Positions 1 through 64,000 of a DNA stretch of 64,000 nt are shown here, one piece after another. The notes beneath the pieces are model-generated. The model saw nothing but the letters and a program-made list of their open reading frames with translations. It was not told the origin of the DNA and did no database searches. Origin of the DNA: Chitinophaga vietnamensis (GTDB lineage: Bacteria > Bacteroidota > Bacteroidia > Chitinophagales > Chitinophagaceae); the NCBI RefSeq assembly GCF_902167635.1, contig NZ_CABHMS010000002.1:806001-870000 (forward strand). Reading direction: 5' to 3'. The translations under genes were made by a program, and so were the position numbers. The stretch's first letter is position 1, and each line of letters opens with the position of its first letter.

Positions 1-1146
1 GAGGGCGCCTGCTTGTACGGGCGCGTGCAGGTCGCTGTAGCGGCGGGATTTCACCACTTCTACAAAATTCTGGGTGTGGAGGTCGAGGCCGTTGTCTACT
101 TTGGGTCTTCTGGCTACGGCTTCCATTTTGCCTTTTTCGGGGATTACTTCCCATCCGCCGCGGTCGAGCACCAGCGTGCCGTTGTTGCCGATGAAGGCAA
201 TGCCGTGATCGCGGCCATAGGGGCCGCCATCGATGCCCAGGGCCTGTTCCCATTGTATGTTGAAGCCATCGAACTCATATACGGTGGTAAGTGTATCGGG
301 TGTTTCGGTGGCATCGTTGGGGTAGGCGAACTTGCCGCCTGCGGCCATGATAGCGCGCGGCGATTTGGCCTTCATGCCCAGCAGGGCATAGTCGAGCAGA
401 TGCACGCCCCAGTCGGTCATAAGACCGCCGGCATAATCCCAGAACCAGCGGAAGTTAAAGTGGAAGCGGTTTTCATTGAAAGGCCTGGTGAGGGCGGGGC
501 CGAGCCATGCCTTGTAATCTACGCCGGGCGGCGGTGTGGAGTCGGGCTTCACCGGGATGGATTTCATCCAGCCCATATAGGCCCAGGCCTTGACGAGCCT
601 CACCTGTCCTAACTGGCCTGCATATACGAAATCGATGGCGTCCTTGAAATGTTGCTGACTGCGTTGCCACTGGCCTACCTGCACCATGCGGCCGTAGCGC
701 TGCTGTGCAGCTACCATGGCGGCGCATTCCACGATGGAATTGCCGATGGGCTTTTCTACATATACATCTTTGCCGGCCGCGCAGGCGTCGGTCATCATGA
801 GGCAGTGCCAGTGGTCGGGTGTGCCGATGATCACTGCATCGATGCTTTTATCTTCCAGCAGCTTGCGGTAGTCGCTGTAAGCCTTTACGCTGATGCCTTT
901 CTGTGCCAGCTCGGCTACTCGTTTGTCGAGCACATTTTTGTCGGCATCGCAGAGCGCTACGCACTGCACATCAGGGTTTTTAAGCATGGAGGTCAGGTCA
1001 GCCCAGCCCATGCCATTGATGCCGATAGCCGCTACACGCAGCCGGTCGCTGGGGGCTACCGCCCGGAGCGGTAACGTGGATAACAGCCCGGCGCCCGCTA
1101 CCAATGCGGATGCCGAACGGATGAAGTTTCTTCGGGAGTGATTCAT
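1..1146 (-). CDS. Gfo/Idh/MocA family oxidoreductase, partial (C-terminus beyond window)
   Basis: The minus strand is open from an ATG at 1146 to the left edge, so the C-terminus is missing. The protein starts MNHSRRNFIRSASALVAG, a twin-arginine-type leader (SRRNF followed by a hydrophobic stretch), suggesting Tat export of a folded cofactor enzyme. An NAD(P)-binding Rossmann region follows (VAAIGINGMG, then VALCDADKNV), then the family signature region VYVEKPIGNS with the conserved EKP. Later segments (DWGVHLLDYALLG) match the C-terminal substrate-binding half of this family. Members act on sugars or inositols as NAD(P)-dependent dehydrogenases or hydrolases; the substrate cannot be read here. 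The gene lies downstream of the AAA+/VWA pair but is separated from it by a 49-bp-arm hairpin, so it is probably its own unit. Confidence 0.9.
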   Translation of the reverse strand, partial: MNHSRRNFIRSASALVAGAGLLSTLPLRAVAPSDRLRVAAIGINGMGWADLTSMLKNPDVQCVALCDADKNVLDKRVAELAQKGISVKAYSDYRKLLEDKSIDAVIIGTPDHWHCLMMTDACAAGKDVYVEKPIGNSIVECAAMVAAQQRYGRMVQVGQWQRSQQHFKDAIDFVYAGQLGQVRLVKAWAYMGWMKSIPVKPDSTPPPGVDYKAWLGPALTRPFNENRFHFNFRWFWDYAGGLMTDWGVHLLDYALLGMKAKSPRAIMAAGGKFAYPNDATETPDTLTTVYEFDGFNIQWEQALGIDGGPYGRDHGIAFIGNNGTLVLDRGGWEVIPEKGKMEAVARRPKVDNGLDLHTQNFVEVVKSRRYSDLHAPVQAGAL

Positions 1147-1191
1147 GTAATAAAACGTTTTGTGGAATTGTGGAATGGAAACAAAATAGGA

Positions 1192-1291
1192 AATTAATTA
1201 CGAATTACGAATTAAGAATTACGGATTTGTGGGGAGATCATGTGATCTCCCCACAAATCCGTAATTCTTAATTCGTAATTCGTAATTAATT
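1192..1291. repeat. Perfect inverted repeat, 49-bp arms, 2-nt loop
   Basis: Arms 1192-1240 and 1243-1291 are exact reverse complements separated by TG. Each arm is built from AATTACG-type units (AATTACGAATTACG) followed by a GC-rich tip (GGGGAGATCA). The right arm contains the last codons and stop of the AAA+ gene. In minus-strand RNA it would form a very stable hairpin, so it probably acts as the terminator of the AAA+/VWA operon, but it is far longer than a normal intrinsic terminator. Confidence 0.9.
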
Positions 1292-2788
1292 CTCTTCTTC
1301 TTCCTCTTCGCCGCTCATGTTGAAATTCATCATGGTGCCGAGGAGGTCGCTGAAGCGGGTATCATTTTCGCCGATCTTCTTGCTGATGAGCGAATAGGCG
1401 GCGAGGCCGTGCAGTACGAACTCCATGAGCAGGAGGGCTTCGCGGGCATGGGCGCGCGGGAAGCGGTCTTTGACGAGATCGCGCAGGCCATCTACTTTAT
1501 TGAGAGTGGTTTCGTATTGTTTGTCGCTGATATCTTGCAGCAACTGGATGGTATTGCCTCTGTCGAACCACTGTATCACGCTCCTGTAGGGGTTTTCAGC
1601 GGGTACCGACTGTTTCCTTTTTTTGAAGGAATCGGGATTGGGGAAGTAGTTGGCGAAGGTGGTGCGAATGGATTTCTCCAAGAGGTTGTGCGCTACCTGC
1701 AGCGGGCCTTCCTGTTCGCCTTCATATACCAGTTCAATTTTACCGGTGATGGCGGGGATGATACCTTGCAGGTCGGCGATGCGCACCTGTGTTTCCTTTT
1801 CTTTGTTGATGATGGCGCGGCGTTCGGCTGCGCTTACAGCGTTCTCGTATGCCGCAATGGTGAGGCGGGCGGATACGCCGCTTTTTTTATCAACGTATTC
1901 GCTGTTGCGCGCTTCGAAGGCCACTTGTTCAATGAGCCTTTTCACGAGGTCGGCGATATGTACTTTGCCGGCCTGGTCATCGTGTATGTCAGCTTCCTGT
2001 TCGGTGATGAGCAGGGAGTTATCGATGTTCTTGGGATAGTGGGTGATGATCTGGCTTTCGATGCGGTCTTTCAGTGGCGTAACGATGGCGCCGCGGTTCG
2101 TATAGTCTTCCGGGTTAGCGGTGAATACGAAGAGAATATCCAATGGCATCCTCACTTTGAAGCCGCGTATCTGTATATCGCCTTCCTGCAGGATGTTGAA
2201 CAGGGCTACCTGTATACGTGCTTGCAGGTCGGGCAGTTCGTTGATGACGAAGATGCTGCGGTTGGAGCGCGGGATGATGCCGAAGTGGATCACGCGTTCG
2301 TCTGCATAGCTGAGTTTGAGGTTGGCGGCCTTGATGGGATCGATGTCGCCAACGAGGTCGGCTACGGAAACGTCCGGTGTGGCGAGCTTTTCGCCATAGC
2401 GTGCGCTGCGTGGTATCCAGGCGATGGGCGTGTTGTCGCCTTTTTCTTCAATGAGGTCGCGGGCGTAGCGGGAGAGCGGATGAAATGGATCGTCGTTCAC
2501 TTCGGAGCCTTCCACTATGGGGATGTATTCATCGAGGAGGTCTACCATCTGGCGGGCCATGCGTGTTTTGGCCTGCCCGCGTAAACCGAGGAAGAGGATA
2601 TTATGCCGGGAGAGTAGCGCCCGCTCGGTATCTGGTATTACGGTATCATCATACCCTACGATACCGGGAAAGGTGATCTCTTTGTTTTGCAGCCTGGTGA
2701 TGAGGTTCTGTCTGATCTCTTCTTTTACTGTCTTGGGTTTATAGCCGCTTTTCTTCAGCTGTCCCAGTGTTTTGATTTTAGTATCCAT
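1286..2788 (-). CDS. ChlI/MoxR-like AAA+ ATPase
   Basis: The 500-residue protein is an AAA+ ATPase of the magnesium-chelatase subunit I type. Walker A is GLRGQAKT at about residues 68-75, Walker B is IFVINE at about 179-184, and sensor-1 follows in FVFTANPEDY. The tail is strongly acidic (a run of glutamates at the C-terminus). Such ATPases work with a von Willebrand A partner as a chaperone-like remodelling or metal-insertion pair. The VWA partner is the gene immediately upstream (21-bp gap), so both are very likely co-transcribed. No other chelatase subunit is visible, so a chlorophyll or cobalamin role is unlikely; a MoxR-type function in protein or cofactor maturation is more plausible. 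The target is unknown. Confidence 0.85.
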   Translation of the reverse strand: MDTKIKTLGQLKKSGYKPKTVKEEIRQNLITRLQNKEITFPGIVGYDDTVIPDTERALLSRHNILFLGLRGQAKTRMARQMVDLLDEYIPIVEGSEVNDDPFHPLSRYARDLIEEKGDNTPIAWIPRSARYGEKLATPDVSVADLVGDIDPIKAANLKLSYADERVIHFGIIPRSNRSIFVINELPDLQARIQVALFNILQEGDIQIRGFKVRMPLDILFVFTANPEDYTNRGAIVTPLKDRIESQIITHYPKNIDNSLLITEQEADIHDDQAGKVHIADLVKRLIEQVAFEARNSEYVDKKSGVSARLTIAAYENAVSAAERRAIINKEKETQVRIADLQGIIPAITGKIELVYEGEQEGPLQVAHNLLEKSIRTTFANYFPNPDSFKKRKQSVPAENPYRSVIQWFDRGNTIQLLQDISDKQYETTLNKVDGLRDLVKDRFPRAHAREALLLMEFVLHGLAAYSLISKKIGENDTRFSDLLGTMMNFNMSGEEEEEEN

Positions 2789-2809
2789 GCCGGTTAATTA
2801 CGAATATGT

Positions 2810-3904
2810 TTAGAATAATTTTCTTTTTCCGTTCTCAAAGTCATAGAAGAGGAATTGCCCGAGGCGATCGGTGCCGGAGAAGAAAGCCTTGCCGTTATTG
2901 GTTTCTGTGAACTCCTGCACAAATTTCTGCAACCAGGGATCGGTGGCCACCATGAAGGTGGTGATAGGTATTTTCAGTTTCTTGCATTGTGCGGCCAGGT
3001 TGAGGGTACGGTTGAGTATTTTCCTGTCGAGGCCGAAGCTGTTCTTATAATATTGTTTGCCTTGTTTGAGGCAGGTAGGTTTCCCGTCGGTGATCATGAA
3101 GATCTGCTTGTTCGGGTTGCGTCGCCGGCGCAGCAGGTCCATGGCCAGTTCCAGCCCGGCAACGGTATTGGTATGATAAGGGCCTACCTGTAAATAGGGC
3201 AGGTCTTTGATCTCTATCTGCCAGGCGTCGTTGCCGAAAACGATGATGTCGAGCGTATCTTTCGGGTAGCGGGTGGTGATCAGTTCACTGAGTGCCATCG
3301 CTACTTTTTTGGCGGGTGTGATACGGTCTTCTCCATATAATATCATGGAGTGCGAGATATCGATCATCAGGGCAGTGGATGTTTGTGTTTTGTAATCCGT
3401 TTCCTTGATCTCAAGATCATCCTGATCGATGGAGAAACTTTCTATGCCGTGATTGATCTGGGCATTGCGGATAGAGGCTGTTACATCGAGCTGGTCGATG
3501 CTGTCGCCAAATTCGAAGGGGCGTGTTTCTGCATTGAGTTCATCGCCCAGCCCTGATTTACGGATATTATGATTGCCGGTAGTTGATTTTTTCAACTTGC
3601 CGAAAATCTCTTCCAGCGCGCTTTTGCGGATGGTCTGCTCAGTCTTCGACGTGATCACGATCTCCCCGTTCTCTTCCTTCTCACGGATATATCCTTTATC
3701 TTTCAGCTCCTGGATAAAGTCGCCTATGCCGTAGTCGTTGTCGGTAAGACCATATTCTTTATCCAACTGTGTGAGCCACTGAAAGGCTTCGGATACATCG
3801 CCGCTGGTGTAGGTGAGGAGTTGGGTAAAAAGGTCCAGCAGTTTCTGGAAGGGTGGTTTGTTGTTTTCGTCCGGATTGAATCTGGAAAATATATAACCTC
3901 TCAT
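2810..3904 (-). CDS. VWA-domain protein, partner of the AAA+ ATPase
   Basis: The 364-residue cytoplasmic protein (no signal peptide) has an N-terminal helical region (1-130) and a C-terminal von Willebrand A domain from about residue 175. The MIDAS metal site is intact: DISHS at 182-186 (D-x-S-x-S), and a later ITDGKPT around 271-277 provides the conserved aspartate. It is the first gene of a two-gene minus-strand operon with the ChlI-like ATPase. In this family the VWA protein binds substrate or metal and the AAA+ ring remodels it. It is transcribed divergently from the TIM-barrel gene at 4042, so the 137-bp gap between them should hold both promoters, although no clear -7 box was picked out. 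Confidence 0.85.
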   Translation of the reverse strand: MRGYIFSRFNPDENNKPPFQKLLDLFTQLLTYTSGDVSEAFQWLTQLDKEYGLTDNDYGIGDFIQELKDKGYIREKEENGEIVITSKTEQTIRKSALEEIFGKLKKSTTGNHNIRKSGLGDELNAETRPFEFGDSIDQLDVTASIRNAQINHGIESFSIDQDDLEIKETDYKTQTSTALMIDISHSMILYGEDRITPAKKVAMALSELITTRYPKDTLDIIVFGNDAWQIEIKDLPYLQVGPYHTNTVAGLELAMDLLRRRRNPNKQIFMITDGKPTCLKQGKQYYKNSFGLDRKILNRTLNLAAQCKKLKIPITTFMVATDPWLQKFVQEFTETNNGKAFFSGTDRLGQFLFYDFENGKRKLF

Positions 3905-4041
3905 AGCACTAGTTCTGTACTAAAATTAAGCAAAAAACGACGAGGATCATATAGATTTTAGTGATGAGTGAGATAGAAGTGGAATAAGGTTTGCATTTTA
4001 TCATGAAACCTATTACTTTCAATCATCAAAAAAATAACTAT

Positions 4042-4887
4042 ATGAAAAAACTGAGAAATGCCTGGATGCTGGCAGGCGGATTGGCGATCGCATTATTTTC
4101 GCAGTCGGCCTTTGCGCAGAGCAGGGCAGATGCATTAGGCTGGAAGTTAGGCGCACAAGCATGGACCTTTAATCATTTCACGCTGGAACAAGCGCTGGAC
4201 AAGATGGACAGCTGCGGCATCCAGTATGTGGAAGCCTTCCCCGGCCAAACGATCGGCGGCGGTATCGAAGGGAAAATGGACTATCATATGTCCCCCGAAA
4301 AACAGGAGCAGGTGAAGAACCTGATCAAAAAGAAACACAAAGTGCTGATGGCTTTCGGCGTAGTAGTGCCGGAATCTGCCGCTGAGTGGAGAATGCTGTT
4401 CGATTTCGCTAACCGCATGGGTATCCAGAGCATCACCACAGAGCCGCAACCCGAGTACCTGGACCTGATCTCCCAGCTCTGTGATCAGTATAATATTAAA
4501 GTGGCGATCCACGATCACCCGAAACCAAGCCACTACTGGCATCCCGACAGCGTACTGGCTGCCATCAAAGGCAGGAGCAAGCTAATGGGCGCCTGCGCTG
4601 ATATCGGCCACTGGGTGCGTTCCGGCCTCGATCCGGTAGAATGCCTGAAAAAACTGGATGGCCATATCATCAGCCTGCACTTCAAAGACCTGAATGAAAA
4701 ATCACACGATGCCCACGATGTGATCTGGGGTAACGGTGTATGCCAGATCGGCAAAGTGCTGGAAACATTGAAACAACAAAAATTCAAAGGCCTGTTTTCC
4801 GCAGAATACGAATACCACTGGGATTACAACGTACCTGAAGTGAAAGCCAGCGCCGCTTATTGGAGGCAGATGGTGAGTAATTTGTAA
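4042..4887 (+). CDS. Exported sugar phosphate isomerase/epimerase-like TIM-barrel protein
   Basis: The start chosen is ATG 4042, because it places a clean Sec signal peptide first (MKKLRNAWMLAGG through SQSAFA, cleaved before Q); an upstream in-frame ATG at 3991 would bury it. The mature part is a xylose-isomerase-like TIM barrel (AP endonuclease 2 superfamily). Characteristic segments are the strand/metal-ligand regions IHDHPKPSHYWHPDS, GACADIGHW, SLHFKDL and the final FSAEYEYHWD, carrying His, Asp and Glu residues expected to bind a divalent metal. Secreted members are common in Bacteroidota carbohydrate loci and probably epimerise or isomerise a sugar in the periplasm. The 3' end is part of a 96-bp-arm hairpin shared with the convergent TonB receptor gene. 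Confidence 0.82.
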   Translation: MKKLRNAWMLAGGLAIALFSQSAFAQSRADALGWKLGAQAWTFNHFTLEQALDKMDSCGIQYVEAFPGQTIGGGIEGKMDYHMSPEKQEQVKNLIKKKHKVLMAFGVVVPESAAEWRMLFDFANRMGIQSITTEPQPEYLDLISQLCDQYNIKVAIHDHPKPSHYWHPDSVLAAIKGRSKLMGACADIGHWVRSGLDPVECLKKLDGHIISLHFKDLNEKSHDAHDVIWGNGVCQIGKVLETLKQQKFKGLFSAEYEYHWDYNVPEVKASAAYWRQMVSNL

Positions 4888-5090
4888 GCGAAGGTTGTCT
4901 TACTCAGGATTATAAAGATTAAAAGGATTGCCAGGATTTTTTTATCGGGATTATTAAGGATTAAAAAAAGATTCGCGAAGATCAATTCGAGATAATCTTC
5001 GCGAATCTTTTTTTAATCCTTAATAATCCCGATAAAAAAATCCTGGCAATCCTTTTAATCTTTATAATCCTGAGTAAGACAACCTCCGCT
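4887..5090. repeat. Giant inverted repeat, 96-bp arms, 12-nt loop
   Basis: Arms 4887-4982 and 4995-5090 are reverse complements with one mismatch (4891/5086). The sequence consists of short related units such as GGATTATAAAG, GGATTAAAA and GGATTGCCAGG. It fills the whole gap between two convergent genes and touches both stop codons (4887 and 5089), so it can terminate transcription from both sides as one very long hairpin. Confidence 0.92.
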
Positions 5091-7518
5091 AGAATTTAAA
5101 TGCGACACTCGCTGAAATGCGCCGTGGTTGCTGTCTTTCGAGGGTGGTCCAGCCGCCGAAGTATTCTTTGTTGGCGAGGTTGTCTGCTTTGAGGGCGAGG
5201 CGGTAGGCTTTAACGTTATAGAAGATGCTGGCGTTGAGGATGGCGTAGGAGGGCAGTGTGAATTGGCCTACTGTTGCGTCGTTTGCGATCACATTTTCGC
5301 TGGCGTAGTTACCGCCGATACCGAAGCCGAGGCCATGCAGTTTGCCGCTGGAAGCGGTATAGCTGAGCCAGAGGTTGGCCAGGTTGGCAGGGCCTGCGCT
5401 GGTGGGCCGGCGGCCTTCTATGCTGGCATCGGCCTTGCGCATTTTGCTGTCGTTATAGCTGTAGCCTGCGATGATATTGAAGCCTGGCAAGGGGTTGGCG
5501 GCGATATCCAGTTCCACGCCCTTGCTCTTCTGTGATCCGTCCTGGATCGTATAGTTATATTCTTTTCCGTCTTTTTCAATGGAGGCGCCGCGGGTCATGT
5601 TGGTGACGAGGATATCGTAATAGCTGGCAGTGAGGCTCAGCTTATGTTGGAAGGCATCGAGCTTTACGCCGCCTTCCCACTGGTTGGCTTGTTGCGGTTT
5701 GAAGTTGCCATTCAGCTCGGGCAGCGGCTGCGTTTGCGGCGCTACGTTCTGAAAGCCGTTCATGTAGTTGGCGAAGAGGCTTACCTGATCTTTCACTACC
5801 TGGTATACCAATCCGAATTTCGGAGATACGGCCAGCTGGTTGTAGTTACCGCTGCGGGTGTTGGTACCGTAATCTTTCGTGCCTTTGTTATCGAAGTAGT
5901 CAACGCGCAAGCTGGCCATGGCCATGAGCTGATCGGTGATGTTGAGCACATCGGATACGTAAGCGCTGTATGTATAGGACGAGGAAAGATTCTTTACCCG
6001 GTCGGAACCCTTTGCCGTGGCCAGTTTGGCGTCGGCGGCCTGACGGGTGAGGTTCAGGTAGCGCGGATCGCTATTGTTGGTAGCGTTCAGCTGATCGAAT
6101 AGCATATAAGGGAGATTATCGTTAGATGTTTCCTGTGCGAGGAAGTCGAGACCCGCTACCAGCCTGTTGCGCAGCACGCCTATACGAAAATCGCCGATGA
6201 AGTTCTGCTGGATATCTGTTGTGATGGAGGTACTGTTCTGATAGCTCACGAAGCGACTGAGCAGCGTATCGTTCGGCGTAGGCTGGCTTCTATCCAGGAA
6301 CATCATATAGGTGTAATAGCCATTGCTTTTGCGGGTATTACGGGAGATATTGGTTTGTGAAGTCCACTGCCCGGATATTTTGTAGGTGGCCTGCCCGAAG
6401 ATGTTGGTGGACGGCGCTTTGTACGTAAGATCATTGTTGGTGAAAGAGCGGGTGAAGTCGATGCCCATCTCCGCCGGCGTCTTCGCCACAAAGGGGCGCC
6501 TGCGGTTCAGGAAGAAGAAAGTGGCATTGGTGCTTTCACCATTATAAAATTCTGCGTTTACGAGGAAAGAGAGTTTGTCATTCACCTGGTAAGACAAGCT
6601 GGGCGCGAGGAAGAAAGATTTCTTGAAGCCTGCATCCTGAAAACTGTTCTCATAGTGATAGGCGGCATTGGTGCGCAGCACTACCGAATGGTCTTTGTTG
6701 AGCGGTGTGTTTACATCGGCGGTAACGCGGCTCAGGCCATATTCTCCGCCGGTATAGCTGATCTCTCCGCCAAAATTATCATAAGGTTTTTTGGTAACGA
6801 TATTGATCAAACCGCCGAAGGAAATGAGGCTGCTGCCAAACAGTGTGCCGGATGGGCCTTTGATGGTTTCGATGCGTTCGATGTTGGCAGGGTCCACGTT
6901 GCTGTTGGAGATGGCGGCAACGCCGTTGACCATAGAAGGCTGCACTACGAAGCCACGCATGGAGTAGTAACCTGCGCCATCGCCGGGGCGGCCGGTGGAA
7001 GACCAGAGCCTGTTTACGCCGGGGGTATTCTTCAGCGCATCGTCGAAAGAAGTGATCACCTGTTCTTTCATCAGCTCTTTACTCACCACGTTATATACCT
7101 GTGGATTTTCGAGATTTTTGATGGGCAGTTTGGCGATGAAATCACTCTCTTTGTTGGTGAGTTTGTTCTGTGAGCCTTTGATGGTGACTTCACTGAGCTG
7201 ACTGTTGGATACCTGCAGGTGGAAATTGATATGTGTGGTTTGTGCTGCTGTTACCTGCACGGTTTCTTCTTTGGGTTCATAACCGATCAAAGATACGAGC
7301 AGCGTGTATGCGCCGGGTTCGAGCTTGCGAAGGGCGAAGTCGCCTTTGGCGTCGGTAACGGTGCCTCTGCCGGTACTTTTAATTTGTATGCTGACGAAAG
7401 CGGCGGCTTGTCCGTCGCTGGTGGTGATGGTGCCTTTGATATTACCTGTGTTACTTTGCGCTGCTACTTTACCTGCTATCAATAGCAGTATCATTATTGC
7501 CGTGGTTAAATGCTTCAT
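5089..7518 (-). CDS. TonB-dependent siderophore-type outer-membrane receptor
   Basis: The 809-residue protein has a signal peptide (MKHLTTAIMILLLIAGKVAAQ), a CarboxypepD_reg-like beta-sandwich at about 25-110 (GTVTDAKGDFALRKLEPG), a plug domain around 125-245 (NTPGVNR, MRGF, IERIETIKGPSGTLFG) and a 22-strand-type barrel ending in FKF, the aromatic C-terminus of outer-membrane barrels. The plug signature IERIETIKGPSGTLFG resembles siderophore (FhuA/FecA-like) receptors rather than SusC proteins, and no SusD lies beside it, so ferric chelate uptake is the best guess. No STN signalling domain is present. It is a single-gene unit on the minus strand, convergent with the TIM-barrel gene and separated from it by the long hairpin. 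Confidence 0.9.
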   Translation of the reverse strand: MKHLTTAIMILLLIAGKVAAQSNTGNIKGTITTSDGQAAAFVSIQIKSTGRGTVTDAKGDFALRKLEPGAYTLLVSLIGYEPKEETVQVTAAQTTHINFHLQVSNSQLSEVTIKGSQNKLTNKESDFIAKLPIKNLENPQVYNVVSKELMKEQVITSFDDALKNTPGVNRLWSSTGRPGDGAGYYSMRGFVVQPSMVNGVAAISNSNVDPANIERIETIKGPSGTLFGSSLISFGGLINIVTKKPYDNFGGEISYTGGEYGLSRVTADVNTPLNKDHSVVLRTNAAYHYENSFQDAGFKKSFFLAPSLSYQVNDKLSFLVNAEFYNGESTNATFFFLNRRRPFVAKTPAEMGIDFTRSFTNNDLTYKAPSTNIFGQATYKISGQWTSQTNISRNTRKSNGYYTYMMFLDRSQPTPNDTLLSRFVSYQNSTSITTDIQQNFIGDFRIGVLRNRLVAGLDFLAQETSNDNLPYMLFDQLNATNNSDPRYLNLTRQAADAKLATAKGSDRVKNLSSSYTYSAYVSDVLNITDQLMAMASLRVDYFDNKGTKDYGTNTRSGNYNQLAVSPKFGLVYQVVKDQVSLFANYMNGFQNVAPQTQPLPELNGNFKPQQANQWEGGVKLDAFQHKLSLTASYYDILVTNMTRGASIEKDGKEYNYTIQDGSQKSKGVELDIAANPLPGFNIIAGYSYNDSKMRKADASIEGRRPTSAGPANLANLWLSYTASSGKLHGLGFGIGGNYASENVIANDATVGQFTLPSYAILNASIFYNVKAYRLALKADNLANKEYFGGWTTLERQQPRRISASVAFKF

Positions 7519-7609
7519 AAGTTTCCGTTAAATGTGGGTGCAAAGTTCCGGCCGTGCGGCTGGCTTTGTGTCTCCAATCAGGAAAAATACTTACGCATTC
7601 GGGAAATGT

Positions 7610-7668
7610 TTAAAATCATAAAGCACCAAAGCCAGGCGGAGCCTGGCTTTGGTGCTTTATGATTTTAA
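7610..7668 (-). terminator. Hairpin terminator after the GT117 gene
   Basis: Perfect 28-bp arms (7610-7637 and 7641-7668) with a 3-nt loop lie just downstream of the stop at 7673. The stem ends in an A/T-rich foot giving U-rich RNA on the minus strand. It separates the GT117 gene from the TonB receptor gene. Confidence 0.85.
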
Positions 7669-7672
7669 GAAA

Positions 7673-10600
7673 TTATTTAGTAGAGTCCGTGCTTACCTGC
7701 AGGCCGCCTTCCTTGTTGGTGTGGGCGCCGGGGCCAAAGTCTACACGCATACGTTCGAGCCATTGGATCATCTGTGCGGCGGTTTGGCCGTCGCGTTTCA
7801 GATCTTCTGTGATCTTGCTTTCCGGCAGTGATTTGTAGTAGCTCATCTGCTGGTTGCAATCTTTGATGATCTTGTTGGCGATCTCGTCTCCTTTTTTGGC
7901 GTCGCCTGCGATGTAGTAGGCATAAGCTGTTTGGAGGGAGGTGTAGTTATGCATGTTGCCCGGAGAGGTCATGGCATACGGGAAGTTGCTGTCCAGTATG
8001 TTTTTGTCCATGTGGTTGAGGGCTTTCAGGGCGCTGTCTTTTTTGCCTTCTTCGCTCATGGCTACGCCCAGTTTCGTATAGGCCTGACGGAGATACTGCA
8101 ACAGTTTCCTGTTAGGCTCATCGAAATAGGTGCCGGGTGTTTGTGCACCGCCAAATTCAAATTTGGTCATGAGGTTGTTGTACATCGTGTTGATGTTGGC
8201 GTTCACGTCCATGCCGATCGGATCGGTGGATGGTTGTTTGGCCAGTGGCACGAGGTGATAGGCCAGACCATCTGCCTGGAGATAATCGTTCAGGCCGAGA
8301 TCAGTAGGGCTGGTGAAATAGATCGGGCGTTTCCAGTTATTGGTAGCGATGATATCGTACACGGCCAGGTCATTTTTCAGCAGGTAGTTCTTACCGATCT
8401 TGAAGGTCACTTGCGGCACGATGCGCGCGCTGTCGGCAGCGCTTACTACGCCGTCTTTCAGCACCTGTGCTTTATCAACCGGGATGAAGAGCTGGCGGGT
8501 AGGCAGGAAGTTGATAGCGCCTTCGCCTTCTGCGCTAACTTTGGCGTTGGCTTCATCGCTGCCCATGAAGGCCACGATCTCTTTCAGGTTGAAATATTTA
8601 TCCGCAGGGATATTTCCCGGATCGAAGAAACGGATGTAGTTGCGGGTTTCGCCGCGGTATTTGTCTGGTGTCCATGACATCGGCACGCCTTCGCTCTTGT
8701 TCACCATCTGGCGTTGCTGATCGATGTACCAGTCCACACCCAGGAGGCTCAGGTTGATCACCCTTACATCGGGGCGGATGCCTTCTACTTCCTGTGCGTA
8801 CCACAGCGGGTAGGTATCGTTATCGCCTACGGTGAAGAGGATGGCGTTGGGCTGACAGGATTCGAGATAGTCTTTGGCTACGTCTCTGGCAACGGTTTTG
8901 GTGGAGCGGTCGTGATCGTCCCATTCCTGGAAGGCCATGAGCATGGGCACTGCTACCAAACACAGGGCGGTGGCCAGTATGGGCGATGCGGCGCTCTTTG
9001 TTTTCTGTTTCAGGAAATTGTAGATCGGCAGTACGCCCAGCCCGATCCATACGGCAAAAGCATAGAAGGAGCCTACATAAGCGTAGTCACGTTCACGCGG
9101 CTGGTTGCCGGCCTGATTGAGGTACAATACGATAGCAAGACCGGTGAAGAAGAACAGCAGGGATACTACCAGCGTATCTTTCCGGTGATGGTTATATTGA
9201 TAGAAGAAGCCAACGACACCGAGTATCAAGGGGAGGAGGAACAAGGTATTGTGGCCTTTGTTATTCTTCAAACTATCTGGCACCATGCTTTGATCTCCAT
9301 AAATGAAATTATCGAGGAAGGGAATGCCGGAGATCCAGTTGCCATCGCGTACGTTGCCATAGCCCTGGGTATCGTTTTGTTTACCGGCGAAGTTCCACAT
9401 GAAGTAGCGGAAGTACATGAAGTTGACCTGGTATTGCAGGAAGAATTTCACGTTATCGCCGAAGCCTGGTTTTTCGCCTTGCTGTAATCCAAGCCAGGAA
9501 CGGTAAAAGTCGGCATGGCCCTGATCGTTGCTGCCATCCCATACGCGCGGGAAGAGCATCATATCATCGGCGGCGTAAACGGGTTCCATCTTCTTACCGG
9601 ACACTTCATATTTTTTAGCGCCGCGGGCGTAGATGTTACCGCCTTCTTTATATTCAGTAGGGCGTGCAGTGAACACCTGACCGTAGATCAGGGGGAAGTC
9701 GCCATACTGTTCACGACCGAGGTAACCTACCAGGGATATCGGGTTGTCCACGTTGTACATATCTACAGAAGGATTGGCTGTAGAGCGTATCATGGTGGTG
9801 ATATAGGTAGAGTAGCCGAGCAGCATGAACAGGATGAAAGCGATGGTGAGCTGGCTGAAGTGTGCGATCTTGCCGCTGTTGAGCTTTACGCCGAGCACTT
9901 TCAGCAGATAGGGTATTGCGAGGAAAACCGCTGCCAGTAAGAACTTCATGAAGATGGTGCCACCGGAAGTATCGTTGAAAGCAGGAATGATGATGATGGT
10001 AGCGATGACGATCAGCGGGGCATACAGGCCGAATTTAGGCTTGCGGTAGCCGATGATCAGTAAGGCGGTGATGAGTATGAAGTAGAAAGTAAAACCGGAG
10101 AAGAAGCCCATTCCCAGGGAGTTTACGAAGAATACATCCATATAGCCGGATGCTTTGATCGTGTCCTGGATGAGGTATTTTTGTACGATGCCGGTGATGG
10201 CGCAACCTACTATGAAGGCCCAGAAGGTGCCCCAGCCGGTAGCTTTGTATTTTCTGAAATAGTACACCATTACCATTGCGGGGATGGTGAGGAGGTTGAG
10301 CAGGTGCACGCCGATGGAGAGGCCGAGCAGGTAGGCGATCAGCACGATCCAGCGGTCGGCATAGGGTTCATCCGCTTCATGTTCCCATTTGAGGATGGCC
10401 CAGAATACGATGGCGGTGAAGAAGGAAGACATACCATATACCTCGCCTTCTACCGCGGAGAACCAGAATGAATCAGAAAAGGTGTAGGCCAGTGCGCCAA
10501 CGGCGCCGGCGCCCATAATGGCGATCATTTTCTCGCGGGAGATCTCTTCACCGGCTTTTACCATCAAGCGACGGGCAAAGTGCGTAATAGTCCAGAAGAG

Positions 10601-10870
10601 GAACAGGATGGTGAAGCCGCTGGCCAGGGCCGACATGGTGTTAACACCGAGTGCGGCCTGTGAGGGTTTCAGGAACATGCTGAACAATCTTCCGAGTAAT
10701 ACGAACAGTGGTGCTCCGGGAGGGTGAGGGATCTGTACCTTGTACGCACTTGAAATAAACTCGCCGCAGTCCCACAAACTGCCGGTAGCCTCCATAGTCT
10801 TGATGTAAACAAAGCAGGCGATCACGCAGATGATCCACCCGACGATGTTGTTGGTCCTTTTAAAATTCAT
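7673..10870 (-). CDS. DUF2723 / GT117-family membrane glycosyltransferase
   Basis: The 1065-residue protein has the DUF2723 (glycosyltransferase family 117, protein O-mannosyltransferase-like) N-terminal half with many transmembrane helices across about residues 1-660. The family's early conserved block is visible: the first helix, then TGSLWDCGEFISSAYK, then IPHPPGAPLF. The acidic residues in that loop (DCGEF) correspond to the catalytic loop region of GT-C enzymes. A long soluble C-terminal half follows (about 670-1065) with the conserved NDTYPLWYAQEV region and helical, TPR-like sequence. In Bacteroidota this family is linked to protein O-glycosylation at the inner membrane. It is monocistronic, with a good terminator. 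The 170-bp gap upstream holds a possible -7 box. Confidence 0.88.
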   Translation of the reverse strand: MNFKRTNNIVGWIICVIACFVYIKTMEATGSLWDCGEFISSAYKVQIPHPPGAPLFVLLGRLFSMFLKPSQAALGVNTMSALASGFTILFLFWTITHFARRLMVKAGEEISREKMIAIMGAGAVGALAYTFSDSFWFSAVEGEVYGMSSFFTAIVFWAILKWEHEADEPYADRWIVLIAYLLGLSIGVHLLNLLTIPAMVMVYYFRKYKATGWGTFWAFIVGCAITGIVQKYLIQDTIKASGYMDVFFVNSLGMGFFSGFTFYFILITALLIIGYRKPKFGLYAPLIVIATIIIIPAFNDTSGGTIFMKFLLAAVFLAIPYLLKVLGVKLNSGKIAHFSQLTIAFILFMLLGYSTYITTMIRSTANPSVDMYNVDNPISLVGYLGREQYGDFPLIYGQVFTARPTEYKEGGNIYARGAKKYEVSGKKMEPVYAADDMMLFPRVWDGSNDQGHADFYRSWLGLQQGEKPGFGDNVKFFLQYQVNFMYFRYFMWNFAGKQNDTQGYGNVRDGNWISGIPFLDNFIYGDQSMVPDSLKNNKGHNTLFLLPLILGVVGFFYQYNHHRKDTLVVSLLFFFTGLAIVLYLNQAGNQPRERDYAYVGSFYAFAVWIGLGVLPIYNFLKQKTKSAASPILATALCLVAVPMLMAFQEWDDHDRSTKTVARDVAKDYLESCQPNAILFTVGDNDTYPLWYAQEVEGIRPDVRVINLSLLGVDWYIDQQRQMVNKSEGVPMSWTPDKYRGETRNYIRFFDPGNIPADKYFNLKEIVAFMGSDEANAKVSAEGEGAINFLPTRQLFIPVDKAQVLKDGVVSAADSARIVPQVTFKIGKNYLLKNDLAVYDIIATNNWKRPIYFTSPTDLGLNDYLQADGLAYHLVPLAKQPSTDPIGMDVNANINTMYNNLMTKFEFGGAQTPGTYFDEPNRKLLQYLRQAYTKLGVAMSEEGKKDSALKALNHMDKNILDSNFPYAMTSPGNMHNYTSLQTAYAYYIAGDAKKGDEIANKIIKDCNQQMSYYKSLPESKITEDLKRDGQTAAQMIQWLERMRVDFGPGAHTNKEGGLQVSTDSTK

Positions 10871-10890
10871 AAGGTTGTTTTAAGGTCCGA

Positions 10891-10898
10891 CAAAAATA
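10891..10898 (-). promoter_or_regulatory. Possible Bacteroidota -7 box of the GT117 gene
   Basis: On the minus strand TATTTTTG fits TAnnTTTG and lies 20 bp before the ATG at 10870. No convincing TTTG -33 element is seen at the expected spacing, so this is tentative. Confidence 0.3.
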
Positions 10899-11043
10899 GA
10901 AAAAGTAGCAAATTATGCTAATCTGCCGAACAGTTTTAACTTTTTGTAAATATCTTTTTAATTGGTATGCTGAAGCTCCGGCAGAAAGGCATTAGAATGG
11001 CCTTAAAAACACCGTTGCAGGATGCCTTTTCCGGGCGCGGTTA

Positions 11044-11337
11044 TCAGGAGGCGGATACCGGTGAAACGGTCCATGCTGCTGGTTTTGCGGAGAAAAGGAC
11101 TTTGGTGGCGGCCCATGTTTCCCGGAACAGTTGGGAATGGCGGTAGGTTTCCAGGGCCGCTTCAGACTCCCATTGGCTGAATGTAAAAAAAGTGTTGCCG
11201 GAGGCCTGGTGTTCCCACAGTTCGAGGTGCAGGCATCCGGGGAATTGCCGGATCTGCTGTTGCTGGCGGGCGAACAGTTCCCGGAAGGTGTTGGTTTTTT
11301 CCGGATCGAATTCCATTTTAACGAGTCGGTTGATCAT
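11044..11337 (-). CDS. Antibiotic biosynthesis monooxygenase (ABM)-like protein
   Basis: The 97-residue protein fits the small ferredoxin-like ABM fold: an N-terminal strand MINRLVKMEF, a helix (FRELFARQQQQIRQFPG), the strand pair CLHLELWEH and TFFTFSQWES, then ALETYRHSQLF. The pattern 'FPGC..LELW' followed by 'FSQWES' and a helix with H.S..F is typical of ABM-domain proteins (cofactor-less monooxygenases and heme-degrading relatives). Its ATG overlaps the stop of the upstream SAM hydrolase gene by 4 bp (ATGA at 11334-11337), indicating translational coupling. The substrate cannot be inferred; many small ABM proteins have no known function. Confidence 0.7.
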   Translation of the reverse strand: MINRLVKMEFDPEKTNTFRELFARQQQQIRQFPGCLHLELWEHQASGNTFFTFSQWESEAALETYRHSQLFRETWAATKVLFSAKPAAWTVSPVSAS

Positions 11338-12161
11338 TGAAAGATTATTCTGACAGTTTGGTAGTACGACAGTTGTTGGTATCCGGCGGGCTGTGTGAGC
11401 TGGTCGCGGCGGAATCCCTGGAGGCCGAAGAGGCCGGCGGCATTTCCTTTATTGATGGCAATTTCAAGATAGCCGGCGGCGTTGAACAGGGCCAGTTTGG
11501 TGCCTTCGGGTACGTCGGCGTATGTTTCGCTGATGGTGCTGATCACTTCATCGCGGCGGAAGAAGATGCGGAAGCTGCGGTTGCGGCGTTGTGCATCAAA
11601 TTCGCGGCGGGTGATGTTGACCACTACGTTCTCGAAGCTGTCGATGTGGATGATCTGTCCTTCGATGAAGTCTTCTCCTACGAGTGGTTGCAGGTTGTTC
11701 TTCACTACGATCTGCTGGGTAAGCGGTGCGAGCTGGCCTAGCACGGCGCCGCGGCTCAGTTCCCGTGCGGCCGATGCCAGCAGCTGGATGATGGTGAAGG
11801 TATTTTTCGGCGCATCTGGCGGCAATGGCAGCTTGATCACCTTTTCAGGCATGCCGCCTGCGATCATGGTGAGGAGGCCGTTGTCGGCGCAGCCGATGTA
11901 CTGACCGTTGTGTTCCGCTACCAGCACATGATCGGGCCGGCGGTCGAAAAGATTGATCAATACGAAGTGGAAGGTACCCAGTGGAAAATAGGCAAAAGCG
12001 CTTTTGCAGATGTAAGTCGCTTGCGGCAAATTGAATGGGCTGATATGATGCGTGATGTCCGTAACATGACATTCCGGGCAGTATTGCCAGAGCTGCCCTT
12101 TGATGGCACCTACCAGGTAATCCTGCAAACCAATGTCTGATGTTAATGTTATAATGGACAT
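11334..12161 (-). CDS. SAM hydroxide adenosyltransferase (DUF62/SAM_HAT family)
   Basis: The start chosen is ATG 12161, giving MSIITLTSDIGLQDYLVG; a further seven codons back to a TTG are possible but unlikely. Family members hydrolyse S-adenosylmethionine to adenosine and methionine and are related to SAM-dependent halogenases. Visible conserved regions are TLTSDIG near the N-terminus, the helix with VGAIKGQL, the DITHHI segment with its histidines, YIGCADNGLLT, and the C-terminal half beginning at about HIDSFENVVVNITRREF. These match the two-domain trimeric SAM_HAT architecture, and the length (275) is normal. It is followed by, and overlaps, the ABM-like gene, so the two form an operon. 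Confidence 0.85.
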   Translation of the reverse strand: MSIITLTSDIGLQDYLVGAIKGQLWQYCPECHVTDITHHISPFNLPQATYICKSAFAYFPLGTFHFVLINLFDRRPDHVLVAEHNGQYIGCADNGLLTMIAGGMPEKVIKLPLPPDAPKNTFTIIQLLASAARELSRGAVLGQLAPLTQQIVVKNNLQPLVGEDFIEGQIIHIDSFENVVVNITRREFDAQRRNRSFRIFFRRDEVISTISETYADVPEGTKLALFNAAGYLEIAINKGNAAGLFGLQGFRRDQLTQPAGYQQLSYYQTVRIIFQ

Positions 12162-12182
12162 GCCAGAAAATCTAAATCCCAA

Positions 12183-12487
12183 TCACTATGCTTGATCCTT
12201 CGCCGCTAACACCCGTCATTCACACGTTTGAACGGCATCTTAATTGAGTCGCTTTCCTTTCAAAAAAGATGCCATGGGGGTTATTTCTTCAACCTGACTG
12301 CAAAGAAAGATAAAAATAACATGCGATGTTATTTTAACAGGAACTTTTTGCAGTGATATTTATATACTAACGTTAACGGCTAAAGGTAGTTAATTGTTTA
12401 TCATCGGGAGGCGCTCCATATTAAAAAAGCAGGTTCACCATTTTAGCGGTGAACCTGTTGCAGCATTCGTTTTCTATTTTTGAGTCT
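12183..12487. other. Intergenic region with an AT-rich hairpin
   Basis: No gene is seen in these 305 bases. They hold the fucosidase terminator (12430-12457) and a perfect 10-bp inverted repeat around GCG (12313-12335, arms AAAATAACAT), about 150 bp upstream of the SAM hydrolase start. The latter may be an operator or hairpin; nothing in the sequence decides. Confidence 0.5.
12430..12457 (-). terminator. Intrinsic terminator of the fucosidase/PUL operon
   Basis: Arms CAGGTTCACC / GGTGAACCTG with an 8-nt loop; on the minus strand the stem is followed by GCTTTTTT. It lies 31 bp past the fucosidase stop. Confidence 0.85.
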
Positions 12488-13843
12488 TTACTCCAATACT
12501 AATTCCACTACTGGTATTTCTACTTCCGGTTTTTTGTCGGGCAATATGATGGCGAGGTCTTTATCATTCGCAGTAGTGATCTTTACTTCTGAATCATCAT
12601 GCAGCAGTTGCGCATACTTCACTCTACCTTTGTAACCCGGCAAAACCAGTCTGGGCGTATATTCCATAAGATGTACATATAAGCGTTTGGCGGCGGGGTT
12701 ATAGGTGAGCCTTGTGTTTTCTGGTGTTTTAAAATCATCGGGCGCAAATGTGCAGCCGTAAATGGCTTCGCTGTTTCCTTTCATCCATTCGCCGATATTG
12801 GCCAATGCCTTTTGGGCGCGGTAGTCGAAGTTGCCGCGGGCAGTGGGGCCTACATTGAGGATCAGGTTACCGCCGCCGCTAACTGATCCGATGAGCAGTT
12901 CGAGCAGTTCATGTGTGCTCTTCCAGGAATTTTCATCGCGGTAGTAGCCCCATGATCCGGAGAAGGTTTGGCAGGTTTCCCATGTTTTGCCGCGGTACTG
13001 CGCCAGCTCGGCCACTTTCACCTGTTCGGGGGTGAGGAAATCGGCGCCATCTTCATATTCATCGAGGTTCAAACGATTGTCGACAATAATGCCGGGTTGT
13101 AATTTACGGATCATCTTCAGCAGGTTCACGGCATCCCAGTCATCTTTTCCTTTGCCGTATTTACCGGGATAGGAGAAGTCGAGCCAGAGGATATCGATCT
13201 TCCCGTACTGCGTCAGCAGCTCTGTGAGCTGGTTGCGCAGGTACTGGCGATATTTGTTCATATCCCTGCCTTTGTTGAGTTGCGCATAGGTATTGCCTTT
13301 GTCGGTATCTACGCGTTGCGGATGCACATCGTCGATGGTAAAATCCGGATGGTGCCAATCGATCAGAGAGTAATAGAATCCTACCTTGATGCCTTCTGCG
13401 CGGAAGGCGTCTACAAACTCTCTCACGAGATCGCGTTTGGCGGGCGTGTTGGTGGCTTTGTAGTCGGTATACCTGGAATCAAAGAGGCAAAAGCCTTCAT
13501 GGTGTTTGGTAGTTAGTACGGCGTACTTCATACCGGCGGCTTTCGCCTGCTTTGCCCAGGCTTTAGGATCGAATTGATTGGGGTTAAATAAGTCGAAATA
13601 AGTTTGATACTGTTCGTTGGTAAGTCGCTCGTTATGTTTTACCCATTCATGCCGGGCGGGAAGGGCATAGAGCCCCCAATGGATAAACATGCCGAAGCGG
13701 TCGTGCGTCCACCAGGCCATGCGTTTCTCTTTCTGTGCGGCTGTTTCCTGGCCGATCTTTTTCTTCTCCTGGCCATGCAGGGATGGAAGGCTGCCAGCTA
13801 TGAGCAGCGCCACGAGTAAATGTTTCAGGTGCTTTGTCATCAT
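12488..13843 (-). CDS. GH29 alpha-L-fucosidase, exported
   Basis: The 451-residue enzyme has a Sec signal peptide (MMTKHLKHLLVALLIAG to HGQ). The GH29 catalytic TIM barrel starts at about residue 40: RFGMFIHWGLYALPARHEW, then YAVLTTKHHEGFCLFDS, the substrate-contacting HH pair, and FYYSLIDWHH. The catalytic nucleophile is expected at the aspartate of DILWLDFS (about residue 222). Downstream, GGNLILNVGP is also a family signature. The enzyme removes alpha-linked L-fucose from glycans in the periplasm or at the surface. It is the last gene of the minus-strand SusC/SusD operon, 5 bp after a lipoprotein gene, which points to fucosylated glycans as the locus substrate. The C-terminal beta-sandwich is short compared with many GH29 enzymes. 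Confidence 0.93.
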   Translation of the reverse strand: MMTKHLKHLLVALLIAGSLPSLHGQEKKKIGQETAAQKEKRMAWWTHDRFGMFIHWGLYALPARHEWVKHNERLTNEQYQTYFDLFNPNQFDPKAWAKQAKAAGMKYAVLTTKHHEGFCLFDSRYTDYKATNTPAKRDLVREFVDAFRAEGIKVGFYYSLIDWHHPDFTIDDVHPQRVDTDKGNTYAQLNKGRDMNKYRQYLRNQLTELLTQYGKIDILWLDFSYPGKYGKGKDDWDAVNLLKMIRKLQPGIIVDNRLNLDEYEDGADFLTPEQVKVAELAQYRGKTWETCQTFSGSWGYYRDENSWKSTHELLELLIGSVSGGGNLILNVGPTARGNFDYRAQKALANIGEWMKGNSEAIYGCTFAPDDFKTPENTRLTYNPAAKRLYVHLMEYTPRLVLPGYKGRVKYAQLLHDDSEVKITTANDKDLAIILPDKKPEVEIPVVELVLE

Positions 13844-13848
13844 GCTTG

Positions 13849-15042
13849 TTATTTGTCTCTTATCAGTAATACTTTATTGACGCGGATGGTTTGTTCTGCG
13901 GGCGATTGAAACGTTCCGGTGAAGCCCACAGTAACGGTGGTAGCGGCGTTCAGGCTGAATGCTGCCGAGGCATATTTGTTATTGTTGTTCAGCAGTTTTA
14001 CTGCGCTGAGTGCCGAGCTTACATTGCTGATATCAGGTAGCGCATTGCCTGCAGCTACGAGCAGATAGGTGTTTTCCAGGGTATTGTCGATATTGGAAAT
14101 ATCTGCTTCAAACCTGTAAGAGCCGGCGGGCAGTGTAAAGGTCTGGTATATTTTTCCATTGGTGATGGCGCCATTGTCCCATATCCAGAGGGTGAGGCGG
14201 CCTACGCCGCCGATATTGTCGTAAGTGCCGTTCCTGGCGGCTTCGCTGTTATAGCTCCAGCCGCTCAGTTGTCCGAACCTGCCGCCAAAGGGCTGGCTGC
14301 TGTCTCTATTGAAAGGGCTGCCGGGATTTAGTATATACGTGCGCGTTATATCCTCTTTTACATTCGTAGTTTGATACGCGGTGTAGAAAGTGTCTACAGC
14401 GCTGCGGTCCGGCAGGTAGAGCGTGCGGTAACGGAAGCTGCTCATGGAAAGATAGTTTGCGAGGATGGTAACCTGCTTGAGCGGAATGGCGGGTATTACG
14501 GTATCGTGCGCGATATGATCGCTGGTGGTATATTGCAGCTGCATGCCGATGATGCCGCCGGTGGTATCGATATTGACCCATGATATTTCAGCTTGCCCGT
14601 TTTTCATTTCGGCATTGCTGAAGGCGCGCGACAGCAAGGCGTCTTCATAGAGGCTGCCATATACGAAACCGGTGGCTTCCGATTTCACGGATATGTTGCC
14701 GTCCTTATCAAAGTTATACACTTCAAATGTATAGGCTCTTTCTTCCAGGTTCTTTATAACATACCGGATGGTATCTACGCCGGCGGATCGTTTAATATCC
14801 AGTGTGGCAGAGTCTTTCCGGTTGTTCCAATAGATCTTTGAGCGGCTCACTTTCGGATCGGCGATCAGGAGCCAGGAGAGTTGCACACGGTTGCGGCCCG
14901 GCTGTATGCGCAGGGAGTCGGCCTTGCCGGTATAGATGATCTCTCCGTTCCTGATATATTTTTTATAGTCGTCCTGTTTGCTGCAAGCGCTGATGATGGC
15001 GAGTGATAACAGGATGCCTGTTATGAGACTGGTATTACGCAT
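13849..15042 (-). CDS. DUF4998-type surface lipoprotein of the PUL
   Basis: The 397-residue lipoprotein has a lipobox at the end of its leader (AIISAC, then SKQDD; the acidic residues after Cys fit a Bacteroidota export signal). The N-terminal part (about 25-130) matches DUF4998: YTGKADSLRIQPGRNRVQLSW, then SKIYWNN and RYVIKNLEERAYTFEVY, a fibronectin-III-like fold. The C-terminal part (about 225-397, WSYNSEA to NKVLLIRDK) resembles a jelly-roll carbohydrate-binding domain (DUF5013-like), as often paired with DUF4998. Such lipoproteins are encoded beside SusD and are thought to be surface glycan-binding proteins. The gene sits 25 bp downstream of another such lipoprotein gene and 5 bp upstream of the fucosidase. 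Confidence 0.75.
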   Translation of the reverse strand: MRNTSLITGILLSLAIISACSKQDDYKKYIRNGEIIYTGKADSLRIQPGRNRVQLSWLLIADPKVSRSKIYWNNRKDSATLDIKRSAGVDTIRYVIKNLEERAYTFEVYNFDKDGNISVKSEATGFVYGSLYEDALLSRAFSNAEMKNGQAEISWVNIDTTGGIIGMQLQYTTSDHIAHDTVIPAIPLKQVTILANYLSMSSFRYRTLYLPDRSAVDTFYTAYQTTNVKEDITRTYILNPGSPFNRDSSQPFGGRFGQLSGWSYNSEAARNGTYDNIGGVGRLTLWIWDNGAITNGKIYQTFTLPAGSYRFEADISNIDNTLENTYLLVAAGNALPDISNVSSALSAVKLLNNNNKYASAAFSLNAATTVTVGFTGTFQSPAEQTIRVNKVLLIRDK

Positions 15043-15067
15043 AAAGATTTTTTTGGTAGATGATGGA

Positions 15068-16225
15068 TCATTTGTCGTTACCCCAGAATTTCATTTCCTG
15101 TATGTTGGCAGCATAGCCGCCGTCGGTCCAGGTACGGAGTATTTTTATCCTGATATATCGCACTTTCGGTGCATCGAGCGGCACGTTCATTTGTTCGCCG
15201 GCGATGGCGGCATCGATATCGTCCTGGGTCTTTTGTCCTACGGGTAGCCCGGAAGGCTTGATCACCGTATGTTCCAGCAGTTTGGTCCAGCTGCTCCAGC
15301 TGCCATCTGATGCGGGATTGGTGGAGCCCCATATTTCAAATTCGCGCACATTATTTTGCAGGTATATCCATTCGTTGGGGCGTTGCCACAAGCCGATGCG
15401 GCTTAGCTGGGCTGTTACGCCAAGATCGAAGGTGATCCACATGGGCATGCCATCGAGCTTGTCTGCGGAATGCCACAGGGCGCCGTTCCAGAGATTGGGA
15501 ATGGGCAGTCCCCAGCCATAGCCAACATCTCCCGGCAGGTCCACCTCTCTGAAAAGATTTTTATCCAGCAGCTTTTCAAAGATGGGTGTAATATCCATGA
15601 AGAGGGTATCCGACTGATTGCCCCAGTGGTCGCGCACATAGAAGCCGAACTTCCTTTTTTCGGCAGCGAAGCCTCTCGCGGAATAGTTGCCGGCTTCCAG
15701 TTTGGTGTAGTGAATATCGGCAGGGCCGAACACGCCCAACGAATCAGTGGTGAGCGTTACGATGGCTACATCCGCAGCGCCGGGATTTTTGAATTTGATA
15801 TTGATACCGCCGAAATCCGCTTTTACCTCCAGCGATTGCCGGACAAGGAGCATGGGCGGCGACAAAGGCTTAACGGTTGTTTTTACAGGATCAGATGCCG
15901 CTTCATTGCGACTTACCACATATAAGGCAATTTCGTGGGTGGCTGTATCGCCAAAGCCATCCACCACGAGGAAATTATTGTAATAAGATGATCGTATCTC
16001 CCGGCGTGCGCCAGACTGTATGGCGTATACGGCTTTCACGTAGAGGATATCTTTGTTGTCCGGCAGGTTATAGGAAATTTTTGCAGCGCCGGCCATATTA
16101 GTGACCACCACATTTTTTACTACGTCCGGTTTTTCGCCGGAGGTATTCACGGGTTGGTGGGTTTCCTTTGAACAGGCTGTTATCAGCATGATGGCAAGGA
16201 AGAAAAGCAGATGATATGATTTCAT
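15068..16225 (-). CDS. DUF4959/DUF5000-type glycan-binding lipoprotein of the PUL
   Basis: The 385-residue lipoprotein has the leader MKSYHLLFFLAIMLITAC with a lipobox ITAC followed by SKE. Three modules are apparent: an N-terminal beta domain with KNVVVTNMAGAAKISYNLP (DUF4959-like), a middle domain (about 125-215, KADFGGINIKFKNP, FYVRDHWGNQSDTLF) resembling DUF5126, and a C-terminal discoidin-like F5/8 type C domain (DUF5000-like) with WITFDLG, LSRIGLWQR, REFEIWGS, VRYIRIK and EMKFWG. This architecture is standard for SusD-adjacent surface proteins, which probably bind the imported glycan. The gene begins 30 bp after SusD and is co-oriented. Confidence 0.8.
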   Translation of the reverse strand: MKSYHLLFFLAIMLITACSKETHQPVNTSGEKPDVVKNVVVTNMAGAAKISYNLPDNKDILYVKAVYAIQSGARREIRSSYYNNFLVVDGFGDTATHEIALYVVSRNEAASDPVKTTVKPLSPPMLLVRQSLEVKADFGGINIKFKNPGAADVAIVTLTTDSLGVFGPADIHYTKLEAGNYSARGFAAEKRKFGFYVRDHWGNQSDTLFMDITPIFEKLLDKNLFREVDLPGDVGYGWGLPIPNLWNGALWHSADKLDGMPMWITFDLGVTAQLSRIGLWQRPNEWIYLQNNVREFEIWGSTNPASDGSWSSWTKLLEHTVIKPSGLPVGQKTQDDIDAAIAGEQMNVPLDAPKVRYIRIKILRTWTDGGYAANIQEMKFWGNDK

Positions 16226-16255
16226 GTTATCAGCAATTGAAAGATGGGAAGATGT

Positions 16256-18139
16256 TTACCAGCCAAAGTTTTGCACCAGTTTAGGATTGTTGAGCAGGTC
16301 CCAGTTGTCGAGCGGCCAAAAGTAGTTGCGTACCTGGAAGCTTTGACGGTAGAGGGTTCTGACCCGATAGTAGAAGACGGGATCAGATTGTCCTACATCC
16401 CATCCGGCAACTGGTTTGTTGAGTTCGTCCATACATTTTTTCCATCGGCGGAGATCCCAGAAGCGGGCGCCTTCCATGGCCAGTTCTATCTGTCGTTCCT
16501 GTTGGATGATCTGCCGTAATCCGTCCTGTGTCTGGCATTTCGCTGGCTGGCGGGAGTAGTTGAGCCAGGATGTTTGCACGCCTGGCAGTCCGGCCCTGGC
16601 CCTTACTTTATCGATATACTGAAATGCTTCCGGCCCTGGCCCTGCTACTTCATTCAATGTTTCGGCGTAGAGGAGATAGAGATCAGCGAGGCGCATTTCA
16701 GGCCAGGCATAGGATTCAATGTATACGCCTTGTCCTTCCAGTATTTCATTTTTCCAGTTGATCAATTTTTTGGCGAAGTAGCCGGTAACGTTGTTATCAT
16801 AAATATTTTTTCTTGTTTGCCATTGTCCGGCTTTGGATTCGATGTGAAATGTTTTTTTCTGCATCATCCATACGGCGCCATCAAATGCGAGGTCGGCATA
16901 GAAGCGGGGCTCGCGGTTGAAGTGCAGGGATGCGGTGGTATAGCCTTCCTGTATCAGTTCGCCTTCGGCATGTGTAGCGGTTCTGAGTTGCAGGCGGCCG
17001 GCGTAGTCCCAGGTTTTATCTTCTGTGATGGGAACGCCTTTATCGGTATAGAACAGTTCCGCCATTTTCATCGTGGGGGCTACGCTGCCTACTACCGATT
17101 CGTTGGCTATCCTGGCGGGATCGAGGCGGGGCATGGCTTGCCGCTGCATTTCGCGGGTGTTGGTGTTGGGATTGTTCCAGATGATTTCCGGGTTCCATTG
17201 TTCACAGGTGCTGTTGCGGATAGACATCTGCCGGGTCATGGTATCGGAGAGATTAAATCCCAGCTGGTTGAATGAATACAATACCATGCCTACACTTTCA
17301 CATTGCTGGATAGCGGCTTTGCAGGCGTCGGCCGCTTTCTTCCATTTGCCGGCATCATATACGGGATTGAACATGGCGGAGCCGTCGTAGTTTTTGAACC
17401 CGTTATAATCGGTGTTGCCGTTGAAGAGCGGACTGGCGGCGGTGGCAAGCACGCGGGCTTTGATGGCCAGCGCGATGGGCCGGGTGATGCGTCCCAGTTC
17501 GGTGGATCTGTCGGCGATGATCTCCGGCAGGCCGGCAGCGGCGGTATCCAGCAGGTTGCTGATATAGTTGAATACCGTATCCACATGTTGCCTTGGTATC
17601 TGTGTTTGTGCGGCGGTGCTGGATATGGGCAGATTCTTGTCAATAACGGGAATAGGGCCATACATGCGCAGCAACACAAAATGATAGTAGGCTTTCAGGA
17701 ATTTCACTTCCGCCACCCAGCGGTTTATTTCCGAGGGGCGCATGTCTACTACCTTATGGATATTATCAAGAAAGATGTTGCAATCGCGGAGCGCCTTGAA
17801 GTAATACGACCATTGCGACATATACACGTTATTCGCATTCTGGAATCCCTGCGCGATCTGCCAGGGCACTTCGCTGGTGCTGTAGGGGCGTACCATCCAG
17901 AACTCGTCGCCTGCCAGCAGTGCCGGGTTTCCGCTGAGGTCTGCGGAGGAGGGCAGATAAGAATAACAGGTGAAGAGATATTTCTCTGCTTCTGCGCGCA
18001 TGGTGAATGCATTATCGATCGTGGCAACATTATCCGGCACTACGTCGAGGAATTTTTTGCAGGATGCCAGGCAGAGCACAAGCGTGCATAACAGCCCCCA
18101 TGGCATGATCCGCCGGAGCGGTGTATATAGATTTTTCAT
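16256..18139 (-). CDS. susD-like: RagB/SusD family nutrient-uptake lipoprotein
   Basis: The start chosen is ATG 18139 (MKNLYTPLRRIMPWG), which gives a lipoprotein signal with lipobox CLASC; a TTG nine codons earlier would overlap SusC. The mature N-terminus KKFLDVVPDN is the classic SusD opening. Later SusD hallmarks are the TPR-like helices (KALRDCNIFLDNI, EVKFLKAYYHFVLLRMYGPIP), RITRPIALAIKARVLA, and a C-terminal ARFWDLRRWK segment. SusD caps the SusC barrel and binds oligosaccharide at the cell surface. At 627 residues the length is typical of the larger RagB/SusD type. The gene starts 23 bp after the SusC stop. Confidence 0.95.
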   Translation of the reverse strand: MKNLYTPLRRIMPWGLLCTLVLCLASCKKFLDVVPDNVATIDNAFTMRAEAEKYLFTCYSYLPSSADLSGNPALLAGDEFWMVRPYSTSEVPWQIAQGFQNANNVYMSQWSYYFKALRDCNIFLDNIHKVVDMRPSEINRWVAEVKFLKAYYHFVLLRMYGPIPVIDKNLPISSTAAQTQIPRQHVDTVFNYISNLLDTAAAGLPEIIADRSTELGRITRPIALAIKARVLATAASPLFNGNTDYNGFKNYDGSAMFNPVYDAGKWKKAADACKAAIQQCESVGMVLYSFNQLGFNLSDTMTRQMSIRNSTCEQWNPEIIWNNPNTNTREMQRQAMPRLDPARIANESVVGSVAPTMKMAELFYTDKGVPITEDKTWDYAGRLQLRTATHAEGELIQEGYTTASLHFNREPRFYADLAFDGAVWMMQKKTFHIESKAGQWQTRKNIYDNNVTGYFAKKLINWKNEILEGQGVYIESYAWPEMRLADLYLLYAETLNEVAGPGPEAFQYIDKVRARAGLPGVQTSWLNYSRQPAKCQTQDGLRQIIQQERQIELAMEGARFWDLRRWKKCMDELNKPVAGWDVGQSDPVFYYRVRTLYRQSFQVRNYFWPLDNWDLLNNPKLVQNFGW

Positions 18140-18162
18140 TGTAAGTGGAATTAAGCGGTTTA

Positions 18163-21100
18163 TCAAAGTCCGAGGTTGATGCCCAGGTTAATCACGCGTT
18201 GTACCGGATAGCCGAGGCCATCGCCCGCCATTTCAGGGTCCCAGGTTTTGAACTTGCTGATCACAAACAGGTTGGAGGCATTGGCATAGATGCGCGCATT
18301 GCTCATGTGGATGCGGTTCAGCAGGCGTTTGGGAAACGTGTATCCCAGCTCTACATTTTTCATGCGGAGGAAGGCGCCGTTGCGCATCCACCAGGTAGAG
18401 GTCTGTATATTGTTCCATACAAAGTAATCGCTGAGGCGGGGCCAGAAAGCATAGAGGTTCCTGTTGCTTTCGCTCCAGTGGTCGTTGGCGATGGCCTGAA
18501 GTAAACCATGTTGCCCGCCGCCATTGAGCACGAAAGGGGATATCCGGTAGGGGTCTATCCAGAAGGAGGAACGGGCAGATCCCTGGAAGAAGAAACTGAG
18601 GTCCACTTGTTTGAAGCCCAGTGAAAAGCCAAAGCCATACGTGATTTCAGGAGTAGTGGGCAAACCGATCGGCACGGCATCGGAGGCATTGATGACGCCA
18701 TCGCCGTTTACATCGTGGTATTTGATATCTCCGCCCATCACCGCCTGGCCCCAGTTCTGGTAGGCGGAGTTGGCCACCTCCTGTTCATCTACAAATAATC
18801 TCTCTGCTATAAATCCGTATACCTGGGAGAGGGAATGCCCTACGTGCGAACGGTATGCTTCGGGATAAGTGGGCTCTTCATTCACCAGCAGTTTGCTGGT
18901 GGCATAGGTGAAGTTGCCGCGGAATTGTACGAAGGAATTGTTATTGAAACTTTTCGTATAGTCGATCGCGATATCCACGCCTTTTCCTTCTGCTTCGCCT
19001 ACATTGGCTTGTATGGGGGCGCTAAGGCCCATCGTGCCGGGGATGGTGCTCCTGGTCATGAGAATGTTGGTACGATGTTCTTTATACACGTCCAGCTGGA
19101 TATTCAAAGCGTTGAAGAGGCCGAGTTCCATGCCCAGGTTGGTTTTGTAGGACTTCTCCCAGGTGATGTCGCGGTTTTCGTAGCGGTTTACGTTTACCCC
19201 TGGCCGTGAGTAGGCGTTTCTCTCTCCGAAGGTGGCGCCTTTGTCGGAGGCATTCATGTTCACGTCCGACAGATAGAAGAAGCGATCATTTTCATTACCG
19301 ATCTGGTCATTACCTACCAGTCCGTAAGTAGCTCTTAATTTCAATTTATCGATGGTATGCGTAAGTGGTTTGAAGAAATTTTCATTTTGCATATTCCAGG
19401 CGATACCTGCGGAGGGGAAGAAGCCGAAGCGGTGGTTGCTGGCAAAACGTTCGGAGCCATTGTATCCGAAGTTCAGTTCAGCGAGGTAGCGGCTGTCGTA
19501 ATCGTAAGTGAACCTGCCGGAAACGCCCTGATTGCGGTGTGGCAGCGATGTTTGCAGGGAGCCGGCATTAGCGGTGAGATAGCTGCGTATGAGGCCGATC
19601 AGCATCCCGGAAACATTGTGCACCTTGTTGAACTGCTGGTTGTAATTCAGGGCAGCTTCCATATAGGTGGTGGTGTTGAGTATCTTATCGCCCGGTGAAT
19701 AGTTCAGGTATTCGGTACCATTGGTATTGAGCGAGCTTAAGGTAGGCGTTTTCGTGTAGGGGTCGTAGCGCAGGGTATAGAAATAGGGTTGATACCTGCG
19801 TGATACATCAAAATAAGAGTAGCGTTCCGTATATCCCATGGTACGCGCGGTGAGGCCTGGCAACAGGAATTTCAGGTCTTGCTTCAATTCTACCTGTACC
19901 AACAAAGTAGATGAATTATATTGTTGATAGCCTGATACAGAATTGGCGTAAGGGTTATTATACAAGTTACCGCCATCGCCGGGAATGCTGCTGGAGCCTG
20001 GCTTTACCGCATTGCCAAACAAGGGGTGTTTTAATTCCGGCGCATAGCTGGCAGGATATACCGCCGGAAACATAACAGGGTTGGCCCAGATCGTTTGAGA
20101 GAAGAGGCCTGCGCCGCCGCCTACGGGGCCGTTGTAATCATCGAACTGCCCGTATGTACGAACGATGGCCTGTGAAGTAGGCGTGAGGTTGATGTTGACA
20201 TTCGACCGCAGCGAGTAATTTTTTAATTTGATATTACTGTTGAAGTTATTGCGTTTGTCGACATTCAATACGCCGTTATCTACGTTGTAGGTGCCGGCAA
20301 TGTAGAACTGTGCCACCTTACCGCCGCCTTTCAGGTTGAAGTTGGTGCGCTGGTTGATGGTGTAGTCTTTGATCAGCTGTTTGACCCAGTTGTTATTGGG
20401 ATATAGCAGTGGATCATCGCCGGCGGCAGTATGGTCTATCTTGGATTGCGAATACTGTACATCTTGCAGCGGGAACCTGGTGAGCACGGCTTCATTCGCC
20501 ATTTTCATATAGGTAACGTTATCCGCGAATTTGAAGTTGCGGGTATTGCTGGAGATAGAGTTTTCGAATCGCACACCGAAAGCGGTTTTCTGTTCCACGC
20601 CGGATTTGGTGCTGACGAGCACCACGCCATTAGCGCCCCTGGCGCCGTAGAGGGAGGAGGCTGTGGCATCTTTCAGGATGGAGAAGCCGGCGATATCATC
20701 CGGTTGAAGGCGGGCGAGGTCGTTGGTGCTGGATTCCATGCCGTCGATCAATATGAGCGGATCTACCTTGCCCGTACCAAACGTGGTGATACCTCTGATA
20801 AAGAAGCTGGCATTGTCCTTGCCAGGTTCGCCGCTGCGCTGATAGGAAATAACGCCGGAGAGGCGACCGGCCAGCATCGTGGTAAGGTTGCTGGTAGGGC
20901 CTTTCAGCTCTTTGGGGTTGATGCTGGTAACGGCGCTCACCATGCTGGTTTTCTTTTGTGTGCCGTATGCTACCACTACTACTTCATTTACATCCGAAAC
21001 CTTTTGCTGCATCACTATTTTAAGCAGCTTTTCATTTTTCACCTGTACGGTTTGCGACAGCATGCCCACCATGCTGAAGAGAAGGCTGTCGCCGATATTT

Positions 21101-21624
21101 GCTTCGATGGAGAACATGCCCATGTTGTCTGTCTGCGCGTTGGTATGCAGGTTTTTGTTCACTACCGTTACGCCTATCATGGGGGCGCCATTGCTTTCTG
21201 TTACCTGGCCTTTTATTTTGATACGCTCCGGCGACAGGGGCACCGTGGAGGCAATGAGCGGTTTCTTTTTAATAATAATTGTTTTTTTGATGATGGAATA
21301 GGTGAGGGGCTGATCTTTGAAAACCTCGTCCAGCACGTATTCCAGCGGGGCTTTGTTGGCCGAGCAGGTTACGGGCTTTGCGCCGTCTATCATCTGTACA
21401 TCAAATACAAAAACATAGCTGGTTTGTTTTCGTATGGATTTGAATACTTCCGGCAAGGGCGCATCTTTTACGTGCAGGGTTACCTGCTGTGCAAATCCGC
21501 TTGCTGTGGCGTGCAGCGCCGCCAGTATCAGTAAGGGTAAAGTTAGTTTCATAAAACGCGTGAATTTTTGATGGGGAGGTACACACTGCTCCCGGTAATC
21601 TGGATGTTGAATTGGTTGCATCAT
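18163..21624 (-). CDS. susC-like: SusC/RagA TonB-linked outer-membrane protein with STN domain
   Basis: The 1153-residue protein has a signal peptide at MKLTLPLLILAALH (residues 25-45; ATG 21552 is an alternative start, but the extended basic N-terminus is common in Chitinophagaceae). An STN secretin/TonB short N-terminal domain follows (about 48-115: VTLHVKDAPLPEVFKSI to YSIIKKTIIIKK), then a CarboxypepD_reg-like domain (IKGQVTESNGAPMIGV), the SusC motif VVVAYGTQKK, a plug (FSILKDATASSLYGARGANG) and the barrel. The STN domain is the module that contacts FecR-type anti-sigma factors in FecA-like signalling. The encoded FecR and ECF sigma factor lie directly upstream, so substrate import and transcription are probably coupled. 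SusD follows immediately. Confidence 0.95.
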   Translation of the reverse strand: MMQPIQHPDYREQCVPPHQKFTRFMKLTLPLLILAALHATASGFAQQVTLHVKDAPLPEVFKSIRKQTSYVFVFDVQMIDGAKPVTCSANKAPLEYVLDEVFKDQPLTYSIIKKTIIIKKKPLIASTVPLSPERIKIKGQVTESNGAPMIGVTVVNKNLHTNAQTDNMGMFSIEANIGDSLLFSMVGMLSQTVQVKNEKLLKIVMQQKVSDVNEVVVVAYGTQKKTSMVSAVTSINPKELKGPTSNLTTMLAGRLSGVISYQRSGEPGKDNASFFIRGITTFGTGKVDPLILIDGMESSTNDLARLQPDDIAGFSILKDATASSLYGARGANGVVLVSTKSGVEQKTAFGVRFENSISSNTRNFKFADNVTYMKMANEAVLTRFPLQDVQYSQSKIDHTAAGDDPLLYPNNNWVKQLIKDYTINQRTNFNLKGGGKVAQFYIAGTYNVDNGVLNVDKRNNFNSNIKLKNYSLRSNVNINLTPTSQAIVRTYGQFDDYNGPVGGGAGLFSQTIWANPVMFPAVYPASYAPELKHPLFGNAVKPGSSSIPGDGGNLYNNPYANSVSGYQQYNSSTLLVQVELKQDLKFLLPGLTARTMGYTERYSYFDVSRRYQPYFYTLRYDPYTKTPTLSSLNTNGTEYLNYSPGDKILNTTTYMEAALNYNQQFNKVHNVSGMLIGLIRSYLTANAGSLQTSLPHRNQGVSGRFTYDYDSRYLAELNFGYNGSERFASNHRFGFFPSAGIAWNMQNENFFKPLTHTIDKLKLRATYGLVGNDQIGNENDRFFYLSDVNMNASDKGATFGERNAYSRPGVNVNRYENRDITWEKSYKTNLGMELGLFNALNIQLDVYKEHRTNILMTRSTIPGTMGLSAPIQANVGEAEGKGVDIAIDYTKSFNNNSFVQFRGNFTYATSKLLVNEEPTYPEAYRSHVGHSLSQVYGFIAERLFVDEQEVANSAYQNWGQAVMGGDIKYHDVNGDGVINASDAVPIGLPTTPEITYGFGFSLGFKQVDLSFFFQGSARSSFWIDPYRISPFVLNGGGQHGLLQAIANDHWSESNRNLYAFWPRLSDYFVWNNIQTSTWWMRNGAFLRMKNVELGYTFPKRLLNRIHMSNARIYANASNLFVISKFKTWDPEMAGDGLGYPVQRVINLGINLGL

Positions 21625-21793
21625 TGTTTTTCCGGAGTGTTGATGAAAGTGATTGATACGGGCTGTACGGGCATAGCTACGCCATGGCGCGCCTGTCGCC
21701 CTTGTTTTTCTACAGACCCTGATCAGGAAGAAATGTTAAGCTGTTGATTTTGGTTGATGGTCTTCTTATTTCATAACATGAATTTGTAGGTGA

Positions 21794-22942
21794 TTATGGA
21801 CTTACGGTAACGACATTGTTTTTGATGTTGAAATGAATGCTGCCGGTTAATTCCAGTTGACGAAGAATATCTTCCAGGCGGTCATTCCGTGAAAAGCTGC
21901 CGGCATAGTCGTTGTTGGTTATTTTTCCTTCAAACACCACTTGCAGGTCATACCAGCGGGCCAGTTCGCGCATGATGCTGCTGATGTTGCCGTTAAATTC
22001 GAAGCGGCCTTCTTTCCATGCGATGGCGGCTTCTACATCGGCATTGCTGATGCGGATGTTATTATGTTCATAGGCTACCAGGGCCTGTTGGCCGGGGGCC
22101 ATGCGTTTCACGACCGTGCCGCTGATGATATTGATAGCGCCTTCGAGGAGAGAGGTGCAGCTATTGTTTTCATCTTCATAAGACATGACATTGAATCGTG
22201 TGCCCAGTACGGCGATTTTCATCCCTTTGGTTTTTACAAAGAAAGGTTGGTTGCTGCGGGCCGCCACTTCAAAATATGCTTCGCCTTGCAGGGTCACTTC
22301 CCGGGTACTGTCGTTGAATGCCGTCGGGAAACGCAGCGATGACGCGGCATTCAGCCAAACGGCGGTGCCATCGGGCAGTATCACTCGGTAAGTGCCGCCC
22401 TTGTTCGTATATACGGTATTGATAGTAGGCGTGATGGTCTGGCTGTTGTTATAAGCCAGCTCGTTGCCATGATGGCTGGCGGCAAGGCCGGCCTGTATAT
22501 TCACTGATGATCCTTTGTGTTGTTCCAGGTCAACGACTTCGCCATTGCCCAGTACGAGGCGGGCATGTTCGCTTTTATGGCCGGGAAGCGGCATACTGGC
22601 TGCCACAGGGTTGGTCTCTTTTTTATGCGGCATAAACAATTTATAAGCCGCAACGCACAATAGCGATGCTACGCAAGCGGCTATGGCCGCGCGTTTCCAT
22701 GTATACAGGCGCCGCGGCCCCGGAGCGTTGGTTTGCATGATCCGCTTTAATATATTATCAGCGATATCATCCGGCATAGCGCTACTATCTGCTGCGTTCA
22801 GCAGCCGTTCGTCGAGCAGCTCCCGCAGCTCGTCATCACTGGCGGATTGTTCTACCAGCAACATAAACTCCTGTTGTTCTTCCGTTGTACAGCGGCCGTC
22901 GTAATAACGTTCAAACAAGTACCTTAACCGGGATACTGCCAT
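21794..22942 (-). CDS. FecR-family anti-sigma regulator
   Basis: The 382-residue inner-membrane protein has a cytoplasmic sigma-binding N-terminus (about 1-80), one transmembrane helix (AAIAACVASLLCVAAYKLF, about 85-103) and a periplasmic FecR domain with the hallmark VILPDGTAVWLNAASSLRFP, EVTLQGEAYFEVA and MKIAVLGTRFNVMSYED. The C-terminal DUF4974-like part includes IMRELARWYDLQVVFEG and FSRNDRLEDILRQLELTG, which is itself STN-like. In the FecR model this protein senses occupancy of the STN-bearing TonB receptor and releases the ECF sigma factor. It lies between the sigma factor gene (77-bp gap) and the SusC gene (170-bp gap likely carrying the regulated promoter). Confidence 0.93.
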   Translation of the reverse strand: MAVSRLRYLFERYYDGRCTTEEQQEFMLLVEQSASDDELRELLDERLLNAADSSAMPDDIADNILKRIMQTNAPGPRRLYTWKRAAIAACVASLLCVAAYKLFMPHKKETNPVAASMPLPGHKSEHARLVLGNGEVVDLEQHKGSSVNIQAGLAASHHGNELAYNNSQTITPTINTVYTNKGGTYRVILPDGTAVWLNAASSLRFPTAFNDSTREVTLQGEAYFEVAARSNQPFFVKTKGMKIAVLGTRFNVMSYEDENNSCTSLLEGAINIISGTVVKRMAPGQQALVAYEHNNIRISNADVEAAIAWKEGRFEFNGNISSIMRELARWYDLQVVFEGKITNNDYAGSFSRNDRLEDILRQLELTGSIHFNIKNNVVTVSP

Positions 22943-23018
22943 GTAAATGAATTTGATGAAAGTGGCTAATAAGGAGACAATAAAAAAAAGCGGATGGGTT
23001 AGTGCTGCTCAAAAAAAA

Positions 23019-23603
23019 TTAACTACAGATCCAGAGGAGCAGCAGGAAAGTGTTGAAATCCATTCGCGCCATGCAGAAGGCGCGGATAGAGCGCATGGCA
23101 TTGGCCAGGTGGACTTTGATGGTTTCCGGGGATAGTTGCAGGCGGGCGGCGATTTCATTTCTTTTCAGTCCTTCTTCTTTGCTGAGCTTATAGATCAGTT
23201 CCTGTTGAGGAGGGAGCTGTGCGATGGCCTTTTGTAATATCTGTTCATATTCTTTATACACCAGCAGGCTGTCTTTTACAGGGGGCAAGTCGGCCTTACT
23301 CAGTTCGGACTCCATGCGTTGTTGCCGCGCTATTAATTTAAGCGAGGTGAAGATATGGTTGCGGGCAGTAGTAAAGAGATACGCTTTGAAGTGGCTGATC
23401 TCATGCAGTTCCTGTCGCTTCAGCCATATTTTCATGAAGATATCCTGTACGGCATCTTCCGCCAGGGAAGCGCTGCCCAGCAGGTGCAGTGCGATAGCGT
23501 ATATGCGATGACGGTAGTGGTGAAAGAGCGGGACGAAAGCATCATCCTCGTTTTGGGCGAGCTTCAATAAAAGATTTCTTTCATTGTAAACAGTTATTTC
23601 CAT
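23019..23603 (-). CDS. ECF RNA polymerase sigma factor (Bacteroidota FecI-like)
   Basis: ATG 23603 gives MEITVYNERNLLLKLAQ; a start six codons earlier is possible. The 194-residue protein has sigma region 2 (AFVPLFHHYRHRIYAIA, then AEDAVQDIFMKIWLKR, the helix that contacts the core and -10 DNA) and region 4 (QLPPQQELIYKLSKEEGLKRNEIAARLQLSPETIKVHLANAM in outline) with its helix-turn-helix. It belongs to the sigma-70 family expansion typical of Bacteroidota polysaccharide loci. With the FecR and STN-SusC genes downstream it forms a trans-envelope signalling set predicted to induce the fucosidase locus when its glycan is bound. The extra C-terminal hydrophobic residues (FLLLLWICS) are unusual but short. 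Confidence 0.93.
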   Translation of the reverse strand: MEITVYNERNLLLKLAQNEDDAFVPLFHHYRHRIYAIALHLLGSASLAEDAVQDIFMKIWLKRQELHEISHFKAYLFTTARNHIFTSLKLIARQQRMESELSKADLPPVKDSLLVYKEYEQILQKAIAQLPPQQELIYKLSKEEGLKRNEIAARLQLSPETIKVHLANAMRSIRAFCMARMDFNTFLLLLWICS

Positions 23604-23777
23604 AAAGTGGTTGCAGTACAACTAAGTTAGGATATTCGGCAAGACAGAGTTGGGCGTAAATTCGCCAGCTATGATATTATTTTATCCTTCCGCTATGCCT
23701 GCTCCGGATCTCTTTTTAACGGGAATGGCTATACGTGAGCGTCTTTTGAGGGTTACATTTATTTTCTGCCACGAATA

Positions 23778-23808
23778 TTTGGAAGTTATTTTAGAATGAT
23801 TACCTTTG
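23778..23808 (+). promoter_or_regulatory. Promoter of tRNA-Lys (-33 TTTG, -7 TACCTTTG)
   Basis: TTTG at 23778-23781 and TACCTTTG at 23801-23808 are separated by 19 bp, a textbook Bacteroidota housekeeping promoter. Transcription would start near 23814, about 20 nt before the tRNA. Confidence 0.8.
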
Positions 23809-23833
23809 CACACCGTAAAATAAAGACGAGAAT

Positions 23834-23906
23834 GATTCCGTAGCTCAGTTGGTAGAGCAATACACTTTTAATGTATGGGCCCTGGGTTCGAGTCCCAGCG
23901 GGATCA
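23834..23906 (+). tRNA. tRNA-Lys (anticodon TTT)
   Basis: The full cloverleaf is visible over 73 nt: acceptor stem GATTCCG/CGGGATC with one T-G pair, D-arm GCTC/GAGC around AGTTGGTA, anticodon stem ATACA/TGTAT with loop CTTTTAA giving anticodon TTT, and T-arm CTGGG-TTCGAGT-CCCAG. The discriminator is A and CCA is not encoded. Its last 14 nt are repeated at 29992, marking it as the integration site of the island that follows. Confidence 0.97.
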
Positions 23907-24024
23907 CAGACAACTTACAAACCTCGCGCTGGTCGCGGGGTTTTGTTTTTTAGTTGAGCGTTTAGTCGAGTTCCTATTGTATAACCCCGATTTCTTTCCC
24001 GTACTTTATACAGGTTAATCAGCT
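23893..24024. repeat. Left att-like direct repeat (tRNA 3' end plus downstream terminator)
   Basis: This copy starts inside the tRNA T-arm (TCCCAGCGGGATC) and runs through the tRNA terminator to CAGGTTAATCAGCT. It matches 29992-30111 with two mismatches, and it carries 12 extra bases (GCGTTTAGTCGA) near 23957. The pair brackets a 6.1-kb AT-rich island. The match is far longer than a usual att core, so homologous duplication is an alternative to site-specific integration. Confidence 0.85.
23921..23951 (+). terminator. Intrinsic terminator of tRNA-Lys
   Basis: Stem ACCTCGCG / CGCGGGGT with a 5-nt loop (one G-T pair) is followed by TTTGTTTTTT. A second copy lies in the right repeat near 30020-30050. 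Confidence 0.8.
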
Positions 24025-24167
24025 TTTACTAAGATACGAAATATCCTTATTGGGATTTACGCATTCCACTATGTTTGCTATATTTTTAGTGTTTAAGTAA
24101 TGAACAGATAAATGGTTTTACATACTGCCCTAATTTTGTAAATTCATTGAAAATTCAATCTTGAAAC

Positions 24168-24929
24168 ATGCAGCAAGGAAATTGTAGACTTTGTACCAAA
24201 TTTGGTCAGTTGACATATGAACATGTCCCGCCTAAAGTAACCTTTAACAAAAATACCCGATATAAAAGTGTTCCTTTTTTGGATTACATGAAGATGCCGA
24301 ATCCTTTAGAAAGTAAGTTTAAAGGAAAGGTAGAACAAGGAGGTGTTGGTTATTATTCGTTGTGTGGTACTTGTAATAGTTTTTTAGGAAGTAACTATGT
24401 AAGATATTATCAGGAGTACTCAAATATGTTCATTCAGTTTGCAAAGAAAAAAGAATTTAACATGTTTGAATTCGCTATCCATAATTTCAATGCATTGAAT
24501 GTACTGAAACAAATTGTGTCGATGTTCTTTTCTATAAATGATGATACGTTTTCCAAAAATAATAGGGAGCTTGCAGAATTCGTACTTGACCCCAAATCCA
24601 ATAAATTCCCGAGCCAATTTAGAGTTTTTAACTACTTAAATACCGAGGGACAGCTTAGAAACGTCCCAGTGATGGCATTGGGTAATCTAAGTTCAAAAGG
24701 AGTGGTAGTAGGGACTGAATTAGCTTTTCCCCCTTTGGGACATATACTAACAATTGATTTTGACGGACAATTACCTTGCCATCAAGAGATAACTTCATTC
24801 AAGGATTATAAATTTGATGAAACTACTTCATTTGACTTCAAAGTTTACCGTCTACCGACATATCTCCCAATTTTACTGGACTATCGTGACAAAGAGACAA
24901 TTAAGAAGTCAATTGATGGATCATTATAG
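24168..24929 (+). CDS. HNH-like zinc-binding protein of the tRNA island
   Basis: The 253-residue protein opens with CRLCTKFGQLTYEHVPPKV: a CxxC pair followed by EHVPPK, the metal-binding start of HNH-type nucleases. A second CxxC (CGTCNSFLG, about residues 66-74) completes a four-cysteine zinc site like that of HNH_5-type domains. The remaining 170 residues match nothing I recognise. Whether the nuclease site is active is unclear, since a clear second histidine of the HNH triad is not obvious. The gene is AT-rich, unlike the flanking chromosome, and convergent with the next gene with a 18-bp gap. A TAATTTTG box (24131-24138) lies 30 bp upstream and may be its -7 element. A defence role is inferred from context only. 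Confidence 0.6.
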   Translation: MQQGNCRLCTKFGQLTYEHVPPKVTFNKNTRYKSVPFLDYMKMPNPLESKFKGKVEQGGVGYYSLCGTCNSFLGSNYVRYYQEYSNMFIQFAKKKEFNMFEFAIHNFNALNVLKQIVSMFFSINDDTFSKNNRELAEFVLDPKSNKFPSQFRVFNYLNTEGQLRNVPVMALGNLSSKGVVVGTELAFPPLGHILTIDFDGQLPCHQEITSFKDYKFDETTSFDFKVYRLPTYLPILLDYRDKETIKKSIDGSL

Positions 24930-24947
24930 CTGATAGCCATTGGATCT

Positions 24948-26534
24948 CTATTCTAAAAACTCAACTGACAATGTATTTATGGTGAAAAGTGATTTGAGAA
25001 GTATATCTGCTCCTACCTCACGGTAATTACTCCCCGTGATCTTAAAATATTCTATCGCCTTCTGACAGCTTTTGTTTGCATTGCTGAATCTATGTGCTAT
25101 CATTCCTGATCGCAGATTTTGCAGGTGTCGTAAGAACTCTAGTATATCAGGATGTACTACTCCTTTACTTCTAAGAAATCTTTCAAGTTTGCTAATACCT
25201 TTCTCATTTTCAACTTTTTCTAGCTCTTTAGTCAGCATCCCTTCGTTTAAGCTATCTATAGTAAATTTTACAACATTTAGCATTTGGTCACAGAATTCAC
25301 TAACACTTTCGTTTGCCGGTAGATGTAATGCTTCGAAATGCAACAAATCCGCTCCAACAGGAGTTTTGTAAAATTCCCATCCGAATTTTTTCACCCATTT
25401 TTTGTTGAATTCACTATATTCCTGTTTAAAACGGACATCAATAGCATCTGACTTTCGCGCCCAGTTCCCCATTATCATTGTATCGTAATACGAACCGCTA
25501 ATTCCCATTTCTGGAGATGGCGGAATATTATAGTGCTTCCAATGAAGTTGTTCTTTTTGAGGCAGCATTCTAAGATCATTTAGAAATACAACTACATAGT
25601 CATTGTTATTGTTATCAATTTTCAGGCTTAGGGCTTTGGATGTTAGACTAAACCCATCTACTGTATACTTTTCGGGATTACTGTAGTATTTCTGAAGTAC
25701 TTCTTTCTTAAAATAGACCGGTGTAAAGAATTTATGCTCTTCAGAATCGCATGGTACAGCTTTTTCTTCACCATCTTCATCATAACCTATTATAAAGGTT
25801 TCATGGTCAGTATTTTTATCATACCATGTTTTACCACTTTTTTTAGGGTCAAATGGTATTATTATTTTACCTAATATCCAACTTTGAAGATTTTTATTAT
25901 CCAAATATGGAATATATCTTATCAAGTGGTTGTAATTGGCATCGTTTGATACATAGTCTTTGTCTTGATATTTAGCATCATAGTCGCTTGGGGTTCCGGT
26001 GGCCATTACCATATACTCAAAGCATATTGAGAAATGAAGTTGCCTTATGGAAATATATTCCATTAAAAATTTTTTCTTTATACGAACATTAGTTCCGGTA
26101 ATTACTAATACTTCCTCAGTGTCACCAATTTCATTGAAAAAGATAAACGTCCTATCATTTTTAGAACCTTTTTCATACAATTGGAAATAGTTTACAAACT
26201 CCTCTGAAACATCAATGTATCTTTCGTCTATATGTGTGAAGTACTTATAATACAGAAAGGGCTCAAAATCTTTTTCCGAAAAGGATTGATAAATAGATTT
26301 CCACTCACCCTCTTCGTATTGTCCAATAATACAAGGTCTTCCTTCTTCGCCTTTGTGAATCCCCCATTGATGGCTTTTTAGATAATCTTTTAATGCTTCT
26401 GGTTTGACCAAGCAACAATAAAGACTATCATCTAAATCGCCCGGAGGTCTACATATATCTATCCAACCGTCTTTCGTAAATTTATTTTCAATTTCTTTAT
26501 ATGCTTTTATTAAATTAAAAGTGTCTTTTTCCAT
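24948..26534 (-). CDS. Unrecognised 528-residue island protein with C-terminal R-x5-H motif
   Basis: I do not recognise this family. The protein has no signal peptide or membrane segment. The first ~370 residues are rich in aromatic and acidic residues and look like a beta-rich domain (e.g. VLVITGTNVRIKKKF, YVVVFLNDLRMLPQKEQLHW). The last ~120 residues are helical and contain LRSGMIAHRFSNANK, where R-SGMIA-H fits the R-x4-6-H motif of HEPN ribonucleases, in a typical position between two helices. If HEPN, the protein could be a toxin-like RNase with a large sensor domain, as in several abortive-infection proteins. It is strongly AT-rich. It lies downstream of a small HEPN-like gene in the same orientation (116-bp gap containing a 7-bp hairpin at 26584-26602). 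Confidence 0.55.
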   Translation of the reverse strand: MEKDTFNLIKAYKEIENKFTKDGWIDICRPPGDLDDSLYCCLVKPEALKDYLKSHQWGIHKGEEGRPCIIGQYEEGEWKSIYQSFSEKDFEPFLYYKYFTHIDERYIDVSEEFVNYFQLYEKGSKNDRTFIFFNEIGDTEEVLVITGTNVRIKKKFLMEYISIRQLHFSICFEYMVMATGTPSDYDAKYQDKDYVSNDANYNHLIRYIPYLDNKNLQSWILGKIIIPFDPKKSGKTWYDKNTDHETFIIGYDEDGEEKAVPCDSEEHKFFTPVYFKKEVLQKYYSNPEKYTVDGFSLTSKALSLKIDNNNNDYVVVFLNDLRMLPQKEQLHWKHYNIPPSPEMGISGSYYDTMIMGNWARKSDAIDVRFKQEYSEFNKKWVKKFGWEFYKTPVGADLLHFEALHLPANESVSEFCDQMLNVVKFTIDSLNEGMLTKELEKVENEKGISKLERFLRSKGVVHPDILEFLRHLQNLRSGMIAHRFSNANKSCQKAIEYFKITGSNYREVGADILLKSLFTINTLSVEFLE

Positions 26535-26650
26535 ATATAAATTAATGATATATTATATGTACCAATGCAAAGTAGTACCCAAGTGCGCAGCATATCTGCG
26601 CATATATAAGTGAATTTAAGGCGTTTATTAGATATACTTGTTATATATGT

Positions 26651-27076
26651 CTATAATTGCATATGAGTCCAGAAATTTTTTATACGTCGATCAGTAGGTA
26701 AATGGCCTGTAATTAGTTGGTAATTGTTTATTGCTCCTATGATAAAGTCCTCAGCCTCAGATTGAAAATCGTGAGTAATATTATTATTCTCTCCTGAATC
26801 ATTGTGTTTAAGCTCATTCTTTATCCTGTTTCGCCTCCTCTGTACTCTCCCAATGGACGGTTGCGGTCTTTTGAAATATTGAGCCAGTTGATCAAAAAAA
26901 TACTTTTCATCAATTAAGGAGTTCCTGTTCGTTTGGTTTTTTGCTATTTGTCCGAGTATTTCTTCAGCTACGCCACCTAGTGTGATGGATGATATATAAT
27001 CACCTTTGTTATATAGTCCGATGGATGCTCGCAATTGAACTAATGCTACACCGATTTTGGTTATGCTCTGTTTCAT
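26651..27076 (-). CDS. Small HEPN-like island protein
   Basis: The 141-residue protein is all-helical in appearance. The segment LRASIGLYNKGDYISSITLGGVAEEIL resembles the first helices of HEPN-type proteins, and RIKNELKH (R-x6-H) sits where the HEPN catalytic motif is expected, preceded by a basic stretch RRRNR. No other domain is visible. HEPN proteins are RNA-cleaving toxins or their regulators in toxin-antitoxin, CRISPR and abortive-infection systems. The assignment rests on motif position and general pattern only. The gene is oriented with the 528-residue gene downstream and could be co-transcribed with it. Confidence 0.45.
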   Translation of the reverse strand: MKQSITKIGVALVQLRASIGLYNKGDYISSITLGGVAEEILGQIAKNQTNRNSLIDEKYFFDQLAQYFKRPQPSIGRVQRRRNRIKNELKHNDSGENNNITHDFQSEAEDFIIGAINNYQLITGHLPTDRRIKNFWTHMQL

Positions 27077-27292
27077 CTGGGAAAATTTAGGATGATATCA
27101 AAAACATGATCATTTTACCCTCTTATAAATAATGGGATTGAACTATAGCTGCTGTGTCTGTTATCCGACTAATATACGGGATATGATAATATTGTTAGGT
27201 ATTCATTAACAAAAATAAGCGTTGGGATATGATCTTCAAATTTGTAAATTTATATGCAGTAGAAAAATTTTGGAATCTAAATAATAAAGGAT

Positions 27293-27373
27293 ATGAGAAG
27301 TTTGAACATGAAGCAGTTGAAATCCTTTTTCACCTTTGATCTCCCCGTTAAATACTGTAAGTACCCCATCTAG
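27293..27373 (+). pseudogene. Possible small gene truncated by the IS element
   Basis: An ATG at 27293, preceded by AATAAAGGAT, opens a frame MRSLNMKQLKSFFTFDLPVKY that reaches the IS left end at 27356 exactly after 21 codons and then stops inside the IS (27371-27373). No matching continuation is visible beyond the right end of the IS. It may be the 5' remnant of an interrupted gene or chance. Confidence 0.3.
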
Positions 27374-27383
27374 GTAACAGCGA

Positions 27384-28157
27384 TTAATTGGAGTTTCTTG
27401 ATTTTTGCAACTCCGTTTTCCATTCGCAAGGCGTCATGTTCTTCAAAGATTCGTGGGGTCTTCTCTGGTTATATTCTTCGATCCAGACATCGGTTAATTC
27501 CCTTACCTGGTACAAGTCCTCAAAGATATAAGCATCCAGGACGGCTTCTCTGTAAAGACGATTAAATCGTTCGATATAACCATTCTGCATTGGTCGGCCT
27601 GGTTGAATGTATTGTAGCCTGATATCATGCTGATGGCACCACTGTTCAAAGTACGCGGAAGTGAACTCCGGGCCATTATCAGTTCTTATCGCGGCTGGTT
27701 TCCCTCGGTATTCAATAATTTTTTCCAATACCCGCACAATTCGGCATGAGGATAGTGAAGTATCGATTTCTATACCCAATACCTCCCGGGAGCCATCATC
27801 TATCACGTTAAATGTCCTGAAGCGTTTGTTTCCGGTCAGGCTATCACTCATGAAATCCATACTCCAGATGACATTAACATTGGTTTGCCGCTGCAATGGT
27901 TGTTTGATACGAGCTGGCACTCTCCGTTTGAGCTTCTTCCTCTTATTCAGTTTAAGCAGCCTGTATACCCGATATACTCGTTTATGATTCCAGTGGTGGC
28001 CGGCACGCCTCAAATAGGCAAATAGCTTGCGAAAGCCGTAGGAAGTATGCTTAAAAGCAAGGTCCTGAAGGGCATCAATCAGTACCTGGTCATTTCTACG
28101 ACTACGATAGTAAAACTTCGAACGGGGAAAGGAAACTATTCGACAGGCCCTGCTCAC
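27384..28157 (-). CDS. IS3-family transposase OrfB (DDE integrase)
   Basis: The catalytic protein has an HTH_21-like region (FKHTSYGFRKLFAYLRRAGH) and an rve integrase core with the DDE triad: first Asp in VIWSMDFMSD, second in IRTDNGPEFTS, and Glu in QNGYIERFNR, followed by the typical EEYNQRRPHESL tail. The listed start is a GTG at 28157, but the frame is open further upstream and joins OrfA by a -1 frameshift, so the functional product is probably the OrfAB fusion reading KRLGPSTKRQVAEELVADQG across the junction. The DDE motif is intact, so the element may be active. It is more GC-rich than the surrounding island. Confidence 0.9.
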   Translation of the reverse strand: MSRACRIVSFPRSKFYYRSRRNDQVLIDALQDLAFKHTSYGFRKLFAYLRRAGHHWNHKRVYRVYRLLKLNKRKKLKRRVPARIKQPLQRQTNVNVIWSMDFMSDSLTGNKRFRTFNVIDDGSREVLGIEIDTSLSSCRIVRVLEKIIEYRGKPAAIRTDNGPEFTSAYFEQWCHQHDIRLQYIQPGRPMQNGYIERFNRLYREAVLDAYIFEDLYQVRELTDVWIEEYNQRRPHESLKNMTPCEWKTELQKSRNSN

Positions 28158-28189
28158 AGAAACACCCTGATCTGCGACCAGTTCTTCTG

Positions 28190-28480
28190 CTACTTGTCTT
28201 TTTGTGGAAGGGCCCAGCCTTTTTTTGTGAATAGATCCTTCAGTATCTGATTGTCAAGGGACAGGTCAGCATACATTCTTTTGAGCCTGGAATTTTCTTC
28301 CTCCAGGTCTTTGAGGCGCTTCACATCTGAAGCCTCCATGCCTCCATACTTGCTTTTCCAGTTATAGAAAGTGGCTTCAGAAATGCCGTGTTCACGACAA
28401 ATGTCCTTTGTGGCAAGCCCGTTCTCCTGCTGCTTCAAAATAGACACAATCTGGGTTTCTGTGAATCTGGTCTTTTTCAT
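28190..28480 (-). CDS. IS3-family transposase OrfA (HTH)
   Basis: The 96-residue protein starts MKKTRFTETQIVSILKQ, has a Hin-like helix-turn-helix (TKDICREHGISEATFYNWK) and a leucine-zipper-like coil (KDLEEENSRLKRMYADLSLD). It binds the IS ends. An A7 run (T7 at 28220-28226 on the plus strand) within the last codons is the expected -1 slippery site leading into OrfB. Confidence 0.9.
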   Translation of the reverse strand: MKKTRFTETQIVSILKQQENGLATKDICREHGISEATFYNWKSKYGGMEASDVKRLKDLEEENSRLKRMYADLSLDNQILKDLFTKKGWALPQKDK

Positions 28481-28575
28481 GATGGTAGTTCAGTTTAAAT
28501 TTAACCTTTTTTATCTAAGTTTAAACTGTTACCAGAATAGGGATACTTACACCAGGGTGCGAATATGAAATATGA

Positions 28576-28620
28576 GTATAGCCAGCTGTTTTGGTATTAC
28601 CAAAACATAGCTGGCTATAC
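28576..28620 (-). terminator. Hairpin between the 264-residue gene and the IS
   Basis: Outer stem GTATAGCCAGCT (28576-28587/28609-28620) and inner stem GTTTTGGT (28588-28595/28599-28606) with a 2-nt bulge. It lies 20 bp past the stop at 28641, so it is probably that gene's terminator. Confidence 0.6.
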
Positions 28621-28640
28621 CAATATATTGTTCTAATTGA

Positions 28641-29435
28641 TCAAGATTTCACTTCATAAACTTCATGTAGATGATTCTCCAATCTTTCAATATGAGGGCG
28701 TAAAAATTCTTTACTATCAGAGTTGAAATCGTAAGCTAGTAATAAGAGGTCGCGTAATTGAAAGACCATCAGTACTATGCCTGTATTAATCTTGCTTATC
28801 CTGTTCTCTATGGGAATATCTTTGGATAGAGAAGTCCAATGGCTTAGATGATCATATTTCGAATAGAACGAATAAAGGTCATATACTTGGTCTTTTGTTA
28901 TTAGTGAGGGGTGGGTTGATTCTTTATAAAGATCTTTAATAACGACTTTGTAGCCTCTTTTAAGTTTAGGTTTTGCAAGACTAAGGTCGAAAGCTTCAGG
29001 AAATAGGCGGGCAAATTTCTTTGCTCGTATTTCTTTGTCAACTTCCGTTAGGTTACCATTATTAAAGATCTCTGTTATAAAATTTTCTGTGCCATCACTT
29101 ATAAATTTGTAACATAGATCATTTACCATACAAACTAATTCATTCCTATCTGTGCCTGAATATGAGAAAACACTGTTTTTTATTCTAATTACCATTAGTG
29201 AGTCCATCATCATTGACCTTATAAGAATACCTAATGGAAACTCCATTTCAGTGTCTGTATCAAGCTCATGATATAGTTTTTCTATAGCTATTGTAATTTT
29301 TCGCGCTTTTTCAACTCCGCAGAAAACAAACCGTAAAATGGTATCCTGATTTTTACTGGAAAAGTAATTCCGAGCAAGCAACGAGATACCTTTAATGATT
29401 GTGAGATGCTGAAGTGATGGGGTATTTACTTCCAT
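28641..29435 (-). CDS. Unrecognised 264-residue island protein, helical
   Basis: I do not recognise the family. The protein is soluble and helix-rich throughout. The pattern of scattered conserved-looking polar residues (RSMMMDSLMVIRIKN, FYSKYDHLSHWTS) is reminiscent of DUF5677-like or HEPN-related helical proteins, where a D..H/S..H pair lies in the last third, but no catalytic motif can be asserted. It is AT-rich, and is followed by a hairpin and the IS element. It is divergent from the small membrane protein gene at 29518 (82-bp gap), so the two may share a promoter region. Confidence 0.5.
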   Translation of the reverse strand: MEVNTPSLQHLTIIKGISLLARNYFSSKNQDTILRFVFCGVEKARKITIAIEKLYHELDTDTEMEFPLGILIRSMMMDSLMVIRIKNSVFSYSGTDRNELVCMVNDLCYKFISDGTENFITEIFNNGNLTEVDKEIRAKKFARLFPEAFDLSLAKPKLKRGYKVVIKDLYKESTHPSLITKDQVYDLYSFYSKYDHLSHWTSLSKDIPIENRISKINTGIVLMVFQLRDLLLLAYDFNSDSKEFLRPHIERLENHLHEVYEVKS

Positions 29436-29517
29436 TTATTCTTATTTAACATTAAGGAATACTGGAAGAAAACAGTGATCTATTAATAATTGTTTATTTT
29501 TATTAAAATGCTATGAG

Positions 29518-29835
29518 ATGAATAGGTCCCTGGTTTGGCTTCTAAAGGGAATTCTAATTGTGTTGTGTACAATCTGTCTATTCAGAATGCCTTATGGATA
29601 TTATGTTTTTTTTCGGTATGTTTCATTTGCCATATTTTCATTGTTTTGCATAGACACAATCAGTAGAAAACAAGTGAACCTTAGTATTGCTTGGGGGGTA
29701 TCTGCTTTAATGTGTAGCCCATTTGTGAAGCTTCCACTGGGAAGAACTATCTGGAATAGTATTGATATAATATGGATTATTATTATATTTGGCTCTTTAA
29801 TTTTTGACATTAGAACCCGAAAAGAGGAAAGATAA
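29518..29835 (+). CDS. Small membrane protein (DUF6804-like)
   Basis: The 105-residue protein has three or four hydrophobic segments: SLVWLLKGILIVLCTICLF, YVFFRYVSFAIFSLFCI, IAWGVSALMCSPFV and IDIIWIIIIFGSLIF, ending in a basic tail (RTRKEER). The RMPYGYYVFFRYV block after the first helix resembles the small membrane family DUF6804. Function is unknown; in the island it could be a membrane effector or an unrelated passenger. It is the last gene before the right att-like repeat. Confidence 0.5.
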   Translation: MNRSLVWLLKGILIVLCTICLFRMPYGYYVFFRYVSFAIFSLFCIDTISRKQVNLSIAWGVSALMCSPFVKLPLGRTIWNSIDIIWIIIIFGSLIFDIRTRKEER

Positions 29836-29991
29836 TAGTATTCATTCCTTATATTTATATTGTTATTAATTTTATCACTTTTTGAAAGCACGAATATTGG
29901 TCAAATAATAAATATTAGCATTGCGGTTAGCAATAAACGCTCAGCATTATCAGACGCAGATCTTACAAGGCATTACGAAAATATAACGTGC

Positions 29992-30111
29992 TCCCAGCGG
30001 GATCACAGACAACTTTCAAACCTCGCGCTGGTCGCGGGGTTTTGTTTTTTAGTTGAGTTCCTTTTGTATAACCCCGATTTCTTTCCCGTACTTTATACAG
30101 GTTAATCAGCT
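29992..30111. repeat. Right att-like direct repeat
   Basis: TCCCAGCGGGATC and the following 107 bases repeat the tRNA-Lys 3' end and its downstream region (23893-24024), with two mismatches and lacking 12 bases. Only the last 14 nt of the tRNA are present here, so it is a partial tRNA copy marking the distal island end. The region 29836-30297 otherwise contains no gene. Confidence 0.85.
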
Positions 30112-30241
30112 CAACACATTAAATCTTTCCATTCTTGTGATTGTGCGCTGGATAGTATGCTGGTTGAAGTGGATGCAGTTGCTTTTATGCCACCATAATG
30201 GTTTGCGCCGGAGGATGTTGTCTTTCTGGACTAACAAATAA

Positions 30242-30275
30242 AAAGGGCTGCGTACATTTTTGTACGCAGCCCTTT
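30242..30275 (-). terminator. Intrinsic terminator of the small exported protein gene
   Basis: Perfect 15-bp arms (30242-30256/30261-30275, core GGGCTGCGTACA) with a TTTT loop; minus-strand RNA ends in CCCTTTTTATTT. It lies 22 bp after the stop at 30298. Confidence 0.85.
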
Positions 30276-30297
30276 GTTGTTGTTTCGAAACTTTATC

Positions 30298-30660
30298 TTA
30301 AGATAGAATATCTACTTTAATATATCCGTTGGCGATATCACTCGCTGTTACGGTATGAAATTTTGCCAATGGAGAATTTAGGGTGTTCAGGCGGATGATA
30401 TCACCTTCCTGTACGGCCAGGTCGCATTCATAGATAGGGTCAAGTGAATCGGGAGTGGCTGTTGCGCCAGTGTTCATATTCGTTGCGGTATAGCTCAGAA
30501 TGGGCAGTATGGTTTCAATGCCGGCAATGGTTTGTGAAACACGTATTCTTACGGTTACACGGGCAACAGAAGTTACATGTTGAGCCTGAGTGGTAGCAAA
30601 TGAATTACTGCCGGTGATTGATAAGAGCATGAGCGTGGCGGCTAAAATAAGTGTTTTCAT
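30298..30660 (-). CDS. Small exported protein of unknown function
   Basis: The 120-residue protein has a Sec signal peptide (MKTLILAATLMLLSITGSNSFA) followed by about 98 residues of beta-strand-like sequence (VARVTVRIRVSQTI, CDLAVQEGDIIRLNT, ANGYIKVDILS). It contains a single cysteine in the mature part and no lipobox, so it should be periplasmic or secreted. I recognise no family. It is a single gene with its own terminator, directly beyond the tRNA island. Confidence 0.6.
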   Translation of the reverse strand: MKTLILAATLMLLSITGSNSFATTQAQHVTSVARVTVRIRVSQTIAGIETILPILSYTATNMNTGATATPDSLDPIYECDLAVQEGDIIRLNTLNSPLAKFHTVTASDIANGYIKVDILS

Positions 30661-30922
30661 ACAGATTGTTTTTAATGAGGGAATTGGGTTTGGGAGTAAA
30701 AATAGGTGGGAGTGCTGCGATGGGAAGGCTTTGGAGGTAATTTGCAGAAAAAAAGCGGCTCCGCTAGGGGGATAAGAAAATAATTGCGTAGTTATTGTGA
30801 TATCCTGCTAAATAGCAATTTATAAAGACGAAGAGTAGATACGATCTTTAAATTCCGGAACAATAGTTTCTCACAGTTAACCTGTCACCCCTATTTTATT
30901 AACCATTTAATCTCTCCAAAAA

Positions 30923-31885
30923 ATGAAAAAGAAAACCTATTGGCTCGTCACGCTTAACATAGCGCTAAGTCTCTTGTTTACTGCCTGTAACAAAAAAGAT
31001 TTAACTCCACCATTACATCCTGATACATCGACGCAAAGAATAAAAGAGCAGCTGGATTCTGTTGTCAGTGTCTGGAACCCGCGCGCTACAGTAGATCTGA
31101 AGTTAAAAGGATATACGCTCCAGGGAACGGATATCACAAGCGGCAATATTGCTGACATTAAACGGCAGTTGTCAAACGGTAATAATATTGTTCCATATTT
31201 TGATGGGCAAAATGTATCTTCTTTCAAATTAAATACACTGCACCAAAGCATCGCTTTGCAACGCGCTGCCGAACCTGCCGCTTTGAACAAGCTGGATCAG
31301 GATGCAGACAGCCGGTTCTCACGGACCATCAATAGCATAGTATTGCCTGGTCAGCATATTGCTACATTACAATGGGAAGCTCAGGGGCAGACGTTTACTT
31401 CTTTATGCATTTATGATGATAAAGGGCTTGTGTATGATCATGTGCTGGCTAACATGTTTCTGGCAAGTGATAGTACAAAACCCGAAGGGGATGAATTAAC
31501 CAGATTGTCTGACCAGCAAGGCCGCGCGCAGTCCCTGCAGTCTTATACGGCGCAGGTAGTGGATGTAACTATAAAATGGATATGGGGCAGCACACGGGGC
31601 AAGGTGAGGGTGTACCATAGCATTTTAGTAGATTGGAGCAACCGCAGTATTGTGAGCAATTGGGGCTCAAGTGATAACTACATGAGCATAGGCTCAGCAG
31701 ATTCACGGCAGAGCGATTACGGTAACCATCGTACTTATGCGCTGCTGTCATGGGCTTATGGATGGGCAACGCCAACCGCCAGCTTCAGCTTTTCGCATGA
31801 CGGAAGCAATAAATGGAGTGTATCCCTGAGTGGCGTAGGCTCCAAAGGAAGCGGACAAGGCATTCACAACTATTATCTGCAATAA
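30923..31885 (+). CDS. Lipoprotein of unknown function
   Basis: The 320-residue protein starts MKKKTYWLVTLNIALSLLFTAC, a lipoprotein signal with lipobox FTAC followed by NKKDL. The middle (about 45-200) is mixed alpha/beta. The C-terminal 110 residues (VTIKWIWGSTRGKVRVYHS to IHNYYLQ) are rich in Ser, Gly and aromatics and look like a beta-sandwich (WSNRSIVSNWGSSDNYMS, ASFSFSHDGSNKWSVSLSG). No family is recognised. It is a single gene followed by a hairpin at 31906-31960. Confidence 0.6.
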   Translation: MKKKTYWLVTLNIALSLLFTACNKKDLTPPLHPDTSTQRIKEQLDSVVSVWNPRATVDLKLKGYTLQGTDITSGNIADIKRQLSNGNNIVPYFDGQNVSSFKLNTLHQSIALQRAAEPAALNKLDQDADSRFSRTINSIVLPGQHIATLQWEAQGQTFTSLCIYDDKGLVYDHVLANMFLASDSTKPEGDELTRLSDQQGRAQSLQSYTAQVVDVTIKWIWGSTRGKVRVYHSILVDWSNRSIVSNWGSSDNYMSIGSADSRQSDYGNHRTYALLSWAYGWATPTASFSFSHDGSNKWSVSLSGVGSKGSGQGIHNYYLQ

Positions 31886-31905
31886 TTCCGGGGTTTGAAG
31901 GTCGT

Positions 31906-31960
31906 ATCAAAGGAAAAGCCTCCATGTTTCGTCATGAAACAAGGAGGCTTTCCTTTTGAT
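31906..31960 (+). terminator. Hairpin downstream of the lipoprotein gene
   Basis: Arms ATCAAAGGAAAAGCCTCC (31906-31923) and GGAGGCTTTCCTTTTGAT (31943-31960) pair with a slip in the A-tract; the loop itself folds (GTTTC/GAAAC). It is 20 bp past the stop at 31885. Confidence 0.7.
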
Positions 31961-32322
31961 GTACTGCTAAGGAGTGATTCCTTGGATGGGCTGGTCAGAA
32001 ATTTTGAAACCAATGGTTTTAGCGGGATAGCGGTCTTGTCCGCCGCGAGCCATAGGAAGGCCGCGGTGGGCAATGTACGGATCCCTGAACTTAGGAGGAT
32101 TCCCATTGGTTCAGCAAGAATCTCTCACAAATCTATTTTTTTAAATGTCTTAGGAACTCCCAATAGCCGTGGGAATTTCATCTTTCCATAGCTTAACCTA
32201 ATCTCCGGCGTAACCAACTTTAAATTAAAAGAACTAACGCTTCAATTCGGGCAGACTGATGAAAGAAAGTGTCTATTTAATGCTTTATCTTGTGGCAGTT
32301 GAATCGATTGCTATTTTTGATT

Positions 32323-33366
32323 ATGTCTGTTAGATTTTTATTCCTCCTGATTGGTTTGCTTTTTTGTGCTCATACTGCGAAATGCCAGTATGGCTGGATT
32401 AAGCAGAAAGAAGAACTTTTGTTTGAGGCGCCTCCGTTTAAGGCCTGTCATGCTTCCACTATTACATCCATTGCCGGAAAACGATTGCTGGTAGCCTGTT
32501 TTGGCGGGGCGTATGAGGGTAGTAAAGATGTCGGGATCTGGGCCGGCGTGATTGGAAAAGACGGGAAAGTGATTCCAAAGGAGATAGCCACGGGGAAAGT
32601 GAATGATACCTTACAGTATCCCTGCTGGAATCCTGTGTTATTACAATTGAAAAACCGGCAACTGGTGTTGTTCTATAAAGTGGGGCCTAATCCAAGGGAA
32701 TGGTGGGGGATGATGAAAACCTCTGATGACAATGGCCGGAGCTGGTCTGCAGCAAAAAAATTACCGGAACATATTGTGGGGCCGGTAAAAAATAAAGCGG
32801 TACTGCTGAAGAATGGAACCATTCTTTGTCCTTCCAGTACAGAGGCCCGGGATGGCCGATGGAGAGTGCAGGTGGAGAAAACGGATATCACTTTCCGGGA
32901 TTGGAAAATCATCCCGGTAGACACAGCAGGCGCTTTTGATGTGATACAGCCGAGTATTCTTTTCTATGGAAAAGATAGTTTACAGTTGTTATGCAGAAGC
33001 AGGCAGGGGAATGTAATACAGTCCTGGTCGTATGATAATGGCGATAGTTGGTCAGCGTTATCACGCACCGGTTTACCGAATCCAAATTCAGGCACCGATG
33101 CAGTTACCTTAAAAGATGGGCGGCAGTTGATTGTGTACAATCCTGATTTACCAGGTAAAGAGTGGTTCAATGGCCGTGCCAGGCTACGCGTAGCTTCTTC
33201 TGTGGACGGTCTTCACTGGGAAGATATCATAACCCTGGAAAACGGTACCAATGAAGAGTTCAGCTATCCAGCCATTATTCAGACAGAAGATGGATTGGTA
33301 CATATTACCTATACCTACGACCGTAAAAATATCAAGCATGTGATATTGCAAGAGAAGAAAAAATAG
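32323..33366 (+). CDS. Exported sialidase-like BNR-repeat protein
   Basis: ATG 32323 is chosen because it starts a clean signal peptide (MSVRFLFLLIGLLFCAHTAKC); the longer frame begins with TTG at 32290. The protein is a six-bladed propeller of the BNR/sialidase superfamily. Asp-box-like turns are visible: SDDNGRSWSAAKK (about residue 135 of the protein) and SYDNGDSWSAL (about 235). Other typical segments are CHASTITSI near the first blade, YPCWNPVLLQL, and NEEFSYPAIIQTEDGLVHITYTY near the end. In this subfamily the enzymes may be exo-alpha-sialidases or related glycosidases acting outside the cell; the arginine triad of true GH33 enzymes was not confirmed. No SusC/SusD neighbour is present. 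Confidence 0.78.
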   Translation: MSVRFLFLLIGLLFCAHTAKCQYGWIKQKEELLFEAPPFKACHASTITSIAGKRLLVACFGGAYEGSKDVGIWAGVIGKDGKVIPKEIATGKVNDTLQYPCWNPVLLQLKNRQLVLFYKVGPNPREWWGMMKTSDDNGRSWSAAKKLPEHIVGPVKNKAVLLKNGTILCPSSTEARDGRWRVQVEKTDITFRDWKIIPVDTAGAFDVIQPSILFYGKDSLQLLCRSRQGNVIQSWSYDNGDSWSALSRTGLPNPNSGTDAVTLKDGRQLIVYNPDLPGKEWFNGRARLRVASSVDGLHWEDIITLENGTNEEFSYPAIIQTEDGLVHITYTYDRKNIKHVILQEKKK

Positions 33367-33389
33367 ATTGACCTGTTTCATCTGCCCTT

Positions 33390-33608
33390 TTAAGAATTTC
33401 CGCTGATGAAGGAGTGTTCAATTGGAAACCTGCCAGGCCATTTGGGAGCTGGCTTAAAATGATCAAATGGAATTCCGGCGGAGTCATAATAAGGCTCCAC
33501 CGAATAAAGTTTTAACAAGTAAGTATAGGGAAGTTGGCCATGCGCAAAAGGAAACTCCGAAGTAAAAGTCTCATGAAAAAATATGACGGCGTTCTGCCAA
33601 TGGAAGCA
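33390..33608 (-). pseudogene. 72-codon open frame directly after, and in frame with, the VapA-like gene's TGA
   Basis: After the TGA stop at 33609-33611 the same frame continues open for 72 codons to a TAA at 33390-33392. The translation is protein-like (e.g. TFTSEFPFAHGQLPYTYLL, PFDHFKPAPKWPGRFPIE) and has no internal ATG start. It may be a C-terminal domain cut off by a nonsense mutation, a readthrough extension, or a chance open frame. Confidence 0.35.
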
Positions 33609-34043
33609 TCATGACCAGCTGCCTTTCCCTCCGCCAGTGCCGACACAGGTGGCTATTCCACCTCCTTGATAACTGCCCAGAAACTTGTGGTTCGAGTTAA
33701 AGAAATTAACATTCAGATAAACGCCGGCTCCGTTAAACTGGAACGCGTCTGTTGTTGACTGTAGCTCGTCTAGGGTTACACCGCTGGCAAGATAAATATC
33801 GCCATGTGTGGAGCCGCCGCCTGCGCCGCCAATAGCACCGGCGTTTCCGACGAACTGTTTACCATTGCAGTCTAAAGTAATTCTCCAGTAAAAAATGGCG
33901 CATACGAATGATCCCTTGGCAGGAACTGCATTGCTGCCTGATCTGATGGTGTCAAGGCAAGCATTCAGTTCAATATCACTGGTTTTCCCTTTAAGGAATG
34001 TACTTGCAGCAGCCGCGGCTGCATTTCTGTTTTCAGTTGTCAT
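33609..34043 (-). CDS. VapA-like small beta-barrel protein
   Basis: The 144-residue protein has no signal peptide; it begins with an alanine-rich helix (NRNAAAAAASTFLKG). The C-terminal 90 residues are glycine-rich beta structure. The block VYLNVNFFNSNHKFLGSYQGGG followed by GGGKGSW resembles the conserved C-terminal core of VapA/VapB-family virulence-associated proteins, which form a compact eight-stranded barrel. The match is from memory of the family pattern and not conclusive. Cysteines at about 29, 48, 59 and 134 suggest a possible disulfide. It lies in an AT-rich accessory stretch, with an in-frame open extension after its stop codon (33390-33608). Confidence 0.45.
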   Translation of the reverse strand: MTTENRNAAAAAASTFLKGKTSDIELNACLDTIRSGSNAVPAKGSFVCAIFYWRITLDCNGKQFVGNAGAIGGAGGGSTHGDIYLASGVTLDELQSTTDAFQFNGAGVYLNVNFFNSNHKFLGSYQGGGIATCVGTGGGKGSWS

Positions 34044-34597
34044 AACATTAATATTAGTTTGATTAAATTATTCCGGTGGTGCACACACCGAATGTTTTTG
34101 CTGTTAATTCTACTATTGTAAAATTCTATATTGATGATTAAACCCGGAAGGTGGAAATTGACTTTTCAGCGGGCGTCTTTTCAGGATAGGATAATGATGG
34201 TAAATAGAGTAGGGAAAAATAGATGGTGGCCTTACGTCCTTTGAAGAACAGCAGCATGAGTAAAACAACGCCATGAACCATTTGGGTGCTTTCGGGGAAT
34301 ACAGCCCCTGAAAATCAAAAATTTACTAAACCTTCTGCTTTTTTTATTGTTGTACTTTCTGTAAAACATACTATTGTAATGGGAGTATAGCCAGGTAAAT
34401 AAAAAGGTATTTTCTTCTTCCACAGTTTTAAATGATTTTATAACCTGAAGAACACCGGAAAACGGCGCGCCAGCGTGCGTGCTGGGAACCCCTTTGCTGG
34501 ATTGTCATATGTATGCTCGTTGGTCCCCCGGGTATAAACAGAATCATTGTTGCAATGACGGCAGGTCTGTTAATATTTTCTCCAAATATTAAAGCTT
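34044..34597. other. 554-bp region without a recognisable gene
   Basis: The stretch between the divergent VapA-like gene and the giant adhesin gene is AT-rich and contains only short frames without protein-like features. It should hold the promoters of both genes, but no clear TTTG/TAnnTTTG pair was found. Confidence 0.4.
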
Positions 34598-37500
34598 ATG
34601 GTTAATAAGTTTACTAAGTTTTTGTGTGCTAAAATCAGTGGTTGTCAGGTCCGGAAAGGCAGGCGTAGCCTGTTGTTGGCGGGTGCTGTGCTCTTGCTCC
34701 AGTTGTTGGCCCACCCCTTGAGTGCGCAGCAGTGCACCGGTTCTCTGGGAGATCCCGTGTTCAAGGAAACTTTCGGCGCAGCGCCCACTGCTGCCAAACC
34801 TACGCTGGGTGGCCCTTTGCCCGCGGGGATCACTACTTATGCCTATTATACGCCCGTAGGCGCCAGCAGGCCTACAGGCCCTTATCCCGGACAGTATACC
34901 ATCAGTAATACCACCCGCGGATATAACAATACCTACTTCGTAGACCGCCCGGATCATACCTCTACAGATGGTACCGGCTATTGTATGGTGGTAGATGCCG
35001 AAGCCAAACCAGGCAAGTTTTATGAGAGAACGATCACCGGTTTATGCGCGGGTACTACCTTCGAGTTTTCTGCCTGGATCATGAACATCAACCCGCAGCC
35101 CGGCGTGTCTCAGCCCAGTCTGCGCTTTGATATCGTGGATGCGAATAATCCCAACGGCGCGCCTATCACCTCTGTGTCTACCGGTATGGTGCCGTTTCAG
35201 AGCCCGGGCACCTGGGTAAGACAGGCAGGCGTTTTTCAAATGCCTTCTACCACGAGTTCCGTTATTTTAAGGATCTTCAGTAATACTCCCAGCAGTAATG
35301 GTAACGACCTGGCGCTGGATGATATCGCCTTTGCAGCCTGCGGGCCGCCCATCACCTTTACACAAGGCACAGGCGTGGTTTGCCGCGGCAGTAACAGCAG
35401 CCTGAATGTAAGCCTGCCTGTTGGCAGTTATTCCAATTATTATTTCCAGTTACAGAAAAGACCCTTAGGCACTACCGACTGGACCAATGAAGGAACGGTT
35501 GTCAATAATGCGGCGAATAACCAGTACACTTTCCCGATCACCAATGCGCAGGCAGGATTTGAATACCGGGTATTGGCAGCCGGCGGCAGCGCCGAGATCA
35601 ATAACCTCAACTGCCGCGTTACTTCCAATCCTATTGAATTAAAAGTCATTGATTATTCCGTGGCCATTTCCGGCGCGCAAAGGATCTGTTATAATACAGC
35701 TACGCAACTCACGGCCAAGGTAACGCCCAAGGCTGGCACAGGTACGCCGGCTACCGGCTTTACCTATCAGTGGGAAAGCAGCGCTGATGGCAGCACCGGC
35801 TGGACCGTCATCGCCGGGCAAACCGGGGCTACGCTCAATACAGGAGCGCTTACTGCTTCCCGCTATTATCGTGTAACCGCCACCGTTAACGGATGTCAGG
35901 GAGATGGCGTATCCCAATCATTCCTCGTGGCTGTGAATACGGCGATCACCGCTACCGCAGGCCCTGTACCATCCATCTGCACAGGCACGGCGGTGTTTTC
36001 ATTGCCTTATACAATTACGTCGGGCAGTCCGGATACCTATTCGATACAGGCCACCGGCAATGCGATGCCTGGTTTTGCACCAGTTACCGGCGCATCACTC
36101 ACCGCATCGCCATTGAGCGTAACGATTCCGGCGAATGTACCTGCCGGTACTTATAATTTTACGATCGTATTCAGCAATACTTCCCTCAATTGTAGTTCGG
36201 TCGTGTATCCGTTTACGGTAACGATAGATCCGCCGCCTACTGCGGCCAGTGCAGGCCCCGACCAGGAGCTGTGCGCCGATAGCAGTACTACGCTCGCAGG
36301 TAATACCCCTGTAATCGGCACCGGTACCTGGACGCAGGTCAATGGCCCATCCACGGCTGTTTTTACAGATGCAAACAAGGGGAATACCACCGTGACAGGC
36401 CTGGTGCCTGGCACCTATATTTTCAGATGGAAGATTGTCAGCGGCGCCTGTGCGCCTTCAAGCAGCAATGTGCAGGTAGTGGTGACGCCCAAACCTACCG
36501 TAGCCAATGCAGGGCCTAATCAAACACAGTTCAATTCCGGCGTTTTCCAGATGAATGCCAATACGCCGGTAACCGGTACGGGCAGGTGGACGGTTAGCAG
36601 TGGCACGGCCACTATCGCCGATTCTACCAATCCTAAAACGTCTGTCACCATTCCGGCTAACTCCACTGCTACGCTCACGTGGACCATTAGCAACGGGGCA
36701 TGTCCGCCGAGCACCAGCCAGGTAGTACTTACCTATACGAGCAGAGCGAGTATCAGTATCAGTAAAACCGTGCAGGAGTTCGGCCCTTACCTGGCCGGGC
36801 AAACGCTCACTTATCGGATCGTTGCAAGTAACCTGGGGCCCAGCAATGCCACCAATGTACGTATCACTGATGTGATACCTGCCGATTTTGTGGCGGGCAA
36901 TATTTCATATACCACTTCCGGCGCTGCGCAGATACTGCAAAATAATTCTACGAATAGTAATATCGATCTTAATGCCGCTATTCCTGTAGGTGCAGCCAAT
37001 GTTACCATCACGATATCCGGTCAGATCAAATCTTCTTTTGAAGGAGATCTTACCAATACCGCCAATGCTACGTCGCTGGCAGAGCCAGCGAATCCGGCCA
37101 GCAGTACTTCAGTGACTCCTGTAGTGCGCCGGCCTTATTTTTCAGCCGTGAAAACGGCGCCTTCCGTAGCAGTGGCCGGCGCAGCCATCAGGTTCTCTCT
37201 GGTGGTGGATAACACCGGTTTGGGAGATGCGCTGGGCGCAGTGATCACTGATACCATCTCTTCAAAACTGAATAACGTTAGCTGGACCGCCACGGCCACC
37301 GGCCTGGTGAAGATCACCGCGGGCGCTACCGGCACGGGCAACAATCTCAGACTCGTAGCGGATATGCCGGGCCACGATACCGGCAAGGTGTATATCACCA
37401 TCAATGGTACGGTCAATGCCAGTGCTACCGGCAATTTCCAGAACACGGCCACGGTAACGCCAACAGAAACTGCGGTGGCGCCGCTGAACTCCAATACTAC

Positions 37501-40500
37501 CAGTACGCTCATCAATAGTTCTCCCGGATTGTTGATAGATAAATCAAGGACCAGTTCCGTTATTGCGATTGCGGGAGAGGAGATAGACTATGTGCTTACA
37601 CTGATGAATAATGGCCCCAGCGATGCGATCGGCACGGTGATCACAGATACCGTACCTGCGTTGATACAGAACGTCAGCTGGACCACGGTTGCACAGGGAA
37701 GCGGCGCTGTTACGGGCGGCGCCACCGGCACGGGCAACCTTATCCGTGTAACCGGTAATGTGCCTGCCGGCGCATCCAATCGTATAGTCGTGTACGTGAA
37801 AGGTACCGTGAGCGCCGACTATAGCGGCAGTATCCTGAACAGGGTAACGGCCACGCCCGCAGAACCAGGTGTACCGCCGGTTACAGACCAGGAGATAGCC
37901 ACGGTGCAAAAATCTGTGAAGCTGATCATCCAGAAAAGCGGTCCGGCAAATGCTATTGCAGGAGAACAGATTTCATATACGGTAGATGTAAGGAATGACG
38001 GTCCTTCCAATACTACCGGCACGCTGATCCGCGATATTGTTCCTGTTTCGTTGTACAATGTTTCCTGGTCGGCCTCCGTGCTGAGTGGCACGGCGGTGAT
38101 CAAAAGCGGCGGCACCGGCGCCGGCAATAACGTAGGCGTTACCGCAGATATAAATGCCGGCGCTACTGTGCGGGTCATCATCACTGGCACTATCCTGCCA
38201 CCTACCTTTAACCCGATCAAAAACACCGCACAGGTCATCCCTGCGGAACCGGGCTTCCCGCCGGTCACTTCCAATGAAGTGGTAACGGCCATTCAGCTGA
38301 ATGCAGTGCTCAGTATCAGCAAAACCGGCCCGGATACACTGAATGCCGGCGCTGATATCACTTATACCATCACGGCCACCAACAATGGCCCCAGCAATAG
38401 CAGGGGAGTGACCATCACCGATGTGGTGCCGGCTTCGATACAGGGCGTTACCTGGACTGCCCGCGCACGTGGCAATGCCACGCTTTCCAGCCCTGCTGCC
38501 GGTACCGGCAACAACATCATGGTAACCGGCGATATCGCTGTAGGCAGCACGAATATGATCATCATCACCGTAAGTGGAAAAATAAATTCTGCTTTCTCCG
38601 GACAGATAAATAACAAAGCAGTGATCACGCCGGTGCCGGAAGAAGGTAAGGGAGATTCTGCCGTCAAGATCACGACCGTTAACAGACTTCCGCAGCTGGC
38701 CATCACCAAAACGGCCGTCAGCGCGATAAAGGCCGGGGATACGCTTACCTATACCATCAATGTTACCAATACCAGCACCGCTGATGCACAAAACCTGGTG
38801 ATCACAGATGTGATCCCCACGCAGCTCAGTGGCGTGCAATGGACGGCTACGGCCAGCGGCGCTGCTACCATCAGCGGCAGCAGTACCGGCACAGGTAACA
38901 ATATCCGGCTCACCGGGTCCATCCCTGCCGGCGATGCCAATATGCTGACCATCGTCGTGAAAGGAAAAACTGATCCATCGCTGGATAGTACCATCTCCAA
39001 CACAGCCACTGCTACGCCATCGGAAGCGGCGCCCCCAGTAAGCGCTACAGCGGTGGTAAGGGTGAGAAGGATACCCATGCTCACCATCAGCAAATCAGGT
39101 CCTGCAACCTTAGACGCAGGGGAACAGATCATGTACACCATCGCGCTGAATAATACCGGCAACTCAGATGCACAGCACCTGATAATAAATGATTTGATCC
39201 CGAATATGATCCAGCAGGTGAGCTGGACGGCTGCTGTCGTCGGCAACGCAACGATCGTCAGTGGCGGCGCCGGCACTGGTAACAACCTGAGTGTAACAGC
39301 CAATGTTCCGGGTGGTGGAAATAACGGCGTGATGATCACTGTGAAAGGTATCGTGGATCCTGCATTCAGCGGCACTTTCCAGAACGTGGCAGTATACCAG
39401 CCTTCAGAGGCGGGCGCTACACCGGGCACTTCCAACCCGGTGATCACAACGGTTACACAAAAGCCTGCCGTGCAGATCACCAAGTCAGGACCCCTTACCG
39501 CCAATGCGGGTGATCATATTACCTACACCTTGCAGGTTACTAACCTGGGACCATCCAATGCGGTGAATACGCTGATCACGGATCAGCTGCCAGCTATCTT
39601 GCAAAATGCCGTATGGACGGCCACCGCCAGTGGTGGCGCTACCATCAGCAGTGGTGCTGCCGGCGCCGGAAATAGTATATCCGTTACCGGTAGTGTGCCT
39701 GCTAAAACAGGCGTCATCCAGATTACCGTGAATGCTATGATCCCTGCTGGCGCCGCCGCCGGCGCCATACAGAACTTTGCTGTGGCCACGCCTTCGGAAG
39801 GCGGCATCCCGCCGGTAAATTCGGATACGGTGGTGACTACCATCCGGCAGAAATCCGGGCTGTTCATCAGCAAGATCGGACCTTCCACCGCCAATGCAGG
39901 CGAAGCGATCGTATATGGCATGAAGGTAGTCAATGCAGGCCCCAGCGATGCGCACGGCGCGGTGATCACGGATACGATCCCGGCCACCGTACTCAATGCC
40001 AGCTGGACAGCCGTAGCCCATGGCGATGCGCGGATCACCAACGGCATAAATGGTACCGGTAACCTGTTATATCTGGTAACAGATATCCCGGCAGGTGATG
40101 CGAACTATATTGACATTGTGGTGAATGGTACCATCAAAGATGATTTTGCCGGTCAGCTCACGAACCGGGCCACAGCCAAGCCTTCCGAGCCAGGACTGCC
40201 ATCTGCAGTATCACAGGTTACTACAGTCGTAAGCAGAAAAGCGGTACTGCAGATACATAAATCAGGACCCGTAAGCCTTGTTGCGGGTAGCCGTATCCGT
40301 TATACCATTGATGTGATCAACAGCGGACCTGGCAGCGCCAGCAACGTCGCTATCCAGGATGCGATCCCGGCAGGGATACTCAACGCTACCTGGACTGCCG
40401 CCGGTTTAAACGGCGCCGTGATCACCAGCGGCAATACCGGCACGGGCAACATACAACTGAAAGCAAACATACCGGGTAATGCACTTGCAAGCGTACATAT

Positions 40501-43500
40501 AGAGATCAACGGACAGATAGATCCGGGCTATGCACTGCCTACTATCCTGAATAAGGCAGTGGCGTTGAATGATCCGGCTATTACGCCGGCAGGCGATTCC
40601 TCTTCCGTGCTCACTTCGGTAACAAGACAAGCCAACCTGAATATTGTGAAGAGCGGCCCTGCCAATGCTGCTGCCGGTGAGCCGATACAGTATACGCTGC
40701 GCATCCGGAATGCAGGACCTTCCAACGCCATCGGGGTTGTTATCAATGACCTGTTACCGGCAGGACTTCTCGCTACCCGCTGGACTACCAGCAGTAGCGG
40801 CAATGTGCAAAACATCAACCCTGCCAGCGGTAATGGCAATGTGAATATCACCGCAGATATCCCGGCAGACAGCAGCGTGCTGACGGTAACGGTAACGGGT
40901 ATAGTCAGTCCGGCCCTGATCAATGGTACCAACATCATCAACACTGCCACCGTGGGCTTCCTCCCCGGTAGCACCATCGTAGATCCGAACCCGGCGGACA
41001 ATACCAGCACCGTCACTGCAACGGTAGACAATGATCCGGTGGTACGGATTACGAAGAGCGGCCCTGCCGTTACGCATGTAGGGGATTCGATTGTTTATCA
41101 GATCATCGTTACCAATGGCGGCAGCGGTAATATTACCGGCGCACAGATAGATGATATTGTGCCATCAGCTGTAACCGTAAGCGCCTGGACCGCGACCGCC
41201 GTTGGCGGCGCTGTGGTGACGGGCGCTACTTCCGGTAACAACAATACCATTCATACCACCGCTAATATCATGGTGGCGGCTAACACCAGTATTGTGATCG
41301 TTATCCATGGTGTGGTGAACAATACCGCAGGTACCAGCATCACGAATACCGCCACTGTTATTGCCGGCGCGAATAAAACAAGTTCAGTGACCACTTCTGT
41401 GGACCGCTCCGCAGATGTGAGCATTGTGAAGAGCGCGCCCCAGCAACTGGCTGCAGGAGAACCTATCACATACACTATGCAGGTGTTTAACGCAGGGCCC
41501 AGTGATGCCGACAGTATCACGATCACTGATCAGATACCGGCGGATATCACCGACGTATCCTGGTATGCCATCGCCACGGGTAATGCGTCGGTAATGGGCG
41601 CATCGCGTGTAGACAGTACCGGTAATACCATTGGCTTGCCAGCCAGGCTGGCCGCGGGTTCCGCTAATTACATCACGATTACGGTGAATGGCGTGGTCAG
41701 TGGCGCTACCATTGATACCGGCGTCACCAACATCGCCCAGGTAGCCGTATCCGGCCTGGTGGATTATAACCCCGCCAACAATACCAGCAGCGTTACTACG
41801 CATATTGGCAAGGTTACCGGGGTGCAGGTGCATAAGAGCGGGCCTGCACAAGCCGTAGGCGGCAATGCCATTACCTATAACATCATTGTTACCAATAGCG
41901 GTCCTTCCGATGCAACAGGTTTGAATATTAAAGACCTGGTGCCGGCACAGATACAAAACGTGAGCTGGGTAGCGGCTGTAAACGGCGCTGCCAGCATCAC
42001 CGGGCCGTTCTCCGGCACTGGCAATAATATCAGCACTACCGCCAATATACCCGGCGGCGCGGGCAATAACGTAACTATAACGGTAACGGGTACACTGAAT
42101 AATGACCTGGAAGGCACCATCGTGAATAAAGTGAATGTAAGCGGCACAGGTATTCCTGCGGTGAGCGATTCCGTAAGTACTTTGGTAAACAGGCAAACAG
42201 GATTGAACCTCTACAAAGATGGCCCGGCGCGCATTACCGCGGGCGATAAGGTAACTTATGTGATCACGCTCACCAACAGCGGACCAGGATATGCCCGCAA
42301 TGTGGCCATTACCGATACTATTGATGCCCGTATCCAGCAACCTGTTTGGACTACGCAAGTAACCAACGGCGCTGCGGTGCTGTCGGGCGCCACCGGCAGC
42401 GGCAAATTTGTAATGGTACATGCAGATGTGCCACCGGCTGCAGATGCTACTGTAGTAATCACTGTCACCGGCACTCTTGCGCCGGATGCCAGCGGCTCAT
42501 TGAGCAACACCGCTACGGTAACGCCGCCGGATGTGATCAATCCGCCAGTGGTAACGCCGCCAGTGATCACGCCGATCGTGCAGCACCCGATGCTGCTCAT
42601 CACCAAGAATGGCCCTGCCACCGCCAGCGCCGGCCAAACTGTTCACTATCTCCTGCAAATAAATAACGCGGGTATCAGCAATGCTGTCAATGCACTGATC
42701 AAGGATATAGTGCCTGCCATGATCACGCAGGTGCAATGGAATGTGCAGAATACCAGCGGCGGCGCCGTGATCAAATCAGGCAATACCGGTACCGGCAACA
42801 ACGTACAGCTTAGCGCCGATATGCCGGCAGGAGCGGCTGTGGAAGTAGCGATCACCGGAAAGATTGATTCCACATTTGCCGGCAATATCATCAACAATGC
42901 CATCGTAATACCGGCAGAAGCTGGCAATACGCCGGATACCAGCAAGGTACAAACAATGGTATCGCTGAGGCCTGGCGTGTCTATTTCCAAAACAGGGCCC
43001 GGACAGTTGCATGCAGGCGATCATATCAACTACACGATAGTGGCCACCAACAACGGCCCCAGTGCCGCTACCAATGCGGTGTTGACAGATGAAGTGCCGA
43101 ATGGCATAACACACGTGGTGTGGACGGCTACCGCTGCCGGCAATGCCGTAATAAATGGCGCGGCCACCGGTACGGGTAATAGTATCCAGCTGCTGGGCAA
43201 CATTCCGCCGGGCACAGGAAATACCATCACGATAACTGTCAGCGGTCAGGTAGATCCTGCCTTCCGCGATACCCTGCATAACAGGGCTATCATCACACCT
43301 GCGGAACCTGGGGCCAAGGCTGATTCTTCCGATGTGGTACAAACCATCGTAACAGCCATGCCGCAGCTGTTCATTGAAAAGTCAGGCCCTGCCACCATTG
43401 TAGCCGGTCAGCCGATCAGTTATACGATCAGCGTAAGCAATGAAGGCCGCAGCGATGCATTGAATGCCACGATCAGCGATCTGATACCATCCACCATTAC

Positions 43501-46324
43501 CGCGGTGCAATGGGAAGCCGCTACCAAGGGGCGCGCCAGCATCATTGGCCCGGCTACTGGCACTGGCAATACCATCAGCCTGAAAGGAAATATTCCTGCT
43601 GCCGATTCCAATTTGATTGTGATCACCGTGAATGGCATTGTGGCTAACGATGCCAGAGGTACGATCCTTAACACTGCTACGGTAACGCCGGCAGAAGCAG
43701 GAGCCACACCGCAGCAATCCACTGTAAATACGGCTATCACGGTGCAATCGCTGATCAGGATCAACAAGTCAGGACCGGCCACTATGATCAGAGGAGACAA
43801 GGCCACCTACATCATCCATGTATCCAATCCAGGTCCCAGCAATGCCAATAATGTGGATGTAATAGACACCATACCAGCTGTATTAACCAATGTAACGTGG
43901 ACGGCTACACCGGTAAATAGCGCCGTGATCACTGCTGGCGCTACCGGCACAGGCAATAACATAGAAGTAATCGCCAATCTGCCTGCTACAGATACCAGCG
44001 GCTTAATGATCGTTGTAACGGGAACCGTGTTGCAAAACGCGCCGTCCGGAACAGTGACCAATATTGCCCATGCGATCCTGCATGAAGCCGGCAGTGTGGA
44101 TATTCCGTCCGGGCCAGTGGTGAGCACCATCACCGGACTCACCGATCTTAATATCAATAAAACAGGCCCTGTAGCAGTATACGAGGGCGGTACGGTTACT
44201 TACTTGCTTACCGTTAACAATGAAGGGCCTTCAGATGCCAATGGCGCTGTGGTAAATGACGCACTGCCGGCCGGATTATCGAAACCGGTGATAACAGTAG
44301 TGCAGAATGCCGGCGGCGCTGCCAATGTACAAACATCTATCACAGGCAATACTGCAATGGCGGTATTAGGTACGTTCCCCGTGGGCGCACAAACCATCTT
44401 GCAGATCACTGGCGTAGCCTCCTCTCCGGGCGTCCTGAGCAATGTTGCCGTAGTGAATACGCCTGCCGGCTTACCCGATGCCGACAGCAGCAATAATATC
44501 AGTCAGGCCGTGATCACCAATGTGCTGGCGAAATCCGCACTGAAGGTGGTGAAAACGGTGAGCCCCGCTGCCGGCCCGTATACGATCGGTCAGCAGCTCA
44601 CTTATACGATCACTGCTATCAATAGCGGTACCACCGCTGTGAACCCGGTGGCTGTGATGGATCAGCTGCCGGCTGCTACGATAAGCAGTGATCCGGTATA
44701 CAATGCGCCTGCAAAAGGAACGGTGGTCTTCAACAGCGCACAGCGACAACTGAGCTGGAACATCGGTTTGCTGAATGGCGGAGAAACAGTTGCATGGAGT
44801 TATAGCGTCACCATCAAGGCCGCAGGCAATGTGCAGAATACCGCTATCATTAGCGGCCCGCCGGATGTAAGCACGCCAGATACTTCCGTGGTGACTATTC
44901 CGGTAGCACAAATGACTAATTTATCTATCACCAAAACCGGCCCTGCAACAGTGTTCCAGGGTGGTACAGTTACCTATCTGCTCACGGTTAAAAATGCAGG
45001 ACCGCTGGCGGCAGATGGCGCTACTGTAAAAGATGTGTTGCCGCCAGGTCTTACACAGCCGGCCATCAGCGTGCAGCAAAGCACTGGCGGGGCCGCAGGC
45101 GTGCAAGCCACTATTACGGGCAATACGGCCAATGCGCTCATCGGTACTTTCCCCACAGGCGCGCAAACGATCCTGCAGATCACTGGCGTAGCGCCATCGC
45201 CTGGCGCGCTGAGCAATACGGCGATCGTGAATACGCCTCCGGGATTACCAGATGCCGATAGCAGCGATAATATCAGTCAGGCCGTGATCACCAATGTGCT
45301 GGCCAAGTCTGCACTGAAAGTAGTGAAAACGGTGAGCCCGGCTACCGGCCCCTATAGCGTGGGGCAACAGCTCGCCTACACGATCACGGCTAGCAACAGC
45401 GGCGCCGCTGCGGTAAGCCCGGTAGTGGTAACAGACCAGCTACCGGCTGCAACACTGGTAGGCGATCCGGTTTATACTACACCATCAAAAGGCAGCGTGG
45501 TATTCAACAGCAACAGCAGGCAACTGCAATGGAATATCGGATCACTCAATGGCGGCGAAACGCAAACATGGAGTTACAGCGTAACCATCACTGGCGCAGG
45601 TAAGGTACAGAATACAGCCATCATCACCGGTCCGCCGGACGGAAGTACGCCGGATACTGCCGTGGTGACGATCAATACCGATAAATATGCTAACCTGAGG
45701 GTGCTGAAAAAACTCACTACGCAGCCGCCGTTGAACGTAGGACAGGTCATGCAGTTTGTGGTAACGGCCATCAACAACGGGCCGGATCATGCTACCGGCG
45801 TAGTGGTGAAAGATGTGTTGCAAAGCATGGTAGACAGGCCTATTACGCTCATTACCAGCAGGGGCGATGCCACCTTTGATCCTATCAACAGGACCATTAC
45901 CTGGCAACTGCCTGACATGGCTAACGGCACACAGGAAACACTAACGTTTACGGCTAAACTGATCAGCGGAGGCAAGGTAGATAATACCGCTACCATTGCC
46001 GGTAATGAAACGGATATCGATCTCTCTGATAATACCGCTTCCATTAGCCAGGAAATCACCGGTGAAGATATCCTGATACCCAATGTGATCACGCCGAACG
46101 GCGATGGCAAGAATGATTTCCTGGTGATACCCGGATTGGACCGCTACCCGGGATCTACGCTGCTGATCTATAACCGCTGGGGCAACCAGGTGTACCAGAA
46201 CAAGAATTACGACAACAAATGGGATGGTCATGGCCTGAATGAAGGCACCTACTTTTATATCCTGAAGCTGCGCACACCGCAGGGAGAAAGGAATTTAAAA
46301 GGTTGGATAGAGCTGTTGCGATAA
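34598..46324 (+). CDS. Giant DUF11-repeat adhesin with CHU_C type IX sorting domain
   Basis: The 3908-residue surface protein has a long basic leader and hydrophobic segment (RRSLLLAGAVLLLQLLAHPLSAQ). Residues about 40-250 form a Bacteroidota lectin-like beta domain (FSAWIMNINPQPG, LALDDIAFAACGPP). Ig/PKD-like domains follow to about 710 (AGPDQELCADSSTTLAGN). From about 717 to 3820 run about 24 DUF11-type repeats of ~129 residues, each opening with a motif like KSGPATxxAGxxITYTIxVxNxGPSxA. The C-terminus (about 3828-3908) is a CHU_C gliding-motility-associated domain: NVITPNGDGKNDFLVIPG, IYNRWGNQVYQ, WDGHGLNEGTYFYIL, the type B type IX secretion signal. A SprF-like partner and a PD40 protein follow, as for SprB-like adhesins. 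It probably serves surface adhesion or gliding. Confidence 0.93.
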   Translation: MVNKFTKFLCAKISGCQVRKGRRSLLLAGAVLLLQLLAHPLSAQQCTGSLGDPVFKETFGAAPTAAKPTLGGPLPAGITTYAYYTPVGASRPTGPYPGQYTISNTTRGYNNTYFVDRPDHTSTDGTGYCMVVDAEAKPGKFYERTITGLCAGTTFEFSAWIMNINPQPGVSQPSLRFDIVDANNPNGAPITSVSTGMVPFQSPGTWVRQAGVFQMPSTTSSVILRIFSNTPSSNGNDLALDDIAFAACGPPITFTQGTGVVCRGSNSSLNVSLPVGSYSNYYFQLQKRPLGTTDWTNEGTVVNNAANNQYTFPITNAQAGFEYRVLAAGGSAEINNLNCRVTSNPIELKVIDYSVAISGAQRICYNTATQLTAKVTPKAGTGTPATGFTYQWESSADGSTGWTVIAGQTGATLNTGALTASRYYRVTATVNGCQGDGVSQSFLVAVNTAITATAGPVPSICTGTAVFSLPYTITSGSPDTYSIQATGNAMPGFAPVTGASLTASPLSVTIPANVPAGTYNFTIVFSNTSLNCSSVVYPFTVTIDPPPTAASAGPDQELCADSSTTLAGNTPVIGTGTWTQVNGPSTAVFTDANKGNTTVTGLVPGTYIFRWKIVSGACAPSSSNVQVVVTPKPTVANAGPNQTQFNSGVFQMNANTPVTGTGRWTVSSGTATIADSTNPKTSVTIPANSTATLTWTISNGACPPSTSQVVLTYTSRASISISKTVQEFGPYLAGQTLTYRIVASNLGPSNATNVRITDVIPADFVAGNISYTTSGAAQILQNNSTNSNIDLNAAIPVGAANVTITISGQIKSSFEGDLTNTANATSLAEPANPASSTSVTPVVRRPYFSAVKTAPSVAVAGAAIRFSLVVDNTGLGDALGAVITDTISSKLNNVSWTATATGLVKITAGATGTGNNLRLVADMPGHDTGKVYITINGTVNASATGNFQNTATVTPTETAVAPLNSNTTSTLINSSPGLLIDKSRTSSVIAIAGEEIDYVLTLMNNGPSDAIGTVITDTVPALIQNVSWTTVAQGSGAVTGGATGTGNLIRVTGNVPAGASNRIVVYVKGTVSADYSGSILNRVTATPAEPGVPPVTDQEIATVQKSVKLIIQKSGPANAIAGEQISYTVDVRNDGPSNTTGTLIRDIVPVSLYNVSWSASVLSGTAVIKSGGTGAGNNVGVTADINAGATVRVIITGTILPPTFNPIKNTAQVIPAEPGFPPVTSNEVVTAIQLNAVLSISKTGPDTLNAGADITYTITATNNGPSNSRGVTITDVVPASIQGVTWTARARGNATLSSPAAGTGNNIMVTGDIAVGSTNMIIITVSGKINSAFSGQINNKAVITPVPEEGKGDSAVKITTVNRLPQLAITKTAVSAIKAGDTLTYTINVTNTSTADAQNLVITDVIPTQLSGVQWTATASGAATISGSSTGTGNNIRLTGSIPAGDANMLTIVVKGKTDPSLDSTISNTATATPSEAAPPVSATAVVRVRRIPMLTISKSGPATLDAGEQIMYTIALNNTGNSDAQHLIINDLIPNMIQQVSWTAAVVGNATIVSGGAGTGNNLSVTANVPGGGNNGVMITVKGIVDPAFSGTFQNVAVYQPSEAGATPGTSNPVITTVTQKPAVQITKSGPLTANAGDHITYTLQVTNLGPSNAVNTLITDQLPAILQNAVWTATASGGATISSGAAGAGNSISVTGSVPAKTGVIQITVNAMIPAGAAAGAIQNFAVATPSEGGIPPVNSDTVVTTIRQKSGLFISKIGPSTANAGEAIVYGMKVVNAGPSDAHGAVITDTIPATVLNASWTAVAHGDARITNGINGTGNLLYLVTDIPAGDANYIDIVVNGTIKDDFAGQLTNRATAKPSEPGLPSAVSQVTTVVSRKAVLQIHKSGPVSLVAGSRIRYTIDVINSGPGSASNVAIQDAIPAGILNATWTAAGLNGAVITSGNTGTGNIQLKANIPGNALASVHIEINGQIDPGYALPTILNKAVALNDPAITPAGDSSSVLTSVTRQANLNIVKSGPANAAAGEPIQYTLRIRNAGPSNAIGVVINDLLPAGLLATRWTTSSSGNVQNINPASGNGNVNITADIPADSSVLTVTVTGIVSPALINGTNIINTATVGFLPGSTIVDPNPADNTSTVTATVDNDPVVRITKSGPAVTHVGDSIVYQIIVTNGGSGNITGAQIDDIVPSAVTVSAWTATAVGGAVVTGATSGNNNTIHTTANIMVAANTSIVIVIHGVVNNTAGTSITNTATVIAGANKTSSVTTSVDRSADVSIVKSAPQQLAAGEPITYTMQVFNAGPSDADSITITDQIPADITDVSWYAIATGNASVMGASRVDSTGNTIGLPARLAAGSANYITITVNGVVSGATIDTGVTNIAQVAVSGLVDYNPANNTSSVTTHIGKVTGVQVHKSGPAQAVGGNAITYNIIVTNSGPSDATGLNIKDLVPAQIQNVSWVAAVNGAASITGPFSGTGNNISTTANIPGGAGNNVTITVTGTLNNDLEGTIVNKVNVSGTGIPAVSDSVSTLVNRQTGLNLYKDGPARITAGDKVTYVITLTNSGPGYARNVAITDTIDARIQQPVWTTQVTNGAAVLSGATGSGKFVMVHADVPPAADATVVITVTGTLAPDASGSLSNTATVTPPDVINPPVVTPPVITPIVQHPMLLITKNGPATASAGQTVHYLLQINNAGISNAVNALIKDIVPAMITQVQWNVQNTSGGAVIKSGNTGTGNNVQLSADMPAGAAVEVAITGKIDSTFAGNIINNAIVIPAEAGNTPDTSKVQTMVSLRPGVSISKTGPGQLHAGDHINYTIVATNNGPSAATNAVLTDEVPNGITHVVWTATAAGNAVINGAATGTGNSIQLLGNIPPGTGNTITITVSGQVDPAFRDTLHNRAIITPAEPGAKADSSDVVQTIVTAMPQLFIEKSGPATIVAGQPISYTISVSNEGRSDALNATISDLIPSTITAVQWEAATKGRASIIGPATGTGNTISLKGNIPAADSNLIVITVNGIVANDARGTILNTATVTPAEAGATPQQSTVNTAITVQSLIRINKSGPATMIRGDKATYIIHVSNPGPSNANNVDVIDTIPAVLTNVTWTATPVNSAVITAGATGTGNNIEVIANLPATDTSGLMIVVTGTVLQNAPSGTVTNIAHAILHEAGSVDIPSGPVVSTITGLTDLNINKTGPVAVYEGGTVTYLLTVNNEGPSDANGAVVNDALPAGLSKPVITVVQNAGGAANVQTSITGNTAMAVLGTFPVGAQTILQITGVASSPGVLSNVAVVNTPAGLPDADSSNNISQAVITNVLAKSALKVVKTVSPAAGPYTIGQQLTYTITAINSGTTAVNPVAVMDQLPAATISSDPVYNAPAKGTVVFNSAQRQLSWNIGLLNGGETVAWSYSVTIKAAGNVQNTAIISGPPDVSTPDTSVVTIPVAQMTNLSITKTGPATVFQGGTVTYLLTVKNAGPLAADGATVKDVLPPGLTQPAISVQQSTGGAAGVQATITGNTANALIGTFPTGAQTILQITGVAPSPGALSNTAIVNTPPGLPDADSSDNISQAVITNVLAKSALKVVKTVSPATGPYSVGQQLAYTITASNSGAAAVSPVVVTDQLPAATLVGDPVYTTPSKGSVVFNSNSRQLQWNIGSLNGGETQTWSYSVTITGAGKVQNTAIITGPPDGSTPDTAVVTINTDKYANLRVLKKLTTQPPLNVGQVMQFVVTAINNGPDHATGVVVKDVLQSMVDRPITLITSRGDATFDPINRTITWQLPDMANGTQETLTFTAKLISGGKVDNTATIAGNETDIDLSDNTASISQEITGEDILIPNVITPNGDGKNDFLVIPGLDRYPGSTLLIYNRWGNQVYQNKNYDNKWDGHGLNEGTYFYILKLRTPQGERNLKGWIELLR
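44144..45691 (+). repeat. Tandem 774-bp duplication inside the adhesin gene
   Basis: Two consecutive units, 44144-44917 and 44918-45691, each of exactly 258 codons, encode a DUF11 pair (a KTGP-type repeat plus a KTVSPA-type repeat). Stretches such as AATATCAGTCAGGCCGTGAT are identical between the units, whereas other repeats in the gene are much more diverged, so this is the most recent expansion. Confidence 0.85.
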
Positions 46325-46358
46325 CAAAAACTTACTGACATCTTAAAGAAAATATGGT

Positions 46359-47366
46359 ATGAGCATAAGCGTGAAATCAAAGTTATTGCTGCTGTTAATA
46401 TTATCTGTACCGGGATATGTACACGCGCAGCAAAACCTGCAGTTCAGCCAATATATTTTTAATATGCTGAGTGTGAATCCTGCCTATGCAGGCTACAAGG
46501 AAGATGTATTTGCCAATGCCATCTATCGCAAGCAGTGGGTGAATTTTCCGGGTGGCCCGCAAACCGGCGGCGTTTCGGTAGATGGCGCACTGAATGCATC
46601 CAAGGATAATCGCGTGGGATTGGGCATGCAGGTGATGTATGATAAACTGGGGCCGCAGGATGCTACTTCTATTTACGGGATGTATTCCTATCGTATCCCG
46701 ATGAATGAAGACGGCGACAAGCGGCTCTGCCTGGGCGTGGGAGCAGGCGTTACACAATACGCGATTGACGGCACCGCGCTCGTTTACAATGATCAGAACG
46801 ATCCCAGCATCCCGCTGGGAAGGGCTTCTACCTGGATACCGGATGCGCGCTTCGGCGTGTATTACTATACACCGAAATTTTATGTAGGCGCATCTGTCAT
46901 GGATCTCTTCTCTCTCTATACTGATCCTACCCGTTATTACTGGAAAGGATATCAGTATAAAACTATCCGCAAAACACAGCATTTGTATGTAAATGCGGGA
47001 ACGGTATTCGATCTTTCAGAAAACCTGAAATTGAAACCGTCTATCCTGATCAAAGAAGATTTTAAAGGTCCTACCAACGTAGATCTTACCGCTTTGCTCT
47101 TCATTGCAAACCGGCTGTGGGTGGGCGGTTCCTACAGGACCGGCGTGAAGTTATGGAGCAAGCCCGCACTGGAAAGCGATCTGGAACAACTGGATGCAGC
47201 GAGTGTGCTGGTGCAATTTAACATCAATGAAAAATTCAGGATAGGATACGCCTATGATCTTACCATTAATAAAATGGCCTCTTCTCAAAGTGGATCACAT
47301 GAAATATCCATCGGGTTTTTATTCCCCGGTAAAAGGGCAAGGGTAACCAGTCCCCGGTACTTTTAA
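46359..47366 (+). CDS. PorP/SprF-family type IX secretion outer-membrane protein
   Basis: The 335-residue protein has a signal peptide (MSISVKSKLLLLLILSVPGYVHA) and the family opening QQNLQFSQYIFNMLSVNPAYAGYK, followed by YRKQWVNFPGGPQTGGVSVDG. The rest is a predicted 14-strand-type barrel with alternating hydrophobicity (RVGLGMQVMYDKLGPQ, KFRIGYAYDLTIN), ending in RYF. SprF is needed for surface delivery of SprB-type CHU_C proteins and PorP for type IX function. The gene starts 34 bp after the giant adhesin, so this copy most likely is the dedicated partner of that adhesin. The downstream PD40 gene begins 19 bp later, consistent with a three-gene operon. Confidence 0.92.
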   Translation: MSISVKSKLLLLLILSVPGYVHAQQNLQFSQYIFNMLSVNPAYAGYKEDVFANAIYRKQWVNFPGGPQTGGVSVDGALNASKDNRVGLGMQVMYDKLGPQDATSIYGMYSYRIPMNEDGDKRLCLGVGAGVTQYAIDGTALVYNDQNDPSIPLGRASTWIPDARFGVYYYTPKFYVGASVMDLFSLYTDPTRYYWKGYQYKTIRKTQHLYVNAGTVFDLSENLKLKPSILIKEDFKGPTNVDLTALLFIANRLWVGGSYRTGVKLWSKPALESDLEQLDAASVLVQFNINEKFRIGYAYDLTINKMASSQSGSHEISIGFLFPGKRARVTSPRYF

Positions 47367-47385
47367 TGATGGTTAAATACGTACT

Positions 47386-48987
47386 ATGAAAAAATATGCA
47401 GGAATAATTTTACTCGTTTTATCTGTACAGTTATCGCTGGCGCAGGAGCAGCTGTCGCTGGAAAAACAGGCTGCTGCTTACTATGACAGGTACGACTATG
47501 CGAGGGCTGCTTCGATGTATGAACGGATCGCTGCAAAGAGAAAAGAAAAGACTTCAACAGAAATACTCGCAAGGCTGGCCAATGCCTACCGGCAAAACAA
47601 CCGCTATGGCCCGGCCGTCAACTGGTACGCCAAACTGCTGGCCCGTGCGGATGCGCCGCCCGATGCCCGCCTGTACTATGGCGATATGCTTAAAAGCCTG
47701 GGCCAGTACGCCGAAGCAAAGGCCGCCTACACGCAGTATGCGCAAACCGGCAATGCCGAAAAGGTTAAAAACCGCATCGCCGGCTGCGATGCCGCCCTGG
47801 AATGGATGCAATCGCCCACGCCTGTGCTGGTGCATAATGTAGCAAGACTGAATACCGCCAAATCCGACTGGGGCGCTACGCCTTATCCTGGCCGCATCGT
47901 GTTCATGTCGGATACCTTGTACCGCCAGCAGCTGGAGAAGGGCAGCCGCTTTAACCGCAATAAATACAGACGCAGTAACCGGGATTACTATAAATTGTAT
48001 GAGACAGATACCGGCAGTTACGGTAACGTATATATCAAGGATTTCTCGCCATCAGTGAACTGGTCGCGCTATCACGTAGGGCCAGCTGTTTTCGACAAAA
48101 GCTATCAGGTTATTTATGTAACCATGACGAACCCCCGCAGGCGTATCCCGGGCGTGAAAGAACATCGCGTGAAGTATGGATACCGCCGGCTGGAATTGTA
48201 TACATCAGAAAAAGACCATAATGGCAAATGGGGTAAGCTGGTGGCATTTCCTTACAATAAACCGGATGAATATTCCCTGGGGCATGCAGCCCTCAGCAAT
48301 GATGGCAATACCCTTTATTTCGCTGCGGATATGCCTGGCGGACAAGGCGGCACCGATATCTGGTATTGCGATCGTCAGGCAGATGGAAAATGGAGCGCGC
48401 CGGTTAATTGCGGCCCTTCCATCAATACCAGCGAAGATGAAGAGTTTCCGACCATCGCGCCCGATGGCAGTTTGTATTTTTCCAGCAAGGGCTGGCCAGG
48501 TATGGGCGGCTTTGATCTCTTCCGCAGCAGCGGCAGCAAAGCGCAATGGAGCACGCCGGAGAATCTCCGTTATCCTACCAATTCTCCCGGTGATGATTTC
48601 TATTTTGTCAGCAGCGGCGGCGCTACCTATTTTGCCTCCAACCGCCCCGGTGGAAAAGGGGGCGATGATATTTACAGCATCACTAACCCCGACGTATACA
48701 CGCTCACAAAAACGCCGGTAGCACTGGTGATCCCTTTTATCGCTACCATTTGCCCTACGCTCGAAGGCGCCTGCATCTACCTGTATAACCGGCAGCGGGG
48801 CATTGGCTGGTGCTTCCTGGGAGAGCGCGGGAGAGAGATCAATATGACGCTGGAAAAAGAAACGGACTATGTAATCCGCATGACCTATGCAGGGCAGCGC
48901 AGGGATTCCATTGAATTTAATACACGTGGTATGAAAGACGGGGAGACATTGAAAAAAGTGCTTTGCCCGGAGAAACGAGGGAAGTGA
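47386..48987 (+). CDS. TPR/PD40 envelope protein of the adhesin cassette (PorE-like, lacking OmpA domain)
   Basis: The 533-residue protein has a signal peptide (MKKYAGIILLVLSVQLSLA) and two or three TPR-like units (about 25-135: AAYYDRYDYARAASMYERI, RLANAYRQNNRYGPAVNWY, KSLGQYAEAKAAYTQYA). From about 290 to 430 are PD40/WD40-like propeller blades: HAALSNDGNTLYFAADMPGG, GGTDIWYC, FPTIAPDGSLYFSSKG, GGFDLFRS, ATYFASNRPGGKGGDDIYSI. Related PorE/SprE-associated proteins end in an OmpA peptidoglycan-binding domain; here the protein stops about 80 residues after the propeller without one. It is the third gene of the adhesin operon and probably helps the PorP-like protein or the adhesin at the outer membrane. 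Confidence 0.85.
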   Translation: MKKYAGIILLVLSVQLSLAQEQLSLEKQAAAYYDRYDYARAASMYERIAAKRKEKTSTEILARLANAYRQNNRYGPAVNWYAKLLARADAPPDARLYYGDMLKSLGQYAEAKAAYTQYAQTGNAEKVKNRIAGCDAALEWMQSPTPVLVHNVARLNTAKSDWGATPYPGRIVFMSDTLYRQQLEKGSRFNRNKYRRSNRDYYKLYETDTGSYGNVYIKDFSPSVNWSRYHVGPAVFDKSYQVIYVTMTNPRRRIPGVKEHRVKYGYRRLELYTSEKDHNGKWGKLVAFPYNKPDEYSLGHAALSNDGNTLYFAADMPGGQGGTDIWYCDRQADGKWSAPVNCGPSINTSEDEEFPTIAPDGSLYFSSKGWPGMGGFDLFRSSGSKAQWSTPENLRYPTNSPGDDFYFVSSGGATYFASNRPGGKGGDDIYSITNPDVYTLTKTPVALVIPFIATICPTLEGACIYLYNRQRGIGWCFLGERGREINMTLEKETDYVIRMTYAGQRRDSIEFNTRGMKDGETLKKVLCPEKRGK

Positions 48988-49044
48988 ATGCTCCGGACAA
49001 ATTTCCTATTTTTAGCTACGCTGCTTATCCAACAGCGGAAGCTT

Positions 49045-51009
49045 ATGAAAACATTCCTGATCGTACTGGCCCTGTTGACAGGCATCGCCGCCCGGGCGGC
49101 GGCGCCCGAAGAGGTGGATATCTGCGTGTATGGCGGCACCTCTGCCGGCGTGATCGCCGCCTATACTGCCCGGAAGCTGAACAAGACCGTTGTACTGGTA
49201 TCTCCCGACAAACATCCTGGCGGCCTCACTACGGGTGGCCTCGGTTATACAGACATTGGCAACAAATCCGCCATCACCGGCATTTCCAGAGAGTTTTACC
49301 GCAAGATAGGCGCTCATTACGGGCGCTTTGAACAATGGATATTTGAGCCGCACGTGGCCGCGCAAATCTTCGACTGGTACCTTCAATCCGCCCAGGTGCC
49401 GGTGTTGCCATCGTACCAGCTCGATCATGTGGAGAAGGTCAACAACGCTATCACTGCTATCACAGTAACGGGAAAGGATACACGCACTATCCGTGCGAAG
49501 ATGTTTATTGATTGCTCCTATGAAGGCGACCTGATGGCTAAAGCCGGCGTAAGCTACATCGTAGGCCGTGAGGCCAATAGCCAGTATAATGAAACTTATA
49601 ACGGCGTGCAAATGAGAGACAAGCACCAGTTCCCGGATGGCGTTGATCCCTACAAGATACCAGGTAAACCGGAGAGCGGGCTGCTCTGGGGCATCAGCCC
49701 GGAAACGCTGGCTGCTCAAGGTTCCGGCGATAAGAAGGTGCAGTCCTATAACTTCCGTATCTGTCTCTCCAATGTACCGGAAAACCGTATTGCCATCACG
49801 CTGCCGGAAGATTACCAGCCGGAGCGCTATGAATTGCTTCTCCGGGTGCTGGAAAAGATCAAGGCGAAAGATCTGAATGCCATCCTTAAAATAGACAGGA
49901 TGCCTAACGGAAAAACAGATATCAATAATAACGGTGCTTTCTCTACAGATATGATAGGTATGAACTATGCTTACCCGGATGGCGATGCCGCCACCCGCAG
50001 GCGGATCATTCACGATCATGAGGTATATACCAAAGGCCTGTTGTATTTTATCGGACATGATCCGCGTGTGCCGGAACAGTTGCGTACGGAAATGTTGCAA
50101 TGGGGCTATCCTAAAGATGAGTACACTGATAATGGCCATTGGTCGCCACAGCTGTACATCCGCGAGGCGCGCCGCATGGTGGGCGCCTATGTGATGACGC
50201 AAGCCAACTGCGAAGGCCGCGAACAGGTAACAGATGGCATCGGCATGGCGGCATACACGATGGATTCGCATAACTGTCAGCGTATAGTCGTGAACGGTAT
50301 GGTCAGGAATGAGGGGGATGTGCAGATCGGCGGCTTTGGTCCTTACCCGGTTTCCTATCGTGCTATCATCCCGAAGAAAGAGGAATGCAGCAACCTGCTG
50401 GTACCTGTTTGTTTGTCGGCCTCACATATTGCCTATGGCTCTATCCGTATGGAGCCGGTGTTCATGGTACTTGCACAGTCTGCCGCCACGGCGGCGGCGG
50501 TAGCCATCAACGATGGCGCCACCGTGCAACAGGTTGATGTAAGCAAGGTGCAGCGCATGCTGAAAGAGAACCCGCTGGCAGATAATAGTACGCCGGAAAT
50601 ACTGGTAGACGATAACGACACGCAGCATGTAAGCCGGAAAGGGGAGTGGCAAACGGAACGCCATAGCGGCTATGGGCCTACACTGCTGATCAGCCGTGAC
50701 GGCTTCGGCAGCGTACGATATTCACCTGAAATAAAGCAGGCTGGCAGGTACCAGGTATATGCCTATATGCCCAGGCTGGCAGGCCAGGCGCCGCATACCG
50801 CCGTAGTGGTATATGACGGCAGCCAGCATCATGATACCAGCATTGATGCCGGCGCTGTGAAGGTAGAAGGACAAACATCGGGCGAGTGGGCGCCACTGGG
50901 CGCTTATCAACTTACGCGAGGCGCCTGGGTGGAGATCCGCACCGGGCAATCATCCGGCGCAGTGGTGGCAGATGCCGTGTTGTTCAGGCCTGTGCAAAGT
51001 AAGGAGTGA
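49045..51009 (+). CDS. Exported FAD-dependent oxidoreductase with golvesin-like C-terminal domain
   Basis: ATG 49045 is chosen since it begins the signal peptide MKTFLIVLALLTGIAARA; the frame is open back to 48988. The FAD domain (FAD_oxidored, PF12831-like) starts with EVDICVYGGTSAGVIAAYTA, a dinucleotide fold (GGTSAG), followed by KHPGGLTTGGLGYTD and FIDCSYEGDLMAKAGVSYI. The region GGFGPYPVSYRAIIPKKEEC is typical of the family, as is IRMEPVFMVLAQSAATAA. The last ~125 residues (WQTERHSGYGP to ADAVLFRP) resemble the golvesin/xanthan-lyase C-terminal carbohydrate-binding-like domain. The enzyme probably oxidises a sugar or glycan-derived compound outside the cytoplasm. It starts 57 bp after the PD40 gene, and may or may not belong to that operon. 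Confidence 0.83.
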   Translation: MKTFLIVLALLTGIAARAAAPEEVDICVYGGTSAGVIAAYTARKLNKTVVLVSPDKHPGGLTTGGLGYTDIGNKSAITGISREFYRKIGAHYGRFEQWIFEPHVAAQIFDWYLQSAQVPVLPSYQLDHVEKVNNAITAITVTGKDTRTIRAKMFIDCSYEGDLMAKAGVSYIVGREANSQYNETYNGVQMRDKHQFPDGVDPYKIPGKPESGLLWGISPETLAAQGSGDKKVQSYNFRICLSNVPENRIAITLPEDYQPERYELLLRVLEKIKAKDLNAILKIDRMPNGKTDINNNGAFSTDMIGMNYAYPDGDAATRRRIIHDHEVYTKGLLYFIGHDPRVPEQLRTEMLQWGYPKDEYTDNGHWSPQLYIREARRMVGAYVMTQANCEGREQVTDGIGMAAYTMDSHNCQRIVVNGMVRNEGDVQIGGFGPYPVSYRAIIPKKEECSNLLVPVCLSASHIAYGSIRMEPVFMVLAQSAATAAAVAINDGATVQQVDVSKVQRMLKENPLADNSTPEILVDDNDTQHVSRKGEWQTERHSGYGPTLLISRDGFGSVRYSPEIKQAGRYQVYAYMPRLAGQAPHTAVVVYDGSQHHDTSIDAGAVKVEGQTSGEWAPLGAYQLTRGAWVEIRTGQSSGAVVADAVLFRPVQSKE

Positions 51010-51099
51010 TTTACTACTTATACCGTTACCGCTGCGGATGTAGCAGCGGGTTATATTCATGTTAGCGTAGTTTCCTGATTGCGGAAATATTTATGGTAC

Positions 51100-51134
51100 A
51101 GATAATCCGGGAAGAGATGCATCCCGGATTATCT
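51100..51134. terminator. Hairpin between convergent genes
   Basis: Perfect 13-bp arms (51100-51112, 51122-51134; AGATAATCCGGGA) with a 9-nt loop, placed between the oxidoreductase (+) and the TPR gene (-). There is no strong T-run on either side, so it may be a bidirectional but weak terminator. Confidence 0.6.
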
Positions 51135-51141
51135 ATGGGGA

Positions 51142-54100
51142 TCATATCTGAGGGCTGTCTTCCCGATCATGCGCTTCCGGTACAGGCGGCAGCTGAAAAC
51201 TGGCGTAATGCAAAGACAGCCGGTATGTTTCATCTATTTTCCCGCTTTGAGCTACATCCTGCGCGCGTTGCCAGTATGTTTCTGCGGTGGCGCTATCGCC
51301 TTGCAGGTGGTAGCTCCAGCCAATATAATAAAGCGCCTGGTGCCAGCGTGCGGTGCTCACTTCTTCTACTTGTTCTACTGCTGCCAGTTTTTCCTGCGCC
51401 GTAGTATACTGCTTGTCAATGATCAGGCCAAGGCCCCATAACAGCAGCAGAAAGTCGGTGTGAAAATGATCTCTTTCTTTTTGAAAGAGCGTTTCAAAAA
51501 CAGTGGTATAATGTTGATAAGGTACATAGGGGTACAAGCCGCTTTCTGCTGACAGCACTTGTAGGCACCTGTTTATATCACGCAACTGTAATGGCACAAA
51601 TTTGATATTGTCCGCATCCCTGTTAAGGGCCAGGTTGCAGACGCTTTCGCTGCGCATGGCCATCGGCACATATTCCAGGGCACTGCCATAATCCTGCGAG
51701 CAGGCGATCTCACAAAGTTGTGGCGTAATAAATGTTGCCGGTACGAACGCAAAATCATAGGAGTCCCTGCTAACCGCAACATCACAGATCTTTTGTGTAA
51801 GGTATTGATGTGGCACCTGGTAGATACGTTCCGGTTCTTCTGCATTCAAGGCATTGATGATAAAATCTTCATCCCAGAAACAGGCCCACACGTTATCAAA
51901 TGTATCGCTATGGAACTGCTGTATGTCTTCATCCGCTTCATTCGCTCGTTCGTCCCAGCCGAAGGCTTTGACGTTTTCCTGAAACGCCGGCAAATGGCCC
52001 AGATGCTTTTCAAAATACTGATAGCTGTGTTGATTGATCTGCGAAGCGTGCACCTGTTCGAAGATATCCATACCATATTTCCGCAGCATTTTCCCCATCC
52101 GCGCTATATCTGACGGCGAGCCATAGCGCCAGCTTTGGCGGTCGTGCCGCTCCACTATAAAAGGCCATTCTGCTTCATTCCCATATTTATTTTCCAGGTA
52201 CTGATAGATGGATGTATCTATCCATCTTGCCGGAATATGTTCTATGATCTGAATACCCAGATCAATAGCCTGCCTGATATATTCATTACTATGATATTTT
52301 AAAGGCAGGTCAATACCCGATGAGCTGCTCAATGCGCCGCCGGCGATGAGCGCAATGTTCATTCGTTCATCTTTGAATGTTTCCGGGACATAGTTATAAT
52401 TGTATTGATTGCCAGCCACCGCACGGAAGCAAAGCTCGTAGGTCATTTCTCCGGCAGGAACGGGGGAGAGGTCTATCCCATGCGGATGGGTGTTAAAAAC
52501 GTCGGCATTGAGTTGTGCAGGCGGGATATGATCGTAGTAGCAGGGTTCTTCACGATTTATCGCCAGTAGTACAGTTTCCTGATCTATCAGTTCTGGTTTA
52601 AAGTATTGCAATACGTTCCCATTCACATCGTATTCCCCATTCGTCTGGTGCGTCATTAGTGCCTGTAGCATCCTGCTGTTGCGGTATTGTTCCGGTATGA
52701 TGTTTAGTTGCCGGCTGATCCAGTGATAGGGTATCTCTCCGGTTCGCCTGTACAGATCTGGTCCGTATTGTTGCAGCGTTTTGTTAAAGAATTCATCCCA
52801 GTAGGGTTGATCTTTTATGGCAGCTTGCTGTTGCACAGTATCCCAGTCGACCGTAGTTGCTTCGCCGTAGAAATAAGTCAGATTGGTTTGTTCGGTATAA
52901 GGTTGTGCCTTGGCGTTTTTGTCGCGCGCGGATCTGTAATATTTATCTGCTTTTTTATGATCTCCCTGAAGATAGTATACGAGCCCTAACAACCAGCAGG
53001 TGGTAAATATCTCCGACAGCGCTGCTGATTTTTCCAGGCTGTTTTTAGCCTCGTTCAGCTGCTTCATATACAGATATGCTTCGCCTTGTACCCGCCATGC
53101 AAAATGTGAATTGGCATTTTTCTGTAAAGACATTTCAGCCCATTCGAGGGCTTTTGTATACTCGCCGGTACGTATGGCGCAAAGTGCGGCCTGTTCCATG
53201 CAGGCGGATTCATATGCTATCTTTTCGGGCGTAAAGGGAATGCCGGCGGCAAAGCGCGTCATCGCTTGTGCAAAGGCCTGTTGTTGCCAAAGGCATTTAC
53301 CTGCATAGAAATGTGCCCAATAATAAGAAGGGGAGATGCTTACCGCTTCTTTGAAGCATTGGTAAGCTGCTGCCAGGTCTCCCTGGTTTTTCAGGCGAAT
53401 GCCCTGGCGGGTGCGCTGAATGCCTGCTGCCGTTACGCCATCCAGTAGCACCGGCTGGTTGTTTTTCAGCGCTTCGCAGATCTTGTCTGTATAGACAGTT
53501 AAACTATCGTGATGACTTTCGCTGACCGGGCCATAAAATTCCGGGCGGAAAGCGCAGGCATAGTCATGCCATTCCAGCAGGGCATTAGATGTTTTATAAG
53601 CGGATAGTTCATCGCTGTTGTATAGTGCGGTGATCAAGGTATGCGGCGCAAATTCAAAACAGTGGAGATCATAGAACCAGGAGAAAAAGAAAGGCGCATC
53701 GATCTTTCTGTCGGGCATGGTGTGCACCACTTCGTCGTCCTGCCCCCATGCGAGTGCCGTATAGCGGCAGGTTTCTTTTCCGCCCGTTTTTTGGAAAAGA
53801 CCGAGGTACAGGCAATCGGCGGTGGTATTGCCGCTCACATAATAGTGGGTGGCTTCGCCATAGGAGGAGTCTATCTTTCCGCGGACGTTCATATTGCCGT
53901 TTACTACCAACAGATCGAAATAGTCGTCCGGTATCTTCAGGTCGCCGTCTATTTCCATATCTCCTTCGCAATAATATATCCGGTTGTATTGTTCAAAGTA
54001 TTCCCTTTCACTTTCATATTCCTCTGTATAGTAGCTATAAGATTCATGTGCATCATCGCCCGTTTGGTCCCAGTAGTCGAACAGGCTGTTAACGTGTAGC

Positions 54101-54210
54101 CGTTCCAGTATGTCCTGGTATGTGAGCAGCTGGAGGCGGTGTTTCTTGAGGAATGCGGCTGTAGCCGGGTTTACATCTTCCTGATCCATGTTTGTTGAAC
54201 TATGTTTCAT
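51142..54210 (-). CDS. 1022-residue TPR protein with polymer-like N-terminus and DUF4116-like repeats
   Basis: The cytoplasmic protein (no signal peptide; start 54210, or 54189 giving MDQEDVN) is a mosaic. Residues about 85-160 form short beta steps (YYCEGDMEIDGDLKIPD, LLVVNGNMNVRGKID) like bactofilin-type solenoids. About 265-450 are TPR units (GIRLKNQGDLAAAYQCFKEAV, KALEWAEMSLQKNANSHFAWRVQG, CWLLGLVYYLQGDHKKADKYY). About 500-900 contain repeats such as LNADVFNTHPHGIDLSPVPAG and CNLALNRDADNIKFVPLQLRD, resembling DUF4116-like 'predict-by-rank' motifs. A final TPR closes the protein. Function is unknown; repeat proteins of this size usually act as scaffolds. It is a single gene, convergent with the oxidoreductase. 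Confidence 0.65.
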   Translation of the reverse strand: MKHSSTNMDQEDVNPATAAFLKKHRLQLLTYQDILERLHVNSLFDYWDQTGDDAHESYSYYTEEYESEREYFEQYNRIYYCEGDMEIDGDLKIPDDYFDLLVVNGNMNVRGKIDSSYGEATHYYVSGNTTADCLYLGLFQKTGGKETCRYTALAWGQDDEVVHTMPDRKIDAPFFFSWFYDLHCFEFAPHTLITALYNSDELSAYKTSNALLEWHDYACAFRPEFYGPVSESHHDSLTVYTDKICEALKNNQPVLLDGVTAAGIQRTRQGIRLKNQGDLAAAYQCFKEAVSISPSYYWAHFYAGKCLWQQQAFAQAMTRFAAGIPFTPEKIAYESACMEQAALCAIRTGEYTKALEWAEMSLQKNANSHFAWRVQGEAYLYMKQLNEAKNSLEKSAALSEIFTTCWLLGLVYYLQGDHKKADKYYRSARDKNAKAQPYTEQTNLTYFYGEATTVDWDTVQQQAAIKDQPYWDEFFNKTLQQYGPDLYRRTGEIPYHWISRQLNIIPEQYRNSRMLQALMTHQTNGEYDVNGNVLQYFKPELIDQETVLLAINREEPCYYDHIPPAQLNADVFNTHPHGIDLSPVPAGEMTYELCFRAVAGNQYNYNYVPETFKDERMNIALIAGGALSSSSGIDLPLKYHSNEYIRQAIDLGIQIIEHIPARWIDTSIYQYLENKYGNEAEWPFIVERHDRQSWRYGSPSDIARMGKMLRKYGMDIFEQVHASQINQHSYQYFEKHLGHLPAFQENVKAFGWDERANEADEDIQQFHSDTFDNVWACFWDEDFIINALNAEEPERIYQVPHQYLTQKICDVAVSRDSYDFAFVPATFITPQLCEIACSQDYGSALEYVPMAMRSESVCNLALNRDADNIKFVPLQLRDINRCLQVLSAESGLYPYVPYQHYTTVFETLFQKERDHFHTDFLLLLWGLGLIIDKQYTTAQEKLAAVEQVEEVSTARWHQALYYIGWSYHLQGDSATAETYWQRAQDVAQSGKIDETYRLSLHYASFQLPPVPEAHDREDSPQI

Positions 54211-54449
54211 CTGTAATATATATTTTCCGGGGCATCGGCCTGGTGGAAAGGCCGGGGTTAATCAGGCCCGGAGCGCGGCAAAAATAAATGGAATATTTGA
54301 TAAAAAAGATGGCATCAATAAAACGGGGGAGAGAAGGCGGTATGCCGGTTTGCTTCTTTCAGAACGCCCTGTGTTTTGATGGTCTCGCGGGTCGAACTTT
54401 TCTTGTCAAATAAAACACCCTACATATAGTTTAAAAGGATAATAAGGTT

Positions 54450-54457
54450 TAAATTTG
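54450..54457 (+). promoter_or_regulatory. Possible -7 box of the TIG-domain gene
   Basis: TAAATTTG fits TAnnTTTG and lies 37 bp before the ATG at 54495. The matching -33 TTTG is not clear, so the assignment is moderate. Confidence 0.4.
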
Positions 54458-54494
54458 TATATTCAAATTATTATCTAGCCCCCCGTTTGTAGCC

Positions 54495-57377
54495 ATGAAA
54501 AAATTTTACACGAAACTACTTATCACAGGTTTAATATTGCTCTTCTTTCTTCCGCTGGCGGGAAGGGCTTCTATTAAGATAATTATCAACTCTCCTACAA
54601 GTGGCCAGCACCGCGGCGAAGACATGAACGTTGTTGCTGCTGCGGTATCTACTTATGCGGTGGATACTTTCCAGGTAACAATTGCCGGCATGACCAGACC
54701 ATTTGTTTATAATCCTCTGTATATGTATTGGGGAGCCGGCTTTTCCTTGAGAGGGCTCCCACAGGGGCCTTACTGGGCCGTTGTATACGTGCGGGATGTG
54801 TTAGGGAATACACAAAAAGATTCCGTTATGTTCATACTGGATTATCATCCGGTGATCCATATCGAATCACCTGTGCGGGGCGGCGCCTTTCAGGGAAAGA
54901 TACATATAAAGGCCTCTGTACTGGACTCCGGCGCTGTTAATTGTGCTGGTACAGTAAAGATTGGCTCCGGCGGTGACCCATTGCCTTTTGTGAATAAAAT
55001 CGATACATTAATTGATGAATTTCCCAAACAGGACCACGGCGTTACAGATATCATCTTTTCCGCTACCGACAGTATCCAGCAAACCGTCACGGCCACAACG
55101 AGTGCTTACTGGGACAGAGGGGCATACCTTGTTCCGTATTTTGTTGGTGGGGGCGGCATATTAGACTTTAAAGATAATCGGGTACTAACGTGGCTGGATA
55201 GTTTTCCCGGTAACAATGCTGCGTTGGTTAGCACGCCTACTTTCAATATTACCAACATTAAAGATGGTACTGTTACCACTATTCCATATCCGCCAGGTGC
55301 GCCAGACAAAAGGGATATGTATAAGTACGGCTTCCTGTGTAATGGAGGGGCTGCATTATCAGCAACCACTCCACCAGATAATTTAAACAGATCTGAATCG
55401 CGGTTATATCTGTGGAGAAACGATTCCCTGATAAATCTTCCGCAACGGCTTGGGGCTACCTTCTCGAGTTCAGGCTATGATATACAAGCCAGTGGCAATT
55501 ACCTGCTTTGGTATAGTCTTAGCAGCCTGGGTAATCCTCAAACAGCCGTCACAGATCTTACTACACTCGCTACCGTTTATCTACAAGCTGACGCTAACAA
55601 AGATTCATATTTAAGCCCTGATGGAGAAGTGCTGTATGTGTTCAACGGTCGAATTTATAAGTATACTATCAGCAGCGCCACCACGCAAGTGCTGAGCCCC
55701 GGGCCAAGAGACGCAAAACCTTTTATCGACAAAGGCGACCTCGCTTATGTGAACCCCGGCGCTTACAGCTTGTCACCTGATACTTTGCATCTGATACAAG
55801 GCACTGTTAACTATAACCTGGGGCCTACCATGAGGTTCATCATGAAAGACCATTACCTGTTTTATAATAAACCGGATACCACCCCTGTTCAACCGGGTGT
55901 AGCAACGAAGAACCATATGTGGATGAGGTATCCCGATAAAACCACCAAACAGGTAAGCTTCTTTTCTCTCACCGAAAGTCCTGTGGCAATAGGCGACAGA
56001 GGGAGAGTGCTGTATGGTACCGGCGATTCTTTTTATAACAGTTATGCCTATTACATGGATAGCTTAACCGCGCCTGTGGCGCCACTTTCCGGAGTTTGGA
56101 ACAGCGTATACAGAGATGCCGACAGCGCATTTTATGCTATCATTGGTAATACACTGTTTCGCTATAATACACCTTCCGCTATGCTCCAACCTGTCATCAA
56201 TGGCATTACACCTGATTCCGCAGGAAAAGGAGCAACGGTAACGATCAAAGGTAAAAATCTCCTCAAAGTAAGTGCGGTCAGCTTTGGCGGCACACCGGCC
56301 TCTTCTTTTACAATGGTCACTGATTCCGTTCTCACCGCCGTAGTGGGAGCTGGCGCCAGCGGCAGTGTAGCAGTTATCACACCGGGAGGAACAGCAACAT
56401 TCTCGAGCTTTACGTTTATACCTGCCCCTACTATAACGAGCGTGAGCCCGTCTAATGCAACAGTAGGCACTACTGTCACCATCACTGGCGCCAACTTCAC
56501 CGGAGCCAGCAGCGTGACTTTCGGAGATACCGCCGCCGCCTCGTTTACCGTTAATTCTCCCACCAGCATTACTGCGGTGTTGGGCGCTGGCGCCAGCGGC
56601 AATGTAGTCGTTACAGCAAAAGGTGGCGTTGCCACTTATGCCGGATTTAACTTCGTATACTCCCTGCCGCCTACCAATTTCAAGATCACTAATACCAGCG
56701 CTACCTGTAAAGGCGTAAGCGATGGTATGATCAATATACAGGCAACGCAGGCGCTGAATTATACGGTTACCATTACCGGTAATGGACAAAACGCTTCCTA
56801 TCCCTTCACTACCACACAGGATATCAAAAACCTCGCTGCAGGCACTTACACCATTTGCCTGAAAGTAGCCAACCAGCCTGGCTATCAGCAATGTTTTACC
56901 GCAGTGATAACAGAACCCAAAGACCTGACAGCGTACATTGCAGTGAGTAAGGTAGATAGGGCCATCACCTTATCATTGGATGGCGGCGCCTTGTATCACC
57001 TGGTAGTGAACGATTCTGCCATCACCACAGATAAAAACCAGATCATCCTGCCACTTAAAAATGGGGAGAACAAGATCGTTGTGAGCACCGACAAATACTG
57101 TCAGGGCCAGATCACAAAGCATGTCAATCTTGGCAATGATATCCTGGTATATCCCAATCCTTTCCAACATACCATCAAGCTCGACCTGGGCGAAAACAAT
57201 ATCAGGAAAGCGCTGCTGAGAGTGTATGATGTAAGGGGGAAAATGGTATATATCCGTGAATATGTGAATCAATCCGGTGTAATGTCGGTAGACCTTTCCG
57301 CCTTGAACGACGGCCTTTATATGCTGCGGCTCAATACAGATAATGAAGAAACAGTATTTAAATTATTGAAAAAATAA
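54495..57377 (+). CDS. Secreted TIG-domain protein with type A type IX sorting signal
   Basis: The 960-residue protein has a signal peptide (MKKFYTKLLITGLILLFFLPLAGRA). The N-terminal third holds two beta domains with bacterial Ig-like character (IIINSPTSGQHRGEDMNV; HIESPVRGGAFQGKIHIKA). About 210-550 looks like a propeller (PDGEVLYVFNGRIYKYTI and related turns). Two IPT/TIG domains follow at about 555-720 (INGITPDSAGKGATVTIKG; ITSVSPSNATVGTTVTITG), then a SprB-like repeat-type segment (SATCKGVSDGMINIQ). The C-terminus VYPNPFQHTIKLDLG to KLLKK is a Por_Secre_tail type A sorting domain, so the product is exported by the type IX system and attached at the surface or released. A lipoprotein gene follows after 4 bp, suggesting an operon. 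Confidence 0.87.
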   Translation: MKKFYTKLLITGLILLFFLPLAGRASIKIIINSPTSGQHRGEDMNVVAAAVSTYAVDTFQVTIAGMTRPFVYNPLYMYWGAGFSLRGLPQGPYWAVVYVRDVLGNTQKDSVMFILDYHPVIHIESPVRGGAFQGKIHIKASVLDSGAVNCAGTVKIGSGGDPLPFVNKIDTLIDEFPKQDHGVTDIIFSATDSIQQTVTATTSAYWDRGAYLVPYFVGGGGILDFKDNRVLTWLDSFPGNNAALVSTPTFNITNIKDGTVTTIPYPPGAPDKRDMYKYGFLCNGGAALSATTPPDNLNRSESRLYLWRNDSLINLPQRLGATFSSSGYDIQASGNYLLWYSLSSLGNPQTAVTDLTTLATVYLQADANKDSYLSPDGEVLYVFNGRIYKYTISSATTQVLSPGPRDAKPFIDKGDLAYVNPGAYSLSPDTLHLIQGTVNYNLGPTMRFIMKDHYLFYNKPDTTPVQPGVATKNHMWMRYPDKTTKQVSFFSLTESPVAIGDRGRVLYGTGDSFYNSYAYYMDSLTAPVAPLSGVWNSVYRDADSAFYAIIGNTLFRYNTPSAMLQPVINGITPDSAGKGATVTIKGKNLLKVSAVSFGGTPASSFTMVTDSVLTAVVGAGASGSVAVITPGGTATFSSFTFIPAPTITSVSPSNATVGTTVTITGANFTGASSVTFGDTAAASFTVNSPTSITAVLGAGASGNVVVTAKGGVATYAGFNFVYSLPPTNFKITNTSATCKGVSDGMINIQATQALNYTVTITGNGQNASYPFTTTQDIKNLAAGTYTICLKVANQPGYQQCFTAVITEPKDLTAYIAVSKVDRAITLSLDGGALYHLVVNDSAITTDKNQIILPLKNGENKIVVSTDKYCQGQITKHVNLGNDILVYPNPFQHTIKLDLGENNIRKALLRVYDVRGKMVYIREYVNQSGVMSVDLSALNDGLYMLRLNTDNEETVFKLLKK

Positions 57378-57381
57378 TGCG

Positions 57382-58059
57382 ATGAAGAGATATCTTTTTT
57401 TGTCATTGATGATATTGGGCGTTGCATGTGGAAAGAAGGATGATCCGCTGCCTCCCGGAAAAGCAACACTCATATTCCCTGCGCAAAATGCTGCATGCAC
57501 CAATGGCGTGGTGATATCAAACACACAAAGCGCCATTGTATTCAGCTGGAATGCATCCAGTAATACCGACAGCTATGAACTGCATATTAAAAATCTTTTG
57601 ACGCGGGATTCTATCAGCCAGACAATTACCACCAATCGCGATTCGGTTGTTTTATTACGGAATACGCCTTACTCCTGGTATGTGGTTGCCAAGTCAGGTA
57701 AAACATCTGCTTTCACTGCAAGTGATACCTGGAAGTTTTATAACGCAGGCCCCGGCACTACTTCATATGCGCCTTTCCCTGCCGCTATTACGGCGCCATC
57801 GTTCGGCCAGAGCCTTACTGCTACGGGCGGACAAATTTCGCTCACCTGGACGGGCAGCGCGGTAGACAAAAACATCACCGGATATGACGTTTACTTTGAT
57901 ACCAATGCTACTCCCGCTTTGTATAAGAGCAATGTTACAGATATGTTTTTGAATAACGTACCTGTTACTTCCAATACAACGTACTACTGGAAGGTCGTCA
58001 CGCATGATGCCAACGGCAATACATCTGATTCAGGAACTTTCCAGTTTAAAGTAAACTGA
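57382..58059 (+). CDS. Fibronectin-III-like lipoprotein
   Basis: The 225-residue lipoprotein has the leader MKRYLFLSLMILGVAC with a lipobox GVAC followed by GKKDDP, the acidic export-type pattern. Two fibronectin-III-like beta-sandwich domains are visible: about 30-120 (IVFSWNASSNTDSYELHI, TPYSWYVVAKSG) and about 130-225 (ISLTWTGSAVDKNITGYDVYF, TTYYWKVVTHDANGN). Such lipoproteins bind partner proteins or glycans at the surface. It follows the TIG-domain type IX cargo gene by 4 bp and precedes a strong terminator, so it is probably the partner or anchor of that protein. Confidence 0.8.
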   Translation: MKRYLFLSLMILGVACGKKDDPLPPGKATLIFPAQNAACTNGVVISNTQSAIVFSWNASSNTDSYELHIKNLLTRDSISQTITTNRDSVVLLRNTPYSWYVVAKSGKTSAFTASDTWKFYNAGPGTTSYAPFPAAITAPSFGQSLTATGGQISLTWTGSAVDKNITGYDVYFDTNATPALYKSNVTDMFLNNVPVTSNTTYYWKVVTHDANGNTSDSGTFQFKVN

Positions 58060-58062
58060 TCT

Positions 58063-58102
58063 TAAAATAAAAGAAGCGCCGGAAGGCGCTTCTTTTATTT
58101 TA
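58063..58102. terminator. Strong bidirectional-type intrinsic terminator
   Basis: 18-bp arms (58063-58080, 58085-58102) with GGAA loop; core AGAAGCGCC / GGCGCTTCT. T-rich tract follows on the plus strand and A-rich tract precedes it, so it can stop both strands. It directly follows the lipoprotein stop. Confidence 0.9.
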
Positions 58103-58258
58103 TTAGAGATGATTTTCCAGGTTGGTCTCGCCCATTTATGAAAAGCCTGGCATGTGTATCAGGTGCTATCTTGAACTACTGAAAGGATTTTATAACTATA
58201 CCCTGGAACAGAAAGAAACGGCCTTTGCAGGCCTGGCGCTTACTGTGAAGCAGAGCCG

Positions 58259-58591
58259 CTATGTAGTTTGGTCATCTACGGTAGCCATTGGAGCATTACT
58301 TTTGACGGCAGCAATACCATGGTCCCGTCCAGCAGCACTTTCGTACATCTGACTGGTGACAATTACCTGGCCATTTGTAGCTTTCAGATTAAAATAGTAT
58401 TCGCCATTTTTGGCGGTTTTCTTTTCGAATCGTTCATCATGCTGGGAATTGGTTCTTACTGATGCAATCCCGTTTTCGCAATTCGCTTTTGTGGTGTAGC
58501 CTTCGCTGACGAGAATTGTTTCTCCATTGCCGGCATTGAGTTTGAAACGAAATTCTCCATTGGTGCTTTTGGTGATAACAAATTTTCCCAT
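58259..58591 (-). CDS. YegP-family protein (two DUF1508 repeats)
   Basis: The 110-residue protein consists of two tandem DUF1508 units: MGKFVITKSTNGEFRFKLNA with ILVSEGYTTKANCENGIASV, and GEYYFNLKATNGQVIVTSQMY with AAGRDHGIAAVKSN. Each unit folds as a small antiparallel sheet packed on a helix, and two-unit proteins like E. coli YegP are common. Its function is unknown in all species. The gene is on the minus strand, alone, between the TIG/lipoprotein operon and the accessory stretch starting at 58909. Confidence 0.9.
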   Translation of the reverse strand: MGKFVITKSTNGEFRFKLNAGNGETILVSEGYTTKANCENGIASVRTNSQHDERFEKKTAKNGEYYFNLKATNGQVIVTSQMYESAAGRDHGIAAVKSNAPMATVDDQTT

Positions 58592-58908
58592 ATTAAGATT
58601 GATTTGGTGTATCTGAAGATAAGTGAATAATTGTAAACCTCATGAGGGGCTCATAGTAATAATATGCTACTCTATGCCTTATACTGCCTTGAAACAGGGA
58701 GTATCCTGCCTTGATCCATACAATATGCATTCACAGGGTGGCTATCAATTCAGGTGATTCTGATACAATCGGTATGGAAATTTCTTTCTATAAAAATACT
58801 GGTATAAGTTTGTATTGATTGCAATCCTAACTATATCATCGCGCAGATGTGAGCCTGACGGGCTTGGCTATGAAAAAGCCCTTTTTGTTAACCTGAAATT
58901 GTATTGTT
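58592..58908 (+). promoter_or_regulatory. Leader region with promoter-like box, mini-ORF and terminator-like hairpin
   Basis: No ordinary gene lies in these 317 bases. A possible -7 box TAAGTTTG is at 58805-58812. Just before the next gene there is a hairpin GGGCTT (58860-58865) / AAGCCC (58876-58881) followed directly by TTTTT, an intrinsic-terminator shape in the sense direction. An ATG at 58870 opens an eight-codon frame (MKKPFLLT, stop at 58894-58896) that overlaps the hairpin. The arrangement suggests transcription attenuation of the gene at 58909. Confidence 0.45.
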
Positions 58909-59670
58909 ATGGCAAAACAAAGTGGAATCATTCCTCTTAAAGGCACGATGGGTAATATCACCTTCTACAAGTCCAAGGTGGGGCATATGGCACGTGAGAA
59001 AGGCGGCATTGACGCTAACCGTATTGCCACTGATCCGGCGTTTATGCGTACCCGTGAGAACGGGGCCGAGTTTGGTCGTGCTGGTAAAGCCGGTAAGGTG
59101 TTGCGTACTGCATTTCGTATGTTGCTGATGAACATCAGTGACTCGTATGTTACTGCAAGACTGACCCGCGAGATGATGCGGGTGATCAAGGCGGATGCTA
59201 CCAGTCCACGCGGACAGCGTAACGTGATCGATGGTGAAGCTGAGCTGTTGAAGGGTTTCGACTTCAACGGCAACAGTCCGCTGGCCACTACGTTGTATGC
59301 TCCGTTCACTGCTTCCATTGACCGTGCGGCAGGCGTCCTGAAGGTGGATATACCTGCATTCACGCCGGCCAATAGCCTGGTGGTGCCCCCTGGTGCTACG
59401 CATTTCAAAATGCAGATTGCTGGTGCGGAGATCGACTTCGAAGCCGAGACCTCAGTGAATGGCGTTGCTGCAACCGCTGAACTGCCGATCGATGCCAAGC
59501 CTACAGCGTTGGTGAGCCTGTCCACGAATGTGACGGCTGCTACGAAAAAACCATTGTTCCTGGCTTTTGGGATTGAGTTTTATCAGCAGGTAAATGGTGC
59601 GTTGTACAGCCTGAAGAGTGGCGCCTACAATGCGGCGGCCCTGGTAGAGGTTTCCGGCGTTCCTGCGTAA
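58909..59670 (+). CDS. Conserved Bacteroidota protein of unknown function
   Basis: The 253-residue protein starts MAKQSGIIPLKGTMGNITFYK and continues AREKGGIDANRIATDPAFMRTREN. I recognise this opening as a family found repeatedly in Bacteroidota genomes, but no function is known to me. The N-terminal ~90 residues are basic and helical (EFGRAGKAGKVLRTAFRMLL, RLTREMMRVIKAD) and could bind nucleic acid. The C-terminal half is beta-rich (FTASIDRAAGVLKVDIPAF, MQIAGAEIDFEAE). There is no signal peptide. The gene follows a leader with a terminator-like hairpin and is followed after 46 bp by the small membrane protein gene, with which it probably forms a unit. Confidence 0.7.
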   Translation: MAKQSGIIPLKGTMGNITFYKSKVGHMAREKGGIDANRIATDPAFMRTRENGAEFGRAGKAGKVLRTAFRMLLMNISDSYVTARLTREMMRVIKADATSPRGQRNVIDGEAELLKGFDFNGNSPLATTLYAPFTASIDRAAGVLKVDIPAFTPANSLVVPPGATHFKMQIAGAEIDFEAETSVNGVAATAELPIDAKPTALVSLSTNVTAATKKPLFLAFGIEFYQQVNGALYSLKSGAYNAAALVEVSGVPA

Positions 59671-59716
59671 TCACGACCGGCCGGTCCTGTCGATTGTTTA
59701 ACCCCAAAAAACGTAT

Positions 59717-59927
59717 ATGAAGCTCATAGCACGTTTTGCAACGGCTACACCGCCGTTTTTTCAGCAAGGTGCGTAACATAGGCTTGCTGCTTACCGCTAT
59801 CAGCGGCGCTTTGATGGGAGTTCCGGCGGTGGCGGTCATCATAGCAAAAATCGCCGGATACCTGGCTGTTGCCGGTATGGTGATGAGTGGCGTTAGTCAG
59901 GCTGCTGTTCAGGAAGAAAGCAGTTAG
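59717..59927 (+). pseudogene. Small two-helix membrane protein gene with a +1 frameshift
   Basis: ATG 59717 begins MKLIARFATATPPFF and then stops soon after (TAA at 59774-59776) because of a run of six Ts at 59756-59761. With one T fewer, the frame continues into SKVRNIGLLLTAISGALMG, then two hydrophobic segments (AVAVIIAKIAGYLAVAGMVM) and an acidic end (QEESS, stop at 59925-59927). The restored product of about 69 residues looks like a complete small membrane protein. The gene is either inactivated, programmed to frameshift, or affected by a base-calling error. It follows the unknown gene at 58909 and precedes a terminator. Confidence 0.6.
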
Positions 59928-59952
59928 GCGTTATCGTTCCCGTTGTTTGAAT

Positions 59953-59985
59953 TGACAGGCATCCGCATGTAGCGGGTGCCTGTCA
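59953..59985 (+). terminator. Intrinsic terminator
   Basis: Stem TGACAGGCATCCGC / GCGGGTGCCTGTCA (one G-T pair) with a 5-nt loop, followed by GTTTTT. It ends the 58909-59927 unit and lies 8 bp from the stop of the convergent XRE gene. Confidence 0.85.
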
Positions 59986-59992
59986 GTTTTTA

Positions 59993-60331
59993 CTATCCGT
60001 GTAATGATTGGAGTTTGGCTTTGGTGAGGAATGCATCCAGCACGGCGAGCAGGTGTGCTTTATCTTCTGCGGGCAGCTGATCGAACTGCCGGAGCTTATT
60101 GGCTTCATCCAATGTAATTGGCTTTGCTGCGGGGTTTATGCCGTTGACGAGATAGTCGATGGATACATTGAGCACTTTTGCAATCTTGCTTGCGACATCT
60201 ATGGAAGGTTTGATGAAGTCTCGTTCGTATTTACTGATCACATTGGCGCTCGTATCAATCAGTTCGCCAAGTTCTACCTGATTAAGGTTCCGTTGCTTTC
60301 GGATAGTGGATACTCTGTGTCCGAATGTCAT
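59993..60331 (-). CDS. XRE-family HTH transcriptional regulator
   Basis: The 112-residue protein has an HTH_3 Cro/CI-type domain in its first 62 residues: FGHRVSTIRKQRNLNQVELGELIDTSANVISKYERDFIKPS, then KIAKVLNVSIDYLVNG. The rest is a short helical tail (TLDEANKLRQFDQLPAEDKAHLLAVLDAFL) seen in Bacteroidota regulators of this kind. It is transcribed divergently from the SymE-like toxin gene, and the 160-bp space between them contains an AT-rich palindrome that is the likely binding site. Autoregulation and control of the toxin are therefore plausible. Confidence 0.92.
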   Translation of the reverse strand: MTFGHRVSTIRKQRNLNQVELGELIDTSANVISKYERDFIKPSIDVASKIAKVLNVSIDYLVNGINPAAKPITLDEANKLRQFDQLPAEDKAHLLAVLDAFLTKAKLQSLHG

Positions 60332-60424
60332 AGTTGATCTTTTGGGTTACTTCAAGTAAATATTTAACAGATTCAAAGCTAATGAAACCTGTTGATTCTT
60401 AAATTGCCAATACTAAAATATTTG

Positions 60425-60453
60425 TTAAAATACTAAATATTTTAGTATTTTAA
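60425..60453. promoter_or_regulatory. Palindromic operator candidate for the XRE regulator
   Basis: TTAAAATACTAAA-TAT-TTTAGTATTTTAA is a perfect inverted repeat with 13-bp arms. A related half (CAATACTAAAATATTTG) begins about 15 bp to the left near 60410, so there may be two operator sites. Both lie between the divergent XRE and SymE-like genes. Confidence 0.6.
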
Positions 60454-60491
60454 AACGCTTATAAGTATATTGTGGAATAATAAGCGTAGTT

Positions 60492-60692
60492 ATGAAAAAC
60501 CAACACCCAACCAGACAGTTAAAAGTAAAGTACTTACATCAAGAGCGCAGATTTGAACACAAAATCGTTTCCTGCATATCCCTTGCGGGAGTTTGGCTGG
60601 AGCAGGCCGGTTTTCAGATAGGCGATTATGTTGAAGTGCAGGTCAAAAACAACCGTTTAGTTATCAGTAAAACCAACGCAACACGCACCTAG
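60492..60692 (+). CDS. SymE-like type I toxin family protein
   Basis: The 66-residue protein matches the SymE family: LKVKYLHQERRFE, ISLAGVWLEQAGFQIGDYVEV and the closing strand NNRLVISK. SymE has an AbrB/MazE-like swapped-hairpin fold, and in E. coli it is a toxin kept off by the antisense RNA SymR; recent work links it to nucleic acid condensation. An antisense RNA could not be identified here. The gene is divergent from the XRE regulator and precedes a PIN-domain gene after about 120 bp that contain two small hairpins (60723-60740 and 60756-60777), so it may be separately transcribed. Confidence 0.8.
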   Translation: MKNQHPTRQLKVKYLHQERRFEHKIVSCISLAGVWLEQAGFQIGDYVEVQVKNNRLVISKTNATRT

Positions 60693-60815
60693 ATGGCAGG
60701 CTGGTGCACCTGCTCAAAAAGTATAAGCTGATATGCTTATTGTTTAACCCGGAAGTATCAGGCATCTCCGCCTGATATGTTAACCCTTTCCTCTCATTTT
60801 TTAATTCTTATGTTC

Positions 60816-61295
60816 ATGTTGAGTGTTTACGCGGATACCTCCGTGATAGGAGGTTGCTTTGATATTGAATTCATGGAATTCAGTAATGTATTGTTTGAAG
60901 AGTTTAAGACTGGCATAAAGCGCCTGGTAATTTCTGATGTGGTAGAGCAGGAATTGGTAGGAGCTCCAATAGCTGTGCGCCTAAAGCTGTTTGATGTGCC
61001 AGATGATTTTAAAACGCGGTACAATGGCACAACGCAGACCGAGACGTTAGCTGATGCCTATATTGCGGCTGGTGCTTTGAGTAACAAGAGCTTTGATGAT
61101 GCTCATCATATCGCCATCGCTACGTTAAGCGGGGCGAGGGTATTGGCCAGTTGGAATTTCAAGCATGTCGTTAATTTGGATAAGATAAAGTTGTATAATT
61201 TCATTAATTTACAAATGGGGTATCCAACCATAGAAATAAGAACACCAAGAGAAATTTTAAAACCTGTCAATTATGAAGAAAACCAAAACGTATGA
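60816..61295 (+). CDS. PIN-domain toxin (putative ribonuclease)
   Basis: ATG 60816 gives MLSVYADTSVIGGCFD; ATG 60810 and 60777 are possible earlier starts, but the PIN fold begins at the first of these residues. PIN acidic residues are visible: Asp in YADTSVIG, Glu in VVEQELVGAP, and Asp-Asp in KSFDDAHHIAIATLSG, followed by VLASWNFKHVVN. These residues bind the metal for RNA cleavage. The C-terminal part ends PREILKPVNYEENQNV, and the last 22 bp overlap the start of the next gene, a small antitoxin-like gene. The toxin-first order with overlap suggests translational coupling. A decayed copy of its 3' end lies at 61467-61546. Confidence 0.82.
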   Translation: MLSVYADTSVIGGCFDIEFMEFSNVLFEEFKTGIKRLVISDVVEQELVGAPIAVRLKLFDVPDDFKTRYNGTTQTETLADAYIAAGALSNKSFDDAHHIAIATLSGARVLASWNFKHVVNLDKIKLYNFINLQMGYPTIEIRTPREILKPVNYEENQNV

Positions 61296-61470
61296 TGCTG
61301 TAGCCGAAGTACGTAAAATCAGGGACGAATGGGGCCTGAAGCATTACAACGACCGGGAGTTGTTACACCGCCATCTAAGAGAAGCTCGTGAGCATTTTCA
61401 ACAATTGGCTGAATCCGTCCGTGCTGAAAGAAAACAAAATGATGTAAGCCGGGATGGTTCTGGTCTATGA
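61273..61470 (+). CDS. Antitoxin-like small protein, first copy
   Basis: The 65-residue protein (MKKTKTYDAVAEVRKIRD) is helical and charged, with a core module YDAVAEVRKIRDEWG followed by LKHYNDRELLHRHL and REAREHFQQLAESVRAE. Its start lies inside the end of the PIN gene (61273 against stop 61295), which is typical of toxin-antitoxin pairs. The module is repeated twice more in the next gene. I know similar small genes beside PIN toxins, but the family name is uncertain; the antitoxin role is inferred from position. Confidence 0.7.
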   Translation: MKKTKTYDAVAEVRKIRDEWGLKHYNDRELLHRHLREAREHFQQLAESVRAERKQNDVSRDGSGL

Positions 61471-61546
61471 TTTCATCAATACTTTACAGATGGGTTTCCA
61501 ACCATAAAAACCAGTATACCAAGAGAAATTTTAAAACCTGTCAATT
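61467..61546 (+). pseudogene. Remnant of a duplicated PIN-gene 3' end
   Basis: The stretch CAAGAGAAATTTTAAAACCT and flanking bases repeat 61194-61272, the final codons of the PIN gene, with an in-frame stop (TAA in CCATAAAAACC) and small indels. It directly precedes the second antitoxin-like gene at the same spacing as in the intact pair, so it records a 274-bp tandem duplication. Confidence 0.75.
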
Positions 61547-61909
61547 ATGAAGAAAGTCAAAGAGTATGATGCCGTAGCAGAAGTACGTAAAATCAGGGAC
61601 GAAATGAGCCTGAAATATTGGAACAACCCCGAGCTAATGGCTCATGATTTGAAAGAAGCCAGTGAGCGTTTTGAAAAAAGGATGGCGGCTCTAAGCGAAG
61701 CAAAATTAGAAACAGCACGAACCACTACAATACCCGCTACGAAGATAATCAAAGAATATGACGCGGTAGCGGAAGTGCGCAAGATCAGAGATGAATGGGG
61801 CCTGAAGTATTACAATGACCGGGAGTTGTTACGCCGTCATCTAAAAGAAGCCCATGAACGTTTTCAGCAATGGGCTGAATCTGTCCGTGCTGAGAAAAAA
61901 CAATCATGA
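61547..61909 (+). CDS. Antitoxin-like protein with two fused modules
   Basis: The 120-residue protein contains two copies of the module found in the preceding gene. The first (about 5-50) is diverged: YDAVAEVRKIRDEMSLKYW then ELMAHDLKEASERFEKR. The second (about 72-118) is nearly identical to the upstream protein: YDAVAEVRKIRDEWGLKYY then ELLRRHLKEAHERFQQW. A Thr/Pro-rich linker (ARTTTIPATK) joins them. The gene arose from tandem duplication of the antitoxin with fusion of two copies. It is followed by a perfect terminator at 61926-61953. Whether it still neutralises the PIN toxin is unknown. Confidence 0.7.
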   Translation: MKKVKEYDAVAEVRKIRDEMSLKYWNNPELMAHDLKEASERFEKRMAALSEAKLETARTTTIPATKIIKEYDAVAEVRKIRDEWGLKYYNDRELLRRHLKEAHERFQQWAESVRAEKKQS

Positions 61910-61925
61910 CATAAGCCGGTATAGT

Positions 61926-61953
61926 ATCCACCTGATGTACTCATCAGGTGGAT
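61926..61953 (+). terminator. Intrinsic terminator of the PIN toxin-antitoxin operon
   Basis: Perfect 12-bp arms ATCCACCTGATG / CATCAGGTGGAT with TACT loop, followed by TTTTTTG. Confidence 0.93.
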
Positions 61954-62044
61954 TTTTTTGTAGCACTTTTCCTGAGCATTCCAGTGTTCAGCATGAGCAA
62001 ACGCCGTTTTGTACAGAGCATTCCGGGTTTCAGCTAGTTGGATG

Positions 62045-62719
62045 TTATCGGCGTTTGTCGGTGCTATCCGGTTCGAATGCCACCAGGTTGAACATGGCCC
62101 GCATCCGGCTGCGCAGTCGATTGCCGTAGATAGCTTCCAGTTCCTGACTGTTGAGATTGGTGGTAACATGTGTGAGCATTTTTTGTGCAACGAACAGATC
62201 GTAGCGGGAGAGGAGGATCTCCGCCATCACATTACAATTGTTTCCCCAGAAGGTAATATTGGTTTCCAGGCCGAGATCATCAAAGCAATGTACACGTGGC
62301 ACATCAGAATAGGGAAAGAAAGCCCGGCTGCTGTATTTGCTGATGGCGTCAAAGCCATTGCGGCTGAATTCAAATGTTACTTCACGACAAGAAACCATAT
62401 GCGGCCGGTAGATATCATTACAGAGTGCCCGCAACAGTGTGATCAGAGAGGTTTTTCCGCAACCAATGGGGCCCATCAGCAAGATGCCTTTATTGAGATT
62501 TAATGCTTCGTTGGCAGCGATGGCCTCATCACGGAGAAAGTAGGCCATTAGTTTGAGAATGAGCGGACGGTCTTTTTCCTGCACCTGGAAGTGTTTGCCA
62601 TAATAAGCCTGGCCAGCTTCTTCAAAATGGCAGATCAGTTGATGATAATCATAAGGGGTCTGTATAACTTTTGTTTTGGTTGCAGTGGAGCTTTGTTGCA
62701 GCGGGAGTGTATTGTTCAT
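62045..62719 (-). CDS. AAA ATPase of a mobile-element operon (DnaC/IstB-like P-loop)
   Basis: ATG 62719 is chosen (MNNTLPLQQ); a longer frame to 62824 merely reads through the upstream gene. The protein has Walker A GPIGCGKT in LLMGPIGCGKTSLITLLR (about residues 80-90), Walker B in VHCFDDLGLE, and a sensor-like THVTTNLN before an arginine-finger region (NRLRSRMRAMFN). The pattern YGNRLRSRMRAMF is like that of DnaC/IstB helicase loaders. It overlaps the upstream replication-type gene by 71 bp and is the third gene of an operon with the HTH protein. In Bacteroidota such triplets occur in integrative and mobilisable elements; a replication or helicase-loading role is inferred. Confidence 0.75.
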   Translation of the reverse strand: MNNTLPLQQSSTATKTKVIQTPYDYHQLICHFEEAGQAYYGKHFQVQEKDRPLILKLMAYFLRDEAIAANEALNLNKGILLMGPIGCGKTSLITLLRALCNDIYRPHMVSCREVTFEFSRNGFDAISKYSSRAFFPYSDVPRVHCFDDLGLETNITFWGNNCNVMAEILLSRYDLFVAQKMLTHVTTNLNSQELEAIYGNRLRSRMRAMFNLVAFEPDSTDKRR

Positions 62720-63323
62720 GACCTTTGGGTTTAGTTGGATGAATGTTGAGTACCCATTTGTGTGCGGCGGCCTGCCAGTTGGTGATTGGCGCGCGGCCGC
62801 CCTGGCGCCAGCCGTTAGCTTCATAGTGATGAAAGAATTTACTGGCCTCTGTTTCCGGGTAGGCGTTGGCGTTAAAAAATGCTTGCACCTGGGCCAGCGG
62901 GGGAGAGAGCGCTTTTTTTTCCTCCTGTTTTATCTTGTTTATTTGTTTATAATAAATGTGTCCCTGATCCGGGACCGACAGGGTCTCTGTTCCGGGACCC
63001 TTCAGGGTCTCAAATATAGGACACATGGAAATGGTGGCTGGCGCAAAAAGTTGAGCTGCCTGCTGATAGCAGATATACCCACAGGCATGCAAATGTTTCA
63101 TGCACATTGTGTAAGTGTTGCGGGAACCAATACGGCTAAGCCTCATGATTTCTTCGCGCAGGACGGGAAAGGAAGTATGAAAATGATGCCGGTTCCAGGT
63201 ATAGAACAAGGCCATGTACAGGCTGATGTGCTGCGCATGTAGACGGTGATCCTTCCTCACCTGTGCGAAGAAAGCATTGAGGTGCCTGATATAATTAATG
63301 CGTACAGGAGCGGAAGCCATCAT
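62649..63323 (-). CDS. Replication-initiation-like protein of the mobile-element operon
   Basis: The 224-residue protein has a winged-helix-type N-terminus: LHAQHISLYMALFYTWNRHHF, then FPVLREEIMRLSRIGSRNTYTMCMKHL and CGYICYQ, the pattern of plasmid or mobile-element replication and DnaD-like proteins. A linker (IKQEEKKALSPP) leads to a C-terminal segment resembling the conserved AYPETEASKFFHHYEANGW with NWQAAAHKWVLN seen in phage and element replication proteins (DnaD/DUF-like). Its start overlaps the stop of the HTH gene by 4 bp (63320-63323), and its end overlaps the ATPase gene by 71 bp. Confidence 0.65.
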   Translation of the reverse strand: MMASAPVRINYIRHLNAFFAQVRKDHRLHAQHISLYMALFYTWNRHHFHTSFPVLREEIMRLSRIGSRNTYTMCMKHLHACGYICYQQAAQLFAPATISMCPIFETLKGPGTETLSVPDQGHIYYKQINKIKQEEKKALSPPLAQVQAFFNANAYPETEASKFFHHYEANGWRQGGRAPITNWQAAAHKWVLNIHPTKPKGHEQYTPAATKLHCNQNKSYTDPL

Positions 63324-63598
63324 CTTATATTTTTTAAATGTTGCTTCCTGCTTTCCATCAGCTGGACAATATCGGAATAGTCATAGAGAACGAGGCCTCC
63401 CATCTTCGTAAACGGAAGCGTGCCGTTAATGCGCAGCTGCTGTAGTGTGCCGGCGGAAATGCCCAGCATATCACGCACCTGGTATGATTTAATCCACCGG
63501 CGATCTGGTGTGGGCATGTTTTTAATGAGGTGTTGCAGCTCATGCAGCAATTCCTTTTTGAATGCGATCAGGTCTTCTTGTGTAAGCATTGTTGCCAT
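63320..63598 (-). CDS. Helix-turn-helix (excisionase/MerR-like) DNA-binding protein
   Basis: ATG 63598 (MATMLTQEDLIAFKKEL) is chosen; the frame extends to 63658 but the extra residues are not family-like. After a short helix, the HTH_17-type domain reads WIKSYQVRDMLGISAGTLQQLRINGTLPFTKMGGLVLYD, a wHTH as in excisionases and MerR-like proteins, followed by DIVQLMESRKQ. Proteins like this regulate or assist mobile-element excision and replication in Bacteroidota. It is the first of three overlapping minus-strand genes; the HTH stop overlaps the next ATG (ATGA). Confidence 0.85.
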   Translation of the reverse strand: MATMLTQEDLIAFKKELLHELQHLIKNMPTPDRRWIKSYQVRDMLGISAGTLQQLRINGTLPFTKMGGLVLYDYSDIVQLMESRKQHLKNIR

Positions 63599-63700
63599 AA
63601 AGTTTGCATTGATGAATAGCAACAAAGAAAAAAATCTATATGACGCGAGAACAGTCACAGGGGTAACAGTACCCTTTGTATTATATTGATAGTCAGTTTT

Positions 63701-64000
63701 TTATTTTGATAAAATTTCGGGCTTGTACAGCTGGTTGGCGAGCCTGATCAGGATATCGCGTACGGATCTGGAAACAGATGCATCTTCTTTATAGAAGTTA
63801 GCCCGGAGACTGGTGGCAGAAACGTTGTCCTGTTTTACCGTAGTGAAGAAATAGGAGAAGAAATCGAGTAATTCTGATTTGTTTTTATTCTGGTACAGTT
63901 CTGTTTCCAACAATAACTTCAGGATGTTACCGAGCTGCGGGACGGAGAAGGTGGTCAATACTTTGAAGTCTTTCCAGCGAAGGAGCTCGTCCGGCGCTGT
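63701..64000 (-). CDS. RteC-like or related protein, partial (N-terminus beyond window)
   Basis: The minus-strand frame is open from the window edge (reading TAPDELLRWKDFKVLTTFS) to the stop at 63701. The visible 99 residues, ending SLRANFYKEDASVSRSVRDILIRLANQL in outline, are helical. The opening LRWKDFK followed by a helical stretch, a segment counted from a distance to 'NFYK' and a final helix resembles the C-terminus of RteC-type proteins and relatives from mobilisable elements. The match is by pattern only. It lies upstream of, and in the same orientation as, the HTH operon. Confidence 0.4.
   Translation of the reverse strand, partial: TAPDELLRWKDFKVLTTFSVPQLGNILKLLLETELYQNKNKSELLDFFSYFFTTVKQDNVSATSLRANFYKEDASVSRSVRDILIRLANQLYKPEILSK

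Follow-up and report, generated by a model that had tools for sequence, protein, structure and literature searches.

A tRNA-Lys island of Chitinophaga vietnamensis is probably the remnant of a tandem array of two integrative element families

The elements Tn4399, Tn4555, NBU1 and NBU2 carry tyrosine integrases. Passages of a review (PMC5704250) place these four among the integrative and mobilizable elements (IMEs) of Bacteroidetes with a MobP relaxase. The passages drawn on here also treat CIMEs and the tandem accretion of ICEs and IMEs, citing work on ICESt1 from S. thermophilus and, for S. agalactiae, a composite of IMEs at tRNA-Lys (PMC5704250). For the ssrA islands of Dehalococcoides, the sections of a second source used here (PMC3146451) give a 20-bp repeat and insertion in the T loop, which we count as a likeness to the locus presented below. 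Islands formed by accretion and decay of integrative elements are already known, and the island described here is a further case. Among the papers searched, none has Chitinophaga together with the term "integrative and mobilizable element".

The window, that is, the whole 64-kb stretch of C. vietnamensis DNA that we analyzed, contains tRNA-Lys(TTT) as its only tRNA according to ARAGORN. A direct repeat begins within the last 15 nt of this gene: positions 23893-24024 (132 nt) recur at 29992-30111 (120 nt), with 2 substitutions and one 12-nt gap in a global alignment, a match far above chance (E 2e-46). A previous interpretation made from the letters of the window, the sequence-only reading, had described 14 nt of the tRNA and ~106 bases as repeated, with two mismatches and a 12-base difference. 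The substitutions and the gap stand, while the tRNA contributes 15 nt, not 14. The proposed entry of an element at the 3' end of the tRNA agrees with our data, as a displaced 15-nt tRNA fragment is present at the far end of the island. The same holds for the suggestion that the repeat carries a tRNA terminator, since the arm contains a terminator-like hairpin. The ~117 nt beyond the tRNA, judged by sequence, reads as the left arm of an element of family A (see below), not as an att core. A core search of the window for a third site that would close a second element found the two exact sites only; two 3-mismatch sites on the other strand were rejected, with 1.3 matches expected by chance.

Table 1 Features of the tRNA-Lys island (window positions) and of mini-elements at other loci.
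Feature	Position	Strand	Remarks
tRNA-Lys(TTT), intact, insertion target	23834..23907	+	ARAGORN
Proximal core TCCCAGCGGGATCAC	23893..23907	+	Two exact copies in the window, this one and the distal core
Family-A left arm DA: terminator hairpin and two TTTAGTYGAG repeats (23949-23958, 23961-23970)	23908..24035	+	Unit shared by many relatives, behind tRNA-Lys
Cargo, A side, 253-aa protein, HNH-like by Cys/His motifs only	24168..24929	+	Pfam HNH_5 E 0.11, below cut-off
Cargo, A side, 528-aa protein, no family match	24948..26534	-	A single relative (56%), from another genus
Cargo, A side, 141-aa protein, no family match	26651..27076	-	
P239 relic, start of family-A gene	27277..27355	+	Cut at left IS edge
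IS3-family insertion sequence, 1196 bp	27356..28551	-	OrfB 27384-28157, OrfA 28190-28480
Palindrome otherwise seen in family-C elements	28572..28621	.	
Cargo, C side, 264-aa protein, no family match	28641..29435	-	
Cargo, C side, DUF6804 protein	29518..29835	+	Pfam E 9e-20
Family-C right end U2	29917..29991	+	
Distal core	29992..30006	+	Exact copy of the 15-nt tRNA-Lys core
Second family-A left arm, single TTTAGTTGAG at 30048-30057	30007..30111	+	Read as orphan end of a further element
Mini-elements	L088 3585-5081, L091 4100-5460, L105 10635-12916, L106 14722-16116		Genes of 336, 336, 571 and 336 aa

The DNA between the repeat copies has been taken for AT-rich and foreign, and its composition bears this out: GC is 35% (33% without the IS) versus 50% in the two 10-kb flanks. 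The 4.4 kb that follow the distal copy on its right (30112-34500) are likewise GC-poor, at 44%. This stretch contains two genes with relatives elsewhere in the genus (L046, L047) and no closing core.

Seven notable coding regions lie in the island, five cargo genes and the two frames of the IS3 copy. A Pfam scan of ten proteins, encoded in the island or next to it on the right, detected no recombinase domain save the DDE domain of the IS3 transposase, in line with the earlier finding that no integrase is recognizable. Integrase and relaxase are absent from the island, where a 79-nt relic of one family-A gene (P239) is all that is left; the genes for integration and transfer have thus been lost, as in a CIME. 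The 253-aa cargo protein has remote plasmid relatives (12 records, all below 60% identity), whereas a search of the plasmid collection gave no relatives of the 264-aa protein. The 528-aa protein is matched in 5 of 294 genomes of the family, the own genome included and 3 of the matches marginal. Searches of NCBIfam and PDB returned nothing usable for the cargo. A defense function was considered with PADLOC and rejected: the sole match, although strong (E 3e-39, window 28190-28480), is of a "DrmC" model to OrfA of the IS3 copy. Since Pfam gives HTH_Tnp_1 for the same protein, we take the label to be that of a mislabeled transposase model.

Three element families use tRNA-Lys in related genomes, and the part they have in common is the 15-17 nt core only. 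In the loci then fetched, 111 core sites were counted at no more than 2 mismatches, 64 of them inside a tRNA and the other 47 distal. By the sequence that precedes them, the distal cores group as U0 (13), U1 (9) and U2 (3), plus two pairs and singletons. Family A has the right end U0 with a 455-aa integrase. A complete element of this family (L100 in genome G041) begins with the tRNA unit and the arm. Cargo and P239, a protein of 239 aa, come next, then HTH and NikA/MobC-like proteins, a relaxase of the MobA/VirD2 type (PF03432) and further small proteins; a PF00589 tyrosine integrase on the opposite strand closes the element. Family B combines U1 with the arm D1; in its integrase-bearing case (G018) the integrase is located beside the tRNA (L095) and U1 follows ~25 kb on (L096). 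Family C combines U2 with the arm DC and a ~415-aa integrase beside the tRNA, ~50% identical to the B integrase. Hairpins in the left arms reach -17.0 (DA), -24.2 (D1) and -25.9 kcal/mol (DC), and those in the DNA that follows the distal core in L101 and in L102 reach -14.9 and -19.7 kcal/mol, all for stretches of different length.

The arms in the loci compared carry one or two TTTAGTYGAG repeats. A pair of these repeats also adjoins the integrase at the opposite end of the element, with variants in L104, L105 and L108, and the repeats are presumed to be integrase arm sites. The 12-nt difference between the repeat copies was considered as a mark of element-borne versus chromosomal copies and discarded, as one- and two-repeat arms are found at both tRNA-adjacent and distal sites. 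Behind the 13 distal cores that follow U0, the next cluster holds a D1 arm in 4 (L105-L108) and untyped DNA in 3 (L101, L102, L103); other clusters follow in 4. A cluster with the family-A arm is next in only 2 (L048/L100, L090), so the repeated part in the family at large is only the core of 15-17 nt.

One scan of named genomes detected relatives of the A integrase at 30 loci. Seven, all from Chitinophaga, have a tRNA-Lys core upstream of the integrase gene (0-2 mismatches). In 12, which come from other genera or from MAGs, the locus contains a tRNA-Asp; one has a tRNA-Cys, and 10, including two from Chitinophaga, have none of these. In C. vietnamensis itself, a tRNA-Asp (contig C1, L012 6507-6646) is followed by an A-like arm stretch with AAGTCGAG and TTTAGTCTAG repeats. 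The stretch is a possible trace of a tRNA-Asp sister element, which would fit the tRNA-Asp relatives. Mini-elements (1.4-2.3 kb) whose two ends match as D1-U1 contain no integrase and one long gene each (Table 1); they look like helper-dependent cassettes.

The two ends of the window island are of different types. The left arm is DA, while the distal core is preceded by U2, which occurs at 22 or more places in 17 of the 79 genomes, the own genome included (at least 21 further places in 16 other genomes). The interior is divided in the same manner by the IS. On its left side, the P239 relic (79 nt) is found at 80-97% identity in 13 loci (12 distinct places), with 21 codons at 95%, and the matches stop at 27355 or one base before. 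The palindrome on the right side recurs at 7 other places, all with U2 downstream; 6 have DC upstream and one is the mixed locus L092. It was not matched in 4 of the 9 matched C intervals (L169, L172, L173, L183). By these sequences, the island appears to be family A to the left of the IS and family C to the right, and not one element, with the right-hand cargo placed in family C by position only. The view of a single element between two att repeats does not hold, as the attL and attR of one element are not retained.

The IS belongs to the IS3 family, with an HTH domain in OrfA (PF01527), DDE domains in OrfB (PF00665 and PF13683) and terminal inverted repeats TGTAAGTA..., and has two identical further copies in the genome. 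No target duplication flanks the window copy. One of the other own copies has the duplication GATTA and a copy in G061 has ATTG; since the remaining own copy also lacks one, its absence in the window is weak evidence for a deletion made by the IS.

We compared the same tRNA locus in relatives, using one genome per species. Nine relatives were fetched of the 11 that carry the window's sigma-factor gene among the matches listed, and in these a tRNA-Lys follows 4.8-11.8 kb on; in the window the distance is 212 bp (23622-23833). The window tRNA is therefore probably the same locus with the spacer lost. In this comparison for an empty site, DC lies directly behind the tRNA-Lys in 2 relatives (G023, G039), D1 in 1 (G020), a DA-like arm in 1 (G075, 73%) and none of the three in 5 (G066, G060, G003, G040, G059), and the right flank is not conserved. 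A terminator resembling that of family A is present there in G003, G040 and G059 (unit 1-117 at 84-87%), and a core with an A arm lies within 200 nt behind the tRNA-Lys in G040 and G059. Chitinophaga sp. Ak27 (G059, L104) has, at what appears to be the orthologous tRNA, an A-like element with the P239 start and an integrase 64% identical to that of L100; DC and an integrase of the C type come immediately after it, ahead of the contig end. The right end of this A-like element is untyped and its arm repeat a variant, and the C neighbor runs off the contig. A single internal deletion could turn this A-C order into the window island.

We consider it very likely that the island is a collapsed tandem A-C array, a cargo-only fusion of two elements. 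Beside the tRNA, the array would have held a family-A integrative-mobilizable element with the left arm DA, cargo, P239, mobilization genes and a tyrosine integrase at the right end U0. A family-C element would have come next, with the left arm DC and its integrase, the palindrome, cargo and the right end U2, and behind it one more family-A left arm, from a further element. The IS3 copy would now mark the place of a deletion that extended from inside the P239 gene of A to the palindrome of C. This deletion would have removed the mobilization and integrase genes of A, the A/C junction core and the left arm of C with its integrase, and kept the cargo of both parents and the two outer cores. The long direct repeat would then represent two family-A left arms, each with its own tRNA terminator. 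The deletion may have been a single event, in which the IS may have had a role.

The island could instead be one non-autonomous element with working ends, a CIME or a trans-mobilized island that is excised by an integrase from elsewhere; mobilization in trans had already been raised in the sequence-only reading. Both cores are exact and each arm resembles the arms of its own family, which would suit such an element; the ends, by contrast, come from two different families, and the P239 relic and the IS occupy the middle of the island. The pairing of ends in other loci bears on this question. The 37 core-to-core intervals comprise 21 with matching ends (DC-U2 9, DA-U0 8, D1-U1 4), 5 with mixed ends and 11 with an untyped end. 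The mixed ones are DA-U2 in three genomes (the window, L092 in G061 and L174 in G012) and DA-U1 in two loci (L089, L093). An integrase match, whole or partial, is present in 13 of the 21 intervals with matching ends and in none of the 5 mixed ones (Fisher two-sided p 0.039), where a 62-aa scrap in L093, kept in its row by the filter, is counted as none; including it gives 1 of 5. A tblastn match of more than 40 aa inside the interval was scored as an integrase, with INT455 matches below 40% identity ignored and partial genes such as those in L127 and L171 counted as present. The test used fetched loci of at least 5500 bases, leaving out L096 and the loci from L187 on, and some of the loci overlap or repeat a place (L048/L100, L063/L104). 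Presence of the repeat, an integrase or U2 was the ground for choosing the loci, which are thus no random sample, and the reference arms DA and U2 come from the window itself; we therefore regard the test as support for the collapsed array and not as proof. Elements with matching ends and no integrase match do exist (DA-U0 in L135 and L139; DC-U2 in L172 and L183; D1-U1 in L088, L091, L105 and L106), as a non-autonomous element would lead one to expect.

A source of integrase for excision would also be needed from elsewhere. The own genome has three PF00589 matches, none near the island and none of them a family-A or family-C integrase. Those of 109 and 153 bits are taken for Xer enzymes, and the third (28.5 bits) belongs to a gene of ~366 aa beside a tRNA-Leu in L099. 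Altogether, we judge a non-autonomous element with working ends to be an unlikely explanation. Similarly improbable is that the mixed-end islands (DA-U2, DA-U1) are genuine chimeras, mobilized by the joint action of integrases from two families, although the recurrence of DA-U2 ends outside the window makes a mobile chimera possible. Under the chimera reading, three families with different arms and their own terminators at one core of 15-17 nt would make the arrays a shared dock where neighbors recombine. For the collapsed array, the unlike arms and the lack of a matching integrase among the PF00589 matches of the genome imply that the fused unit is most likely fixed in place.

The repeat itself is widespread in the genus. 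In the genus scans, which scored the first 5 (query 23019-24040), the first 4 (query 29980-31900) and up to 11 (tRNA-Lys, U2) candidates per genome and thus give lower bounds for copy numbers, query 29980-31900 was matched in 47 of 79 genomes, mostly via its repeat part, and near-identical tRNA-Lys genes numbered up to at least 11 per genome. The 120-nt distal copy was matched in 33 of 33 genomes, the own included, all picked because earlier scans had shown matches; the highest count in one genome was 18 (G018). Among the matches listed for query 23019-24040, many places are 90-97% identical over the tRNA and ~115 nt beyond, but the neighboring sigma-factor gene has only 68-75% DNA identity in 11 relatives. 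Non-coding DNA that follows tRNA-Lys genes at many places and is more conserved than coding sequence has the look of a spreading element arm. The sequence-only reading had held that a widespread dispersed repeat would speak against integration; the repeat is literally dispersed in the genus, but the dispersal is itself the trace of an element family. Within a genome, the matches can lie on one strand, as in G018 (18 of 18, C2), G061 (12 of 12, C1) and G031 (8 of 8, C1), and also in G019 (12 of 12) and G041 (8 of 8) over several contigs of arbitrary orientation; strands are mixed in G013, G017 and G054.

It is very improbable that the long repeat has nothing to do with site-specific integration and arose when tRNA-Lys paralogues underwent homologous duplication or gene conversion. 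The own genome does have at least 5 identical tRNA-Lys genes, one of which (C2:146534) is followed by a similar stretch (86% over 162 nt). However, the distal copy begins in the T arm, as it does elsewhere (mostly at unit position 58-60, range 54-68), and the right end before it is common to other species. A prophage or phage-satellite remnant is hardly credible. The tRNA target might point to one, as might weak matches of two cargo proteins (253 aa and 264 aa) to PHROGs without an assigned function, but none of the cargo proteins scanned belongs to a structural or replication family. Neither the plasmid nor the phage collection contains a match to the repeat (E 1e-5), and the exact arm pattern is absent from viral_contigs.

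A long "att repeat" can mislead: here it is for the most part an arm brought in by an element, which supplies the tRNA with a new terminator. Two family-A arms would betray a past tandem array. Typed ends (DA/U0, D1/U1, DC/U2) offer a simple reading of the history of tRNA-Lys islands across Chitinophaga, and help to tell islands that may be movable from dead ones.

Intact family-A relatives resemble the MobP IMEs named above in having a relaxase, a small mobilization protein and an integrase; the window island differs in having lost all three. Like the Dehalococcoides ssrA islands, as portrayed in the sections used (PMC3146451), the Chitinophaga elements form tandem islands behind one RNA gene, many in number and some without integration genes. 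The ssrA islands depend on a serine recombinase there, while the Chitinophaga elements have tyrosine recombinases, belong to at least three families and occupy several tRNA-Lys loci per genome. The accretion of ICEs and IMEs is a close parallel in the passages cited: elements with distantly related integrases gather at one site in tandem and lose their integration and transfer genes (PMC5704250). A CIME in the sense of those passages keeps both attL and attR (PMC5704250), whereas the ends of the window island come from different families, which would make it a fused pair of half-elements.
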